From: a virus | DNA length: 44,138 nt | IMG/VR virus record: IMGVR_UViG_3300020152_000009 | Coordinates: 1 to 44,138 of that record | Direction: 5' to 3' (one strand) | The notes under the pieces: generated by a model | What the model was told of the DNA's origin: nothing | Database searches by the model: none | Seen by the model: only the letters and a program-made list of their open reading frames with translations | Program-made: the position numbers and the translations under genes | Part shown: positions 1 to 44,138 of the stretch, one piece after another | Layout of the letters: every line of letters starts with the position of its first letter | Position numbering within the stretch: the stretch's first letter is position 1

Positions 1-127
1 CATCCCGAGTGGCAGACTGACGTGCTCGGTACGCCGGACACGACCAACAACCAGCCGGAAGGCAACGACTGGACCTATGACGCCATCGCGCCGACTACCC
101 GCGTTGGCAACTACACGCAGATTTCGG
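1..127. repeat. Left copy of 127-bp terminal overlap
   Basis: Bases 1-127 are identical to 44012-44138 and lie inside the capsid gene. Joining the two copies gives one uninterrupted 336-codon reading frame, so the molecule is a circle of 44,011 bp. The length of 127 is a common assembler k-mer, so I read this as an assembly overlap and not as a phage terminal repeat. The P22-like terminase and portal suggest headful packaging, which would also assemble as a circle. Confidence 0.95.
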
Positions 128-873
128 AAAAGACCCTGATCATCTCGCGTACTCAGGACAACACGGACAAGGCCGGGCGTCGTTCCGAACTTGCCCGCGA
201 AGTTGCCAAGAAGGGAACCGAGCTGCGCATCGACATGGAAGTGATCATGCTCTCCAACCAGGCCTCGTCGGCCGGATCGGGCAATGGCGCGACCAATCGC
301 AAGCTCGGCGGTTTCCGTGCATGGCTCGCCACCAACGACTCCCTTGGGGCCGGCGGTGCATCGGGCGGCTTCAACTCCAGCACCGGCATTGTCGATGCTG
401 CGACCAACGGCACTCAGCGCGCTCTGACCAAGGCGCTGATCGATGAAGTCAACCTCTCGCAGACCAATGCGGGCGGTGAAGGCAACGTGCTGATGATGTC
501 GAACTACAACAAGACCGTGTTCTCGCGGTTCCTTGATGATGCCGACATTGTTCCGCTGCGCAGCCAGCTCAAGAACGGGCAGCAGGCCACCATCGTTGGT
601 GCGGCTGATGCCTACCTGAGCGACTTCGGCCTGCTCACCGTGGTTCCCAACGTCCAGATGACTCGTGCCGGCGCCACTATTGCCCGCAACGTGTTCCTCA
701 TCGATCCGTCGATGGTGACCATGGGTGTTTTCGATGACATCCAGATCCACAAGCCCGCCAAGACTGGCGATGCCGAGAAGCGCGTCCTCAACGTCGAGTA
801 CACGCTGATCGTCAACAACGAAGCGGCTCACGCCGTCATTGCCGATACCTACGGCATGTCGGCTACGGCCTAA
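1..873 (+). CDS. Major capsid protein, 3' part (continued from 43874)
   Basis: This is the carboxy-terminal 290 residues of a 336-residue protein whose first 46 codons lie at 43874-44011. The sequence matches the DUF5309/SU10 major capsid family: an N-terminal stretch reading PEKTPFMALIG, then QPEGNDW, SRTQDNTDKAG and a C-terminal beta-rich part ending near YTLIVNNEAAHAVI. The family has the HK97 fold and builds the icosahedral shell. It follows the scaffold gene at 42818 and precedes a probable decoration protein. Neither end of the window is a real gene end, and the reading frame is continuous across the junction. Confidence 0.93.
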   Translation, partial: HPEWQTDVLGTPDTTNNQPEGNDWTYDAIAPTTRVGNYTQISEKTLIISRTQDNTDKAGRRSELAREVAKKGTELRIDMEVIMLSNQASSAGSGNGATNRKLGGFRAWLATNDSLGAGGASGGFNSSTGIVDAATNGTQRALTKALIDEVNLSQTNAGGEGNVLMMSNYNKTVFSRFLDDADIVPLRSQLKNGQQATIVGAADAYLSDFGLLTVVPNVQMTRAGATIARNVFLIDPSMVTMGVFDDIQIHKPAKTGDAEKRVLNVEYTLIVNNEAAHAVIADTYGMSATA

Positions 874-884
874 GGAGAACGAAA

Positions 885-1319
885 ATGGCAGAAATCCTCC
901 AGCCTATCACTCTGACCGCTTCGACCAGCATCAACCGCAAGAGCCATGCCGAGACTGTGCTGAATATCAGCGCTGCCGCCGGCCTGACTCTCACCCTTCC
1001 GGCCTCGGAAGGGAAGGGCGCCCTCTATCGCTTCTTCGTCCGGACCACCGTCACGTCGAACAACGCTATCATTCAGGTGGCGAACGCGACGGACGTAATG
1101 CAGGGCTCGTGCGTCATGGCGCAGGACGCGGCCGATACCGCAGTGATCTTCGAAACCGCTTCGACCACCGACACGATCACCATGAACGGCTCCACCAAGG
1201 GCGGCATCATCGGTGATTTCATCGAGCTCGAAGACGTTGCGGCCGGCTTCTGGTCGGTTCGCATGGTGGCACAGGGCACCGGCACAGAGGCCACGCCGTT
1301 CTCGGCTGCGGTCTCCTAA
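885..1319 (+). CDS. Probable capsid decoration/head-stabilising protein
   Basis: This 144-residue protein starts 12 bp after the capsid stop, with a strong AAGGAGA ribosome site. It has no cysteine pair or enzyme motif apart from one Cys near residue 77, and is rich in Thr, Ala, Ser and alternating hydrophobic residues (TLTLPA, FFVRTTVTSNNAIIQVA), which suggests beta structure. A small beta-rich protein next to the capsid gene is typically a decoration or cement protein. The role is inferred from position and composition only. An intrinsic terminator follows, so capsid and this gene may be made from an abundant transcript ending at 1376. Confidence 0.55.
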   Translation: MAEILQPITLTASTSINRKSHAETVLNISAAAGLTLTLPASEGKGALYRFFVRTTVTSNNAIIQVANATDVMQGSCVMAQDAADTAVIFETASTTDTITMNGSTKGGIIGDFIELEDVAAGFWSVRMVAQGTGTEATPFSAAVS

Positions 1320-1349
1320 ATCGGGTCAGGCAACTGATCCTTACGCAGA

Positions 1350-1376
1350 GGGCGGTTCTTCGGAGCCGCCCTTTTT
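1350..1376 (+). terminator. Intrinsic terminator after capsid/decoration genes
   Basis: A stem GGGCGGTTC / GAGCCGCCC (one G-T wobble) with a TTCG tetraloop is followed by TTTTT. The structure is textbook for Rho-independent termination. It lies inside the late operon, so transcription of downstream head and tail genes needs partial read-through, antitermination or another promoter. Confidence 0.88.
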
Positions 1377-1445
1377 CTATGGGGCATCGAGAAACACGGG
1401 CGGACCACGGCCCGCCCCAATCAACCCCAGGCAAGGAATTTGCAA

Positions 1446-1964
1446 ATGACCAACAACAAGCATCACACCACGCATCGGCCGGCGCAGAATTTTGGCGGCA
1501 AGGGCGACCATGACAAGGACGGCAAGGTTGGCGGTGCGGCTCCGGCTGTGAACACCGACGAGCCCTCCCAGCTCAAGAACAACATCGACCAGGTGCTCCA
1601 GCCCACGGGCGATGGCGGCATTGCTGGCGGTGAACTCCCCCCTGTCGGTGCGGCCGGCAATGAGCCTGCCGAGCAGGCGCCGACGCAGGCGGAGAAGGAA
1701 TACAACGCCGGCCTGGAAGAAGGTCGCAAGGCCAATTCCAAGGTCGATATGCGTCCTGATCCGGCCAAGAAGCTGGTCACGATGAAGCTCGAAAAGAACT
1801 ATCGCCCCGAGGGTGAGCATGTGGTTGTCGGTACGCCGCCGGCCGCTGTCCTCGCCGGCACGGGCACCGAAGGCAAGCTTTGGGCCGGCACCATCGTCAA
1901 GCTGCCCGAGGCCGAGGCCAAGAAGCTCCATCAGGCCAAGATCGCTACCCGTGACTTCGATTAA
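1446..1964 (+). CDS. Virion-associated protein with small C-terminal beta domain
   Basis: The protein has 172 residues. The ATG at 1446 is chosen because AAGGAA sits 7 bp upstream; a TTG six bases earlier is less likely. Residues 1-80 are low-complexity and polar (Asn, Gly, Pro, Glu), probably disordered. The last 65 residues (VTMKLEKNYRPEGEHVVVG to KLPEAEAKKLHQAKIA) resemble the short phage domain in which a beta hairpin is followed by a helix ending 'A..L...G/A'. It lies between capsid and adaptor genes, so a head-completion role is possible. The function is not known. Confidence 0.5.
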   Translation: MTNNKHHTTHRPAQNFGGKGDHDKDGKVGGAAPAVNTDEPSQLKNNIDQVLQPTGDGGIAGGELPPVGAAGNEPAEQAPTQAEKEYNAGLEEGRKANSKVDMRPDPAKKLVTMKLEKNYRPEGEHVVVGTPPAAVLAGTGTEGKLWAGTIVKLPEAEAKKLHQAKIATRDFD

Positions 1965-2343
1965 GCTCACGGAAGCCGATTGCCAGAACGTTACGTGGGA
2001 GGTGGTGGAAACCACCCCCCACTACCGGCGCTCCATCGGTCGCGGCACTCATCCCCAGACGGGCCTGCCTATCGAGGTTCAGCGCACGGAATTCCTCGCG
2101 GATGAGGAAATCCAGAAGCTCAACACCGAAGAACGGAACTCCCGCGACGCCAAGGCATGGTCGGCGGGTGCAGGCAGCGACAAGGGCGGGAACATGCCGC
2201 TGATCCGAGTGGGCCGCATCCCGCTCAACAAGTTCTTCGCTGAAGTAGCCGGCAAGATGCAGACCGGTGACAAGGACCACCTCTACTGGTGGCTCAACCG
2301 CGATGAGAACCAGCCCTTCCGCACCAAGTCGGGGAAACTGTGA
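1951..2343 (+). CDS. Hypothetical head/tail-region protein
   Basis: This 130-residue protein starts at GTG 1951 and overlaps the previous gene by 14 bp; no ATG lies near the preceding stop. Its stop overlaps the next start as TGATG. I recognise no domain. The middle (residues 45-75) is charged and may be helical; the C-terminal part contains aromatic residues (HLYWWLNRD). Tight coupling to the adaptor gene suggests that it is part of the virion assembly cassette. A start further upstream in the same frame is open but would overlap the previous gene heavily. Confidence 0.6.
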   Translation: MTSIKLTEADCQNVTWEVVETTPHYRRSIGRGTHPQTGLPIEVQRTEFLADEEIQKLNTEERNSRDAKAWSAGAGSDKGGNMPLIRVGRIPLNKFFAEVAGKMQTGDKDHLYWWLNRDENQPFRTKSGKL

Positions 2344-2957
2344 TGCCGTTCGACAGTTACACAACCCTGAGCACCGCCTTGAGCGAATGGGAAGAGCGCA
2401 CCTATCCCTCCGCCAGAACCGATGAGTTCATTGCTCTGGCCGAGGCGCGGGCGAACCGCAAGCTGCGCCAGGACTTCCGGCGCCGGACCTCTGCCACGGT
2501 CAATACCGATGCCGATGGTGTGGGAACCCTGCCTACCGGCTTTGTCGGGCTCACTTCCATTACCCGATCGCTGCTCGGCTCTGTGCCAATGTCGCAGGTG
2601 TCGTGGGCGGCGATGATTGATCGCAACCCGTATCGCATCGGCAGCGAAGCAGGCGTGTTCGCCATCAGCGGCACATCCCTCATGGTGGCGCCCGTTACCG
2701 ACGACGACTTCACCATCCAGTTTTCGTCCATTCTCAGCGGCCTTTCGTCCTCGAACGTGACCAACTGGCTGCTGGCCCTTGCGCCCGACTATTACCTCTT
2801 CGGCGGGCAGGCAGCGGCCAGTGCCTACGAGAAGGATTACAACGCCGCGTCATTCCTCCAGGCCCAAGCTGACGAAATCCTTGATGACCTCGTTTCGCAG
2901 GGCAACGTCGCTGAGTACAGCAGCGCCGAGATGACCCTCAACATGGTCACGCCCTGA
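2343..2957 (+). CDS. Head-to-tail adaptor protein (P22 gp4/SU10 adaptor type)
   Basis: The 204-residue protein begins with SYTTLSTALSEWEER and has the features of the SU10/P22 adaptor family: N-terminal helices with a FIALAEARANRKLR segment, a beta middle part (GVGTLPTGFVGLTSI), then helices near the C terminus (YYLFGGQAAASAYEKDYN). Such proteins bind under the portal ring and extend it toward the tail. The order portal, scaffold, capsid, adaptor, nozzle supports the call. The start ATG at 2343 overlaps the upstream TGA, and the stop overlaps the next ATG. Confidence 0.72.
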   Translation: MPFDSYTTLSTALSEWEERTYPSARTDEFIALAEARANRKLRQDFRRRTSATVNTDADGVGTLPTGFVGLTSITRSLLGSVPMSQVSWAAMIDRNPYRIGSEAGVFAISGTSLMVAPVTDDDFTIQFSSILSGLSSSNVTNWLLALAPDYYLFGGQAAASAYEKDYNAASFLQAQADEILDDLVSQGNVAEYSSAEMTLNMVTP

Positions 2958-4381
2958 TGCTGCCGTTCGGACCTTATAGACCAGATATCGCGGAAACCAA
3001 CCCGGCCATGTCGCGGCACGTCCTCAACGTGAACCCGCGCAAGGACAGCCAAGGGGTGTCGTATCACCCCCGGCGCAGCCTACAGGTCACGACAGGGGCC
3101 ATGGCCCTTCCTGGGGCTCCGCGCGGCGGTCTGGCCGTGGTGCAGCGCTCCGGCGTGTTCAAGGGCTACTTCGGCACGGTGGACAAACTCTATGAGATGG
3201 ATGCGACCTATCAGTTTGCTGAGATCGGAACGGGCTATGCGGTTCCCTCGGGCCATAGCTGGGGCATGTGCCAGTATGGCGAGCACCTGATCGTCAGCAA
3301 CACCACTGACGGCATGCTGGAATGGGACATTGAAAGCGGCGGCACGGTTGATCCGGTAACCGATGGCCCAGCCGCGCGGTCTGTGTTTGTCTGGGCGGAA
3401 ATGGTTCTGGCGCTCGACTGCGACGGCGACAACCGCCTGATGCGCAATTCAGCTCCGGGCTCCTACATCAACTGGACGACACGCGGGGCAGGGGCACAGG
3501 AGTTCGCGGACGGCGAGGCCCTGATGGGCGGCGGCGTGGTCAATGACGGTCAGGCCGTGGTCATCCAGCGTGGTGCGGTGCGGCTGCTGACGGTTACAGG
3601 GACCGAGCGCATCTTCCGCATCGACAAGTTTCCCGGTGATGTCGGGGCCGTGAGCCCGGAAAGCATCGTGCAAATCCCTGGCGGCGTTGCCTTCATGGAC
3701 AGTTCGGGTCCACAGATTGCCACGGCGCAGGGCGTCATGGCGATTGGGGACGACAAGGTAGCCCGCACGTTTATTGCCAGCGTTGGCGACATTACGGCTG
3801 TCACGGCGACCTATGATCCCGAGCTGAAACAGGTCGTTTGGCGCAAGGACGAGGACGAGCTGCTGGTCTACGACCTCGCCACGCAGGAATTCGTGCCGGT
3901 AGAGGAAGGCACCGGCTACATGATCCGAATGTCCAACCCGGCATTGTCACTGGAGGATCTGGATGACTACGGCGATCTGGATGACCTGCCGTATCCGCTC
4001 GATTCCAACGCATGGAAGGGCGGGCGGCCTCGGCTCGCTGCCCTGGACGCTGACTACAAATTCGGGTTCTTCGATGGCGCTGCCCTGGCGGCAGAAATCG
4101 AGACCGCGACGCTGACCGACAACGTATCGATGCTCGTAAGCTGGCTCGCGCCGGTCTCAGACGACCCCAACGTGACCCTGACCCTCGGCGTTCGTGACCG
4201 GCTCGCTGATGCGGTGACGTTCAAAGACCCGGTGGGCCAGACGGCAAGCGGGCGGTTTCCTGTGCGAGGCAGGGGCAAGTGCATTGTGATCCGGGTGAAC
4301 CACGCCGCAGGCGCTACGTGGACCTATGACCGAGGCATTGAAATTCCACCGAATGGCATTAGCAAGGGTGGCCCTAAATGA
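2957..4381 (+). CDS. Tail nozzle/DNA-stabilisation protein (P22 gp10-like)
   Basis: The protein has 474 residues. Repeated short blocks (GVFKGYFGTVDKLYEMD, GEHLIVSNTTDGMLEWD, EDELLVYDLATQEFVPV) look like blades of a beta propeller, as in the nozzle or gp10 proteins of P22- and SU10-type tails. A nozzle closes the tail tube and holds the packaged genome in place. Placement directly after the adaptor gene, with a 1-bp overlap, fits this. I cannot measure the blade number by eye, so the family assignment is by pattern and gene order. Confidence 0.68.
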   Translation: MLPFGPYRPDIAETNPAMSRHVLNVNPRKDSQGVSYHPRRSLQVTTGAMALPGAPRGGLAVVQRSGVFKGYFGTVDKLYEMDATYQFAEIGTGYAVPSGHSWGMCQYGEHLIVSNTTDGMLEWDIESGGTVDPVTDGPAARSVFVWAEMVLALDCDGDNRLMRNSAPGSYINWTTRGAGAQEFADGEALMGGGVVNDGQAVVIQRGAVRLLTVTGTERIFRIDKFPGDVGAVSPESIVQIPGGVAFMDSSGPQIATAQGVMAIGDDKVARTFIASVGDITAVTATYDPELKQVVWRKDEDELLVYDLATQEFVPVEEGTGYMIRMSNPALSLEDLDDYGDLDDLPYPLDSNAWKGGRPRLAALDADYKFGFFDGAALAAEIETATLTDNVSMLVSWLAPVSDDPNVTLTLGVRDRLADAVTFKDPVGQTASGRFPVRGRGKCIVIRVNHAAGATWTYDRGIEIPPNGISKGGPK

Positions 4382-4713
4382 GCGTCTTTCAGGCGCCTCT
4401 CAATCAACCGGAGCCGGTTCGGGTCGTCCTATCGACCACGAGCGTTACCGAGATCATCCCGAGCGCCGCTACCAAGCAGGCGGTCGGAAAGATCAGGGTC
4501 GCCAATGTCACGGCGTCGGCAGCAACAGTGAACCTTGAGGTCTACGACGGGACCAATTCGTTCTCGTTGACCGGCGCCTGCTCGGTCCCGGCCAACGATG
4601 CCATCGAAATCTATGATGAGTTGCTTCAGAGCGGTCATTCTCTTCGAGCCACCGCAGGCACAGCCTTGGCGCTTGTGGTCCACGCCATCTTTGCGCTGTC
4701 GGCGCAGCGGTAA
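4378..4713 (+). CDS. Small beta-rich virion protein, unknown
   Basis: The 111-residue protein starts at an ATGA overlap with the nozzle gene. It has a beta-sandwich-like pattern (KIRVANVTASAATVNLEVYD, SLTGACSVPANDAIEIYDELL) resembling small immunoglobulin-like or fibre-base modules in phage particles. There is no signal peptide or catalytic motif. Position in the tail cassette suggests a structural role; identity is unknown. Confidence 0.6.
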   Translation: MSVFQAPLNQPEPVRVVLSTTSVTEIIPSAATKQAVGKIRVANVTASAATVNLEVYDGTNSFSLTGACSVPANDAIEIYDELLQSGHSLRATAGTALALVVHAIFALSAQR

Positions 4714-5123
4714 TGCAGTTCGAGCATGTCGAGCCGGCGCGCATTGAGCGCATGTGGCCGGTCATTGCCGAAATACTGGCGCCAGCGGTGCGGAACGATC
4801 CTCGGCAGACCATGGAAGGGCTGCACAAACGCCTAGCCAGCGGCGCTGACAGCCTCTTGGCCATATCCGGTCCCGGCCAATGCCTGATGGTCATCGAAGT
4901 CACCAGCGACCTCGTGTGCTGGACGAAATACCTGGCCGGCTCAATCGAGGGCGGACCCAAGGCGCGCATTGCGATCATGCGGGCTGCGGTTCGGCATCTT
5001 GAGACGGTCGCCCGTGACGCGGGCTGCATCGAACATCGGCTTTGCGGCAGAGATTGGCAGCGGATTTTGCCTGAGTATACGGCCTCAGACGGGCATCCGA
5101 ACGAATTGAGAAAGGTCCTGTAA
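4713..5123 (+). CDS. GNAT-fold-like phage protein
   Basis: The 136-residue protein starts at ATG 4713, overlapping the previous stop by 1 bp. An N-terminal region with repeated hydrophobic strands (DSLLAISGPGQCLMVIEVTS) is followed by a helix (RIAIMRAAVRHLETVARDAGC) and a strand plus helix ending RDWQRILPEY. This order resembles the acetyl-CoA-binding core of GNAT-like proteins that many podoviruses encode beside ejection genes. The consensus pyrophosphate loop (Q/RxxGxG/A) is not clear, so acetyltransferase activity is uncertain. Confidence 0.45.
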   Translation: MQFEHVEPARIERMWPVIAEILAPAVRNDPRQTMEGLHKRLASGADSLLAISGPGQCLMVIEVTSDLVCWTKYLAGSIEGGPKARIAIMRAAVRHLETVARDAGCIEHRLCGRDWQRILPEYTASDGHPNELRKVL

Positions 5124-5124
5124 A

Positions 5125-5805
5125 ATGGGCGGCGGCGGTACTGAAACCACAACGCAGACGAATGCTCCGTCCAATCCGGACGTGAACCCCACCCTGTCCA
5201 TGCTGTTGCGTGGGGTGCAGAACGAGAACAACAAGTTCAACCTAGCGGGCACGAATCCCAACCTGTCGGCGGGCTGGGCATCGCAGCTCGGCGCGGCTGG
5301 CAATCCTGACTATGCGCGTGGTGTGGCGGGGTCAACGCGCGAGCTTGCGGACATCGCCAGCGGCAAGCGCTTTGGCACGGATGATCCCGGCTATGCGACC
5401 ATGCGGGCCGGTGCGCTCGATGACGCTCTGACCGGAGTTGGGTCATCTTTCCTCACGGATGGGCGCTTCGGCTCCTCGGTCATGGGCGATGCTGCCGGCA
5501 CTGCGGCGACACAAACGCTGGCCGGGCTCGATTACGCCAACCTCCAGAACGACCAGCAGCGACAGATGCAGGCGATTTCAGCCCTGCCGGGCGCCTTTGC
5601 CATGGGACAGGCACCGGGCAGCGTTCAGCAGTCGGTTGGGCAATCCCAGATACAGGCTCCATGGATGGGGCTCAACAATGCTTCGAGCATTCTGGCCGGA
5701 ACGGCGGGAACAGGAGGCTCCACCAGCACCATGACACAGCCCGGCGCCCCGTGGTGGCAGGCTCCCGTTGCTATTGGCGGCACTCTTGCCGGCGCATTCT
5801 TCTAG
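5125..5805 (+). CDS. Ejection/internal virion protein, small
   Basis: The protein has 226 residues and starts at ATG 5125 with AAAGG upstream. It begins with MGGGGTETTTQTN, a Gly/Thr opening seen in many podovirus ejection proteins, and continues with Ala-, Gly-, Ser- and Gln-rich helical sequence. The C terminus (APVAIGGTLAGAFF) is a short hydrophobic helix that could insert into a membrane. Together with the next two genes it probably forms the set ejected with DNA to cross the cell envelope. The function is inferred from composition and order. Confidence 0.6.
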   Translation: MGGGGTETTTQTNAPSNPDVNPTLSMLLRGVQNENNKFNLAGTNPNLSAGWASQLGAAGNPDYARGVAGSTRELADIASGKRFGTDDPGYATMRAGALDDALTGVGSSFLTDGRFGSSVMGDAAGTAATQTLAGLDYANLQNDQQRQMQAISALPGAFAMGQAPGSVQQSVGQSQIQAPWMGLNNASSILAGTAGTGGSTSTMTQPGAPWWQAPVAIGGTLAGAFF

Positions 5806-5814
5806 GAGACACAG

Positions 5815-6723
5815 ATGGCCGGTTTTGGTGAAAGCCTCGGGTGGGCTGACAATCCCTGGTATAAGGCGTTCGATGCCAACCGCAGCGCGATTGTTTCGGG
5901 CTTTGCGGGGCTCGGCGCGGCACGTCCCGGCAATATCGGGGGTGGGTTCGCCACGGGCTTTGCTCAGGGCATGCCGATGGATGAGCAACGGGCGGATCGC
6001 GCGGCGGAAGAGGCCAAACTGGGGGAACAGACCAACGCTACCAAGTCCTGGCTTGAGCAGCATGGTTTTACCGACCTTGTGCCGCTGGTGGACGCAGGAC
6101 AGGCTGATGTTGCGTTCAACATGGCATCGGATCGGTTGAAGCCCAAGGCCGCGCCCGAAGGGTTTACGCTTGGCGCGGGCGAGTCCAGATACGATGGCGC
6201 CGGCAACGTGATCGCTCAGGGTGCGCCGGATCAGCAGGACCAGTTCGGAAACGAGAAGGATCTCTACGCTCAGTACGCAGCTTCCGACCCGGTGAAGATC
6301 TACGAAACCGTCAAGGGCGGCTATGAGCGCGTTCGGCAATCGGCAGCGCTCCAGTCGGGAGCGGGCGATATGGGCCTGATCTACGGCTACATGAAGATGC
6401 TTGATCCGGGCTCAGTTGTGCGCGAAAGCGAATTCGCCATGGCCGCGCAGGCGGGCTCATATGGTGAGCAAATCCAGGGCCTTGTGAGCCGTCTGGTTAA
6501 CGGCGAGCGCCTGCCCGAAACCGTGCGCCAGCAGTTCGTGCAGGCGGCGGATGGCATCTACAAAGAGACGGCCGCGAACCTCGGCGGCATCAATGACCAG
6601 TTCTCGACCCGTGCGCAGAACTATGGCGTTGACCCCAGCATGTTCATTCGCCAGCCCGAGAGCTATCAGCCCATTCAGGGGATCGTCACCATGCCCAACG
6701 GCAATACCGTGAAGCCGCTCTGA
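5815..6723 (+). CDS. Ejection/DNA-transfer protein
   Basis: The 302-residue protein is preceded by AGGAGACAC. It contains the segment YMKMLDPGSVVRESEFAMA (near residues 202-220), a recognisable motif of podovirus DNA-transfer and ejection proteins. The first 50 residues are Gly- and Ala-rich with hydrophobic character (AIVSGFAGLGAARPGNIGGG). Its stop overlaps the start of the large 654-aa gene. These proteins sit inside the capsid or portal and leave ahead of the genome. Confidence 0.68.
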   Translation: MAGFGESLGWADNPWYKAFDANRSAIVSGFAGLGAARPGNIGGGFATGFAQGMPMDEQRADRAAEEAKLGEQTNATKSWLEQHGFTDLVPLVDAGQADVAFNMASDRLKPKAAPEGFTLGAGESRYDGAGNVIAQGAPDQQDQFGNEKDLYAQYAASDPVKIYETVKGGYERVRQSAALQSGAGDMGLIYGYMKMLDPGSVVRESEFAMAAQAGSYGEQIQGLVSRLVNGERLPETVRQQFVQAADGIYKETAANLGGINDQFSTRAQNYGVDPSMFIRQPESYQPIQGIVTMPNGNTVKPL

Positions 6724-8687
6724 TGGCGAAGTTCGAGGTCGCGACCCCCGATGGCCGCAAGTTCGAGATTGAGGCGCCTGATGCCCAGTCGGCAAGCGAC
6801 ACGCTGGACGAATATCTGGCCTCGCAGGGCAACGCGGCGCCGTCGCCAGCCTATGATGAAGCTCTCGCGGCGGGTTCCCAGGCATCGCAGAAATTTGCCG
6901 GATATCAGCCAAGCAATGCTCCAAACCTTGCAGATCGGGCGCAGTCGTTCGGACAAGGCGTGATTGAGGGCCTGCCCGTCGCGGGCCCGTGGCTTGCCGA
7001 CCGTCGCGTTGACCTTGATGCCACTATTGCTCAACTGCCGGGCGGCATGACGCCGGAGCAGGTGCGGGCCGGGGCTGCTGAGCGAAAGGCGTACCTTGAG
7101 CAGCATGCAGGGAATGAACGGCTGGCGGGCAATGTTGCTGGGGCGGTCCTGCCACTGGCGGTTGCTGGGGTTGCCGGTCCAGCGATTGTTGGCCGCGCAT
7201 TGGGCATGACTGGTGGTCTTGGCTCTCAGGTCATGTTTGGCGGACTATCGAGTGGAGCGATCTCGGGCGTAGATACGCTCGCTCGCGGTGGCTCGCCAGA
7301 AGACGCGCTCAAAAGCGGCGCGATGGGTGTCGGGGTCGGCGGGGCCGCTCCGCTTGTCTTCAAGGGTCTCGGGGCGGGCTGGAATGCGCTCACTCGCCAA
7401 GGCGTCCCAAAGGGTGCCGCCAACGTTGCTTCCGCCATGGCCGACGATGGCATTGCGCCAGCAGGGCTTTCCCGCGCGCTTGCGCAGTTGGGACCAGATG
7501 CCACGGTAATGGACCTAGGCCCCAATCTTCAGTCTCTTGCGGGCGGGCTCGCGTCTGTGCGCGGTCCCGCACAAAAGGTGCTGCGCAATACCGTGGAAGC
7601 TCGTGCGGCCGGCGGGCCTACTCGCATGGCAGCAGACATCGCCAAGACGCTCGGTTCTGGACCAGAAATTGGCCAGTTGACCGAAAGCATCATCGCCGCG
7701 CAGAAGGCGGCGGCCGATCCGCTTTACACCGCTGTCCGTAATGTTCCGGTGCCGATGGCCGGAAACATTAAACTCATCACCTCTACGCCGCTCGGTAGCC
7801 GAGCCCTCAAAGAGGGCATGGAAATGGCGGCGAATGATGGCGTCCCTATGGGCACGATGACAATCGGCGTCCTCGACTACACCAAGCAGGCCTTAGACGA
7901 CATCGCAACGGCCGCCCGGCGCGCTGGTCAGAACAACGCCGCGCGCCAGGCTGGCGAAATGGCCCGGGTGCTGGCCGCCGAAGGCGACAAGGTTGCGCCT
8001 GGTTATCAGGCTGCCCGCGAAGCATTTGCCGGGCCAGCAGCTGTGCTGGATGCCATCGAAACGGGCCGTGGCACGTTCAAAGGGGATATGTCTCCGGCCG
8101 AACTTCAGCGCACCATGGCCTCGCTCACCGCCAGCGAAAAGGACGCATTCCTTCAGGGCGCACAGACTGCTGTCGCAGATATGCTTGGAAACTCCGCAAA
8201 TGATGTTGCCAGCGTTAGGACGCTTCTCCGCAAGCCGTACAACGAAGCCAAGATGCGCGCCCTAATCGGAAACGACGCGACAGACGAGCTGCTACGCGCT
8301 GTGGATCGTGAACTCATGTTCGGGCAGACGGCCAATGCAGTCGCCAAGAACAGCGAAACCGCTCGACGCATGAACGCCCAAGGCATGGTCAACCCGGATG
8401 GTGGGGCAGACCTGGGCCCGCAGGGTACCATTGGTCTGGTGTTTTCAGCGATCAATGCTGCACGGGCAAAGTTGCGAGCGGCACTGCAGCCAGGGGTCAA
8501 CCAGCAGTCGGCTGACTTGCTCACCAGCGGTGCGCCAACGCCCCAGCAAATGCAGATGCTCACGCGAGCCCAGGAGCCGCCAAGAGCATTGCCCATCGCT
8601 CCCGCCTCGGTGCCGCTGCTACCAGGACAGGACTTAGGGAACCGTCCTCCGCTCCGTATCACGGTCGATGGAAGCCCAGGCTACTAG
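6723..8687 (+). CDS. Large internal virion/ejection protein
   Basis: The protein has 654 residues. The N terminus (KFEVATPDGRKFEIEAPDA) is a short beta module often found at the front of phage virion proteins. Residues about 135-220 hold Gly/Ala-rich hydrophobic stretches (VAGAVLPLAVAGVAGPAIVG, GVGVGGAAPLVFKGLGAG) able to cross a membrane, and the rest is largely helical and charged. This fits the largest podovirus ejection protein, which helps build the trans-envelope channel. No lysozyme or transglycosylase motif is visible; the hydrolase is a separate gene at 10065. The stop shares a CTAG with the convergent gene at 8684. Confidence 0.6.
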   Translation: MAKFEVATPDGRKFEIEAPDAQSASDTLDEYLASQGNAAPSPAYDEALAAGSQASQKFAGYQPSNAPNLADRAQSFGQGVIEGLPVAGPWLADRRVDLDATIAQLPGGMTPEQVRAGAAERKAYLEQHAGNERLAGNVAGAVLPLAVAGVAGPAIVGRALGMTGGLGSQVMFGGLSSGAISGVDTLARGGSPEDALKSGAMGVGVGGAAPLVFKGLGAGWNALTRQGVPKGAANVASAMADDGIAPAGLSRALAQLGPDATVMDLGPNLQSLAGGLASVRGPAQKVLRNTVEARAAGGPTRMAADIAKTLGSGPEIGQLTESIIAAQKAAADPLYTAVRNVPVPMAGNIKLITSTPLGSRALKEGMEMAANDGVPMGTMTIGVLDYTKQALDDIATAARRAGQNNAARQAGEMARVLAAEGDKVAPGYQAAREAFAGPAAVLDAIETGRGTFKGDMSPAELQRTMASLTASEKDAFLQGAQTAVADMLGNSANDVASVRTLLRKPYNEAKMRALIGNDATDELLRAVDRELMFGQTANAVAKNSETARRMNAQGMVNPDGGADLGPQGTIGLVFSAINAARAKLRAALQPGVNQQSADLLTSGAPTPQQMQMLTRAQEPPRALPIAPASVPLLPGQDLGNRPPLRITVDGSPGY

Positions 8688-8929
8688 ACGCCGCGCCATT
8701 GGTTGAGGAAGACCATAAGGAAACCGCCTGTCGGTACGCTAAAGGCCATTGTCCCCCAGAACAGGGTTTCGTGGGTGATATCGGCTCTATTGAACCAGAT
8801 CGCTGCTAGGATCAGCAGTCCGACAAGGCCCGCCAACCCATGAGCATATGCATTCCGCCGGCTGCGTTTGCTGGTGAACTCGTGGGGCTCTAGGTCGATC
8901 TGGGGCATGGCGCGCAGTATAAGCGCCAC
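8684..8929 (-). CDS. Small membrane protein, antisense to late genes
   Basis: The ORF encodes 81 residues if it starts at GTG 8929, or 74 if it starts at ATG 8908 (MPQIDLEP). Two hydrophobic helices are clear: AGLVGLLILAAIWF and LFWGTMAFSVPTGGFLMVF. The N terminus is polar and basic, suggesting a two-pass inner-membrane protein. It lies downstream of, and co-directional with, the P63C gene, and its stop overlaps that of the ejection gene on a shared CTAG. Its placement against the late operon suggests lysogenic expression, perhaps lysogenic conversion. The family is unknown. Confidence 0.6.
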   Translation of the reverse strand: MALILRAMPQIDLEPHEFTSKRSRRNAYAHGLAGLVGLLILAAIWFNRADITHETLFWGTMAFSVPTGGFLMVFLNQWRGV

Positions 8930-8941
8930 GCCTCAGTATGA

Positions 8942-9943
8942 CTAGGGGAGTAATTCGGTCTGGTCTCCGCTCTTTGGGAAGGCGCGAGAGAACAGCCTCT
9001 TGAACGTAGGCCAGTCATCAGAAGCCCGCATCAAAGTGGTGGTCGCTGCGATTTGCCGCTCCAAGTGCGGATGGCCTACCTGGTCAGTAAGGAGCTGATG
9101 GTGGCGGACCTTCCGCCTACCGGTCTCGTCTTTAGGGTTCTTGGAACTTAGTTCCTCAAGAACACCGGGCGGCAATTGTTCGTATATATAGGTGTTCGTG
9201 AATTTTCCGACCACACCGGGTCGAGCGACCGACTCCGGGTCATAGTCCCAACCGTGCAGGCGGAACATTTCTTCGTAGAAGCTGTCGGGGAACCGTTTCG
9301 CCCAGCTCATTAGCTCCGGTGCGATATAGGCAGCAAGTATCTTATGGAGCGCGTCGCGCTTTCGGACTTCCTGGTAGCCGGTAGCCTCGTCAACGAGGGC
9401 CACGATACCAACGCGGGCAAGGCCGCGCATTATGACTTCGCAACTTTGCGCAATGGCTTTTTGCTGCGTTTGAAGCACCCCAGCAGCGCGGGCCTCAAGC
9501 ACCGCTTCGCACAAATCGACAAGAACTTCTGCCTCGTAGCCCTGCGCACGACCGCCAGTCGGGGTAACGAAATGGATAGGGTTGTGGATTCGCTCGGCTA
9601 ACGCATTGACGACAAAGGGTTTAATTCTGTCTCGGGCGGTAAAAAGCTCTAAACGATTCATCCCGGCAACCATGCTGCCGCCCTGGGCCATATTCATTGC
9701 CCCGAGCATGCCCTTGATAGTGAGAACCCGGCGCTCGTCGTCTAGAACATAGCAGGGGATTTCCATGTCCCCTATGCGAAGCGGGCGGTCGTCGGCGCCA
9801 TATAGTGCGCGGGGAAGGTTGACCCTTGATGGGTCGGCTTTCTCCCAACGAGCGACCGCGCCAGCCCTTGCGACTTCGCTTCGCTGTTCAGATGTCATTG
9901 TGATTAGTCGGGCCTTGCCAGCCTTGGATTGAGAAGAAGCCAC
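8942..9943 (-). CDS. P63C-domain protein (moron)
   Basis: The protein has 333 residues from GTG 9943, which has an AGAGG site at good spacing; ATG 9898 lacks one, and longer upstream starts run through the promoter. The C-terminal half carries the P63C domain signature: LHKILAAYIAPELMSWAKRF, FYEEMFRLHGWDY, a LPPGVLEELSSKNP segment and HHQLLTDQVGHPHL. The domain is widespread in phages and plasmids and its function is not established. Residues 20-110 hold an AVARWEKADPSRV segment typical of these proteins. The gene opposes the surrounding late genes and has its own promoter and dyad sites, so it behaves like a moron expressed from the prophage. Confidence 0.85.
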   Translation of the reverse strand: MASSQSKAGKARLITMTSEQRSEVARAGAVARWEKADPSRVNLPRALYGADDRPLRIGDMEIPCYVLDDERRVLTIKGMLGAMNMAQGGSMVAGMNRLELFTARDRIKPFVVNALAERIHNPIHFVTPTGGRAQGYEAEVLVDLCEAVLEARAAGVLQTQQKAIAQSCEVIMRGLARVGIVALVDEATGYQEVRKRDALHKILAAYIAPELMSWAKRFPDSFYEEMFRLHGWDYDPESVARPGVVGKFTNTYIYEQLPPGVLEELSSKNPKDETGRRKVRHHQLLTDQVGHPHLERQIAATTTLMRASDDWPTFKRLFSRAFPKSGDQTELLP

Positions 9944-9956
9944 GTCAAACCTCTTT

Positions 9957-10012
9957 GCTATCAAACGATAGCAGCATGCATAGCTATCGGCCGATAGCAT
10001 AGCAAGCGTCAA
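9957..10012 (-). promoter_or_regulatory. Promoter with two dyad operators for the P63C gene
   Basis: On the minus strand TTGACG (10012-10007) is a good -35, followed 18 bp later by a weak -10 GATAGC (9988-9983). Two perfect dyads with the same half-site follow: GCTATCGGCCGATAGC (9983-9998), which covers the -10, and GCTATCAAACGATAGC (9957-9972), just upstream of the ribosome site. Their centres are 26 bp apart. A dimeric regulator binding these would block the promoter. The P63C protein itself is a candidate for autoregulation, but nothing in the sequence proves which protein binds. Confidence 0.7.
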
Positions 10013-10028
10013 TCCGAACGAATCCACA

Positions 10029-10050
10029 GCCGCCCGCGAGGCGGCTTTTT
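10029..10050 (+). terminator. Intrinsic terminator before the virion hydrolase gene
   Basis: GCCGCC / GGCGGC with a CGCGA loop is followed by TTTTT. It ends 15 bp before the ATG at 10065 and lies on the plus strand. It may once have sat directly downstream of the ejection genes before the antisense cassette was inserted, or it may limit expression of the hydrolase and tail fibre. Confidence 0.85.
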
Positions 10051-10064
10051 CTATGGAGCCTGCC

Positions 10065-11555
10065 ATGGCTGACGACGACCTCGACATTCTCGCGTGGACG
10101 ATGCTGGGCGAAGCTGGCGGCGAGGGCATGCAGGGCATGGCAGACGTGGGCCATGTGGTGCTGAACCGGCTGAACAACGGTCGCTACGGCGCGTCCATCC
10201 AAGATGTTGCACTCGCTCCGAAGCAGTTCTCCACATGGAACAGCGGGGAGGGCGGCAATAACCCAAAGGGCCGCTATCCGAAGGACAGCCCCGAGTTCAA
10301 GCGGGCTCGCGAGATTGCGTCTCAGGTGGTCGCCGGCACGATCCCAGGCCCGCCCGGTCGGCCGCTCGACTACAATGCCCCCAGCGTTTCGCCATATTGG
10401 GCAGACAGCAAGGCCAAGCACGGCACGTACACCCGCAACGGCCATGTGTTCTATCCGTCCGTTCCCCTCCCCCCCGGTGAACTGCCAGAGGTTGCCACGG
10501 CCCTTTCGACCGTGCCGACGCCACGCAATGCGCCCGCGCCTGTCACGCCATCAATCGACATGGCCCAGATGCGCCGGATCAGTGCGCCGTCTCAGCTCAT
10601 CCCCGACACGTTTGCCGGCCTCAACAAGCCCCGCCGCACTCTAGGCGATGAACTCGCCATGTCGCCGGTCGATGGCGGGCAGCAGCAGGCGCCGATGTTC
10701 GACGGGATCTATGACGAGCGCGTTGGCGCGGTTCGGCCGTCTGGTTCGCCCATCGACACGCAGGGCATGGCAACGATGCGCTCTCGGGAGTCCGCGCCGG
10801 TTCCGCGCCTGCCATCTCCGCAGCTTGCCGGGCGCCGCGCTACAGACCCGACACTGCAAGCCGCGCTCAATGCCCGCAATCCCGCGCAACTGCCGCCCTT
10901 GCCCCCTCCCGGCGGCATGGCGCCATCAACGAGGATGGTTCAGTCCGTTCCGGTTCGGTCTGGGCCAGGAAACCTCCGGGTGGCACAAGCCGAACAGGCC
11001 GTTCAGCGTTCAGTGGCGCCGCCGGTTTCTCGCCCTTCAGTCCCGCCGCCCATGACTGTTGAGCAGATGTATGCCGGCATCTATCCGACCGAGCCGGGGC
11101 AGTTCCGAATTGGCTCCACCGATGGTCTCGGGCCGGGCAACCCCAATGCAGACTTTTCGACGGCAGCTCTGACCGGCGCTGTCGGTCCCAACGGGCTCCC
11201 CGTTACCGCACCCCTGCGGACACCACCAACCCCCTTTTCGCGTCCGCAGACATTCCCCACGCAGTTCGCTCAAGCTCCGCGCATTGCCCCGACACCGTTC
11301 CCCCGTCCAACCGGCGTTGGCACACAGCTATCGGTTCGGCCCATGCCGCCAATGCCCATTGCCCGACCGAATTTTGGCATGGGCGGTGGCGAACGCGCTG
11401 CACCAGTTCCCGCCAGCATGAGCCCATTCATGGCAATGCGCCGCTCCCTGCCGGTGCTTCGTCCTCCCACCTCGGTCGCCGCGCGACGCGAGTGGATGAC
11501 CGGCTTTTCCGACTCCGGCTCATCGGGCGGCGCCCATGGCGGCAAGTCCGACTGA
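10065..11555 (+). CDS. Virion cell-wall hydrolase, SleB/Hydrolase_2 type, with long Pro-rich tail
   Basis: The protein has 496 residues. ATG 10065 (MADDDLDILAW) has GGAG 6 bp upstream; an ATG 12 bp earlier lies within that site. Residues 5-140 match the SleB-like hydrolase family: a catalytic Glu in LGEAGGEGMQGMADVGHVVLNR-type context, QFSTWNSGE, and YWADSKAKHG. SleB-type enzymes cleave peptidoglycan. Residues 145-490 are Pro-, Ala- and Arg-rich with no clear domain and are likely disordered. In the tail region this is best read as a virion enzyme for local wall digestion during entry; the separate endolysin at 12748 serves lysis. Confidence 0.78.
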   Translation: MADDDLDILAWTMLGEAGGEGMQGMADVGHVVLNRLNNGRYGASIQDVALAPKQFSTWNSGEGGNNPKGRYPKDSPEFKRAREIASQVVAGTIPGPPGRPLDYNAPSVSPYWADSKAKHGTYTRNGHVFYPSVPLPPGELPEVATALSTVPTPRNAPAPVTPSIDMAQMRRISAPSQLIPDTFAGLNKPRRTLGDELAMSPVDGGQQQAPMFDGIYDERVGAVRPSGSPIDTQGMATMRSRESAPVPRLPSPQLAGRRATDPTLQAALNARNPAQLPPLPPPGGMAPSTRMVQSVPVRSGPGNLRVAQAEQAVQRSVAPPVSRPSVPPPMTVEQMYAGIYPTEPGQFRIGSTDGLGPGNPNADFSTAALTGAVGPNGLPVTAPLRTPPTPFSRPQTFPTQFAQAPRIAPTPFPRPTGVGTQLSVRPMPPMPIARPNFGMGGGERAAPVPASMSPFMAMRRSLPVLRPPTSVAARREWMTGFSDSGSSGGAHGGKSD

Positions 11556-11579
11556 CCTCAACCGAAAATGGAATAGATC

Positions 11580-12521
11580 ATGCCAAAAACCGCTCTTGAG
11601 CAGTGGGACGAAACCAACTCCAATAACAGCGATATCGGCGGGACCAACATCGCTGAAGGCTGTGCCCCCTCCGGCATCAACAATGCCATCCGCGAGGAAA
11701 TGGCGCAGGTTGCTGCATGGCTCGGGGACGATACCCTTGCATCAGCCGCAACGACCGACCTCGGCAGTGTTCCCGGTCGGTATGTCAGCATCACTGGCAC
11801 AACCACCATTACCGGCTTCGGCACGATCAAGGCGGGCACGATCAAGTTCTTGAAGTTCGCTGGCGCCCTGACACTGACGCACAACGCTACTTCGCTGATC
11901 CTGTATGGGGCCAACATCCCCACGGCGGCGGGCGATACGGCAATGTTTGTTTCCGAAGGTTCGGGAAACTGGCGGTGCCTGGGGTATCAGTACGCCGCCG
12001 GTTGGCGCCGCATTTCCCCGGTTGTCGTCAGTGGCTCACCTGCTGCGGCCATCACCTTCACAAATCTCTCTACGTACCGTGCCATTCGTGGCTCCGGCTT
12101 CCTGCTGCCGGCGACGGATGGAACCGGGCTGCGGTTTCAGGCGAGCGCGGACAATGGATCGAGTTGGCTGGACGGGGTGCAGAATGACGCGGTGGCGCAT
12201 CGAGCCAGCAGCACCGCTGATACGTACGACAGTGACCTAGCCGGGCCGTCGATCGCGCTCGGTGGCAACACCATAGGCATCGGCATGGTCAGTGCGGGCG
12301 AAGGCATTTCGATCAAGTTTGAAATCACCGAACTCAACCAGGCCCGAAATACCCGCATCGTGTCGCTGAACGAATATCGCAGTGCGTCCGGTGTGCTCGT
12401 CTCTGAGCGCATTGCGGGGCAGGTGCTCAACTCGTCGCCCCACGACGCCATCAGGTTCATGCCGGGGTCGGGAAACTTCCAAGTCGGGTCGTGGGTGGAG
12501 CTTGAGGGGCTGGCGTTCTAG
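11580..12521 (+). CDS. Tail fibre/tail spike-like protein
   Basis: The 313-residue protein opens with a motif common at the N terminus of phage tail fibres: NNSDIGGTNIAEG, then PSGINNAIREEMAQVAAW. This part normally anchors the fibre to the tail. Beta-rich, Thr/Gly-rich sequence follows (SITGTTTITGFGTIKAGTIK) and then a probable receptor-binding C terminus. It is short for a spike and shows no enzyme signature. The second fibre-like protein at 35956 may share receptor binding. Confidence 0.72.
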   Translation: MPKTALEQWDETNSNNSDIGGTNIAEGCAPSGINNAIREEMAQVAAWLGDDTLASAATTDLGSVPGRYVSITGTTTITGFGTIKAGTIKFLKFAGALTLTHNATSLILYGANIPTAAGDTAMFVSEGSGNWRCLGYQYAAGWRRISPVVVSGSPAAAITFTNLSTYRAIRGSGFLLPATDGTGLRFQASADNGSSWLDGVQNDAVAHRASSTADTYDSDLAGPSIALGGNTIGIGMVSAGEGISIKFEITELNQARNTRIVSLNEYRSASGVLVSERIAGQVLNSSPHDAIRFMPGSGNFQVGSWVELEGLAF

Positions 12522-12658
12522 CCTTTTCTGAATGGCAGGATAGTTGCCACGCGGCGCGGTCTACGCTGGTACGGGCTGTTGCCTCCATCGAGGGTGAAGG
12601 CGTTCTCAAGCCAGTTCAGCATCTTGGTTTTCGCATAGGCGAAGAAGCGTCGAGCCAT
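12518..12658 (-). CDS. Possible small antisense gene (46 aa)
   Basis: An ORF starting at ATG 12658 encodes a basic, aromatic 46-residue peptide (MARRFFAYAKTKMLNWLENA at the N terminus). Codon third positions are GC-rich as in neighbouring genes, and a promoter-like pair lies 30-60 bp upstream. Its stop overlaps the tail-fibre stop on CTAG, just as at 8684. It occupies the only long gap in the late cassette. I cannot identify it, and the ORF may be chance. Confidence 0.38.
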   Translation of the reverse strand: MARRFFAYAKTKMLNWLENAFTLDGGNSPYQRRPRRVATILPFRKG

Positions 12659-12686
12659 CCAGCATACCCCTGTTGAGCCGGGCGGC

Positions 12687-12715
12687 ATTCTACCTGCACC
12701 AGAGTAAACCGTCCA
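12687..12715 (-). promoter_or_regulatory. Possible minus-strand promoter for the 46-aa ORF
   Basis: On the minus strand TGGACG (12715-12710) and TAGAAT (12692-12687) are separated by 17 bp. The -10 matches five of six consensus bases and the -35 four of six. The predicted start of transcription is about 20 bp upstream of ATG 12658. Confidence 0.35.
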
Positions 12716-12747
12716 CCATTCCAATCCACTCACATTGAGGTTCACCT

Positions 12748-13251
12748 ATGGACGATCCCAAGTGGCTCGCCAAAGCCCGCACGTATGTCGGCATGTCCGA
12801 AGTGCCGGGGCCGAAACATTCTCCCGTCATCACCCGCTGGCTCGCAAAGCTCAAGGCGCCGTTCAAGGATGATGAAACCGCGTGGTGCGGCAGCTTCGTC
12901 GGCGGGGTGCTTGAGGAAGTCGGGCTCGGCCACGTCAAGGATCCGTGGGGCGCTCGCAACTGGCTCAAGTTCGGCAAGCCCATTGCGGGCCCGGCTGTCG
13001 GCTGCATCGTCGTGTTCTGGCGCGGCAAGCCCTCTGGCTGGTCCGGTCATGTCGGCTTCGTCGTCGGCAAGGACAAGAAGGGCAACCTGATGGTCCTCGG
13101 AGGGAACCAGGGCAACAAGGTTTCCATCGCCCCCTTCGCAACCAATCGAGTCCTTGGCTATCGCTGGCCAAGCATCGCGCCGAAACCCGAGCGCTACAAC
13201 CTGCCCATCCTCGATAGCTCGGGGCAACCCCTCTCCACCAACGAAGCGTAA
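12748..13251 (+). CDS. Endolysin, TIGR02594 (NlpC/P60-CHAP-like) type
   Basis: The 167-residue protein has the TIGR02594 signature. A Cys-centred motif (DDETAWCGSFVGGVLEEVG) supplies the probable catalytic Cys47. A His in SGWSGHVGFVVGKD and an Asn in LGGNQGNKVSI complete a papain-like triad. Such enzymes act as amidase or endopeptidase on peptidoglycan. There is no signal peptide, so export depends on the holin-like neighbour. The ATG at 12748 has GAGG 7-8 bp upstream. It heads the lysis cassette. Confidence 0.85.
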   Translation: MDDPKWLAKARTYVGMSEVPGPKHSPVITRWLAKLKAPFKDDETAWCGSFVGGVLEEVGLGHVKDPWGARNWLKFGKPIAGPAVGCIVVFWRGKPSGWSGHVGFVVGKDKKGNLMVLGGNQGNKVSIAPFATNRVLGYRWPSIAPKPERYNLPILDSSGQPLSTNEA

Positions 13252-13260
13252 GGAGCTTCC

Positions 13261-13461
13261 ATGAACTCGAATCTGTTTCACAACATCCTCAACGTCATCA
13301 TGGCACTGACTGCCGTTGCCCTGCTGCCGGAAATCCAGGCCATTCTGCCGGCCGAAATTGCGGTTGCCGTTGCGTCTGGCGCCGCGACCCTCAAGCTGAT
13401 CGTCAATGTCCTCCGCGACGGCGTGACCGGCCTCGCCAAAGAACAGCCGCCCGTCAAGTGA
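13261..13461 (+). CDS. Holin-like membrane protein
   Basis: The 66-residue protein has two hydrophobic segments (about residues 8-29, ILNVIMALTAVALLPEIQ, and 32-53, EIAVAVASGAATLKLIVNVL) and a charged C terminus (LAKEQPPVK). Size, topology and position between the endolysin and the spanin genes fit a class II holin or pinholin. AAGGAG lies 5 bp upstream of the ATG. Holin families are too diverse to name it more exactly. Confidence 0.7.
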   Translation: MNSNLFHNILNVIMALTAVALLPEIQAILPAEIAVAVASGAATLKLIVNVLRDGVTGLAKEQPPVK

Positions 13462-13670
13462 TCCTCAAGCTCATCGTCGGCCTGATCCAACTCGCTTCCG
13501 CCGTCATGTCGTGGCTGGAGCGGGCCCGGATCAAGGCCGAAGGAAAGGCCGAAGCCTATGTTGAAGCCAAGGAAGTCCACGACCGGCGCGTTGTCGAAGC
13601 TCTTGCTGCTCGGGACGATGCTGACGCTCTCGGCATGCACGACGATCCCTACAACCGGGATCGTCACTGA
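13458..13670 (+). CDS. i-spanin (Rz-like)
   Basis: The 70-residue protein starts at GTG 13458 in a GTGA overlap with the holin-like gene. One N-terminal hydrophobic helix (LKLIVGLIQLASAVMSW) is followed by a charged helical tail rich in Ala, Glu and Arg (ARIKAEGKAEAYVEAKEVHD), as in inner-membrane spanins. It is shorter than lambda Rz. The o-spanin gene overlaps it in another frame, a classic Rz/Rz1 layout. Confidence 0.7.
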   Translation: MILKLIVGLIQLASAVMSWLERARIKAEGKAEAYVEAKEVHDRRVVEALAARDDADALGMHDDPYNRDRH

Positions 13671-13782
13671 CACCTCATGCTCGGCGTTCAAGCCGATCAC
13701 CTACAGCGCCGCTCAGGACACGCCTGAGACCGTTTCCGAAGTCCGGGCACACAACAGGGCCTTTACGGCTCTGTGCCCCTAA
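13558..13782 (+). CDS. o-spanin lipoprotein (Rz1-like), overlapping the Rz-like gene
   Basis: The 74-residue protein has a basic N terminus and a lipobox LTLSAC, giving a mature lipoprotein starting at Cys27. The mature part ends with ITYSAAQDTPETVSEVRAHN and ALCP, the pattern of Rz1-type proteins of many proteobacterial phages. The gene starts inside the Rz-like gene in a different frame and extends beyond it. It would sit in the outer membrane and join the i-spanin to complete lysis. Confidence 0.85.
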   Translation: MLKPRKSTTGALSKLLLLGTMLTLSACTTIPTTGIVTDTSCSAFKPITYSAAQDTPETVSEVRAHNRAFTALCP

Positions 13783-13788
13783 GCGGCC

Positions 13789-13818
13789 CGTTCCGGCGAT
13801 TGGCGTCTAACCGGAACG
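13789..13818 (+). other. Stem-loop after the spanin genes
   Basis: CGTTCCGG and CCGGAACG pair over a 14-nt loop. No T-run follows, so it is not a typical intrinsic terminator; it may stabilise the 3' end of the lysis mRNA or be incidental. Confidence 0.45.
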
Positions 13819-13854
13819 AGCCTAACCACAACCCCGTTCTATAGGAACCGGATC

Positions 13855-13902
13855 ATGGCTGCGAATACCCTGCCCACGCAATTGTTGAGGGCGTCTAAAT
13901 GA
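13855..13902 (+). CDS. Possible 15-codon leader peptide
   Basis: ATG 13855 (AGGA upstream) opens a 15-residue ORF, MAANTLPTQLLRASK, whose stop overlaps the ATG at 13899 as ATGA. It could provide translational coupling for the next gene. It is too short to support on composition. Confidence 0.25.
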   Translation: MAANTLPTQLLRASK

Positions 13903-14132
13903 ACATGCCGCGCGTGAAGAATGAAATCTCCATCGGCACCATCTCCAGTTGGGCAGGGCTCGTCATGCTCATTGTCGGCGTGGGCATTGCCATCGGGCAG
14001 GACAGAACCGAGATTGCCGCCCTCAAAGCAGGGCAGATTCAATCCAATGCCGACAGCAGGGCGCTGATAAAACTGCAATCGGATATGGACTATCTCAAAG
14101 ATGCCGTAGATGAGCTGCGAACGCGGCGATGA
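13899..14132 (+). CDS. Membrane-anchored coiled-coil protein (holin/antiholin-like accessory)
   Basis: The 77-residue protein has one membrane helix (SSWAGLVMLIVGVGIAIGQ, about residues 16-34) followed by a coiled coil (IAALKAGQIQ to LQSDMDYLKDAVDELR). This layout recalls XhlA-type lysis accessory proteins and some antiholins. GAGGG is 7 bp upstream of the ATG. It follows the spanins, so a lysis role is plausible but unproven. Confidence 0.6.
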   Translation: MNMPRVKNEISIGTISSWAGLVMLIVGVGIAIGQDRTEIAALKAGQIQSNADSRALIKLQSDMDYLKDAVDELRTRR

Positions 14133-14359
14133 TCCTCGTTTGTCCCGACTGCGGCGGCTCCCTAGACTGGAGCCTGAGCCGCGTTGGCAACCAGCCCATC
14201 CTTGCCAGCAAATGCCGGCACTGTTCCCCATCAGGCCCATGGTTCCACGAGCCGGTAGATATCCTGCGCAAACCTCGCGGCAAGGCCAGCATGTGGCCTG
14301 CGCAGAGTGACGCCCCTAAATCGGCATCGGGCGAACTATCTCCAGTAGAACCCAGATAG
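14129..14359 (+). CDS. Small zinc-ribbon protein
   Basis: The 76-residue protein starts at an ATGA overlap with the previous gene. Two CxxC knuckles, CPDC (residues 5-8) and CRHC (29-32), indicate a zinc ribbon. The C-terminal third is polar and likely disordered. It is the last rightward late gene; its 3' end overlaps a convergent gene by 44 bp. The role is unknown. Confidence 0.6.
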   Translation: MILVCPDCGGSLDWSLSRVGNQPILASKCRHCSPSGPWFHEPVDILRKPRGKASMWPAQSDAPKSASGELSPVEPR

Positions 14360-14489
14360 CGTCTATGACGGCCTGAGGGTTCATCAGGAACAGAAGCGCC
14401 GCGACCACACCGACAAGGCCGAGGGCATAGCCTATCCATGGTGCAACATGCCCGCTCTTCGCGTCATTTGTGCTGGGATGTTCTGGCAT
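14316..14489 (-). CDS. Small membrane protein (57 aa)
   Basis: This short gene was found by reading the minus strand: ATG 14489 with GGGAGA upstream encodes 57 residues to TAG at 14316. A polar N terminus (MPEHPSTNDAKSGHV) is followed by a membrane helix (WIGYALGLVGVVAALLFLM) and a second hydrophobic stretch (VIDAIWVLLEIV). It is the last gene of the leftward attP-side cluster and converges with the zinc-ribbon gene. The function is unknown. Confidence 0.7.
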   Translation of the reverse strand: MPEHPSTNDAKSGHVAPWIGYALGLVGVVAALLFLMNPQAVIDAIWVLLEIVRPMPI

Positions 14490-14555
14490 TGCTGGTTCTC
14501 CCTTGGGCTGGGCTGTGGCCTGTGGCTTCTGATGTGCCTATAGCGCCGGTGGATT

Positions 14556-14756
14556 TTAGCGAGGTTTAGATGCGTTCAAGTCGTCCACACGCTGAACGAT
14601 ATCGGTTCGGCCCCGGATTTCTGCCACTTGGCGCACTGCGTGAAGCACTTGGGAATGCGCGAAAAATGGCTGGGCAAAACTGCCCATAAACCCTTCGATT
14701 AGGGTGTCCATCTGCTGCGCAAGCGATCGGAATTTGATAAGCTCCTCGTCAGTCAT
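14556..14756 (-). CDS. Hypothetical small protein (66 aa)
   Basis: The protein begins MTDEELIKFRSLAQQMDTLI and is mostly helical with no cysteines. GGAGGGG precedes the ATG, which overlaps the upstream stop as ATGA. It belongs to the attP-side leftward cluster. I recognise no domain. Confidence 0.65.
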   Translation of the reverse strand: MTDEELIKFRSLAQQMDTLIEGFMGSFAQPFFAHSQVLHAVRQVAEIRGRTDIVQRVDDLNASKPR

Positions 14757-14926
14757 TCATTCCCCTCCAAAGCCTTAGCGAGTGGTGCCCAAGACGGGGA
14801 AGTTTTCGGAACAGAGAAAGGCCGCGTCAGGTCGTTTAGGCGCTGCCTCTCGATGGCGATGACTTCTCCAATAGTCGTGCAATTCTGAGTCCCGTCCGGC
14901 ATGGCGCTAGCGTTTTCCAGTCTCAC
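14753..14926 (-). CDS. Hypothetical small protein (57 aa)
   Basis: A 57-residue gene starts at GTG 14926, sharing GTGA with the upstream stop, and ends in an ATGA overlap with the next start. The sequence (MRLENASAMPDGTQNCTTIG at the start, then an IERQRLNDLTRPF helix) has no known motif. Coupling at both ends strongly supports it as a real gene despite its size. Confidence 0.65.
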   Translation of the reverse strand: MRLENASAMPDGTQNCTTIGEVIAIERQRLNDLTRPFSVPKTSPSWAPLAKALEGNE

Positions 14927-15195
14927 TTGACCTTCTCCAAAGCCTTATTCACCTTAGCATTATCGACCTCGCCAACACAGACCAAAGCGAACTCTTCCGC
15001 AGTCATTTCCTTCTTCAGATATTTCGGGACTGCTGACTGTATAGTGCGGAGAGCGGATTCGAGGATGGCGAGGCGTTCGATTTCCGCGGCCGCGTCAAGG
15101 TCATTTGCCAGCGCAACAAACGTCGCAGCCACCTCCCGCAGTTCGTCCGGCGACAGTTGGGTAATGCCAATATCCTTGATTTGAGCCTTATTCAT
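14923..15195 (-). CDS. Hypothetical helical protein (90 aa)
   Basis: ATG 15195 (MNKAQIKDIG) is preferred over TTG 15201 because GGAG lies 7 bp upstream. The protein is helical and charged (LSPDELREVAATFVALANDL, then KYLKKEMTAEEFALVCVGEV). No family is recognised. It is one of a run of overlapping small genes next to attP. Confidence 0.65.
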   Translation of the reverse strand: MNKAQIKDIGITQLSPDELREVAATFVALANDLDAAAEIERLAILESALRTIQSAVPKYLKKEMTAEEFALVCVGEVDNAKVNKALEKVK

Positions 15196-15197
15196 CT

Positions 15198-15413
15198 TCA
15201 ATCTCCAGGAACGTCCACGATCTTCCCGACAGTCTTGCCGTCCTGCACAAAGCGAACCTCGTTAGGCGGAACGGCCTCGCTTATGTGAACAGGCACCCCA
15301 GCCAACTTTGAGAGGGCCGCGCTCATGAGGCGGTTCTTTTCGGCCTGGGCCACGCGCCGCTGCTCCGGCGACAGGTAAATGCTTCGTTCGTCTTCGTCGT
15401 CCGTGTCCATCAT
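15198..15413 (-). CDS. Hypothetical acidic protein (71 aa)
   Basis: The protein starts MMDTDDEDERSIYLSPEQRR and ends with a short beta-like part (EVRFVQDGKTVGKIVDVPG). GGAGATGAA precedes the start. The central helix (QAEKNRLMSAALSKLAG) is typical of small phage accessory proteins. The function is unknown. Confidence 0.65.
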   Translation of the reverse strand: MMDTDDEDERSIYLSPEQRRVAQAEKNRLMSAALSKLAGVPVHISEAVPPNEVRFVQDGKTVGKIVDVPGD

Positions 15414-15718
15414 TTCATCTCCTGCTGCTGAGGGGAGGGGAGCGCTCTGATGTCGTGGCCGACAAAAAGTGAGCCGAACACGACCTCCTTCATCTGGCGC
15501 AACTCTGGGTGCTTCCGCAGATAACGCTTAAAGGCTTTGAAGGTACGTGGCCGATGGTCCCAGTTTCCGACAGACCTCTGGCCATCTAGCTCAGCGCTGG
15601 GAATCCATTTGTTTGCCTCACGATCAAACCAAAAGTCCTCAAAAGAGGTTACGCCCCAATATCTCTTTAGGATGCGCTCCCCAACCGGCGCATCGAATAC
15701 GAAAGACCATCCTTCCAT
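15410..15718 (-). CDS. Hypothetical protein (102 aa)
   Basis: The protein is rich in aromatic and basic residues (MEGWSFVFDAPVGERILKRY, SFEDFWFDREANKWIPSAEL, FKAFKRYLRKHPE). No known domain is visible. It overlaps the downstream gene by 4 bp. The basic middle part might bind nucleic acid, but this is speculation. Confidence 0.62.
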   Translation of the reverse strand: MEGWSFVFDAPVGERILKRYWGVTSFEDFWFDREANKWIPSAELDGQRSVGNWDHRPRTFKAFKRYLRKHPELRQMKEVVFGSLFVGHDIRALPSPQQQEMK

Positions 15719-15754
15719 CCTTAAACCCTCTCCATAACAGGCCCTAAGCCTGGG

Positions 15755-15991
15755 TCAGTGCTGCGGTGGAGCCGGCAAAGGCAGCCAGTGGGTTGGCCGG
15801 ATGGCGTAGGACCAAAACCAGCCTTCAGTGTGCGGTTGGATTTTCCCCGGCCCATCTAGCGCCCATTCTGCCACGCCGTAATACACATCCTGCTCACCGT
15901 GCGGGCCTCGTGCAAAGGCAAGAAGCTGCCTGCCATCCCTCGGCGCCGTCTCAATCGGTTGCCAGTCCATCCCATCCTCGGGCGCGCCCAT
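15755..15991 (-). CDS. DUF551-like protein
   Basis: The 78-residue protein shows the DUF551 pattern: DWQPIETAPRDGRQLLAFA near the N terminus, a GVAEW motif, and a C-terminal THWLPLPAPP. DUF551 proteins are common in phage accessory regions and of unknown function. Its start directly adjoins the upstream stop at 15992. Confidence 0.7.
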   Translation of the reverse strand: MGAPEDGMDWQPIETAPRDGRQLLAFARGPHGEQDVYYGVAEWALDGPGKIQPHTEGWFWSYAIRPTHWLPLPAPPQH

Positions 15992-16345
15992 CTAGAAAGG
16001 CTCCTCTCCGATGGGGTAGGCCTCTGTCTCTGTAGGCAGGGGGCGTATGATCAGTTCTAGTTCGGCAATCCGGTTGAATGCCCAAATCAAGTCAGAGTGG
16101 ATGAAAGTTAGATCGTCGGAGCTGACTTTCACGTACGCATCGTGCCCGCAAAGGCGAAGCAGCCTCTCCAGCTTCTCGACGGAGGTCCGTCCGTCCTTGT
16201 CGTCAGCGGTCGAAGTGATTGCGTAGAGCGAGCGGATTGGCTGACCCTGTTCGCGGTAGTGCGAGATATCGTCTTCATTGACTGCCACCCACCCTTCTGT
16301 TGGGTGCTTTCTCTGCCATGCGGCTGGTTTTGGCTGGTAGCTCAT
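15992..16345 (-). CDS. Hypothetical phage protein (117 aa)
   Basis: ATG 16345 (MSYQPKPAAWQRKHPTEGW) is chosen because GGGAGA lies upstream; a TTG at 16360 lies in that region. The opening 'AWQRKHP..GWVAVNEDD' resembles small phage proteins that carry an AWR/W-type motif and are of unknown role. A second part (LERLLRLCGHDAYVKV to FNRIAELELIIRPLP) is helical. Confidence 0.62.
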   Translation of the reverse strand: MSYQPKPAAWQRKHPTEGWVAVNEDDISHYREQGQPIRSLYAITSTADDKDGRTSVEKLERLLRLCGHDAYVKVSSDDLTFIHSDLIWAFNRIAELELIIRPLPTETEAYPIGEEPF

Positions 16346-16572
16346 TCGGTCTTCTCCCAATTCGTCTCATCAGCCAGTGTCGCGCTGCGCGTGATTTCAT
16401 CCCAGATGACATACTGCCCAGCGAACAGCAGCGGCACGGTATGAGCGACAAACATGCGCCCGCGTCCGTAGCCTTCCAAGGGTGATATGATGCACCGTGG
16501 CCCGGTGATGCGGTCAACGTGCCCATTAGACACCACAACGGCCTTGTGCTTGTATCGGTCCAGATAGGCCAT
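16342..16572 (-). CDS. Hypothetical protein (76 aa)
   Basis: This is a compact beta-rich protein (HKAVVVSNGHVDRITGPRC, MFVAHTVPLLFAGQYVIWDE) without a recognisable family. Its start shares one base with the upstream stop and its stop overlaps the next start, so it is co-translated with the cluster. Confidence 0.62.
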   Translation of the reverse strand: MAYLDRYKHKAVVVSNGHVDRITGPRCIISPLEGYGRGRMFVAHTVPLLFAGQYVIWDEITRSATLADETNWEKTE

Positions 16573-17036
16573 CAGCGCCCTACCTTCTTAAGTGCCTCGT
16601 CAGCCACGATGGCTAACTGGTAGGCCTTGTCACCCTCAACGAATTCGCGTTTCACGAAATCACGGATGGTGGCCATGTCGTAGACAAGGTCTTCGAGCGC
16701 ATCACTCATCCCTCCGCCAGCCCTAATCATTGCCGCATAGATATCTCGGGCATGGCTTTCGGGGGCATTGGGACGCTGGGCTGTCATTGCGTATTCCATT
16801 GCGCCAGCTTGCAGCATTGTTTCGCTTGCCACTGCGGGAGGAACCTTCAGCAGGTCAGCGCGGATAAATTCGCAATCGCTGTGGTAGATCTTGGACTCCG
16901 ACCAAGTTGCCAGGGTCATGGCCTCGAAACCTTGGCCGTAGCTACCTTCCTCCGAAGCCCAGATGCGCCAGGGGAAATTGTTGGCCACTCCCTTGACGGA
17001 GGCCGTACCCATCAGGTCGACAGAACGTTTTGTCAT
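16572..17036 (-). CDS. Hypothetical protein, first gene of the attP-side cluster
   Basis: The protein has 154 residues from the third of three consecutive ATGs (17036), at the best distance from GGAG. Domains are not recognised; the N-terminal half is beta-like (FPWRIWASEEGSYGQGFEAM) and the C-terminal half helical (ALEDLVYDMATIRDFVKREF). It is the first gene downstream of attP on the minus strand, about 105 bp from the tRNA-like core, so in a prophage it would lie directly behind the restored host tRNA-Gln gene. Confidence 0.62.
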   Translation of the reverse strand: MTKRSVDLMGTASVKGVANNFPWRIWASEEGSYGQGFEAMTLATWSESKIYHSDCEFIRADLLKVPPAVASETMLQAGAMEYAMTAQRPNAPESHARDIYAAMIRAGGGMSDALEDLVYDMATIRDFVKREFVEGDKAYQLAIVADEALKKVGR

Positions 17037-17050
17037 CATCATCTCCGACT

Positions 17051-17069
17051 GTGCCGGTTTTCGTGCGGC
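17051..17069 (+). repeat. Left arm-type direct repeat flanking attP
   Basis: GTGCCGGTTTTCGTGCGGC matches 17251-17269 at 17 of 19 positions in the same orientation. The two copies lie about 105 and 95 bp from the centre of the tRNA-like core. This is the arrangement expected for integrase arm-binding sites. Confidence 0.6.
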
Positions 17070-17141
17070 AGTCGTGCACAGCCTGTTCCGCTGTGTCCGC
17101 GTTTTCCGCAACGCTAACCCGTTGATTTGTCAGGAAATTGA

Positions 17142-17187
17142 TGGCTGGGGAACCTGGATTCGAACCAAGATTGACGGAGTCAGAGTC
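17142..17187 (-). other. attP: attP core: 3' part of tRNA-Gln(CTG)
   Basis: On the minus strand the segment runs from the anticodon arm (GGACTCTGACTCC, loop CTCTGAC with anticodon CTG) through a T-arm (GGTTCGAATCC) to an encoded CCA. That is the 3' part of a bacterial tRNA-Gln gene, but the 5' half is absent. It sits 24 bp beyond the integrase stop. Tyrosine integrases commonly recombine inside tRNA genes and restore the tRNA with phage sequence, so this is the expected attachment core. The limits are set by where the tRNA-like pairing fails and are approximate. Confidence 0.9.
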
Positions 17188-17210
17188 CAGCTCTCTATTT
17201 CCTTAAGTAT

Positions 17211-18278
17211 CTATTCTGCCGTCTTTTTCTTCCGTTGTCCACCTGTCCGTGTGCCGGGTTTTGTGCGGCTCACATCTTGCGCAACGGTTTCCTCATCGAG
17301 GAACGCATAGTGCTTTTCGGTCACGGCGATGCTGCTGTGACCCAGGAGCTTGGAAACTTCCTCCATCGACCGGCGGTCGCGCTGGAGCCATCGACACCCA
17401 GCGGTGCGGCGCAGATCGTGCCAGCTCATCTTTGCGATGCCGGCGCGGCGAATAGCCGAACGCAGCCCGTTGTCAAATGTGGTGAAGCGCGAACCGTCAT
17501 CGTGGGCGAACACATAGAACGACTGGTTATTGGCCTTGATGCGCTGTGCCAGTATTTGTGCCGACCGAGCGGGCAGGGGCACCCAGCGCTTCTTCCCCGA
17601 CTTCGTGTCCTCGGTGGTTTCGATCATGCCCCGCTTGAGGTCAACCTGTGTGCGCAAGAGCGATAGCTGCTCCTCCTTGCGCAGGCCCGTATCAATGGCC
17701 ACACAGATCGCGTCGCGCGTCAAACCGCCGGCCGCCGCCAGTAGCTTCTCCTCCTCCTCTACCGACAGATACCGCCGCTTGCCGGGCGACTCCACAAGGC
17801 CGCGTTTCGCGCGCCGCTTGAGGAAGCCTGGGACCGGGCTCTTGCCGTCATCGAGCCATTCCTTGTCCTCGCAAAAGGAGAAGATGGACGAGAGGCAGGC
17901 GAGGTCGCGCCGAATGGTTGGCGCCGAAGTGCCCATGGCCCTGCGCTGGCTTTCGAAGGCGGACAACTCCTCCCGGCCTACAGCGTCCATCGTCAGATCC
18001 CCGAAGTGGTCCGACAGCCATTTGAGGCTGACGCCGTAGCGGGTCGCTGAGGATGGTTTCAGGGTGGGCAGGTATTCCACTATGAACGCTCGCGCTGCCG
18101 TGCCGAACGGAATTCGAGAACGCCCGCCCCAGCCCGTTGCGTCGAGTTCATCGAGCCAGACCCGGAGACGCTTTTCAGCAGTTGGTCTATCTCGTGTCGA
18201 GAGAGACTTCCGGAATTCCTTGTTGTCGCGCTGCGCCCGCGCCCACCACGTTTTCCCGCGCTTATAGATGGTTGCCAT
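17211..18278 (-). CDS. int: Tyrosine recombinase (phage integrase)
   Basis: The protein has 355 residues. ATG 18278 (MATIYKRGKTWW) has GGGAGG upstream; ten upstream in-frame codons are not needed. The N-terminal region carries an arm-binding-like domain (KTWWARAQRDNKEFR) and a core-binding SAM-like domain. The catalytic residues are visible: Arg in DTGLRKEEQLSLL, His-x-x-Arg in MSWHDLRRTAGCRWL, His in LLGHSSIAVTEKHYA and the Tyr of that last motif. It integrates and excises the phage at attP, which is 24 bp downstream. In a prophage it reads toward the attachment site. Confidence 0.93.
   Translation of the reverse strand: MATIYKRGKTWWARAQRDNKEFRKSLSTRDRPTAEKRLRVWLDELDATGWGGRSRIPFGTAARAFIVEYLPTLKPSSATRYGVSLKWLSDHFGDLTMDAVGREELSAFESQRRAMGTSAPTIRRDLACLSSIFSFCEDKEWLDDGKSPVPGFLKRRAKRGLVESPGKRRYLSVEEEEKLLAAAGGLTRDAICVAIDTGLRKEEQLSLLRTQVDLKRGMIETTEDTKSGKKRWVPLPARSAQILAQRIKANNQSFYVFAHDDGSRFTTFDNGLRSAIRRAGIAKMSWHDLRRTAGCRWLQRDRRSMEEVSKLLGHSSIAVTEKHYAFLDEETVAQDVSRTKPGTRTGGQRKKKTAE
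17251..17269 (+). repeat. Right arm-type direct repeat flanking attP
   Basis: GTGCCGGGTTTTGTGCGGC is the partner of 17051-17069 (17 of 19 identical, same orientation). It lies inside the 3' end of the integrase gene, as many phage arm sites do. Confidence 0.55.
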
Positions 18279-18466
18279 GTTGCCTCCCGCACCGTCGAGC
18301 GGTACCATTTCTCAAAGACGGCGCGATCAAACAGCCAGTGCCCTTTCGGGCCGGACGGCTGGTAAGCGCCTGGCACTCGACCGTGCGCAGCCTGCCGTAT
18401 CCAGTGCCGAGCCGTAAAGCCGAATTCGGAAGCGATGATCGAGGCAGATACCGGACGCGCTACCAT
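18080..18466 (-). CDS. Excisionase/HTH DNA-binding protein overlapping int
   Basis: The protein has 128 residues from ATG 18466, with AAGGAG at correct spacing. Residues 5-55 (ASIIASEFGFTARHWIRQAA, then GHWLFDRAVFEKWY) form a winged-helix domain as in MerR-like excisionases and HTH_17 proteins. The second half is basic and low-complexity and overlaps the integrase gene by 199 bp in another frame. An xis-int overlap is common in phages. The role as excisionase is inferred from fold and place. Confidence 0.68.
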   Translation of the reverse strand: MVARPVSASIIASEFGFTARHWIRQAAHGRVPGAYQPSGPKGHWLFDRAVFEKWYRSTVREATWQPSISAGKRGGRGRSATTRNSGSLSRHEIDQLLKSVSGSGSMNSTQRAGAGVLEFRSARQRERS

Positions 18467-18561
18467 CCCATCTCCTTCCCCACCCAAACAACAGCAAGGA
18501 CTATTACCAGCCATATCGTCCATGTGAGGGCTTTGCGACGGGTGGGGCGGGGGAGGCTCAT
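18460..18561 (-). CDS. Tiny single-pass membrane protein (33 aa)
   Basis: ATG 18561 to TAG 18460 encodes 33 residues: a basic start (MSLPRPTRRKALT) and a hydrophobic helix (WTIWLVIVLAVVWV) ending in KEMGW. The start shares ATGA with the upstream stop, and the end overlaps the start of the HTH gene by 7 bp. GAGGGTGAG precedes it. Such small proteins recur throughout the early operon; the function is unknown. Confidence 0.62.
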   Translation of the reverse strand: MSLPRPTRRKALTWTIWLVIVLAVVWVGKEMGW

Positions 18562-18761
18562 GGCTCACCCTCTAGAGCTGCGCGGCCGGCGTCTGTAAGA
18601 GAGAAATCGAGTATTCGACCGTCAGCACCGCCATGATGACGCACGAGCTTGTTCTCGACGGCCCATCCGTAGCCAATCTCCCTGACTATCGGGAATACAT
18701 CGTCACCGTCTCTGACGCCTTCAAGGAACCGAATTTCGTCGGTCGTCAGGGCCTTACCCAT
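18558..18761 (-). CDS. Small winged-helix-like protein (67 aa)
   Basis: The protein begins MGKALTTDEIRFLEGVRDGD and ends LTDAGRAALEGEP, the wording of a small winged-helix or phage regulatory domain (a 'sLTdaGraal' motif). GGAGGGG precedes the ATG. It may be a regulator or merely a structural helix bundle. Confidence in the gene is high, in the function low. Confidence 0.65.
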   Translation of the reverse strand: MGKALTTDEIRFLEGVRDGDDVFPIVREIGYGWAVENKLVRHHGGADGRILDFSLTDAGRAALEGEP

Positions 18762-19179
18762 TCACCCCTCCTGTTGAGAGGGTCTTGCGGCGATAGGCCC
18801 CGGCAATGCGGATCAGCCGCACAGTGTCAGGGTCAATCGGCCCTTCGGGGTCGAAACCAGCAATCTCGGCTATTGTCGCCCTTGCTTCTGCAAGGAGACG
18901 TTCAGCGGTTTCGATCTGGTCCCATTTGGCGAGCGCGTCGGCGCCGTGTAGATGCAGCGCGTTCCGGATCGACAGCTTGGGGATGCCCCCGCGCAGCATG
19001 TTTGCGTGGACGGACTCCGGCGTAGCGATTGCAGCGCGCAGTTCCTCGTTCTCCGCTACGAGAGACGAGATAAGGGTTGCGGCTTCGGACATGGCAGCGC
19101 TCGCTAGACCACGCTCGTCGGACAGATACTGCCATTCCGTCGCAAGCTGACCCAGCCTCTCTACGATTTCACTGGTCAT
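18754..19179 (-). CDS. Hypothetical helical protein (141 aa)
   Basis: ATG 19179 (MTSEIVERLGQLATEW) overlaps the upstream tiny gene as ATGA. Residues 10-55 contain a long helix (ASAAMSEAATLISSLVAENE, then EELRAAIA) suggestive of a coiled coil. The C terminus includes AERLLAEARATIAEIAGFDP. The 'I..L..e...L...' pattern is typical of phage proteins of unknown function. Confidence 0.62.
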   Translation of the reverse strand: MTSEIVERLGQLATEWQYLSDERGLASAAMSEAATLISSLVAENEELRAAIATPESVHANMLRGGIPKLSIRNALHLHGADALAKWDQIETAERLLAEARATIAEIAGFDPEGPIDPDTVRLIRIAGAYRRKTLSTGGVNG

Positions 19180-19289
19180 GGCAGCACCAGCAGGACGAGG
19201 ACCACCAGCGTAACGAGTACGCACCCCACGCCAACGACAAGGGGGAGGATGCTGTGCTTATGGCGCGGTTGTTCGGATGCGCGGGTCAT
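19176..19289 (-). CDS. Tiny single-pass membrane protein (37 aa)
   Basis: ATG 19289 to TGA 19176 encodes 37 residues: a polar N terminus (MTRASEQPRHKHSIL) and a long hydrophobic helix (VGCVLVTLVVLVLLVL). Both ends overlap neighbours as ATGA, strong support for a translated gene. The function is unknown. Confidence 0.65.
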   Translation of the reverse strand: MTRASEQPRHKHSILPLVVGVGCVLVTLVVLVLLVLP

Positions 19290-19528
19290 GGCTGGGGCTC
19301 CGACTTAGCTTGCTGCTGCTCCCGAAGGATGGCGCGCGCGCGGCCCAGAGCGACTTCTGCGTCAAGCATTGCGTTGGCAAAGAACTCGACGGCATTATCC
19401 CGCTCAATGCTGTCCTTGTCGGAGTAGCAATCATCGACCTCGGAATACACGGCATGGGAGAGGCTTAGGGCCTTCTCCATGCGCGATACCCATGACCGCG
19501 CCTTCGCAATGGTGATCCTCTTTGCCAT
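19286..19528 (-). CDS. Hypothetical helical protein (80 aa)
   Basis: ATG 19528 (MAKRITIAKARSW) has AGGA upstream. The rest is helical, with an acidic stretch (YSEVDDCYSDKDSIERDNAV) and a basic helix (LGRARAILREQQQAKSEPQ). It is translationally coupled to the tiny membrane protein. No family is recognised. Confidence 0.6.
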   Translation of the reverse strand: MAKRITIAKARSWVSRMEKALSLSHAVYSEVDDCYSDKDSIERDNAVEFFANAMLDAEVALGRARAILREQQQAKSEPQP

Positions 19529-19533
19529 TGTTC

Positions 19534-20052
19534 CTAGCCCTTCTTGTTGAGTTGAAGGGCTGAGGTGAGGGCGGCGCGAGCCTTGGCGCGATACTTCTCG
19601 GGATGGTAGTCCTTTTGGCCAAAGCGCTCCCATTTGTCCTGCGGATAGTCGAAGCGGAACAGCCCAACGGCGGCTGCTTCAACCTGCTCATCCGTCACCT
19701 CTGCTGGTGAGGGCGGGGAGGCGTAGAGGGGGCGGCTTTGTGCCCAAACGTTGTCGAAGTCGCGTTCGCGCTCCTGAATGAACTCCGCTTCCGATAGAGT
19801 GCAAAACTCCCACTCGGTCCAGTGTTCACCTGGTTCAAACAGAGCCACCGAACTACGCTTCTGCCACGCTACCGGCTCGGCCTTCACCACCATTTCTGTA
19901 TTAGGGGTACGGGAGGCGAAGAACGACATGATAGCCTCGGCCAAATAGCCGGCGCTCTTTTCGTTGTTGCCATCTATCCTGCGGATTTCCTGCGCCAGAT
20001 CATCGACGCTTACCGGGCTAACAGCACTGTCTCTGGTGGGGGTAGGGGTCAT
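19534..20052 (-). CDS. Hypothetical phage protein with W/Y-rich core (172 aa)
   Basis: The core AWQKRSSVALFEPGEHWTEW followed later by SRPLYASPPSP matches a common phage pattern in which 'W..r.....W' is followed by 'pLY..PP'. The C-terminal part (VEAAAVGLFRFDYPQDKWER) is helical. The function of this family is not known. It overlaps its upstream neighbour by 4 bp. Confidence 0.62.
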   Translation of the reverse strand: MTPTPTRDSAVSPVSVDDLAQEIRRIDGNNEKSAGYLAEAIMSFFASRTPNTEMVVKAEPVAWQKRSSVALFEPGEHWTEWEFCTLSEAEFIQERERDFDNVWAQSRPLYASPPSPAEVTDEQVEAAAVGLFRFDYPQDKWERFGQKDYHPEKYRAKARAALTSALQLNKKG

Positions 20053-20477
20053 GACGAAGCTCCCTGAGCAATGAGGGCTGAAAGCAGGGCGGTGAGAACG
20101 GCGAGAGGCAGCGTCGGCGCCTCCTCCTCAGCCAATTCCGCACCCTCCCCACTCAGGCTGGAATAGATAGCGCAAGCGCCTAACGGCTCATCTGGCGTTT
20201 CTCGTCCCATCCCGATGATGTAGCCGCACCCCGGCAGCTTCCGTTCGACAAGGGCAACGGCAGCGTCGATAGAAGATGTCGGCCGTGCCGCGCCGAAGAT
20301 GCCAACACCTGGAGGGTCGCGGCGCTCGCCCTTTGCTCCGTACATCCATGGCTGGCGGTCCCGTCCGCGCTTCTCGTATGTCCAGCCGTCGATGATGCAA
20401 AGAATGTCGCGGTCTAGAACCTTGTCCGGCCCCGTTGCCGCCTTCACGCGTTCCAGCAATTCCGTCAGGTCGCTCAT
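20049..20477 (-). CDS. Hypothetical phage protein (142 aa)
   Basis: The opening TELLERVKAATGPDKVLDRD is a pattern seen in many phage accessory proteins ('LLeRve.AtGpdreLD'). The middle contains SSIDAAVALVERKLPGCGYI. The C terminus is Ala/Leu-rich (LAVLTALLSALIAQGASS). No biochemical role is known to me. It adjoins the nuclease gene without a gap. Confidence 0.65.
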   Translation of the reverse strand: MSDLTELLERVKAATGPDKVLDRDILCIIDGWTYEKRGRDRQPWMYGAKGERRDPPGVGIFGAARPTSSIDAAVALVERKLPGCGYIIGMGRETPDEPLGACAIYSSLSGEGAELAEEEAPTLPLAVLTALLSALIAQGASS

Positions 20478-20966
20478 CTACTCTGATCCTATGGTTCGCA
20501 TGGCTCCACGAGCCGGGGAGGCGATCTTGCGGCCCTTGGGCCAAGCGTCTTTTCGCTGGGGAATGGGGCGGTCGGAGGCGGGGATGGCCTTGCGCTCCGC
20601 CTTTGGCTTGCGGGCGGGCACAGGGCGCTCGCTTGAGAGGCGTTCGGGGTCGCGGGGCACGACGATCACGCCGGTAATGATACGGCGCACGTAGCTCTCG
20701 CAGACGCCCTGCAAGACGCATTCGAGCAGCGTATCGGTGCTGATCAGCGGGCGGGTGCCGTGGCCAACGTCATAATAGCGATGGCAATCGGAACAGCCGT
20801 CGAAGCCGAGCACGTCATGAGCCTTGACGCCGGCACCCTTGCCGAATGCCGATCCGTTAAGGTGGCACCAGACAGTGGTTTCCGCATTGCCGTTGCAGAT
20901 GCCAGGGAAGCGGGCAGAGCAGGGCGCGCCACGAGCTGCGCCGATGACCTTCTGAGAGCGGATCAT
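20478..20966 (-). CDS. DUF1364/YbcO-like putative nuclease
   Basis: The 162-residue protein matches the DUF1364 pattern: RGAPCSARFPGICNGNAETT, a conserved His in WCHLNGSAFG, then KAHDVLGFDGCSDCHRYYDV. The Cys residues (PC, IC, CSDC) and His suggest a zinc-containing HNH/endonuclease VII-type fold, as in lambda YbcO. The C-terminal 50 residues are basic and Pro-rich. Its neighbour NinB also belongs to the lambda recombination (nin) group, so a role in Holliday-junction or DNA processing is likely. The exact activity is not shown. Confidence 0.75.
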   Translation of the reverse strand: MIRSQKVIGAARGAPCSARFPGICNGNAETTVWCHLNGSAFGKGAGVKAHDVLGFDGCSDCHRYYDVGHGTRPLISTDTLLECVLQGVCESYVRRIITGVIVVPRDPERLSSERPVPARKPKAERKAIPASDRPIPQRKDAWPKGRKIASPARGAMRTIGSE

Positions 20967-21361
20967 GCTGCCACCTCACGGTCATCTTGGAACTGGACGC
21001 CATGCTCGGCGCCGAAGGCGTGGATGATCTCGATGAGGTCGGAAAATTCGGCCTTGGTCAGATCCGATGAGGACCGCCCCAGGTTGACGAAGCCATTGCC
21101 GGTTATGTTCGGCACAATGCGCAGCTCGCGCTTGAGGGCGTCGAGGAAGACCAACTTCCAATCTTCCGTGTTCAGCTTCTGACCGTGCCAGAGAAGCTGC
21201 TGCGAAACCTCGGTGAGCATCGCCCAGAACTTGGAATTCTGGTCGTCGGTGCGCTTGGCCTCTTTCAGCTCGACACGAGTGCCGGCATCGACGTTCATCA
21301 CCCACTTGCAGACCTTCTGGCGGTCTGCCGTGGTGCGGAGTGTAACGGCTACTCGGCTCAT
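20963..21361 (-). CDS. ninB: NinB/Orf-like recombination mediator
   Basis: The 132-residue protein contains the NinB signature RTDDQNSKFWAMLTEVSQQL, then WKLVFLDALKRELRIVPN and later SDLTKAEFSDLIEIIHAFGA. NinB (lambda Orf) binds single-stranded DNA and loads or modulates the recombinase in phage homologous recombination. It is followed by a DUF1364 gene and preceded by an annealing protein, forming a recombination set. Confidence 0.87.
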   Translation of the reverse strand: MSRVAVTLRTTADRQKVCKWVMNVDAGTRVELKEAKRTDDQNSKFWAMLTEVSQQLLWHGQKLNTEDWKLVFLDALKRELRIVPNITGNGFVNLGRSSSDLTKAEFSDLIEIIHAFGAEHGVQFQDDREVAA

Positions 21362-21371
21362 CGGATTGATC

Positions 21372-21395
21372 GGCTGGCCTTATTAGGTGCCAGCC
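21372..21395 (-). other. Intergenic stem-loop upstream of ninB
   Basis: A perfect 7-bp stem GGCTGGC / GCCAGCC with a 10-nt loop fills the 46-bp gap between the annealing-protein gene and ninB. On the minus-strand mRNA the only ribosome-site-like AAGG lies at its 3' flank. It may tune translation of NinB or be a processing site. The only other gap of similar kind, 24581-24604, has a similar 7-bp stem with a 10-nt loop. Confidence 0.5.
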
Positions 21396-21407
21396 GCCCT
21401 CTTGGGA

Positions 21408-22148
21408 TTAGGCGGTGATATTGCGGACGGCCTCTTGCGTGGCCGGCGGGAGATCGCTGAAAGGAATTTGCCCTTCGAGGTCATCGAAATTCGGGGCAAC
21501 GGCAGGCTTGGTCAGCTCGGCCTTGCGAGCGTCTTTCGCGGCAATGAGGTCTTCGCCGTCCTGCCTGGAGAGTGACTTGTCCGCCTTCGCTGCGACGAAA
21601 GCCGTTTGCAGGGCATCCAGTGTCTTGGCGCCCGAGATTGCTGACAGGTGCTTGGAGTACGTGCTTGCCGGCGCAACCGGCTCTGCGGCGGCAGCAGCCT
21701 CGTTCTTGAGGTCATTGACGTACTTGCTGTCGTCGTATCGCCCCATGAAGATGTCGCCGGCAAAGCCGATCATCGAGAGCGCCTTGACCAGCGCGTCAGT
21801 CACGGATTTCTTCGGCGCGTCCTCATCGGTGAACGGCTTACCGCTCGACCTAGTGCCGCTGAACTGGGTGCCGCCGATATGCTCGACCTCGCCGCGCTCG
21901 CCGTTCCACTTGAACCAGACCTTGACGCGGGCAATGTGCATGCGCTCGCCGCCGGCACCTTCTTCGATGCGCTCATCTTCGATAGTGAAACCCCAGCCGA
22001 TACCGACAGGGCCGAACGTTTCGGTAGCCTTGTGGATGAGGTAGTGGGGCTTGGGGGACGTACCCTGATAGCTCTTGCCGGTGATGGCCTTTACATGGTT
22101 CGGGTCGGTCTTTTGGACCTTCTCCCATAGAGCGAGATTGTCGGTCAT
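21408..22148 (-). CDS. Rad52-superfamily single-strand annealing protein (Sak3-like)
   Basis: The 246-residue protein has a characteristic core: HYLIHKATETFGPVGIGWGF, then DEDAPKKSVTDALVKALSMI and GFAGDIFMGRYDDSKYV. Phage annealing proteins of this group (Sak3/Rad52-like) carry this 'KKSvTDALvKAlSmiGf' segment. The last 90 residues are a linker-rich tail ending near QIPFSDLPPATQEAV, the acidic end typical of SSB-like partners. It pairs complementary strands during recombination. The exact subfamily needs a profile search. Confidence 0.65.
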   Translation of the reverse strand: MTDNLALWEKVQKTDPNHVKAITGKSYQGTSPKPHYLIHKATETFGPVGIGWGFTIEDERIEEGAGGERMHIARVKVWFKWNGERGEVEHIGGTQFSGTRSSGKPFTDEDAPKKSVTDALVKALSMIGFAGDIFMGRYDDSKYVNDLKNEAAAAAEPVAPASTYSKHLSAISGAKTLDALQTAFVAAKADKSLSRQDGEDLIAAKDARKAELTKPAVAPNFDDLEGQIPFSDLPPATQEAVRNITA

Positions 22149-22651
22149 TTCGTCCTCACGGTAATGCTGGCTTCGCCCTTCACCAGAGCGGCGCCAGGTA
22201 CGGCCTCGCCCCTCTTGAGCGAAGCGAGGATTGCCGCCTTGTCGGGCTGGCGAACGAGCGTGTAGAAGCCCTGCGGCAGATCATCGGAGTCGATGATCTC
22301 CACGCCGTCCCGCCCGCTGGTGAGGCTCACGGTAGCCTCGGGCAGCACGACCCGCTCCTGCTTGGCTGCGGTGAGCAACTGGCGCATTAAGCGGCTGATG
22401 AAGTCCTCCCGGCGTTCCCAGCGGCGATCACGCTCGGACAGGTCGGCGCGGCGGTCCTTCATCCCGGCCCGCATGGCTTTTGCCTCAAGCCGATGATCGT
22501 TCAGCCGGGACATGACCGAGTGCAGTCCGGTGGAGCCTTCCAGCATGTCGGCGCGCAAAGCCTCATCGTCCCGCAGATCGGGGAATTCGGTGAGCAGGGC
22601 GTCGATTTCGCGCTCAACCGACTTGGCATCGAGTAGAATGAAATCAGCCAT
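22145..22651 (-). CDS. Gp157-family phage protein
   Basis: The 168-residue protein from ATG 22651 matches the siphovirus Gp157 family: an N-terminal helical half (AKAMRAGMKDRRADLSERDR, RRWERREDFISRLMRQLL) followed by a beta part (VVLPEATVSLTSGRDGVEII) and LPQGFYTLVRQPDKAAIL. Gp157 proteins commonly occur next to annealing proteins and are implicated in resistance to host restriction or in recombination, without certain function. The start overlaps the preceding gene by 8 bp. Confidence 0.78.
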   Translation of the reverse strand: MADFILLDAKSVEREIDALLTEFPDLRDDEALRADMLEGSTGLHSVMSRLNDHRLEAKAMRAGMKDRRADLSERDRRWERREDFISRLMRQLLTAAKQERVVLPEATVSLTSGRDGVEIIDSDDLPQGFYTLVRQPDKAAILASLKRGEAVPGAALVKGEASITVRTK

Positions 22652-22877
22652 GATGCGGCCTCGCCGGCACGATGTCATAGCCAAGCCGCTGGGCGACTTC
22701 CTCAAGGTCCAGGATCGCGGCGCGGACGTTGACCCGCCTTGCATCACTGCCTTCGGTCTGGACCGATCCGCGGTAGCAATGCTCCACCAGGTTGAGCGCA
22801 TGCATGTGCGCAATGGTGAGCTTGCCGGCGGTTGGTTCGATTGCTTCAACGGCTTTTAACTGTGCGCGGGCGTTCAT
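22644..22877 (-). CDS. Hypothetical protein (77 aa)
   Basis: The protein is helical (MNARAQLKAVEAIEPTAGKL, then MHALNLVEHCYRGSVQ and AAILDLEEVAQRLGYDIVP). No domain is recognised. It overlaps both neighbours, which supports translation within the operon. Confidence 0.6.
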   Translation of the reverse strand: MNARAQLKAVEAIEPTAGKLTIAHMHALNLVEHCYRGSVQTEGSDARRVNVRAAILDLEEVAQRLGYDIVPARPHHG

Positions 22878-23040
22878 TGGTGGGCTCCTTCGATTTCGTT
22901 TCAGCCCCTATGAGGGCGAGGGGTTGGCGGGTTATCTGGTCGTGAGCCTTGCCGGATTGCTCTGCTATCGAGAGGGCCAGGGCAGGATCGCGGCGGCGGG
23001 TTTCGGCAAGGCCGGCGATGTCGTAGGGGGTGACTGTCAT
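22846..23040 (-). CDS. Hypothetical protein (64 aa)
   Basis: The ATG at 23040 shares ATGA with the preceding (amber-interrupted) frame and has GAGGTGGA upstream. The protein (TPYDIAGLAETRRRDPALAL to TKSKEPTNERPRTVKSR) is polar with a basic C terminus. The function is unknown. Confidence 0.55.
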   Translation of the reverse strand: MTVTPYDIAGLAETRRRDPALALSIAEQSGKAHDQITRQPLALIGAETKSKEPTNERPRTVKSR

Positions 23041-23264
23041 TCGTCCACCTCGATGCCAAGCTCAGCGAAAGTCGCCATGAGTTCGGCTTCGCGGCGCTAA
23101 AGAACCACATCCACCTCGTCGGTCGTCATCAGCAGAGTGGTTTCGCCGCTGATAGTGAGGTGGCCATCGTAGCGAACGGCTCTAGATGTTTTGTCCTGGA
23201 GCAAGCGCAGGTGACGTAGGTCGCGCCGCGCTGTGTCGGCGGCATTCAGTTGACTGAGCTTCAT
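23037..23264 (-). pseudogene. Small early gene interrupted by an in-frame amber codon
   Basis: ATG 23264 (GGAGG upstream) opens a frame of 75 sense and nonsense codons ending at TGA 23037. A TAG at 23099-23097 stops it after residue 55 (ending TDEVDVVL). In the same frame the sequence continues as RREAELMATFAELGIEVDE, a natural helical continuation of the kind found at the end of such phage proteins, and stops in an ATGA overlap with the next gene. Either the product is the 55-aa form, or the gene carries a nonsense mutation, or read-through occurs. A base-call error is possible. Confidence 0.6.
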
Positions 23265-23362
23265 CACATTGCCTCCGGGAAAAACACGACGATCACCGCC
23301 ATGAAGCCAACACCTACCCAGATCAGGTAGAGGACAGGGTTTTGAGAGAGGGAGCGGGGCAT
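23264..23362 (-). CDS. Tiny single-pass membrane protein (32 aa)
   Basis: ATG 23362 to TGA 23264 encodes 32 residues: MPRSLSQNPVL, then the helix YLIWVGVGFMAVIVVFF. The start shares TAATG with the upstream stop and the stop shares TGATG with the next start. It is the shortest but one of the coupled membrane ORFs in the genome. The function is unknown. Confidence 0.62.
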   Translation of the reverse strand: MPRSLSQNPVLYLIWVGVGFMAVIVVFFPEAM

Positions 23363-23799
23363 TATTCCTTGCCCCCTGAGAGAGATGCGTCGATCAGGGC
23401 AGTGCTGGAAACTGCATAGGTCCAGTTGCACATGTTGGCCGCGTCGGCTGAATTCGTGTTCAGCGGGGTTGCGTCACGGATGCGCTTGAGGGCACTTTCG
23501 TATCGCTCCGCCAACGTCCTCAGCCTCTCTATTTCGGCTTGGGAAGAAGCGTAGGAGGGGCCGAGGGCCGAAGCGATGCGGTCCGAGTAATCCTTGAAAG
23601 CGGCGGCTTTCGCTGCCTCTACTGTGGTGAACGGCGCGGGTCTCGGAACTGCCGCGCTGCCCCAGAAGCCGATGAAAAGATCGTAGCCGCTAGCGGTCCA
23701 GGTTATGATGTACTGGGCAAACTCTGGGTCGCAGGAATAGCGTTCGATGTCCTCGCGTCCGTGCTTATGCCAGTCAAGGGGCTTCACGATCCCGCTCAT
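23362..23799 (-). CDS. Hypothetical phage protein (145 aa)
   Basis: The pattern KPLDWHKHG near the N terminus, YIITWTASGYDLFIGFWG, then AAKAAAFKDYSDRIASAL and a helical ERLRTLAERYESALKRIRDA segment is common in phage early proteins. The function is unknown. It is coupled to both neighbours by 1- to 4-bp overlaps. Confidence 0.65.
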   Translation of the reverse strand: MSGIVKPLDWHKHGREDIERYSCDPEFAQYIITWTASGYDLFIGFWGSAAVPRPAPFTTVEAAKAAAFKDYSDRIASALGPSYASSQAEIERLRTLAERYESALKRIRDATPLNTNSADAANMCNWTYAVSSTALIDASLSGGKE

Positions 23800-24161
23800 T
23801 CCCCGCTCCCTTCATGGAGGGGAAGGGCGAGACCTTCGGCTTTGGCGATTGCGTCCGTTAGTTTCCGGTGGATTTCATCCTTCCAGAGGTCGTTAGCGAG
23901 GTCGCCATTGTATTCGTCCATCTCCCCGCCCTCGTGGTTAGCGTCGAAGATGGCGCAAGCCTCGCGAACGACTGCCAGCAGATCAGGAGCAGCGGCGATT
24001 AGCCGGGCGTTGGCTTGAGTATCGGTGCCGACGATGTACGCAACGACCGGTTTGTCAGGGCCATGCTCATATTCCCGTTCCGCACCGCAAACGTACGGGT
24101 TAGGATGGGCACCTTTTTCATGAGCGGACCAAGGCCCCGGCGTGTGATTGATCATGCTCAC
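23796..24161 (-). CDS. Hypothetical phage protein with HTPGPW/ANARLIAAAP motifs (121 aa)
   Basis: GTG 24161 is chosen because GGAGG lies 7 bp upstream; ATG 24155 follows two codons later. The motifs HTPGPW near the start and ANARLIAAAPDLLAVVREA are widespread in phage proteins, possibly a small domain of unknown activity. The start overlaps the upstream stop as GTGA. Confidence 0.68.
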   Translation of the reverse strand: MSMINHTPGPWSAHEKGAHPNPYVCGAEREYEHGPDKPVVAYIVGTDTQANARLIAAAPDLLAVVREACAIFDANHEGGEMDEYNGDLANDLWKDEIHRKLTDAIAKAEGLALPLHEGSGE

Positions 24162-24556
24162 GATGCGACCTCCATCTGGTAATCCGAACCCTCACGAACG
24201 CTGTCGAGCGCGTCGGCAAGTTCGCGCCAGCCCTTCGCACGAGCGTTCAATTCTGCTATGCTGGCGGCAATGGCGAGGTCGCAGGCTTCCGTCTTGGCTT
24301 CCCATTCCGCCCGGTTGATTTCAGCATCAGAGCGCAGCGAGGGAGTGCCGCGACCGGCGTATTCAACCGAGCCGCCAGCAGGGACATAGAGGATATCAAG
24401 GTCATCCCAGCCCCCGCGCTCCGACATCGGCCAGTAGACCGCATAGCCCGAGCCATCGAACTTGATTTCATAGACCTCGACCCCGTCATAACCAGGGACG
24501 GCGATAAGGGTGCCTACCGTCAGGCGCTCGATGTTGATGGTCTGTTCGTGGGTCAT
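24158..24556 (-). CDS. Hypothetical protein (132 aa)
   Basis: ATG 24556 (MTHEQTINIERLTVGTLIAV) has GGAG upstream at suitable distance; an upstream TTG is not needed. It consists of a beta-rich half (YDGVEVYEIKFDGSGYAVYW) and a helical half (EACDLAIAASIAELNARAKG). I recognise no domain. Confidence 0.6.
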   Translation of the reverse strand: MTHEQTINIERLTVGTLIAVPGYDGVEVYEIKFDGSGYAVYWPMSERGGWDDLDILYVPAGGSVEYAGRGTPSLRSDAEINRAEWEAKTEACDLAIAASIAELNARAKGWRELADALDSVREGSDYQMEVAS

Positions 24557-24580
24557 GTCGTTTTCTCCAGACACTCGCTG

Positions 24581-24604
24581 ACCGGCCCCATTGCAGAGGC
24601 CGGT
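24581..24604 (-). other. Intergenic stem-loop in the leftward early leader
   Basis: ACCGGCC and GGCCGGT form a perfect 7-bp stem with a 10-nt loop in the 57-bp gap between the first two genes of the leftward early operon. No T-run follows. Similar in design to 21372-21395; possible RNA processing or antitermination site. Confidence 0.45.
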
Positions 24605-24613
24605 GGGTGAAGG

Positions 24614-24796
24614 TCAGGCGCCCGCCCGAAGTTCAGCGGCGTTGCTGTAGCCCGCCCGAATATTGAGCGGCTTGGGGCGATACTCAGGTCGGGTGCCTGT
24701 GTTGTTGCACTCGTGGCAAGCCCAGGCCTGTACCGGCCCCTTACCCTTACACTCGTGGCAAGGGTGGCTAAGTGAGGTGCGGCAGGTGCGGGCCAT
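24614..24796 (-). CDS. Small DnaJ-type zinc-finger protein, first gene of the leftward early operon
   Basis: ATG 24796 (MARTCRTSLSHPCHECKGKG) has GGGAGA upstream, giving 60 residues. Two CxxC motifs in CHECKGKG and CHECNNTG match the DnaJ central zinc-finger repeat, as in many phage proteins of unknown partner. The longer frame to 24841 would start inside the promoter leader and has no ribosome site. It is the first gene behind the predicted operator promoter at 24858. Confidence 0.65.
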   Translation of the reverse strand: MARTCRTSLSHPCHECKGKGPVQAWACHECNNTGTRPEYRPKPLNIRAGYSNAAELRAGA

Positions 24797-24857
24797 ATTG
24801 TCTCTCCCATCTTCGCCGGAGCGCTTGCTACCGGCTGTCATCTGATGGGGAGAGATT

Positions 24858-24903
24858 TATCACGCAGCGTGAAGAACGCAAGCGGAAATATCACATGACG
24901 TGA
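24858..24903 (-). promoter_or_regulatory. Leftward early promoter/operator region (PL-like)
   Basis: A 13-bp perfect palindrome TCACGCAGCGTGA (24860-24872) is embedded in a 17-bp block (minus strand CTTCACGCTGCGTGATA) that is identical to the block before cro at 25582-25598. A likely -35 TTGCGT and -10-like TGATAAAT flank it on the minus strand. A second, imperfect copy TCACATGACGTGA (24891-24903) has its centre 31 bp away, three helical turns. These are probable repressor sites for the leftward early operon. Confidence 0.72.
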
Positions 24904-25014
24904 TTTTTCTTTAAACAGGCTCGCAAATGTGATCTGGTTAACTCAAAGCAAAGGCGTAGGCTTTTGGCCTTGTGCAAGCTGGGGCGCAAAGGGTTGGGGC
25001 TGAACCCTTGGGGC

Positions 25015-25054
25015 TTGACACTATCGGAGGAAAAAGTTCCTATGGCCTAGGAAC
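25015..25054 (+). promoter_or_regulatory. Promoter with dyad upstream of the 82-aa gene
   Basis: A consensus -35 TTGACA (25015-25020) is followed 17 bp later by TCCTAT (25038-25043), a weak -10. A perfect dyad GTTCCTA-TGGCC-TAGGAAC (25036-25054) covers the -10. A second dyad AAGGGTT / AACCCTT (24989-25009) lies just upstream of the -35. This looks like a regulated promoter, different in operator sequence from the two early promoters. Confidence 0.6.
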
Positions 25055-25083
25055 AAATGCGGAACAGACTTAGAGGCCGAGTA

Positions 25084-25332
25084 ATGCCAACGCGTACAGA
25101 ACAGCGCCTCAAACGCGCAGCGTGTTTGATTGCGTCACAGTTGCCGGAAGATCAGGGGGAAGCGATGCGCGTGTTGCACTACACGCAATGCATCATAAAG
25201 CAGCTAGCGGAGGAGAAGCCGCCGGGGACCGTTATCCCGCTTGCGCAGCAGGGGCAGCGATATCTGGCAATCGTGCGAGAAGATGGGCAGGAAGCCCCGA
25301 GCGATTTCCCAGATAGAGCCAATCCAGGGTAA
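25084..25332 (+). CDS. Immunity-region protein, convergent with the repressor (82 aa)
   Basis: ATG 25084 (MPTRTEQRLKRAACLIASQL) is preferred over ATG 25057 because the predicted transcript starts near 25050. The protein has an N-terminal helical half and a beta-like segment (GQRYLAIVREDG). Its 3' end overlaps the 3' end of the repressor gene by 101 bp in opposite orientation. The placement suggests a regulator (for example an antirepressor or a cII-like factor), but no domain supports this. Confidence 0.5.
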   Translation: MPTRTEQRLKRAACLIASQLPEDQGEAMRVLHYTQCIIKQLAEEKPPGTVIPLAQQGQRYLAIVREDGQEAPSDFPDRANPG

Positions 25333-25522
25333 CGCCGGTTCGCTGGTGTATCCGCACTGCAACGTCGAGATCGGGCCGCCTTAGGCCCTTCTCGTAGTTG
25401 TTCATGGCTGGCTGGCTGATACCCACCAGAGCAGCGAAAGCAGACTGGTTGTGCCCCAGCGCCTCGCGCAGGGCAATGATCCGCCTAGCTATGTCGGTGT
25501 TGGTGCGCCCGCCGTCAGTCAT
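25232..25522 (-). CDS. Short XRE-type immunity repressor
   Basis: The protein has 96 residues from ATG 25522 (MTDGGRTNTDIARRIIALRE). It holds one XRE helix-turn-helix (NQSAFAALVGISQPAMNNYE then LRRPDLDVAVRIHQRTGVTL) and ends after a short hydrophobic tail (LYLGNRSGLPAHLLARLP). It lacks an S24/LexA-type peptidase domain, so induction is unlikely to be by classical RecA-stimulated self-cleavage. It is transcribed divergently from cro and probably binds the TCACG(C)-type operators. No ribosome site is evident before this ATG; a longer start at 25564 exists but its codons (MLLFLGHRLWHTHA) look non-coding. Confidence 0.75.
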   Translation of the reverse strand: MTDGGRTNTDIARRIIALREALGHNQSAFAALVGISQPAMNNYEKGLRRPDLDVAVRIHQRTGVTLDWLYLGNRSGLPAHLLARLPDIAAPAAQAG

Positions 25523-25572
25523 GGCATGGGTATGCCACAGACGATGACCCAAAAATAATAACATATCACGGC

Positions 25573-25602
25573 TTGAAATAACTTCACGCTGCGTGATACA
25601 AC
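25573..25602 (+). promoter_or_regulatory. Rightward early promoter/operator (PR-like)
   Basis: TTGAAA (25573-25578) and an extended-type -10 TACAAC (25597-25602), with TG 3 bp before it, are separated by 18 bp. The spacer is filled by the 13-bp palindrome TCACGCTGCGTGA (25584-25596), so a bound repressor would exclude polymerase. The predicted transcript start falls at about 25608-25609, on the cro ATG, which would make cro leaderless; no good ribosome site is seen before it. Confidence 0.72.
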
Positions 25603-25608
25603 AGGGTC

Positions 25609-25830
25609 ATGAGCAAGAAACCCTCCCCCGTTGAAGCCGTCATCACCGCCCTCGGCGGCCCGAGCAAGGCGGCCGAAGCTCTCGGCATTTCCAACCCCAG
25701 CGTCGTGATGAATTGGCGCACTCGGGGGCAGGTGCCCGCAGAGCGCGTTCTGGAAATCGAGACGGCAACGGGCATCTCCCGTCACGTGCTGCGGCCCGAC
25801 ATTTTCGGCGCTGAGCGGGTGGCGTCGTGA
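25609..25830 (+). CDS. Cro/YdaS-like regulator
   Basis: The 73-residue protein matches the YdaS/Cro family: AVITALGGPSKAAEALGISN, then VVMNWRTRGQVPAERVLEIE and TGISRHVLRPDIFG. These proteins bind operators of the early switch and oppose the repressor. It is the first gene of the rightward early operon. Its stop overlaps the next GTG start. Confidence 0.85.
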   Translation: MSKKPSPVEAVITALGGPSKAAEALGISNPSVVMNWRTRGQVPAERVLEIETATGISRHVLRPDIFGAERVAS

Positions 25831-26279
25831 GTGAGGGCAAGGTCTATTTCATCAAGCCGGTCGGGATGAATGGCCCGATCAAGGTCGGCCTTTCCAGCGA
25901 TCATCTGGCGCGGGTTGAGAAACTGGCTTCGTGGTCGCCGTTCCCTTTGGAAATCCTCGCGGCAGTCGACGGCGGCAAGAAGCTCGAAGCGAGAATCCAC
26001 GCTTCCATCAGCGACCTCCACACACACCACGAATGGTTCCGGGCAGACCCTCGGCTGGTAAGTGCGATAGCAGCCATTCAAGGCGGGGCATCGGCTGATC
26101 AGGCTTTTGGCCTCGCGCCAGACAGCAAGGGTGTTTCCCTTACGTACACACGTCCGATTTGGACCGAAGAAGCGCGAGCGCGAGCCAGAGAAAACACAAG
26201 GCGTTGGCAGGCCGAACGCAAGGCCAAGCAGGCACCCTCCAACGTCCCACAGCATCATGAACAGGACGCACAGGTATGA
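25827..26279 (+). CDS. T5orf172/GIY-YIG-like protein
   Basis: The 150-residue protein starts at GTG 25827 in a GTGA overlap with cro. Residues 4-85 resemble the T5orf172/Mug113 domain: VYFIKPVGMNGPIKVGLSSD, then LASWSPFPLEILAAVDGGKK and EARIHASISD followed by HEWFR. The family has a GIY-YIG-type fold, although the classical YIG second half is weak here. The C-terminal 50 residues are basic and helical. A DNA nicking or binding role is possible. Confidence 0.68.
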   Translation: MSEGKVYFIKPVGMNGPIKVGLSSDHLARVEKLASWSPFPLEILAAVDGGKKLEARIHASISDLHTHHEWFRADPRLVSAIAAIQGGASADQAFGLAPDSKGVSLTYTRPIWTEEARARARENTRRWQAERKAKQAPSNVPQHHEQDAQV

Positions 26280-26575
26280 GCAAGCCAGAGGATATCCCGC
26301 AGTGGGCTTGGGACGCTTCCATCAAAGCTCTGTGGACCGATGCCATGCACGAGGGCGAATGCCCCGAATGGATGGAAACTCAGGTCGCTCTCGTCGCCCG
26401 CGCCATCTTCGGGGCTACCGCTGAGATCCAGGCCGAGCGCGACCTTCTGCAAGACATCTTGGATGCGCGTCCAGCGATCAACGCGGGCCTGCCTGAGACC
26501 TATGTCTCTTGGTCTCAGTCGATCTACTCGGGCGAAGCGGCAAGCGCCTACATCCGCAAGCATGGGGTGAACTGA
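26276..26575 (+). CDS. Hypothetical early protein (99 aa)
   Basis: The protein begins MSKPEDIPQWAWDASIKALW and has a helical middle (VALVARAIFGATAEIQAERD). The 'IPqWAwd.A' opening is shared by many phage early proteins. The function is unknown. It overlaps its upstream gene by 4 bp. Confidence 0.65.
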   Translation: MSKPEDIPQWAWDASIKALWTDAMHEGECPEWMETQVALVARAIFGATAEIQAERDLLQDILDARPAINAGLPETYVSWSQSIYSGEAASAYIRKHGVN

Positions 26576-26578
26576 AAC

Positions 26579-26872
26579 ATGCTCACCTCCCAATCCCTCA
26601 AGGACATTCGCGCCGAAGCCCGCCTCATCATCGAGCGCCAACTTGACGACGCCCTGATGCTCGCTGCGCTGCGTGACGCCTTCACCGCTCAAGGCGGCGA
26701 TTGGGGCGCGCTCAAGGCGCTGATCAAAGCCGAAATACAGGATGAGAAAGACGAGAGCGGCGACCGCAAGAAGCTCCGCAAAGTCACCGACCGTGCCGTC
26801 GCCACTGGCGAATACGCGGACCTGCTCGGCCTGAATATGAACGAAGAAAATTCCGCGCGGAGGGCAGCATAA
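26579..26872 (+). CDS. Hypothetical early protein (97 aa)
   Basis: The protein is helical and charged, with IKAEIQDEKDES and TGEYADLLGLNMNEEN toward the C terminus. I do not recognise a characterised family, although the 'YADLLGL.MNE' ending recurs in phage early genes. It is followed, with a 1-bp overlap, by a small membrane-protein gene. Confidence 0.62.
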   Translation: MLTSQSLKDIRAEARLIIERQLDDALMLAALRDAFTAQGGDWGALKALIKAEIQDEKDESGDRKKLRKVTDRAVATGEYADLLGLNMNEENSARRAA

Positions 26873-27033
26873 TGCACGTTCCATCCCCCCGCCTTCACCT
26901 GGACCGCGAGCCTTCTGACACAGCGCTTGTCCTAGTGGTGTTGGCATCGGTTCTACTGGTCCTTGGTGCCGGGCTTTATCTCACCGGCCTTGGGGCTGTT
27001 ACGGCTGGATCGCTGATCGGCGGTGTGCTGTGA
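26872..27033 (+). CDS. Small membrane protein (53 aa)
   Basis: ATG 26872, with GGAGGG upstream, encodes 53 residues: a polar start (MHVPSPRLHLDREPSDTA), a strong membrane helix (LVLVVLASVLLVLGAGLYL) and a Gly-rich second hydrophobic part. The stop overlaps the next GTG. The function is unknown. Confidence 0.68.
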   Translation: MHVPSPRLHLDREPSDTALVLVVLASVLLVLGAGLYLTGLGAVTAGSLIGGVL

Positions 27034-27350
27034 GCGCGTGGGCAAAGCCTGGGGTGAGATGTGTTTGCGTGGATGACAGCGCTTATGGCGGGACATGGGC
27101 CGGGCTCGCGCCAATCGAGGGGCAGGTCTATGTCTTTGTCGAGCATCGCGGGGTTACCACTTTCCCGAACGGCGCGTTTCAAACCCTAAATGGCCTGCCT
27201 CTAAATGGCGGCGGGCGTCTCTGGATTAAGCGCTTCCAGCCTCTCATCACCCGCACTCAGGAACAAGACCTAGAGCTGTTCCGCCCGCTGCTGGTTCCAT
27301 CCCCGATTGACGCTGGCCTTGTGCCTGCCGGTGTGGAGCTGGTGCCATGA
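27030..27350 (+). CDS. Hypothetical early protein (106 aa)
   Basis: GTG 27030 in a GTGA overlap starts a beta-rich protein (KPGVRCVCVDDSAYGGTWAG, YVFVEHRGVTTFPNGAFQ) ending in hydrophobic, Pro-rich sequence (RPLLVPSPIDAGLVPAG). The WAKPG...VCVDD opening recalls small phage proteins of unknown function. Confidence 0.6.
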   Translation: MSAWAKPGVRCVCVDDSAYGGTWAGLAPIEGQVYVFVEHRGVTTFPNGAFQTLNGLPLNGGGRLWIKRFQPLITRTQEQDLELFRPLLVPSPIDAGLVPAGVELVP

Positions 27351-27430
27351 GCCAGTTCCTCACCGGCGCTGCCGCTACCCTCATCCTTGCCTATGGCTGG
27401 ACTGACCTGCTTGCGTGGGTGCTGGGATGA
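27347..27430 (+). CDS. Tiny membrane peptide (27 aa)
   Basis: ATG 27347 in an ATGA overlap opens a 27-residue ORF, MSQFLTGAAATLILAYGWTD at the N terminus, ending LLAWVLG. It is hydrophobic throughout and could span a membrane once. Coupling supports translation, but the length makes it tentative. Confidence 0.42.
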   Translation: MSQFLTGAAATLILAYGWTDLLAWVLG

Positions 27431-27486
27431 CCAGCTCACTCGTCTCGGCAAAGCATTGCGCCACGGCCAGCCGCTGTGTCGCGTCG

Positions 27487-27831
27487 TCACGTGCGCACCA
27501 GAGAGAGGCGAACGTCACCGCGCCTCTGTCTCGTGGGCACCACGTCCACGTTGTCAGCAATCACAACCAGAAAAGGGTGTCTCCTTGCCTGTTTGATGCT
27601 GACGCTTCGTCCCTGTTGAACTGGCGCGGGCTGAGGTCCGCGTCCTTTTCCAGGCTCCATTCCCATCGGCAAGGGGCCTCCCTCCCTCTTTGCCGGTTGG
27701 TGGCGCGGGGCGCTTTTGCCAGCGACCCCGCCATCACCAATTCCCTGCGCCTCAACGGTTCCCGCCGTCTCCGCGCGCAATCCCTGGCGCATCAGAAGCC
27801 CGTAAATGCTCTCGCTGATGTGCCCGCTCAT
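27487..27831 (-). CDS. Possible antisense gene in the early operon gap (114 aa)
   Basis: The interval 27431-27946 has no convincing plus-strand gene. On the minus strand ATG 27831, with AAAGGA upstream, opens a 114-codon frame (MSGHISESIYGLLMRQGLRA at the start, LVVIADNVDVVPTRQR near the end). The central part is Gly/Pro-rich. Competing frames on the plus strand (from ATG 27427) are Ser/Arg/His-rich and look like a shadow. I rate this a candidate only; the interval may also be a degraded gene. Confidence 0.32.
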   Translation of the reverse strand: MSGHISESIYGLLMRQGLRAETAGTVEAQGIGDGGVAGKSAPRHQPAKREGGPLPMGMEPGKGRGPQPAPVQQGRSVSIKQARRHPFLVVIADNVDVVPTRQRRGDVRLSLVRT

Positions 27832-27946
27832 CGTGAAGTCCTTTCGTCGTCTGCTGCCTTCGCTGGTTCTCAAACTAGCGAGGCGCTGAATGGACGTGTC
27901 CCCAACTCCAGTGGAGCATTCCAAAAATCAGAGGGAGAACTCCCCA

Positions 27947-28378
27947 ATGTCTGCTGCTGATGACGTAGCCGAAATGCAGACCCTTGCCGGCTTCATTGCC
28001 GACAAGCTGGCCGCATCCACCAAAAACAAAGACCGCACCAAGGCGCTTTACGACGCGCTGAACCCCAATTCTCACCGGGACGAACTGGTGAGCTGGAACC
28101 GGTGCTTTGAATTCCTGACGGGCCGGGCGCGGCTTGTTCAATCCTGGGAGAAAGACCTTGCACGAGAAAAGCGGAAAGCCATCGAGGCCACCGAGCGCGA
28201 CCGCCGCAACCGTGAACACATCGAATGGCTCCGTTTCATCCACCAGCAGGCCGCTGAAGACGGTGCGGACATGGATCGCGCGGAGATTGCTGCGCTTGAG
28301 CGTGTCCTCTCTCGGGTGGGCGCACTGGATAGCGCCATGGGAAATTCCGGCGAAACCCGCCGCAGATCAACCGACTGA
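27947..28378 (+). CDS. Hypothetical helical early protein (143 aa)
   Basis: ATG 27947 (MSAADDVAEMQTLAGFIADK) has GGGAGAA upstream. The protein is nearly all helical and charged (LVSWNRCFEFLTGRARLVQS, AREKRKAIEATERDRRNREH). It could form a coiled coil. No family is recognised. Confidence 0.6.
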   Translation: MSAADDVAEMQTLAGFIADKLAASTKNKDRTKALYDALNPNSHRDELVSWNRCFEFLTGRARLVQSWEKDLAREKRKAIEATERDRRNREHIEWLRFIHQQAAEDGADMDRAEIAALERVLSRVGALDSAMGNSGETRRRSTD

Positions 28379-28398
28379 ACCGACCAAGGGAGACGACG

Positions 28399-29217
28399 AT
28401 GTTTAGGAAGCGCGACAGTTTTTTCAGCAGTGCCGCATGGACAGGAAAGCCCGCCCCGTTTGCCAGCCCGTCCACCCCTGAGCGGGCAGCACCAGCGCAG
28501 GCTGAAGTTGCCGTCCTTGAACACGAGCCCCTCACTGTGGAGCCCGCGCCGCCTCCGTACGTCCCGCTGCGCTACGATGCTGTTAAGGCAGAGGTGCCCA
28601 CCTTCGACCGCGCGGCACTGGCCGAATATATCGCCGTTGCCGCCGAAGTCGGCGTAGCGCCGGCAGACCTCCACGTCGAGGAATTCAAGGCATACCTCAT
28701 CGACAGCGGCATGACCGTGTTCTCGCTGGCGACGGTCGTCCAGTTCATGGACGCCAAGTCCAAGGCCGAAGGGCGAGGGTGGGGTTGGAACTGGATCCCT
28801 CTCCGGGAGAAGGATCGGGTTCAACTGTATTTTGGCACAGAGGCTACCCGCCGCGAGCCGACGATGAATTGGGGGGACACTGGACCGAAATGGATCGGTG
28901 AGGATCGGCCAGCTTCCGACCACTACAGCCCATACCGAAATATGGGCCGCATGGGCGGCGCCTCGGCAACCCCGTCGTACGACAAGGTAGTTCCACTTCA
29001 CGCCCTCAAGAAAGTTGCCCAGATCGAGAAGGCGTTCCCGCACAAAGTCGCGTTCATGGTCAGCGACTATGCGCCCGCGCCTGCCTTCAAGGCTGATCCC
29101 TTCCTGATGGCTGTTGTTCCGAACGCTGGCGTTGCCGGCGGTGCTGGCCGCTTCGTTATCGACGTTTGGGACGAGCCCGGCTTCGGCATCGAAATGATGC
29201 TCCAGAGCGACCTGTGA
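28399..29217 (+). CDS. Conserved phage early protein (272 aa)
   Basis: Residues 1-55 are Ala/Pro-rich and probably disordered. Residues 60-130 are helical. The C-terminal half carries VPLHALKKVAQIEKAF, KVAFMVSDYAPAPAF, DPFLMAVVPNAG and FVIDVWDEPGFGIEM, a set of motifs repeatedly found in early genes of temperate phages of proteobacteria, of unknown function. Strong conservation of these motifs suggests a binding role within replication or modification. The gene has its own ribosome site (AGGGAGA). Confidence 0.62.
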   Translation: MFRKRDSFFSSAAWTGKPAPFASPSTPERAAPAQAEVAVLEHEPLTVEPAPPPYVPLRYDAVKAEVPTFDRAALAEYIAVAAEVGVAPADLHVEEFKAYLIDSGMTVFSLATVVQFMDAKSKAEGRGWGWNWIPLREKDRVQLYFGTEATRREPTMNWGDTGPKWIGEDRPASDHYSPYRNMGRMGGASATPSYDKVVPLHALKKVAQIEKAFPHKVAFMVSDYAPAPAFKADPFLMAVVPNAGVAGGAGRFVIDVWDEPGFGIEMMLQSDL

Positions 29218-29219
29218 CC

Positions 29220-29417
29220 ATGGTGAAGTATCTCATCATCGGCACGGCATTCAACCTGGCCTGCGTGGCTATGAACCTAGTCATCTGGGCGACCTTGGGC
29301 ACCTTCACCGCGCCCCTTTTCGTCGGCTGGCACCTAGGGCTCATCGCCTGCCATGCCGCCATGTACAGCCTCACCCGCCCATATCCCACACATGTTGCAG
29401 GAGGGAGATTCCAATGA
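29220..29417 (+). CDS. Small two-helix membrane protein (65 aa)
   Basis: ATG 29220 or GTG 29214 (overlapping the previous stop) starts a protein with two hydrophobic stretches: VKYLIIGTAFNLACVAMNLV and PLFVGWHLGLIACHAAMY. It is a small inner-membrane protein of unknown function. Its stop overlaps the next ATG. Confidence 0.58.
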   Translation: MVKYLIIGTAFNLACVAMNLVIWATLGTFTAPLFVGWHLGLIACHAAMYSLTRPYPTHVAGGRFQ

Positions 29418-29716
29418 CCGCACGTAGCAAGACCCAGCTCACCATAGTTGACGCTGCAGAAGCCGAACTCATCGAAACCCTCAAGTCCCAAGACGCTCCA
29501 ATGGTGCAGCGCCTTGCCACCCACCGGGATCGGATCGACCTCGCCGTCAAGGAACTCGAAAGCGAGCGCTTCGACCTCATCAGCCGCCGGGACAATCTTC
29601 GCCGCCAGGTCGAGGCCGTAGAGCAGGGCCTAGCCATGCATATCGAGGATATCGAGGCGACGATGGCGCTTTACGAGCGCGGCATGAATTCGCAGCCTAT
29701 TCCAGAGAGAACGTGA
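29414..29716 (+). CDS. Coiled-coil early protein (100 aa)
   Basis: The protein begins MTARSKTQLTIVDAAEAELI and is dominated by a helix with heptad spacing (IDLAVKELESERFDLISRRD, NLRRQVEAVEQGLAMHIEDI). No enzyme motif is seen. It may act as an oligomeric adaptor. Confidence 0.62.
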   Translation: MTARSKTQLTIVDAAEAELIETLKSQDAPMVQRLATHRDRIDLAVKELESERFDLISRRDNLRRQVEAVEQGLAMHIEDIEATMALYERGMNSQPIPERT

Positions 29717-29719
29717 GCT

Positions 29720-29908
29720 ATGTCCCTGCGCCCCGACATTCTCGCAAAGGTGGCCACGCCCAAGCCTCACCGGAAGGGCGCCACCGAAGAACACATCTTC
29801 GCGGACAACCAGCGGGCGAAAACAACCGCCAAGCTCATGGCTGAACTCGCCCCGTCCAACGCTGCCCTAGCTCGCGCAGCTCTCATTCCGGGAGCTAAAG
29901 GGCAATGA
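29720..29908 (+). CDS. Hypothetical basic protein (62 aa)
   Basis: The protein MSLRPDILAKVATPKPHRKG... is short and basic, with a helical C terminus (KLMAELAPSNAALARAALIP). Its 3' end overlaps the methyltransferase start by 4 bp. The function is unknown. Confidence 0.6.
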   Translation: MSLRPDILAKVATPKPHRKGATEEHIFADNQRAKTTAKLMAELAPSNAALARAALIPGAKGQ

Positions 29909-30648
29909 CACCTTGGAAGCGCAAAGAGGTCATTGGGGACTGTACGCTGTACCTGGGCGATTGCCTTGAGGTGCTGCCCTGGGTTGGGCCGTTCGGATCG
30001 GTAGTAAGCGACCCTCCCTATTTGATGGGCTCCGCATCCACGAGGTCGGGGAAGGGATTCCGGTCTAGAACCGTAGACTGGACCAACTCCGCAATGTGGT
30101 TCTCAGCCTGGATGAGGTCGGCATGGAGCGCCATGCCGGAAACCGGCTCCATGTGGATATGCGGCAATTGGCGCTCCATGCCCGTGATCACTATCGCTGC
30201 GGATCAGTTTGGCGCCCAGATGTCCTCCGTCGTGGTCTGGGACAAAGACTGGATCGGCGTCGGCTCCATGAAGGGGCTCCGACAGCGATATGAGTTGGTT
30301 TTCCAATTTGGCAAATCCGGCTTCGGTGTATCAAACAGGTCCGAGCCTGACATCTGGGTAGTGCCTTGGTCGTCGCAACGACCGTCTGGTCACGAGGCGG
30401 AGAAGCCGGTTGGGTTGATGGCGCGAGCCATATCTTTCGTGGGTCCTGGGGCTGTCCTTGATCCGTTTTTAGGCTCTGGCACAACCGGGGTTGCTGCAGT
30501 GAAAGCCAATAGGCCCTTTATCGGGATCGAGGCTGAAGAGCGATATTTCGATATCGCATGCCGCCGAATTTCTGACGCCGTTGCGCAGCCGCCAATGTTC
30601 GCCGCTCCCCAGCCTGAACAGCTTTCCATACTGGATGAAGCCTCATGA
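29905..30648 (+). CDS. DNA methyltransferase (N6-adenine/N4-cytosine type)
   Basis: The 247-residue protein has the catalytic DPPY motif (residues 37-40, SDPPYLMG) and the SAM-binding DPFLGSGTTGVAAVK motif near residue 187, followed by IGIEAEERYFDIA. The order DPPY before the FxGxG-like motif places it in the beta-type N-methylase group (PF01555). It may protect phage DNA from host restriction. No companion endonuclease is visible, so it looks like an orphan. The target-recognition region lies between the motifs (about residues 60-165). Confidence 0.88.
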   Translation: MTPWKRKEVIGDCTLYLGDCLEVLPWVGPFGSVVSDPPYLMGSASTRSGKGFRSRTVDWTNSAMWFSAWMRSAWSAMPETGSMWICGNWRSMPVITIAADQFGAQMSSVVVWDKDWIGVGSMKGLRQRYELVFQFGKSGFGVSNRSEPDIWVVPWSSQRPSGHEAEKPVGLMARAISFVGPGAVLDPFLGSGTTGVAAVKANRPFIGIEAEERYFDIACRRISDAVAQPPMFAAPQPEQLSILDEAS

Positions 30649-31190
30649 CCATTTCCCACTCCCCCCATACAGCAGGAAGGGCGGAGAGCGACATGGTGCG
30701 CCGCTATGCGGAAGCAAAGGCGAGGCTATATGGCCCGCGTCCCGCAATGCGTCGGCCGAGACCTCCGGAGCCTATCGTTGTGCTGCCAATCCTCGATGGG
30801 CGCTCGCTGGCCGAATTTCCATCCGAGCCGCAGGCAAGCACACCGTGCCCGCTCAACATGCTCGCCTGCCCGTCCTGGCGGTTCCTGGTGGCCTATACAG
30901 CGCTCAAGCATCGAGTGGGCAAGGATCAGATCCTCAGCCCCTTCCGAGGGCGCTCTGTGGCCATTGCTCGCGCTGAGGCCATCCACCTTGCTCGCACCCA
31001 TGTTCCGGGCATCGGTTTGACGCGGCTGGGTCTCTATTTCGACCGCGACCATTCAACCATTTTGAGCGCTTTGCGCCGGTATGAGGAGCGCAATGGACAA
31101 CAGCAACATTCCCCGTTGTCCACAGTGTTCACAGGCTCGGGACAATTAGAGTTAACCAGCGTTCCGGTAGGGCAAGACGCCAGTTGTTAA
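30645..31190 (+). CDS. DnaA domain-IV-like replication protein
   Basis: The 181-residue protein starts at an ATGA overlap with the methylase. Its C-terminal half matches the DnaA box-binding domain: ISPFRGRSVAIARAEAIHLA-like sequence, then LTRLGLYFDRDHSTILSALR. The DHST motif is the helix-turn-helix signature. The ATPase domain of DnaA is absent, so it is a DNA-binding fragment. It probably binds origin-like boxes and recruits the DnaB helicase encoded downstream. DnaA-box-like sequences occur in its own 3' end. Confidence 0.8.
   Translation: MTISHSPHTAGRAESDMVRRYAEAKARLYGPRPAMRRPRPPEPIVVLPILDGRSLAEFPSEPQASTPCPLNMLACPSWRFLVAYTALKHRVGKDQILSPFRGRSVAIARAEAIHLARTHVPGIGLTRLGLYFDRDHSTILSALRRYEERNGQQQHSPLSTVFTGSGQLELTSVPVGQDASC
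31094..31124 (+). other. Inverted DnaA-box-like sites in the 3' end of the DnaA-like gene
   Basis: TGGACAAC (31094-31101) and GTTGTCCA (31115-31122) form a perfect 8-bp inverted repeat. The right arm extends to TTGTCCACA, one mismatch from the DnaA box TTATCCACA. A further TGTTCACAG follows. Closeness to DnaA-like and DnaB genes makes this a candidate replication origin element. Confidence 0.5.
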
Positions 31191-31234
31191 CAGGGCGTAA
31201 ATTTAGCCGAGTGATTTGCAAGGAGCATTCCGAA

Positions 31235-31417
31235 ATGGACGATAGCGTGATTTTGGATGACGAAGCAGAGGCGCGCAAGAAGAAGCTCCATGAGCTTTGG
31301 AAGGCGTACCTTGAGGCAAAAGACCGCGCCGAAATGTCCCGCGACATGAGCGACGGGATCGCTGCCGGCAAAGCCTGGGCAGCATGGGTCGAGCCCTTTA
31401 CCGAGCATCGCGCATGA
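31235..31417 (+). CDS. Hypothetical small protein preceding the helicase (60 aa)
   Basis: ATG 31235 (MDDSVILDDEAEARKKKLHE) has AAGGAG upstream. The protein is helical and charged, with a GIAAGKAWAAWVEPF ending. Its stop overlaps the start of the DnaB gene. It may be a helicase accessory or only a coupled leader. The 44 bp before it are not coding. Confidence 0.6.
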   Translation: MDDSVILDDEAEARKKKLHELWKAYLEAKDRAEMSRDMSDGIAAGKAWAAWVEPFTEHRA

Positions 31418-32772
31418 CCGCTGCCGCATCCCAGATCGTCTTGGCTGAAACCGACCTCGAACTGACCCTGTTGGGCTCGCTGTTCGAGAACGTCGGGTCT
31501 TTCGACAAGTATGCCCATGCCATCAAGGCAGAGTGGTTCGGGGATGAGTTTGCGCGGTATCTGTTCGAGGCTTGCCAGCGCATCCACGACGCCGGCAACC
31601 GCCTCACCCCACCCACGATCATGGCAGCGCTGCCGCTCGACCTGGGCGGTGTCTCTCGCGGCGAATTCTACGCCCGCGCCTGTGCTGCTGGTCTGCCCGA
31701 TATCAACATTCCCAGCCTTGTGGCCACGCTCAAGGATCGCTGGGCTCGCCGCTCGATTGTGGACATGGCGCAGAAGTCATCTGCTGCCGCTGTCACCTTC
31801 GAAGCCGACCCTTACGACATCGCCAGTGCATGCCTACTCGACCTCGACCGCATCCTGGAGGTGAAGGCCGAGAAGGTTGGCGGCAGTCTCGCCCGCGCCG
31901 CTCAAAACCTCATCGAGGACATCGAGAGCCCGAACCAACAGCGCGGCGCCACAACCGGCATTCGCATTCTGGACGTGAAGCTCAACGGCTACCGTCGCGG
32001 CCAGCTCTACGTCATTGCCGGCCGCCCTGGCATGGGCAAATCGGCCTTCATGTGTTCCTCGCTCCGCCGCACGGCCGGCAGCGGGGTAGGCGTCGCGATC
32101 TTCTCGCTGGAGATGACCGAGCAGGAAATCGCGGCTCGCATGATTTCGGATGCCATGGACAGCCTCAAGGCGCCGATGTTCGGCACGATCCTCAAGGGCG
32201 AGTTGAGCGATGAACAGAAGGCAGCCGTCTATACCTCGGCGCAGGGTATCTCTCTCTGCCCGATGCACATTGACGACAGTGCCCGCCTGACCTTCGCGCA
32301 GATCGCCGCCAAGGCCCGTAGACTCAAGTCCGAGATGGAAGCGGCAGGTGTGCGCCTGGGCGTCGTCTGCATCGACCATATGGGGCTCGTGACGCCTTCC
32401 GACCGCTATGCCGGTAACAAGGTAGCCGAGGCCGGCGAAGTCTCTGGACGGGCTCGTGCGCTTGCCAAGGAACTGGACTGCTGTGTGCTGCTGCTGTGCC
32501 AGCTCTCCCGCGAAGTCGAGAAGCGCGACGACAAGCGCCCGGTGATGTCCGACCTTCGCTGGTCCGGTGAAATCGAGCAGGACGCCCATGTGATCGGCTT
32601 CCTGTACCGCGAGGAATACTACCTGAACATGCAGGCGGATGCGGACTTCGAAAAGCTCCGCGATGCCCGCAACAAGATGGAATTCCTCATCCGCAAGAAC
32701 CGCAACGGCGCCACCGATGATGTGCGCCTGTGGTGTTCCATTGCCCACTCAGCGATCCGAGATAACGAATGA
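31414..32772 (+). CDS. Replicative DNA helicase (DnaB-like)
   Basis: The protein has 452 residues from ATG 31414, overlapping the previous stop. An N-terminal DnaB-type helical domain (TLLGSLFENVGSFDKYA) is followed by the RecA-like core with Walker A in YVIAGRPGMGKSAFM, Walker B in VVCIDHMGLVT, then DLRWSGEIEQDAHVIGFLYR and RNGATDDVRLW. It unwinds the replication fork as a hexamer. The neighbours are a DnaA-like protein and a loader-like protein, forming the replication module. Confidence 0.92.
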   Translation: MTAAASQIVLAETDLELTLLGSLFENVGSFDKYAHAIKAEWFGDEFARYLFEACQRIHDAGNRLTPPTIMAALPLDLGGVSRGEFYARACAAGLPDINIPSLVATLKDRWARRSIVDMAQKSSAAAVTFEADPYDIASACLLDLDRILEVKAEKVGGSLARAAQNLIEDIESPNQQRGATTGIRILDVKLNGYRRGQLYVIAGRPGMGKSAFMCSSLRRTAGSGVGVAIFSLEMTEQEIAARMISDAMDSLKAPMFGTILKGELSDEQKAAVYTSAQGISLCPMHIDDSARLTFAQIAAKARRLKSEMEAAGVRLGVVCIDHMGLVTPSDRYAGNKVAEAGEVSGRARALAKELDCCVLLLCQLSREVEKRDDKRPVMSDLRWSGEIEQDAHVIGFLYREEYYLNMQADADFEKLRDARNKMEFLIRKNRNGATDDVRLWCSIAHSAIRDNE

Positions 32773-33602
32773 GCGGGACACTCTGGTCTAAGTTCTATTG
32801 GTCGGACTGGGAATCGGACCCAGCCGTCAGGCTTTGCTCCTTCGCGGCGCAAGGCTTCTGGATGCGCATGCTCTGCATTGCGGCAGCACACGACCCTATC
32901 GGCTACGTCGCGGTAGCAGGCAAGGGCCTTGATGAAACCTCGCTCGCTCGATTGACCGGGTGCCAGGAATCCGAGGCAACTTCCCTGTTGGGCGAGCTAG
33001 AGCGAAATGGCGTGTTCTCCCGTGATCGGCACAACCGCATCTACTCGCGTCGGATGGTGGCCGACGCAAAGAAGGCCGCGATTGCCCGGAAAAACGGCAA
33101 GAACGGAGGCAACCCAACTCTTTCAAAAGACAAGGATATTCCCGCGTCGGATAAGGGTCAGGATAAGGCGGGGGTTAAGCCCCATAAGCCAGAAGCCACT
33201 TTCCAGACTGCTTCGCAGCTAGGCGCGAGCGCCTTCCTCTACGACCGATTGATCGACGCCGCCTCCGCTCGTGGCCAGTGCCATCAGAACCTCGCTATGG
33301 GTATAGGCCCTATCACCGACCTCGTGGCCAAGGGCTTCGATCCTGACACGGACATTCTGCCGGTAGTCCGCGAGCGGGCCAATCCAACCATTCGAAGCTG
33401 GACCTATTTCGTCACGATCATCGTCCAACGCCATGCAGAGCGCCAAGCTATCCCGATCAAGGAGCAGGCGCCGGCAGTCGATTGGGCTGGCCGCATGGAT
33501 AGCTTCACCCAGTACGGCATCTGGCCAATGGCCTGGGGTCCCCGTCCTGGGGATCCCGGCTGCGAGGCGCCAGCAGAACTCATCAAGGGGTTAGCTGCAT
33601 GA
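32769..33602 (+). CDS. Replication protein, helicase-loader/primosome-like
   Basis: The 277-residue protein starts with WSKFYWSDWESDPAVRLCSF and contains LLGELERNGVFSRDRHNRIY, a winged-helix-like pattern shared by phage replication proteins near dnaB. The middle (residues 105-150) is a polar linker. It overlaps the helicase gene by 4 bp. A loader or DnaT-like function is inferred from place and pattern; no AAA+ motif is visible. Confidence 0.68.
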   Translation: MSGTLWSKFYWSDWESDPAVRLCSFAAQGFWMRMLCIAAAHDPIGYVAVAGKGLDETSLARLTGCQESEATSLLGELERNGVFSRDRHNRIYSRRMVADAKKAAIARKNGKNGGNPTLSKDKDIPASDKGQDKAGVKPHKPEATFQTASQLGASAFLYDRLIDAASARGQCHQNLAMGIGPITDLVAKGFDPDTDILPVVRERANPTIRSWTYFVTIIVQRHAERQAIPIKEQAPAVDWAGRMDSFTQYGIWPMAWGPRPGDPGCEAPAELIKGLAA

Positions 33603-33635
33603 CCGACCAATACAACGATAAGGGGGAGAGCTGAG

Positions 33636-33818
33636 ATGGCCCGGATAATTCCAGAACTGTTGAACTGCGTCTTCTGCGAAGGCGAGGTGGTCGCAGTGGG
33701 CAGGCTAGCTGCGCCGCCGCATCAGTACCAGGCATGCTGCCAATGCGGCGCCTGCGGCCCAGAGAAGCCCACCCTAGAGGAAGCCATCGCCGCTTGGAAC
33801 AAGCCGGTGCGGCAATGA
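33636..33818 (+). CDS. Lar-like zinc-finger protein
   Basis: The 60-residue protein resembles the Lar/restriction-alleviation family: LLNCVFCEGEVVAV, then CCQCGACGPEKPTLEEAIAA and WNKPV at the end. The Cys pairs probably bind zinc. Lar proteins counter host type I restriction, but many small relatives are uncharacterised. A very short in-frame leader (33599-33634) couples it to the previous gene. Confidence 0.75.
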   Translation: MARIIPELLNCVFCEGEVVAVGRLAAPPHQYQACCQCGACGPEKPTLEEAIAAWNKPVRQ

Positions 33819-34003
33819 CCGTCATCCAAACCAAGCGCGTTGTGGTGACGCCAAGCGGAGAAACGTTTGAAAGCCCCGGAGCCATGCGCAGGCACGAATA
33901 TCAGCACAGCATCGGGAAGGCTCGGACCACGGTTCAAATCCGCCGGGTCTCCACTCCCCAGCCCAATGTAGATGAAGGAGAGGGGAATGACGGACGTACT
34001 TGA
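33815..34003 (+). CDS. Hypothetical basic protein (62 aa)
   Basis: ATG 33815 in an ATGA overlap starts MTVIQTKRVVVTPSGETFES. It is basic with HEYQHSIGKARTTVQIRRV in the middle and a polar tail. It might be a nucleic-acid-binding protein. No family is recognised. Confidence 0.58.
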   Translation: MTVIQTKRVVVTPSGETFESPGAMRRHEYQHSIGKARTTVQIRRVSTPQPNVDEGEGNDGRT

Positions 34004-34295
34004 GCTTGGAAAGCTGGCGGTTCTCAGGGACGAAGCGCAGCGCGACTATGACCACCTTACGAGAACGTTCGGCAACGTACGCTTCCCCGAATGCGACCCG
34101 GTGATGGTTCGGCACTCCCTCAAGCACGATGGCGGGGACGCAGCCCGTAAGGGTTCATTCGCACTGTATCTGACGCGCCCGGAAATTGAGGCGCTGATGG
34201 CCTCACGGCTTGCAGACGCCAAGGATCGTCTCGACAGCCTGACCGTAGCGCTTGCTGCCGAGCAGACCAAGTACATGCGAGTTTCCGCATCCTAA
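33987..34295 (+). CDS. Hypothetical early protein (102 aa)
   Basis: ATG 33987 (MTDVLELGKLAVLRDEAQRD) has GGAGAGG upstream. The protein is helical, with RPEIEALMASRLADAKDRLD near the C terminus. The function is unknown. It is the last gene before the NusG-like gene. Confidence 0.6.
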   Translation: MTDVLELGKLAVLRDEAQRDYDHLTRTFGNVRFPECDPVMVRHSLKHDGGDAARKGSFALYLTRPEIEALMASRLADAKDRLDSLTVALAAEQTKYMRVSAS

Positions 34296-34312
34296 CCATG
34301 AGGCTGACTACA

Positions 34313-34897
34313 ATGGGGCAGAACTGGTTCGTCATTCGCTCGAACATCAAATGCGAGGACAAGGCGGAGCGCAACCTGCGGGATGCCGGGTTCCTGACCT
34401 ATGCCCCGTGGCAGAAGTTCGAGCGGTTCAACTCCCGCAAGAAGGTCTGGATCCAGCATCAGATGCGGCTGGCGCCCCGATACCTGTTCATGGCCTCGGA
34501 CCTAAGCACGGATGACGTGCCCTGGTACGTTGTGCGCGCCTGTGAGGGCGTAGAAAGCGTTCTAGGCATCAACGGTAGCCCGCACCGGCTTTCTACCGCT
34601 GAGGTGGCCTCCCTGCACGAAATCATGAAGGCCGAAGCTGACTTCGCTTTTGACGAAACGCGGGATGGAAAACTGCACCGCCGCGAGATTGGCAAGACCA
34701 AGAAGGAAACCACCCGCATGAAATTCCCGGTCGGGTCCAAGGTGCGGATCAGCGATGGGCCTTTCACCAGCTTCAACGGCGAGGTGACCAATGTGAACGG
34801 TCGCGGGCACCTGCTGGTCATGGCTTCGATGTTCGGGCGAATGACGCCTGTGGAATTGGAGGTGGGGCAGGTTGAGGCTATTGCGTCAGCGGCGTGA
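34313..34897 (+). CDS. NusG-family transcription (anti)terminator
   Basis: The protein has 194 residues from ATG 34313, with GAGG 9 bp upstream. An N-terminal NGN-like domain (NWFVIRSNIKCEDKAERNLR, APRYLFMASDLST) binds RNA polymerase. It is followed by a C-terminal KOW domain: FPVGSKVRISDGPFTSFNGE, then MASMFGRMTPVELEVGQVE, which matches NusG closely. Phages and integrated elements often encode a NusG paralogue (like RfaH) to control late transcription. This one is the last gene of the early operon and directly precedes an RNA-hairpin-rich leader and the late genes, so I infer that it promotes late read-through. Confidence 0.87.
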   Translation: MGQNWFVIRSNIKCEDKAERNLRDAGFLTYAPWQKFERFNSRKKVWIQHQMRLAPRYLFMASDLSTDDVPWYVVRACEGVESVLGINGSPHRLSTAEVASLHEIMKAEADFAFDETRDGKLHRREIGKTKKETTRMKFPVGSKVRISDGPFTSFNGEVTNVNGRGHLLVMASMFGRMTPVELEVGQVEAIASAA

Positions 34898-34913
34898 ATA
34901 GCATAAATTTACC

Positions 34914-35145
34914 CCCAAGTGATTTGGGCTGTCTGCAAGGGGGTTCCGCTGGAACGCTGCCTTCGGGCCTCGCGGGATGAAGCATCACACTTCCCGGCCC
35001 AAAGTTTTTCGCGCATGAAATTCCCAGCAATGGGAACGGGGATGAGGATGCTGCTCTTCGCGGAGCCCAGCATCCTCCCCCAGCCAATTGCGGGCCTAGA
35101 ACCCGCCATACTCACGGTACAGGCGCTTCCGACAAGCTGGCCGTG
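34914..35145 (+). ncRNA. Hairpin-rich leader RNA between the NusG-like gene and the late operon
   Basis: At least six local stems lie in 230 nt: CCCAA/TTGGG (34914-34928), GTTCC/GGAAC (34943-34955), a GC-rich one (34965-35000), TTCCCA-GCAA-TGGGAA with a GNRA loop (35021-35036), GAGGATGCTG/CAGCATCCTC with inner CTC/GAG (35044-35077), GCGGG/CCCGC (35090-35106) and CACGG/CCGTG (35113-35145). No convincing reading frame crosses them. The density suggests a structured RNA, possibly an antitermination signal for the NusG-like protein. I have not folded it computationally. Confidence 0.5.
34965..35009 (+). terminator. Terminator-like hairpin after the NusG-like gene
   Basis: GGGC...GCCC enclosing CGGGA/TCCCG, 34965-35000, is followed by AAAG and TTTTT (35005-35009). 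The base of the stem is GC-rich and the T-run is present. It is the first likely termination point for early rightward transcription. An internal 4-nt bulge makes it weaker than the one at 35568. Confidence 0.55.
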
Positions 35146-35567
35146 TAAGAGATTCTCGGAGGGATGTTGGCAGAGTGGCGAGACGGTCGCCTTGATGCCT
35201 CGGGCCATCCAAAAGCGGTCAGTAATCAGCCAGTGGCGACGGTCGAGCGCTGTTGAATACCGCACCCACCCTATTCGCCCCATGGGCAACAAGTTCGAGA
35301 CGGCGGACGGACAAGGCTTTGGCCGGTAAGCTGAACACAATGCGGGAGTGCTCTGCCTCGGCAAAGACACGCTGAACCGCAAAGTCCGAGCCTAACCCGG
35401 ATGGGTAGCGAGTGGTCTAGCCCGTCTCGATATAGCTTGAGGCTACGGTCTGAGCGCTGCCATGGAATGGCGCTCGCAAGCGGACCAGACAACGCCTCAA
35501 CCAATTCGAGCGGCACAGCGCTAACCCCAGCTCAATTGCCAAGGCTGTTAGCCGCTCGATCCCATGA
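35146..35567. other. Non-coding stretch, late leader
   Basis: I see no supportable gene in this 420-bp stretch on either strand. The possible frames are Arg/Ser/Pro-rich and lack ribosome sites. It contains a bulged hairpin GAGC-GCT-GCCAT-GGA-ATGGC-GCTC (35452-35475) and segments that resemble tRNA D-arm or T-arm halves without forming a complete cloverleaf. Together with 34914-35145 it forms a long untranslated leader ending at the strong terminator at 35568. Confidence 0.55.
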
Positions 35568-35593
35568 GCCCGCCCTAACCCGGCGGGCTTTTT
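35568..35593 (+). terminator. Strong intrinsic terminator before the late genes
   Basis: GCCCGCC and GGCGGGC pair perfectly over a CTAACCC loop and are followed by TTTTT (35589-35593). It ends 36 bp before the first late gene at 35629. Any polymerase entering from the early operon or the leader must pass it to express late genes. Confidence 0.92.
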
Positions 35594-35628
35594 CGTGCCT
35601 ACCCACCAGCAACAGAAGGACTAGCAGC

Positions 35629-35883
35629 ATGCTCACGATCAAACATATTCGCCCTGACGGCGCCGAGGCCATCGATATTGCACGACGCGTGCTGTGGTAT
35701 CCAGCGGGCACCATTGAAACTAGTGCGAGCCCGACTGGCACCCTCACACTCATCACCCCGACCAGCGACAGTTTCGACATCGACTGCGGCACGGTCTACG
35801 TCATGAACGAGCAGGGCAAGACGGTCGGCGTCTACGACATCACGCCCGGCGTTCCTCGTCAGCCTCACCGGATCGCAGCCTAA
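35629..35883 (+). CDS. Hypothetical first late protein (84 aa)
   Basis: ATG 35629 (MLTIKHIRPDGAEAIDIARR) has AGAAGGA upstream. The protein has alternating hydrophobic strands (GTLTLITPTSDSFDIDCG, TVYVMNEQGKTVGVYDI), suggesting a small beta barrel. It is the first gene after the late terminator. The function is unknown. Confidence 0.62.
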   Translation: MLTIKHIRPDGAEAIDIARRVLWYPAGTIETSASPTGTLTLITPTSDSFDIDCGTVYVMNEQGKTVGVYDITPGVPRQPHRIAA

Positions 35884-35955
35884 CCCTCCCCAGCCCTTGG
35901 CCTTCAATGGTCATGGGCACAAGCCGTCCCACCCCATCCCCAGAGGTAGCCCATC

Positions 35956-37761
35956 ATGAGACTATCCCTTGATCTAGGGCTGGGAAGCATTGCGAGTCTC
36001 AATGCGGGTGGGGGGTGGTGGCCTTCCGGTGCAGTGTTCGCTTATGACCCGCTGCGAAGTCGCGCCATGGTGGATGGCAGCGCCGTCGATCCCGCAACGA
36101 TCATCTCGTGTTCTCGCGAAGCTTCAGGTTATCACCGCACGGTTGCCGGGGTCTATCAGAGCTTCGGGGCCAACGTCCTGCGCATCACTGACCGGGGCCT
36201 GCTGGTAGAGCCAGCCCGGACCAACCTGGTTACCTACCTCAAGGACATCGCCCAATACGGCAACGTCTCTGGCACCGCGCCGACGCGGACCAATCTGGTC
36301 ACGACAGAACTCGGCATTTTCGATCAGGGGCAACTGGTCGCCAGCCCAAATTCGACCACCACCATTGGCATATCGACCCCGACATACGCGCTCACCGCTG
36401 CCTCAGAATACGCAATGAGCGTATGGTTCAAAGCCGGCACCACCGGACAGGCCCGCTTTGTCGAGCGCGACACGACCAACGTGCTCAACAGCAATATCAA
36501 CGGCCTCATCTCAGCGTTGGCCGCTACCAGCTCGTCAGCGGGCGCTTTGACAGATGTTCTGACGGAGGATGTCGGCACGGGGAAGCTCTTAACCTCTGCC
36601 TTCGTTCCGCTCAACACGGCCACCCACGCCATTCGTCTCGGTCCCAATGGGCTAGGCGACATAACCATATTGGCTGCTCAGATCGAGCTAGGACACAAGC
36701 CAACATCGCCCATCTTGTCGGCGGGGTCTGCTGCCGCTCGCGATGCTGATGTTGTGACATTGGCCCTGGGCGCCGACGACCTCGACCTGACCTTCTGGTT
36801 TTACGATGGCACCTTTGAGGTGATCCCCCAGGTATCTGGCGACTACGCGATCCCCACCGACCTGTCGCGCTCCGAGATCATTATGGTGTCTGGAGCCCCA
36901 TATGTTCCGCCCGGCGCAGCTACGGTATTCGTGCTTCCAGACGGTCCTAGCCAGATGACTTCGGGCAAGGGTCCGTCCGGGCTTGGCGTTGTTGAGCGCG
37001 AGAGCGACGGCAAGATATTCATCACTACGGATGGTCGCCCATACGACAATGTGACGGCCTATTCGGCGGGCATCTGCCAATACAGCGAGGACAAGGCCAC
37101 TTTCGACTTCGAGTGGAAATTCTCCGACATATACCCAACCCGCTGGGGTGATCGCCCCGACCTCGTTCCGCCGAAGTTAGCTGGTGAGGGCATGTCAGGG
37201 CAAGGGCTGTCTATTGATCCGGTTGACGGGACTCTTTGGGCCATTGCCAAGGATGGGGATGATGTTGGCAGAACATCGGCACTGCATTTCGATCCGGTAG
37301 CAGCCGCCAGCGGCACAGCGGCAGATGGCTTTATCGCCCAATTCCCGCTTTCCGATACAACCAACGCGATTGTAGCGCTGTCCAACAGCCTCATGCTGAC
37401 GGCGGGGTCGACCTCGTTCCAGTTCCGCAACAAGTCGACCTTTGCCTCTGTTGGCGGGTCTTACGCTCTTAGCGGCATAGAGCAGGCATGTGAGCATGCC
37501 GCTACCAACCACCTGTTCATCACCAAGGGTGAGAACAACGAGCCGGGGCAACTCCTGCGGTTTTCCATTGGTGCGACAGCAGCGGCCTGCGTCTATGAAA
37601 AGACGTTCATCCTGCCCAGAGCGACGGCAATCGAAGGCCCGTTCATCGCAGGCTGGCGAAACAGGTTGATGATCATGCATGACGGCAATCGCCACCTGGT
37701 CCTGGTGGGGTCGCGGTTCAATGAGTTGCAGGAATATGACATCGAAGGGCTGTTCGACTAG
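35956..37761 (+). CDS. Large fibre-like/receptor-binding protein (601 aa)
   Basis: The N-terminal part has GLLVEPARTNLVTYL (near residues 80-95), a motif of phage adhesin and minor tail proteins with a carbohydrate-binding jelly-roll domain; the following 150 residues (AMSVWFKAGTTGQARFVERD) fit that fold. Residues 330-600 contain repeated strands with DG/ND turns (GLSIDPVDGTLWAIAKDGDD, LLRFSIGATAAACVYEKTF), reminiscent of a beta propeller. It probably takes part in host recognition. Its place upstream of terminase, far from the other tail genes, is unusual. Confidence 0.55.
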   Translation: MRLSLDLGLGSIASLNAGGGWWPSGAVFAYDPLRSRAMVDGSAVDPATIISCSREASGYHRTVAGVYQSFGANVLRITDRGLLVEPARTNLVTYLKDIAQYGNVSGTAPTRTNLVTTELGIFDQGQLVASPNSTTTIGISTPTYALTAASEYAMSVWFKAGTTGQARFVERDTTNVLNSNINGLISALAATSSSAGALTDVLTEDVGTGKLLTSAFVPLNTATHAIRLGPNGLGDITILAAQIELGHKPTSPILSAGSAAARDADVVTLALGADDLDLTFWFYDGTFEVIPQVSGDYAIPTDLSRSEIIMVSGAPYVPPGAATVFVLPDGPSQMTSGKGPSGLGVVERESDGKIFITTDGRPYDNVTAYSAGICQYSEDKATFDFEWKFSDIYPTRWGDRPDLVPPKLAGEGMSGQGLSIDPVDGTLWAIAKDGDDVGRTSALHFDPVAAASGTAADGFIAQFPLSDTTNAIVALSNSLMLTAGSTSFQFRNKSTFASVGGSYALSGIEQACEHAATNHLFITKGENNEPGQLLRFSIGATAAACVYEKTFILPRATAIEGPFIAGWRNRLMIMHDGNRHLVLVGSRFNELQEYDIEGLFD

Positions 37762-37787
37762 CCCACACTCCAACATCATCTGTGGGC
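37761..37787 (+). other. Stem-loop after the 601-aa gene
   Basis: GCCCACA and TGTGGGC form a 7-bp stem with a 13-nt loop, starting within the stop codon. No T-run follows, so it may be a weak pause or an mRNA stability element. Confidence 0.42.
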
Positions 37788-37826
37788 GCCCCCTTCTAAC
37801 ACCCCCATCACCATAGGAGGCCTAGC

Positions 37827-38102
37827 ATGGCCAGCACGAAGTGGAACCGTGGCGCGAACGGGTCCGACAGTTTCGGGGAAGAGGGCCGGCTTGTGACCCC
37901 CAGCGACACAACCCTGCTCGACCCAATCGCGAAATCTGTGGTGGTCACCGACGCGACTGCCGGCGCGAACATTTCTGTCCTGACCACAGGCGGCTCGACC
38001 ATTGCCTTCGTAGGCGTGGCGGTGGGCTTCATTGTTCCCTATCGCGTGGCTCGGGTGAATTCGACAGGAACCACTGTCACTTCCTGCTACACCATCGACT
38101 AG
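37827..38102 (+). CDS. Small beta-rich virion protein (91 aa)
   Basis: The protein MASTKWNRGANGSDSFGEEG... has Thr/Ser-rich strands (SVVVTDATAGANISVLTTGG, STIAFVGVAVGFIVPYRVAR). It has AGGAGG upstream. Similar small proteins occur near the terminase genes in many podoviruses and are probably structural. No exact role is known to me. Confidence 0.6.
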   Translation: MASTKWNRGANGSDSFGEEGRLVTPSDTTLLDPIAKSVVVTDATAGANISVLTTGGSTIAFVGVAVGFIVPYRVARVNSTGTTVTSCYTID

Positions 38103-38114
38103 GGAGCATTCTCC

Positions 38115-38432
38115 ATGGCGCTCTCAGGCGTACACGTCACTTGCTGCTATGCAGGCAACAGCGACAACCCGAACCAGTCCTATCCCCTGGTCGGAAAGAT
38201 ACTGTTCTCCCAGACCATGGCAAGCGCAGGCACCACAACGCAGTCCGCGCCAGCAACCACGATCACGGGCAGGAACTATCCGCTCTTCCAGGTCTATGGG
38301 ACCGCAGACTTCTACGTCGCCATCGGCCCCACGCCAGACGCATCCGGAACGGAACGGGCTTTCGTGCCGGCATACCTGCTGCGCGAGTTCTACTGCGTAC
38401 AGGGTGACAAGCTGGCTTGGGTGCTGGCGTAG
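38115..38432 (+). CDS. Small beta-rich virion protein (105 aa)
   Basis: The protein MALSGVHVTCCYAGNSDNPN... has beta character (NYPLFQVYGTADFYVAIGPT, then FVPAYLLREFYCVQGD) and ends LAWVLA. It resembles the previous protein in size and composition, so the two may be related structural components. The gene is just upstream of the terminase small subunit. Confidence 0.58.
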   Translation: MALSGVHVTCCYAGNSDNPNQSYPLVGKILFSQTMASAGTTTQSAPATTITGRNYPLFQVYGTADFYVAIGPTPDASGTERAFVPAYLLREFYCVQGDKLAWVLA

Positions 38433-38436
38433 TACG

Positions 38437-38946
38437 ATGGCTGGCAAGACGACCTTCACGCAAGAAGCAGCGGACGCCATTTGTGAGCGCATTGCTGATG
38501 GGGAAAGCCTTCGGTCAATATGCGCAGATGACGCGATGCCTTCCACATCGACAGTTTGCAAATGGTTGGCCGCCGAACCTGCATTCTCGGAACAGTACGC
38601 GCGCGCACGTGAGCTTCAAGCTGATGCGCTGTTCGATGAGATCCTAGAGATAGCAGATGATGGCTCCAACGACTGGATGGAGCGCAAGAACGCCGACGAT
38701 CAGAGTATTGGCTGGCGTGAGAACGGCGAGGCGCTTCGGCGGTCGCAACTCCGGGTTGATGCTCGCAAGTGGATGGCCGGCAAGCTCCAGGCCAAGAAGT
38801 ACGGCGACAAGCTGGATTTGAACCATAGCGGCTCGATCAGTACTATGAGCGAGGAACAGGTTGATGCTCGACTCGCTGAGCTACTCGGAAAAGCTGGAAT
38901 TGGCCCAGCTCATGGATCGTCGGGAACAACTGATCCGGTCGAATAA
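38437..38946 (+). CDS. Terminase small subunit
   Basis: The 169-residue protein has a terminase small-subunit helix-turn-helix region: TTFTQEAADAICERIADGES, then SICADDAMPSTSTVCKWLAA. The following helical domain (YARARELQADALFDEILEIA) and a basic WMAGKLQAKKYGDKLD segment are typical of this family. It recognises the packaging site. It overlaps the large-subunit gene by 83 bp, a common arrangement. Confidence 0.85.
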   Translation: MAGKTTFTQEAADAICERIADGESLRSICADDAMPSTSTVCKWLAAEPAFSEQYARARELQADALFDEILEIADDGSNDWMERKNADDQSIGWRENGEALRRSQLRVDARKWMAGKLQAKKYGDKLDLNHSGSISTMSEEQVDARLAELLGKAGIGPAHGSSGTTDPVE

Positions 38947-40273
38947 GCTCAGGGACTACCGACCCTACGCCAAGCAGTTAGAGTTTCACGAGCGGGGGGC
39001 TTGGTATCGCGAACGCCTGTTCATGGCGGGCAACCAGCTCGGCAAGACGTATGCGGGCGCTGCGGAAGCCGCAATGCATCTCACCGGCCGCTATCCCGAT
39101 TGGTGGGAAGGCCGGCGCTTTAACGGCGCTATAACGATGCTGGCGGGCTCGGAAAGCTACGAGCTGACCAGGGACGGCGTTCAACGCCTCTTGGTTGGCC
39201 CGCCGATGACCGAGGCTGAATGGGGGACGGGGTATATCCCCAAAGAGGCCATCGTGGCCACCACACGGCGTTCTGGTGTGTCTGGCGCCCTTGATACGGT
39301 TACGGTGCGCCACGTCTCTGGTGGCACGTCCACGCTGCTGCTCAAGGCCTATGAACAGGGCCGCGGCAAATGGCAGGCCAATACGGTTGAATTCGTGTGG
39401 TTCGATGAAGAGCCGCCGGAAGATGTCTATTTCGAGGGTATCACCCGCACGAACGCCACTGGCGGTTCTATTGCGGTGACCTTTACGCCCCTCAAGGGCA
39501 TGTCGGCAGTCGTGGCCAGGTACGTGCTGGAAGACAGCGAGGACCGCGCCGTCATTTCGATGACGATTGAGGACGCAGAGCACTACACGCCCGAGGAACG
39601 GGCCAAGATCATCGCAAGCTACCCGCCGCACGAGAGGGAAGCGCGCACGAAAGGCATTCCATCTCTCGGTAGTGGCTTGGTCTTCCCCGTCATAGAGGAC
39701 GACATCGTTGTTGAGCCATTCGATATCCCGGCCATTTGGCCCCAGATAATCGGCATCGACTTTGGCTATGACCATCCTTTCGGCGCGGTGCGGGTCGCTC
39801 ACGACCGCGACAACGATGTGGTTTACGTCACGGCGGAATATCGCAAGCGCGAAGCCGGCCCGGTAGTCCACTCCGCAGCGCTGAAGCCGTGGGGCTCGTG
39901 GATACCAGTGGCATGGCCTCACGATGGCATGCGCAAGGACAAAGACCCGAGCGGCAAGGAATTCAAAACTCTCTACGAAGACCAAGGCCTGAACATGCTG
40001 CCTGAGAAGGCGGAATTCGAAGGCGGCGGTTACGGGCGAGAGGCAGGCCTGATGGACATGCTCGACCGCATGGAGACAGGTCGCTGGAAGGTCTTCAAGA
40101 CCTGCACGAGCTGGCTGGAAGAGCGCCGCATGTATCACCGCAAGGATGGTGTGGTCGTCGATGAGCGTGATGATGTGCTTTGCGCCTCTCGCTACGCACT
40201 GATGATGCTCCGCTTCGCTGAGACGCACCGCGCCGGCGTCATGCCGCAAGTAGACAATGATTGGGTTCGCTAA
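38864..40273 (+). CDS. Terminase large subunit, P22/Sf6-like
   Basis: The protein has 469 residues from ATG 38864 (GAGGA upstream). The ATPase part shows Walker A in LFMAGNQLGKTYAGA and Walker B in VEFVWFDEEPPEDVYFEG. The nuclease part begins with the RNase H-like Asp in IIGIDFGYDHPFGAVRVAHD, with further acidic residues in VDERDDVLCASRYA. Length and motifs agree with headful terminases of P22-like phages, so the genome is probably circularly permuted in virions. Confidence 0.9.
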   Translation: MLDSLSYSEKLELAQLMDRREQLIRSNKLRDYRPYAKQLEFHERGAWYRERLFMAGNQLGKTYAGAAEAAMHLTGRYPDWWEGRRFNGAITMLAGSESYELTRDGVQRLLVGPPMTEAEWGTGYIPKEAIVATTRRSGVSGALDTVTVRHVSGGTSTLLLKAYEQGRGKWQANTVEFVWFDEEPPEDVYFEGITRTNATGGSIAVTFTPLKGMSAVVARYVLEDSEDRAVISMTIEDAEHYTPEERAKIIASYPPHEREARTKGIPSLGSGLVFPVIEDDIVVEPFDIPAIWPQIIGIDFGYDHPFGAVRVAHDRDNDVVYVTAEYRKREAGPVVHSAALKPWGSWIPVAWPHDGMRKDKDPSGKEFKTLYEDQGLNMLPEKAEFEGGGYGREAGLMDMLDRMETGRWKVFKTCTSWLEERRMYHRKDGVVVDERDDVLCASRYALMMLRFAETHRAGVMPQVDNDWVR

Positions 40274-42516
40274 TGGCTGACGCTGACATCGAGATCGAGG
40301 AAAGCGACCTGTCAGCCATCGTGGCGGACGAGATTCGTCTGGCGCAGACCTTCGACCAGTCCAAGCGTACCCTCGCACTCGAATACATGCGCGGCGAAAT
40401 GCGTGACCTCCCATCGCGGGTCAATGGATCGTCGCAGACCGACCGCACGGTTGCCGATGCTGTTGCCTGGACACTTCCCGGTGTGGTGCGGACCTTTACG
40501 GCCTCAGACCAGATGGTCGAGTTCGAAGCCACGCAGGAAGGTGGGGAGCGCGGCGCCGAAGAGGCCAGCGAGTACACCAACTACGGCTTCTTCCGCGAGA
40601 ATGACGGCTACCGCATCCTCTACAACGCGACCTATGACAGTCTGCTCATGGGCAATGGTGCTGCCGCGTCGTACTGGTGCCCGGAAGAGACGGAAACCAA
40701 GCTGTTCCGCGACAAGACCGAGGAAGAGCTAGCCTACCTCATGAGCGAGGAAGGCTGGCAGGGCATGGGACAGATGCCGGAGTCCGGCAAGCCTCGCTTC
40801 ATGCTGATTGACGACCCGGTAACTGGCGAACCTGTTGAAGTCGGTGTGCCGACATTCACGGTGCGGCTCCAGATGGTGACCGAGCGCGGCCACATCAAAG
40901 ACCTGACGCTCAAGCCGGAAAACCTGCTGCTCAACAGTTCGGCCACGACCATCGACGGTGCGCGCTTCGTGGGCTACCTGCATGACGACAAGACCCGCTC
41001 CGATCTGCTCGCAATGGCGGACGAATACGGCTGGGACAAGTCTGTCATCGAGGAGTTGCCATCGTTCACGCGGGCAGACCGCACGATGGTTGCTGATGCC
41101 CGCCGCTCGGGCAGCTACATGATCAACGACACGTCGCCGGTTAAGTCCGGTGATCTGATCGACCTTTACGAGTGCTATGTGCGCGTTGACCGGGACGGCG
41201 ACGGGCAGGCCGAACTGCTCCAAGTCTGGTATGCCGGCAACTCCGGGCAGGGCGAAGTGCTGAGCGAGGATGATTGGGAAGACGATGTTCCGTTCACGGA
41301 CATCCCCTGCTATCCGATCCCGCACCGTTGGGAAGCCGAAAGCCTGTTCGACCGCACGGCTGACATCCAGCGGGTGAAGACTGCGCTGCTGCGCCAGATG
41401 CTCGACAACACCTACGCCGTGGGCATGCCCATGCGCGAGGTGGAAGAGGGCTCGGTCCTGAACCCCGACATCCTGATCAACCCCAAGTTTGGCGGGCTGA
41501 TCTGGAAGAAGAAAACCACAGCGCCCATCGTTCGACACGAGACGCCCTTCATTGCTGACAAGCTGATGCTGGGCCTCGAATACATGGACCAGATGGTCAC
41601 CAAGCGTACCGGGATTTCCCGTACGACGATGGCCCTGGACCCCGAGGCATTGCAGAATCAGACGGCCACGGCAGCGCAGCAGAACCATGACGCCGCAGTA
41701 TCGCAGACCGAGTTGATTGCCCGCAACATGGCAGAGCTGGGCTGGACCCGATTCTTCGCCAAGCGCCGCAACATCGCCAAGAAATACGTCAAGCAGCCGG
41801 TCAAGATTCCGTCGAAGAACGGCGACCCCGGCGAGGACGGCAAGCCCTCCGGTTATCGCACTGTCCAGCCCGAGGCGTGGACGGACGACATGGCCTGCAC
41901 GATCAATGTGGGCCTGGGCACTGGCTCCCGTGATCGGGACATGGCGATGCTCAACACGATCCTGCAAGGTCAGGTTGGCATGGCGGCCCAGCTCAAGGAA
42001 GCCGGCATGGCGTCCAAGGCCATCGAGTTCATCCCGCGCATTCGCAAGACCGCTGTGCGACTGGCGGAAAGCTCGGGCCTCAAGAACCCGGAAGAGTACT
42101 ACCCGGAGATTTCCGAAGACGAAGTGAAGGCTCTGCAACAGCAGGCAGCGCAGCCCCGTCCTGATCCTGCCCTCGCTCTTGAGCAGGCCAAGGGAGCGGT
42201 TGCGGAGAAGCTGAAGCAGGTTGATGCGCAGGTTTCGCTGCAAGAAGCCAACATCAAGGCGCAGGGCGACGTTGCCAAGAACCGCGCTGAACTGGAAGCC
42301 GACCTCGCGACCAAGGAAGCCGACCGGCAGAACGCCTTGGCGCTTCAGATGCAGCAGCAGCAGTTTGACCGCGAACAGGCAGACGCCGACCGCGCATTCG
42401 AAGCATGGAAGATCGAGCAGAGCAACACTATGGAGCGAGAGCGCATGGCCAATGCCGCGACCATAGCGGCAAGCAAGCCTGAGCCCGCCACCAAGCCCGC
42501 AGGTGCCCGCAAATGA
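40273..42516 (+). CDS. Portal protein (P22/SU10-like)
   Basis: The protein has 747 residues from ATG 40273 in a TAATG overlap. The core has portal-type motifs: VADAVAWTLPGVVRTFTAS, WEAESLFDRTADIQRVKTAL and GMPMREVEEGSVLNPDILIN. The C-terminal 150 residues are a long helical barrel-like, Gln-rich part (LALQMQQQQFDREQ). This large size matches P22-like portals. The portal forms the DNA channel at one capsid vertex and anchors the tail. Confidence 0.87.
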   Translation: MADADIEIEESDLSAIVADEIRLAQTFDQSKRTLALEYMRGEMRDLPSRVNGSSQTDRTVADAVAWTLPGVVRTFTASDQMVEFEATQEGGERGAEEASEYTNYGFFRENDGYRILYNATYDSLLMGNGAAASYWCPEETETKLFRDKTEEELAYLMSEEGWQGMGQMPESGKPRFMLIDDPVTGEPVEVGVPTFTVRLQMVTERGHIKDLTLKPENLLLNSSATTIDGARFVGYLHDDKTRSDLLAMADEYGWDKSVIEELPSFTRADRTMVADARRSGSYMINDTSPVKSGDLIDLYECYVRVDRDGDGQAELLQVWYAGNSGQGEVLSEDDWEDDVPFTDIPCYPIPHRWEAESLFDRTADIQRVKTALLRQMLDNTYAVGMPMREVEEGSVLNPDILINPKFGGLIWKKKTTAPIVRHETPFIADKLMLGLEYMDQMVTKRTGISRTTMALDPEALQNQTATAAQQNHDAAVSQTELIARNMAELGWTRFFAKRRNIAKKYVKQPVKIPSKNGDPGEDGKPSGYRTVQPEAWTDDMACTINVGLGTGSRDRDMAMLNTILQGQVGMAAQLKEAGMASKAIEFIPRIRKTAVRLAESSGLKNPEEYYPEISEDEVKALQQQAAQPRPDPALALEQAKGAVAEKLKQVDAQVSLQEANIKAQGDVAKNRAELEADLATKEADRQNALALQMQQQQFDREQADADRAFEAWKIEQSNTMERERMANAATIAASKPEPATKPAGARK

Positions 42517-42776
42517 CCCCTGCCGAACGCCAGGCCGCCGAAGCTGCCCGCCTCCTGAGCGAGCCGCTGCTGGTGGAAGCCCTCGACGGCATCATGGCCG
42601 ACGCCTTTGCCGAGTTCAAATCGATCACCATCGGCCCCGACAACATCATGGAAGTGATCGCGCTCCAGCAGCGCATCGTTGCCACCCAAGAAATTCACGA
42701 CCGCCTCGAAGCCAAGATCACTGCCTCCGGGCAGCGTGACGGCGGGGTTGTGGTCGAGAAACCGCCGACCGCTTAG
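42513..42776 (+). CDS. Small protein between portal and scaffold (87 aa)
   Basis: The protein is helical: MTPAERQAAEAARLLSEPLL, LDGIMADAFAEFKSITIG, then LQQRIVATQEIHDRLEAKIT. The 'RqAaeaarLLseplL' opening is common for small head-assembly proteins next to portals. The function is unknown; it is coupled to the portal gene by a 4-bp overlap. Confidence 0.65.
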   Translation: MTPAERQAAEAARLLSEPLLVEALDGIMADAFAEFKSITIGPDNIMEVIALQQRIVATQEIHDRLEAKITASGQRDGGVVVEKPPTA

Positions 42777-42817
42777 CGATCCCGGCGCGACACCTCCCCG
42801 CAAAGGAAACTACCACC

Positions 42818-43861
42818 ATGGCTGACAACAATCTCTCTGCCCCAGCGGCGGAGCCTGATGTCACGACTCCTCAGACCTATGACGATCAGGTCGAGGACAT
42901 ATCCAATCTCCTAGGCGACCTGGAAACAGACCTCCCCGAAGACGATCAGGATGAAGCAGCCGCGCCGGCCGAAACGGTCGAAGAGGAAGACGATCCCCTC
43001 TTTGCCGATGATCCCGATGCGGAAGACGTTGGAACGGAAGACGCAAAAGCTCCAGACGGCTCCGAAGAGCCTGAAATCAAGGGCGGACGCTTTGCACCAG
43101 ACAGTGCGAAAGTCACCCTTGACGATGGCACCGTGATCACCGTTGCGGACCTGAAGCGCAACAACCTTTTCCAGCGCGATTACACCAAGAAGACGACAGA
43201 GCTGACTGCCGAACGCGAGCAGATCACGTCTCTGAAGTCCGAGGTGGATCAGTACGCTCAATCACTGAACCAGTCCCGCGAATACCTCGCATGGTATGCC
43301 GAGACCCATCTACCGAAAGACCCTGGCCGCTTCACTGGCGACTCCGTGCGCGATCCTGTCGCGTACATGCAGTGGCAGCAGCAGCGCGATGCTTTCCTTG
43401 AGCATCAGCAGGCCTATCAGGTCTTCCAGCAGCAGAAGGCCGAAGACGACCAGCGCAAGTCCGGTGAAACGCAGAAGCAGACCCAGGTCCGCCTGAAGCG
43501 CGAAGCCGACGCACTCGTCAAGGCTATCCCAATCCTCAAAGACCCCGTGAAGGGTCCAGAGGCATGGAACACGCTGGTCCGTGGTGCCATCGAGCACTAC
43601 GGCTATTCGGCAGATGAGATCAACTCGCGCTCCGACCATAGGGACGCTGTGATGCTTCGGGATGCGCTTGCGTATCGCCGGATCAAGGCAGCAGCCCCAA
43701 AGGTGCAGGAGAAGGTGCGCCAACCAGCCCCGGTTCGTCCGGGAAAGCGCGCGCCCACCGATACGAGGGAACAGCAGGGACGACAGGTTCGGTCTGAGCG
43801 GCTTCGCAACAGCGGCCGCTTCGAAGACGGCGTGGCCGCGCTTCAGGACTTTGATCTCTAA
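42818..43861 (+). CDS. Scaffolding protein
   Basis: The 347-residue protein has a highly acidic N-terminal half (DDQVEDISNLLGDLETDLPE, EEEDDPLFADDPDAEDVG) followed by helical, Gln- and Lys-rich sequence (QQQKAEDDQRKSGETQKQTQ) and a basic C terminus (VRQPAPVRPGKRAPTDTREQ). This layout, between portal and capsid, is typical of scaffolds, which guide shell assembly and then leave. AAAGGAAA precedes the ATG. Confidence 0.82.
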   Translation: MADNNLSAPAAEPDVTTPQTYDDQVEDISNLLGDLETDLPEDDQDEAAAPAETVEEEDDPLFADDPDAEDVGTEDAKAPDGSEEPEIKGGRFAPDSAKVTLDDGTVITVADLKRNNLFQRDYTKKTTELTAEREQITSLKSEVDQYAQSLNQSREYLAWYAETHLPKDPGRFTGDSVRDPVAYMQWQQQRDAFLEHQQAYQVFQQQKAEDDQRKSGETQKQTQVRLKREADALVKAIPILKDPVKGPEAWNTLVRGAIEHYGYSADEINSRSDHRDAVMLRDALAYRRIKAAAPKVQEKVRQPAPVRPGKRAPTDTREQQGRQVRSERLRNSGRFEDGVAALQDFDL

Positions 43862-43873
43862 GGAGAACCCCTC

Positions 43874-44138
43874 ATGGCACAGGTTGCCAACACCTTCGAA
43901 ACCTACGACGCCGTAGGCAATCGGGAAGAACTGGCAGATCGCATCTACCAGATCACCCCGGAAAAGACCCCGTTCATGGCCCTCATCGGCCGCAAGTCGG
44001 TCAAGTCCACTCATCCCGAGTGGCAGACTGACGTGCTCGGTACGCCGGACACGACCAACAACCAGCCGGAAGGCAACGACTGGACCTATGACGCCATCGC
44101 GCCGACTACCCGCGTTGGCAACTACACGCAGATTTCGG
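43874..44138 (+). CDS. Major capsid protein, 5' part (continues at 1)
   Basis: The gene starts at ATG 43874 with AAGGAGA upstream. The first 46 codons end at 44011; the remaining bases here duplicate 1-127. The protein begins MAQVANTFETYDAVGNREEL, matching the N terminus of the DUF5309/SU10 capsid family, with ITPEKTPFMALIG following. The full protein has 336 residues after joining to 1-873. Confidence 0.93.
   Translation, partial: MAQVANTFETYDAVGNREELADRIYQITPEKTPFMALIGRKSVKSTHPEWQTDVLGTPDTTNNQPEGNDWTYDAIAPTTRVGNYTQIS
44012..44138. repeat. Right copy of 127-bp terminal overlap
   Basis: These bases are identical to 1-127 and should be counted once. See the left copy for the interpretation. 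Confidence 0.95.

Follow-up and report, generated by a model that had tools for sequence, protein, structure and literature searches.

The locus considered here raises the question of how transcription in a phage passes from the early operon into the late genes when a leader of about 730 bp, closed by an intrinsic terminator, lies between them. The first-pass annotation had proposed that a NusG-type protein and the leader RNA act together to open the late operon. Based on the sequence comparisons presented here, a NusG paralogue and an RNA element encoded downstream of it probably constitute a previously undescribed switch into the late genes.

The window, i.e. the whole stretch of 44,138 nt that was analysed, is the virus record IMGVR_UViG_3300020152_000009. 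It carries an exact 127-bp terminal repeat (1-127 = 44012-44138), and is therefore probably the complete genome, of about 44.0 kb, of a temperate phage. The early operon is followed on the same strand by the late genes, which continue past the end of the record to about 14 kb (Table 1).

Table 1. Coordinates of genes, RNA features and terminators in the window
Feature	Position	Strand	Basis or remark
Terminator inside the late region	1347-1374	+	dG -20.2
Terminator inside the late region	10028-10046	+	dG -12.7
Integrase	17211-18308	-	
Repressor and Cro-like genes	near 25.2-25.8 kb		
Early operon, including helicase and replication genes	starts at the repressor/Cro region (about 25.6 kb), ends with the NusG gene	+	
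NusG paralogue of the phage, closing the early operon: NGN domain, long basic linker modelled as a helix, KOW domain predicted as beta	34313-34897	+	Pfam, PHROG, NCBIfam and PDB profile matches; AlphaFold model
Conserved RNA element, putative partner of the NusG paralogue	34906-35023	+	covariance model, 98.8 bits; nhmmer; covariation
Motif A of the element, GUGAUUUG	34919-34926	+	nearly invariant in groups I and III
Helix P1', closing the P2 arm: GGGC 34926-34929 with GCCU 34967-34970	34926-34970	+	covaries in group III; hand-placed in the window
P2 arm: outer AAGG 34937-34940 / CCUU 34960-34963, inner GUUCC 34943-34947 / GGAAC 34951-34955	34937-34963	+	two-sided changes across phages
P3 hairpin, conserved UCAC in the loop (34985-34988)	34972-34997	+	covariation in alignments A8 and A9
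3' motif of the element, UUUUUCGCGCAUGAAAUUC	35005-35023	+	alignments A3 and A4; family consensus UUUUUUGCGCCCAAAAUUC
Hairpin with GCAA (GNRA) loop, TTCCCAGCAATGGGAA	35021-35036	+	directly 3' of the element; window-specific as far as seen
ncRNA-A, second conserved structured RNA, leader cargo	35113-35263	+	aligned in the window, L016/L007, L239 and L244 with compensatory changes
ncRNA-B, third structured RNA, resembling DUF3800-VIII RNA	35437-35500	+	L007 and L239 contain a homologous stretch
Intrinsic terminator before the late operon	35566-35590	+	dG -17.1; U-rich tail, the stem being followed by TTTCG
Start of the late genes: small genes, a tail-like protein, both terminase subunits	35629-40273	+	Pfam and PHROG matches
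Terminase small subunit	38416		
Terminase large subunit	38861		
Portal	40261		by position

The NusG paralogue of the early operon

The NusG-type ORF extends over 34298-34897 on the + strand, and the ATG at 34313, where the family alignment begins, is the preferred start. Its product matches Pfam NusG (E 4.9e-14; 53.1 bits, cut-off 22.2) and PHROG 6386 "transcription antiterminator" (E 1.6e-25), PDB profile matches to NusG cover its full length including the KOW domain, and the top Foldseek matches are NusG chains. The KOW domain is weak by Pfam (E 0.0024) and clear in the family alignment and the PDB profile search. The protein has an NGN domain followed by a KOW domain, as in the NusG/Spt5 family, in agreement with the initial description of a NusG-family gene with a clear KOW ending that closes the early operon at 34897. 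Its scores do not reach the cut-offs of the housekeeping NusG equivalog (TIGR00922; 82.9 of 135.7 bits), of RfaH (49.8 of 144.5 bits) or of NCBIfam LoaP (23.6 of 125 bits), and are well under that of UpxY. Because NGN and KOW are present and the scores fall well under all of these cut-offs, the protein is regarded as a specialised paralogue.

The AlphaFold model served as a test for an autoinhibited alpha-helical C-terminal domain of the RfaH type; the KOW domain is predicted to be beta (mean pLDDT 69.6). A basic linker, FDETRxGKLxRREIGKTKKETT, is strongly conserved among close relatives and is modelled as an inter-domain helix; that it binds RNA is only a guess. Among rhizobial phage NusG paralogues (L131, L147, L247:5386-6006), many seem to have no recognisable KOW domain and end in a different basic C-terminal part.

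The RNA element and the rest of the leader

The RNA element downstream of the gene was first seen when the DNA 3' of the nusG stop codon was aligned in relatives from a protein search, and an nhmmer model from 7 other phages recovers the window copy at E 8e-18. Across relatives the 3' string reads UUUUYUGCGCCCNAAAUUC, and part of the members of group III retain UGCGCCCNAAAUYC. A model of either group, I or III, picks up members of the other in the correct places, although weakly (E 0.01-0.7). Rfam 15, its phage elements included, gave no match to the element at gathering score in the window or in 14 relatives.

Helix P1' is helix 1 of the group III alignment, where 90.5% of cells are paired and two-sided changes occur in 3 of 4 pairs. 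The minimum-energy fold of the window element uses UUUGGGC 34923-34929 with GCCCAAA 34997-35003 instead of P1', and the lower P1 pairing is ambiguous in this copy. A local hairpin P1 around motif A is good in the window, L008, L012 and L022; it is not general, and is thus not claimed. A UNCG-type loop, C(UUCG)G or C(UGCG)G, is kept in group I (window 34961-34966) and competes with the covarying outer helix of P2. This loop, considered as a possible counterpart of the UNCG hairpin of LoaP, is absent in group III. The supposed terminator-like hairpin at 34965-35009 is better read as helix P3 and the U-run of the conserved element; the GNRA-loop hairpin reported at 35021-35036 is present.

A conserved RNA structure was found across relatives in two alignments, both fitted to the structure and composed of related sequences, so that the covariation test leans towards structure: in the model-based alignment of 53 copies (A8), 86.0% of cells are in standard pairs as against 75.3 +/- 0.8 when shuffled and 41-53% when slid, two-sided changes occur in 12 of 17 pairs (94 such cells versus 38 +/- 5 shuffled), and none of 500 shuffles reaches the observed values; in A9 (group I and L022, with the window) 76.5% are paired versus 62.1 +/- 2.6 shuffled (0/500), with 23 two-sided cells versus 11.7. 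Both the slid controls and the variety of pair types, for example GC/CG/AU in P3 and CG/UA/GC in P1', speak for real helices. The folding energy is no better than chance for either 34906-35023 (z +0.62) or the 731-nt leader (z -0.78), and thermodynamic stability was rejected as proof of structure. The significance of the element lies in conservation and covariation, not in energy. By energy, the hairpin-richness noted in the original description of the leader does not exceed chance.

The absence of a convincing gene from the roughly 730 bp of 34898-35628, also part of the first-pass annotation, holds: a 136-aa ORF there has no family match, and the conserved stretch varies by compensatory changes and by indels that are not multiples of three. 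The putative partner of NusG is only the first ~118 nt of the leader, and the remainder consists of other structured RNAs and the terminator. Those at 35041-35500 vary between phages, with tRNAs in relatives. Between the element and the late genes, the cargo of different leaders includes tRNAs, DUF3800-VIII RNA, skipping-rope RNA and unnamed structured RNAs.

ncRNA-A, which starts ...ACAGGCGCUUCCGACAAGCUG...UUCUCGGAG and shows nested compensatory changes, is also found at L016 841, and had no Rfam match where searched. Its 5' part is present in L240-L243, and the first part occurs in phages without a NusG-type gene on the fetched DNA. The copy of ncRNA-B at L009:6548-6612 matches Rfam RF03075 (DUF3800-VIII RNA); the window copy has no Rfam match. 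A different structured RNA, common to L008:5810-6000 and L011:2580-2760, is located just after tRNA-Met in the leader, and a skipping-rope RNA (RF02924) lies at L124:6052-6164, downstream of nusG and the element. Remnants of tRNAs were ruled out as an explanation of the window leader, none being found in the window by ARAGORN or Rfam. Strings resembling boxA (rrn/lambda N-type) are at chance level, with none in the leader.

The border between early and late genes

The strong terminator previously placed at 35568-35593, just before the late genes, was confirmed by script (a simple scanner had missed it), and is located 543 nt downstream of the element. Those described at 1350 and 10029 within the late operon are likewise present on the + strand. 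No sigma70-like promoter (>= 8/12) was found in 34880-35660, a search that a host-sigma promoter of unusual type could escape, and this is consistent with the lack of a strong late promoter on which the original proposal depended. In 13/13 records with a usable terminase-model match, the terminase gene follows the element on the same strand at a distance of 1.5-4.6 kb (positions were compared by hand, and one implausibly placed weak match in G003 was left out).

Among 79 non-redundant loci, 15 (19%) have a stringent intrinsic terminator within 700 nt after the element, compared with 0.8% of shuffles and 0/51 upstream windows; 7 of these 15 terminators start at most 26 nt from the end of the element. 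Phages without a stringent terminator soon after the element must rely on Rho, on terminators that the detector missed, or on something else. Since stringent terminators were found in a low share of loci, what is more generally overcome may be termination by Rho within the untranslated leader.

Judging from the sequences, we consider it likely that NusG is loaded on RNA polymerase at the nascent element, and that this leads to processive antitermination from the early into the late operon. Before NusG accumulates, early transcription would stop at or before the terminator at 35566; this early stop would be intrinsic in the window, and possibly also due to Rho acting on the untranslated leader. 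Once made, phage NusG would bind the elongating RNA polymerase during or after transcription of the 118-nt element, the recognised parts of which would be motif A, the P1', P2 and P3 helices, and the 3' GCGC...AAAUUC motif. With the nascent RNA as loading signal, only polymerases on the phage genome that have passed nusG would be modified, and these would ignore the terminator at 35566 and the later ones (1347, 10028) and transcribe the late operon. The sequences show the protein family, the linkage, the conserved covarying RNA and its position at the border; that NusG binds this RNA, is recruited in cis and brings about read-through, and when it does so, is what we infer.

It has also to be considered that NusG and the element might instead protect transcription through a long untranslated leader carrying tRNAs and structured RNAs, against Rho and pausing and in the manner of rrn antitermination, late expression being a by-product or having its own promoter. 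The leaders of many relatives do contain tRNAs or other structured RNAs, and most elements have no stringent intrinsic terminator soon after them. However, the element is kept where the terminator comes at once (L121, L122), and the window leader has no promoter candidate, making this explanation an unlikely one.

Linkage across phages and relation to known systems

The element is present downstream of 16/16 homologous phage NusG genes from the protein search. In 12 it directly follows the stop codon, and in 4 it lies about 780-860 nt further on, beyond inserted small genes; thus, it is not merely the nusG 3' UTR. For example, L009 and L012 have small genes and a promoter-like sequence after nusG, and the element is found ~780-840 nt downstream, just before the late genes. 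L125/L126 show the same arrangement, with the element displaced from nusG, and in L009, L012, L125, L142 and L198 it remains at the border despite genes inserted after nusG. A wider protein scan identified NusG proteins of 33-53% identity (L120-L126), and a related element lies after each of their genes; overall, the linkage holds with NusG proteins that are 33-75% identical.

A reverse search with a DNA pattern for the group III core, carried out without protein information, returned 110 viral contigs, where about 0.3 would be expected by chance (our own estimate, based on the length of the pattern and on a collection size that was assumed). After whole-record checks, 106 of these carry, on the same strand, a NusG-type gene upstream of the element: 91 within the fetched DNA, 9 more in the full record, and 6 more using another NusG as query. 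Where at least 700 nt are available upstream of the element, a NusG-type ORF is found in 88/92 contigs. As for the remaining four, the contigs of L223 and L224 stop a short way upstream of it, and L144 and L220 have what appear by eye to be damaged NusG-like remnants. Once near-duplicates are removed, 48 distinct elements are left in this set. The proposed joint action of NusG and leader RNA is supported by this near-obligate linkage, provided that it is confined to the element and not extended to the whole leader. In L022, an independent match of the first DNA pattern, 39 nt separate the element from the end of a very divergent NusG upstream, and L239 and L244, fetched for another RNA, provide a third route to NusG and an element sharing this 3' motif.

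As a control, the first (group I) DNA pattern gave 83 matches in 257 Gb of bacterial genomes, with no NusG-type ORF among those scanned. Matches of this pattern and of the first protein scan in bacterial genomes are at chance level only, and were kept as background. A NusG profile gave no match at E <= 1e-25 in 385 Alphaproteobacteria genomes.

In the cultured Rhizobium phage RHph_TM3_3_3 (MN988468), the element directly follows a gene annotated "NusG-like transcription antiterminator". The same pair is carried by S. meliloti pSymB prophages, and the RNA element is unannotated in both. S. meliloti Ak57 pSymB (L247) has two NusG paralogues (1897-2481 and 5386-6006) in one prophage region, each preceded by a GcrA-family gene and followed by its own element variant. 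RHph_Y25, which has a related terminase and no NusG, has no element and has other regulators in that place. The models of the element gave no convincing match in phi3LM21, ppBjS10J-1 and vB_LagS-V1 (L033, L028, L029). In these phages, whose NusG genes are more distant, a non-coding gap containing terminator-like hairpins lies close to nusG and ahead of downstream or late genes, and the gaps possibly hold analogous RNAs.

In most genomes the element starts 13-52 nt past the nusG stop, which would also fit a 3' UTR of the nusG mRNA that is bound by NusG to control its own expression or mRNA stability. In at least 10 phages, however, the element is 0.6-3.5 kb downstream of nusG (1.8-3.5 kb in a few), mostly past other genes and still adjoining the late genes, and we give this interpretation a smaller chance still.

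It is highly improbable that the element acts alone, the NusG gene being a helper or a neighbour by descent. The HK022 put RNA, about 70 nt with two stem-loops, is a cis-acting phage RNA that is sufficient for antitermination (PMC9378689). However, put needs no phage protein and operates in early operons, whereas the RNA described here is tied to a phage NusG at the early/late border. A self-sufficient RNA should sometimes occur without NusG, yet the linkage extends over NusG identities of 33-75% and even to the very divergent NusG of L022. Least probable of all is a DNA signal, i.e. an ops-like pause site on the non-template strand with the RNA helices secondary: the element has two near-invariant single-stranded strings, and RfaH is recruited by non-template DNA (PMC5995543), but the covarying P1' pairs strands separated by ~40 nt, more than the non-template strand of a single transcription bubble can span, and ops-like strings are at chance level in the window (6 matches with <= 2 mismatches versus 5.8 expected, none in the leader).

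For the favoured reading, loading of NusG at the nascent element, a bacterial precedent exists. LoaP shows that a NusG paralogue can require an RNA hairpin within a leader that carries a terminator (PMC12691694). As in the dfn/mln operons of Bacillus velezensis (PMC12691694), the paralogue is encoded near its target, and a structured RNA in an untranslated leader precedes a terminator and a long operon. Unlike LoaP, which serves antibiotic operons through one small UNCG hairpin, the phage system has a multi-helix element of ~118 nt at the early/late border, and its protein scores far under the cut-off of the LoaP model. RfaH (PMC5995543) and the ActX/UpxY-type paralogues are similar in being specialised NusG paralogues that modify polymerase; in contrast, ops is a short DNA element, and the phage KOW domain is predicted to be beta and not helical. 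Lambda Q, Q21, AlpA and GafZ of the Caulobacter GTA (PMC11150451) are also late-gene antiterminators of phages or phage-like clusters, but load via DNA elements near promoters and are not NusG-like.

Neither Rfam nor the literature searched (open-licence papers) describes the element, and no phage system joining a NusG paralogue and a leader RNA was found in those papers, in line with the first-pass annotation. LoaP already exemplifies the principle of a NusG paralogue acting with a leader RNA, and put and nut are known antitermination RNAs of phages; what appears to be new is a phage system uniting both. On balance, we favour the view that this is a widespread, undescribed class of processive antitermination in phages, in which the multi-helix nascent RNA encoded directly behind a NusG paralogue co-evolves with the protein and loads it on RNA polymerase. 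It would be the principal means by which many temperate phages of Alphaproteobacteria change from early to late transcription, and cognate pairs may tell related prophages in one cell apart. The two NusG-element pairs of S. meliloti Ak57 offer an opening to a direct test of specificity, and the more than 100 natural protein-RNA pairs form a library for how a NusG paralogue recognises RNA. The element represents an RNA family absent from Rfam, and together with its NusG paralogue probably accounts for how many temperate phages, cultured rhizobial ones among them, switch from early to late genes.
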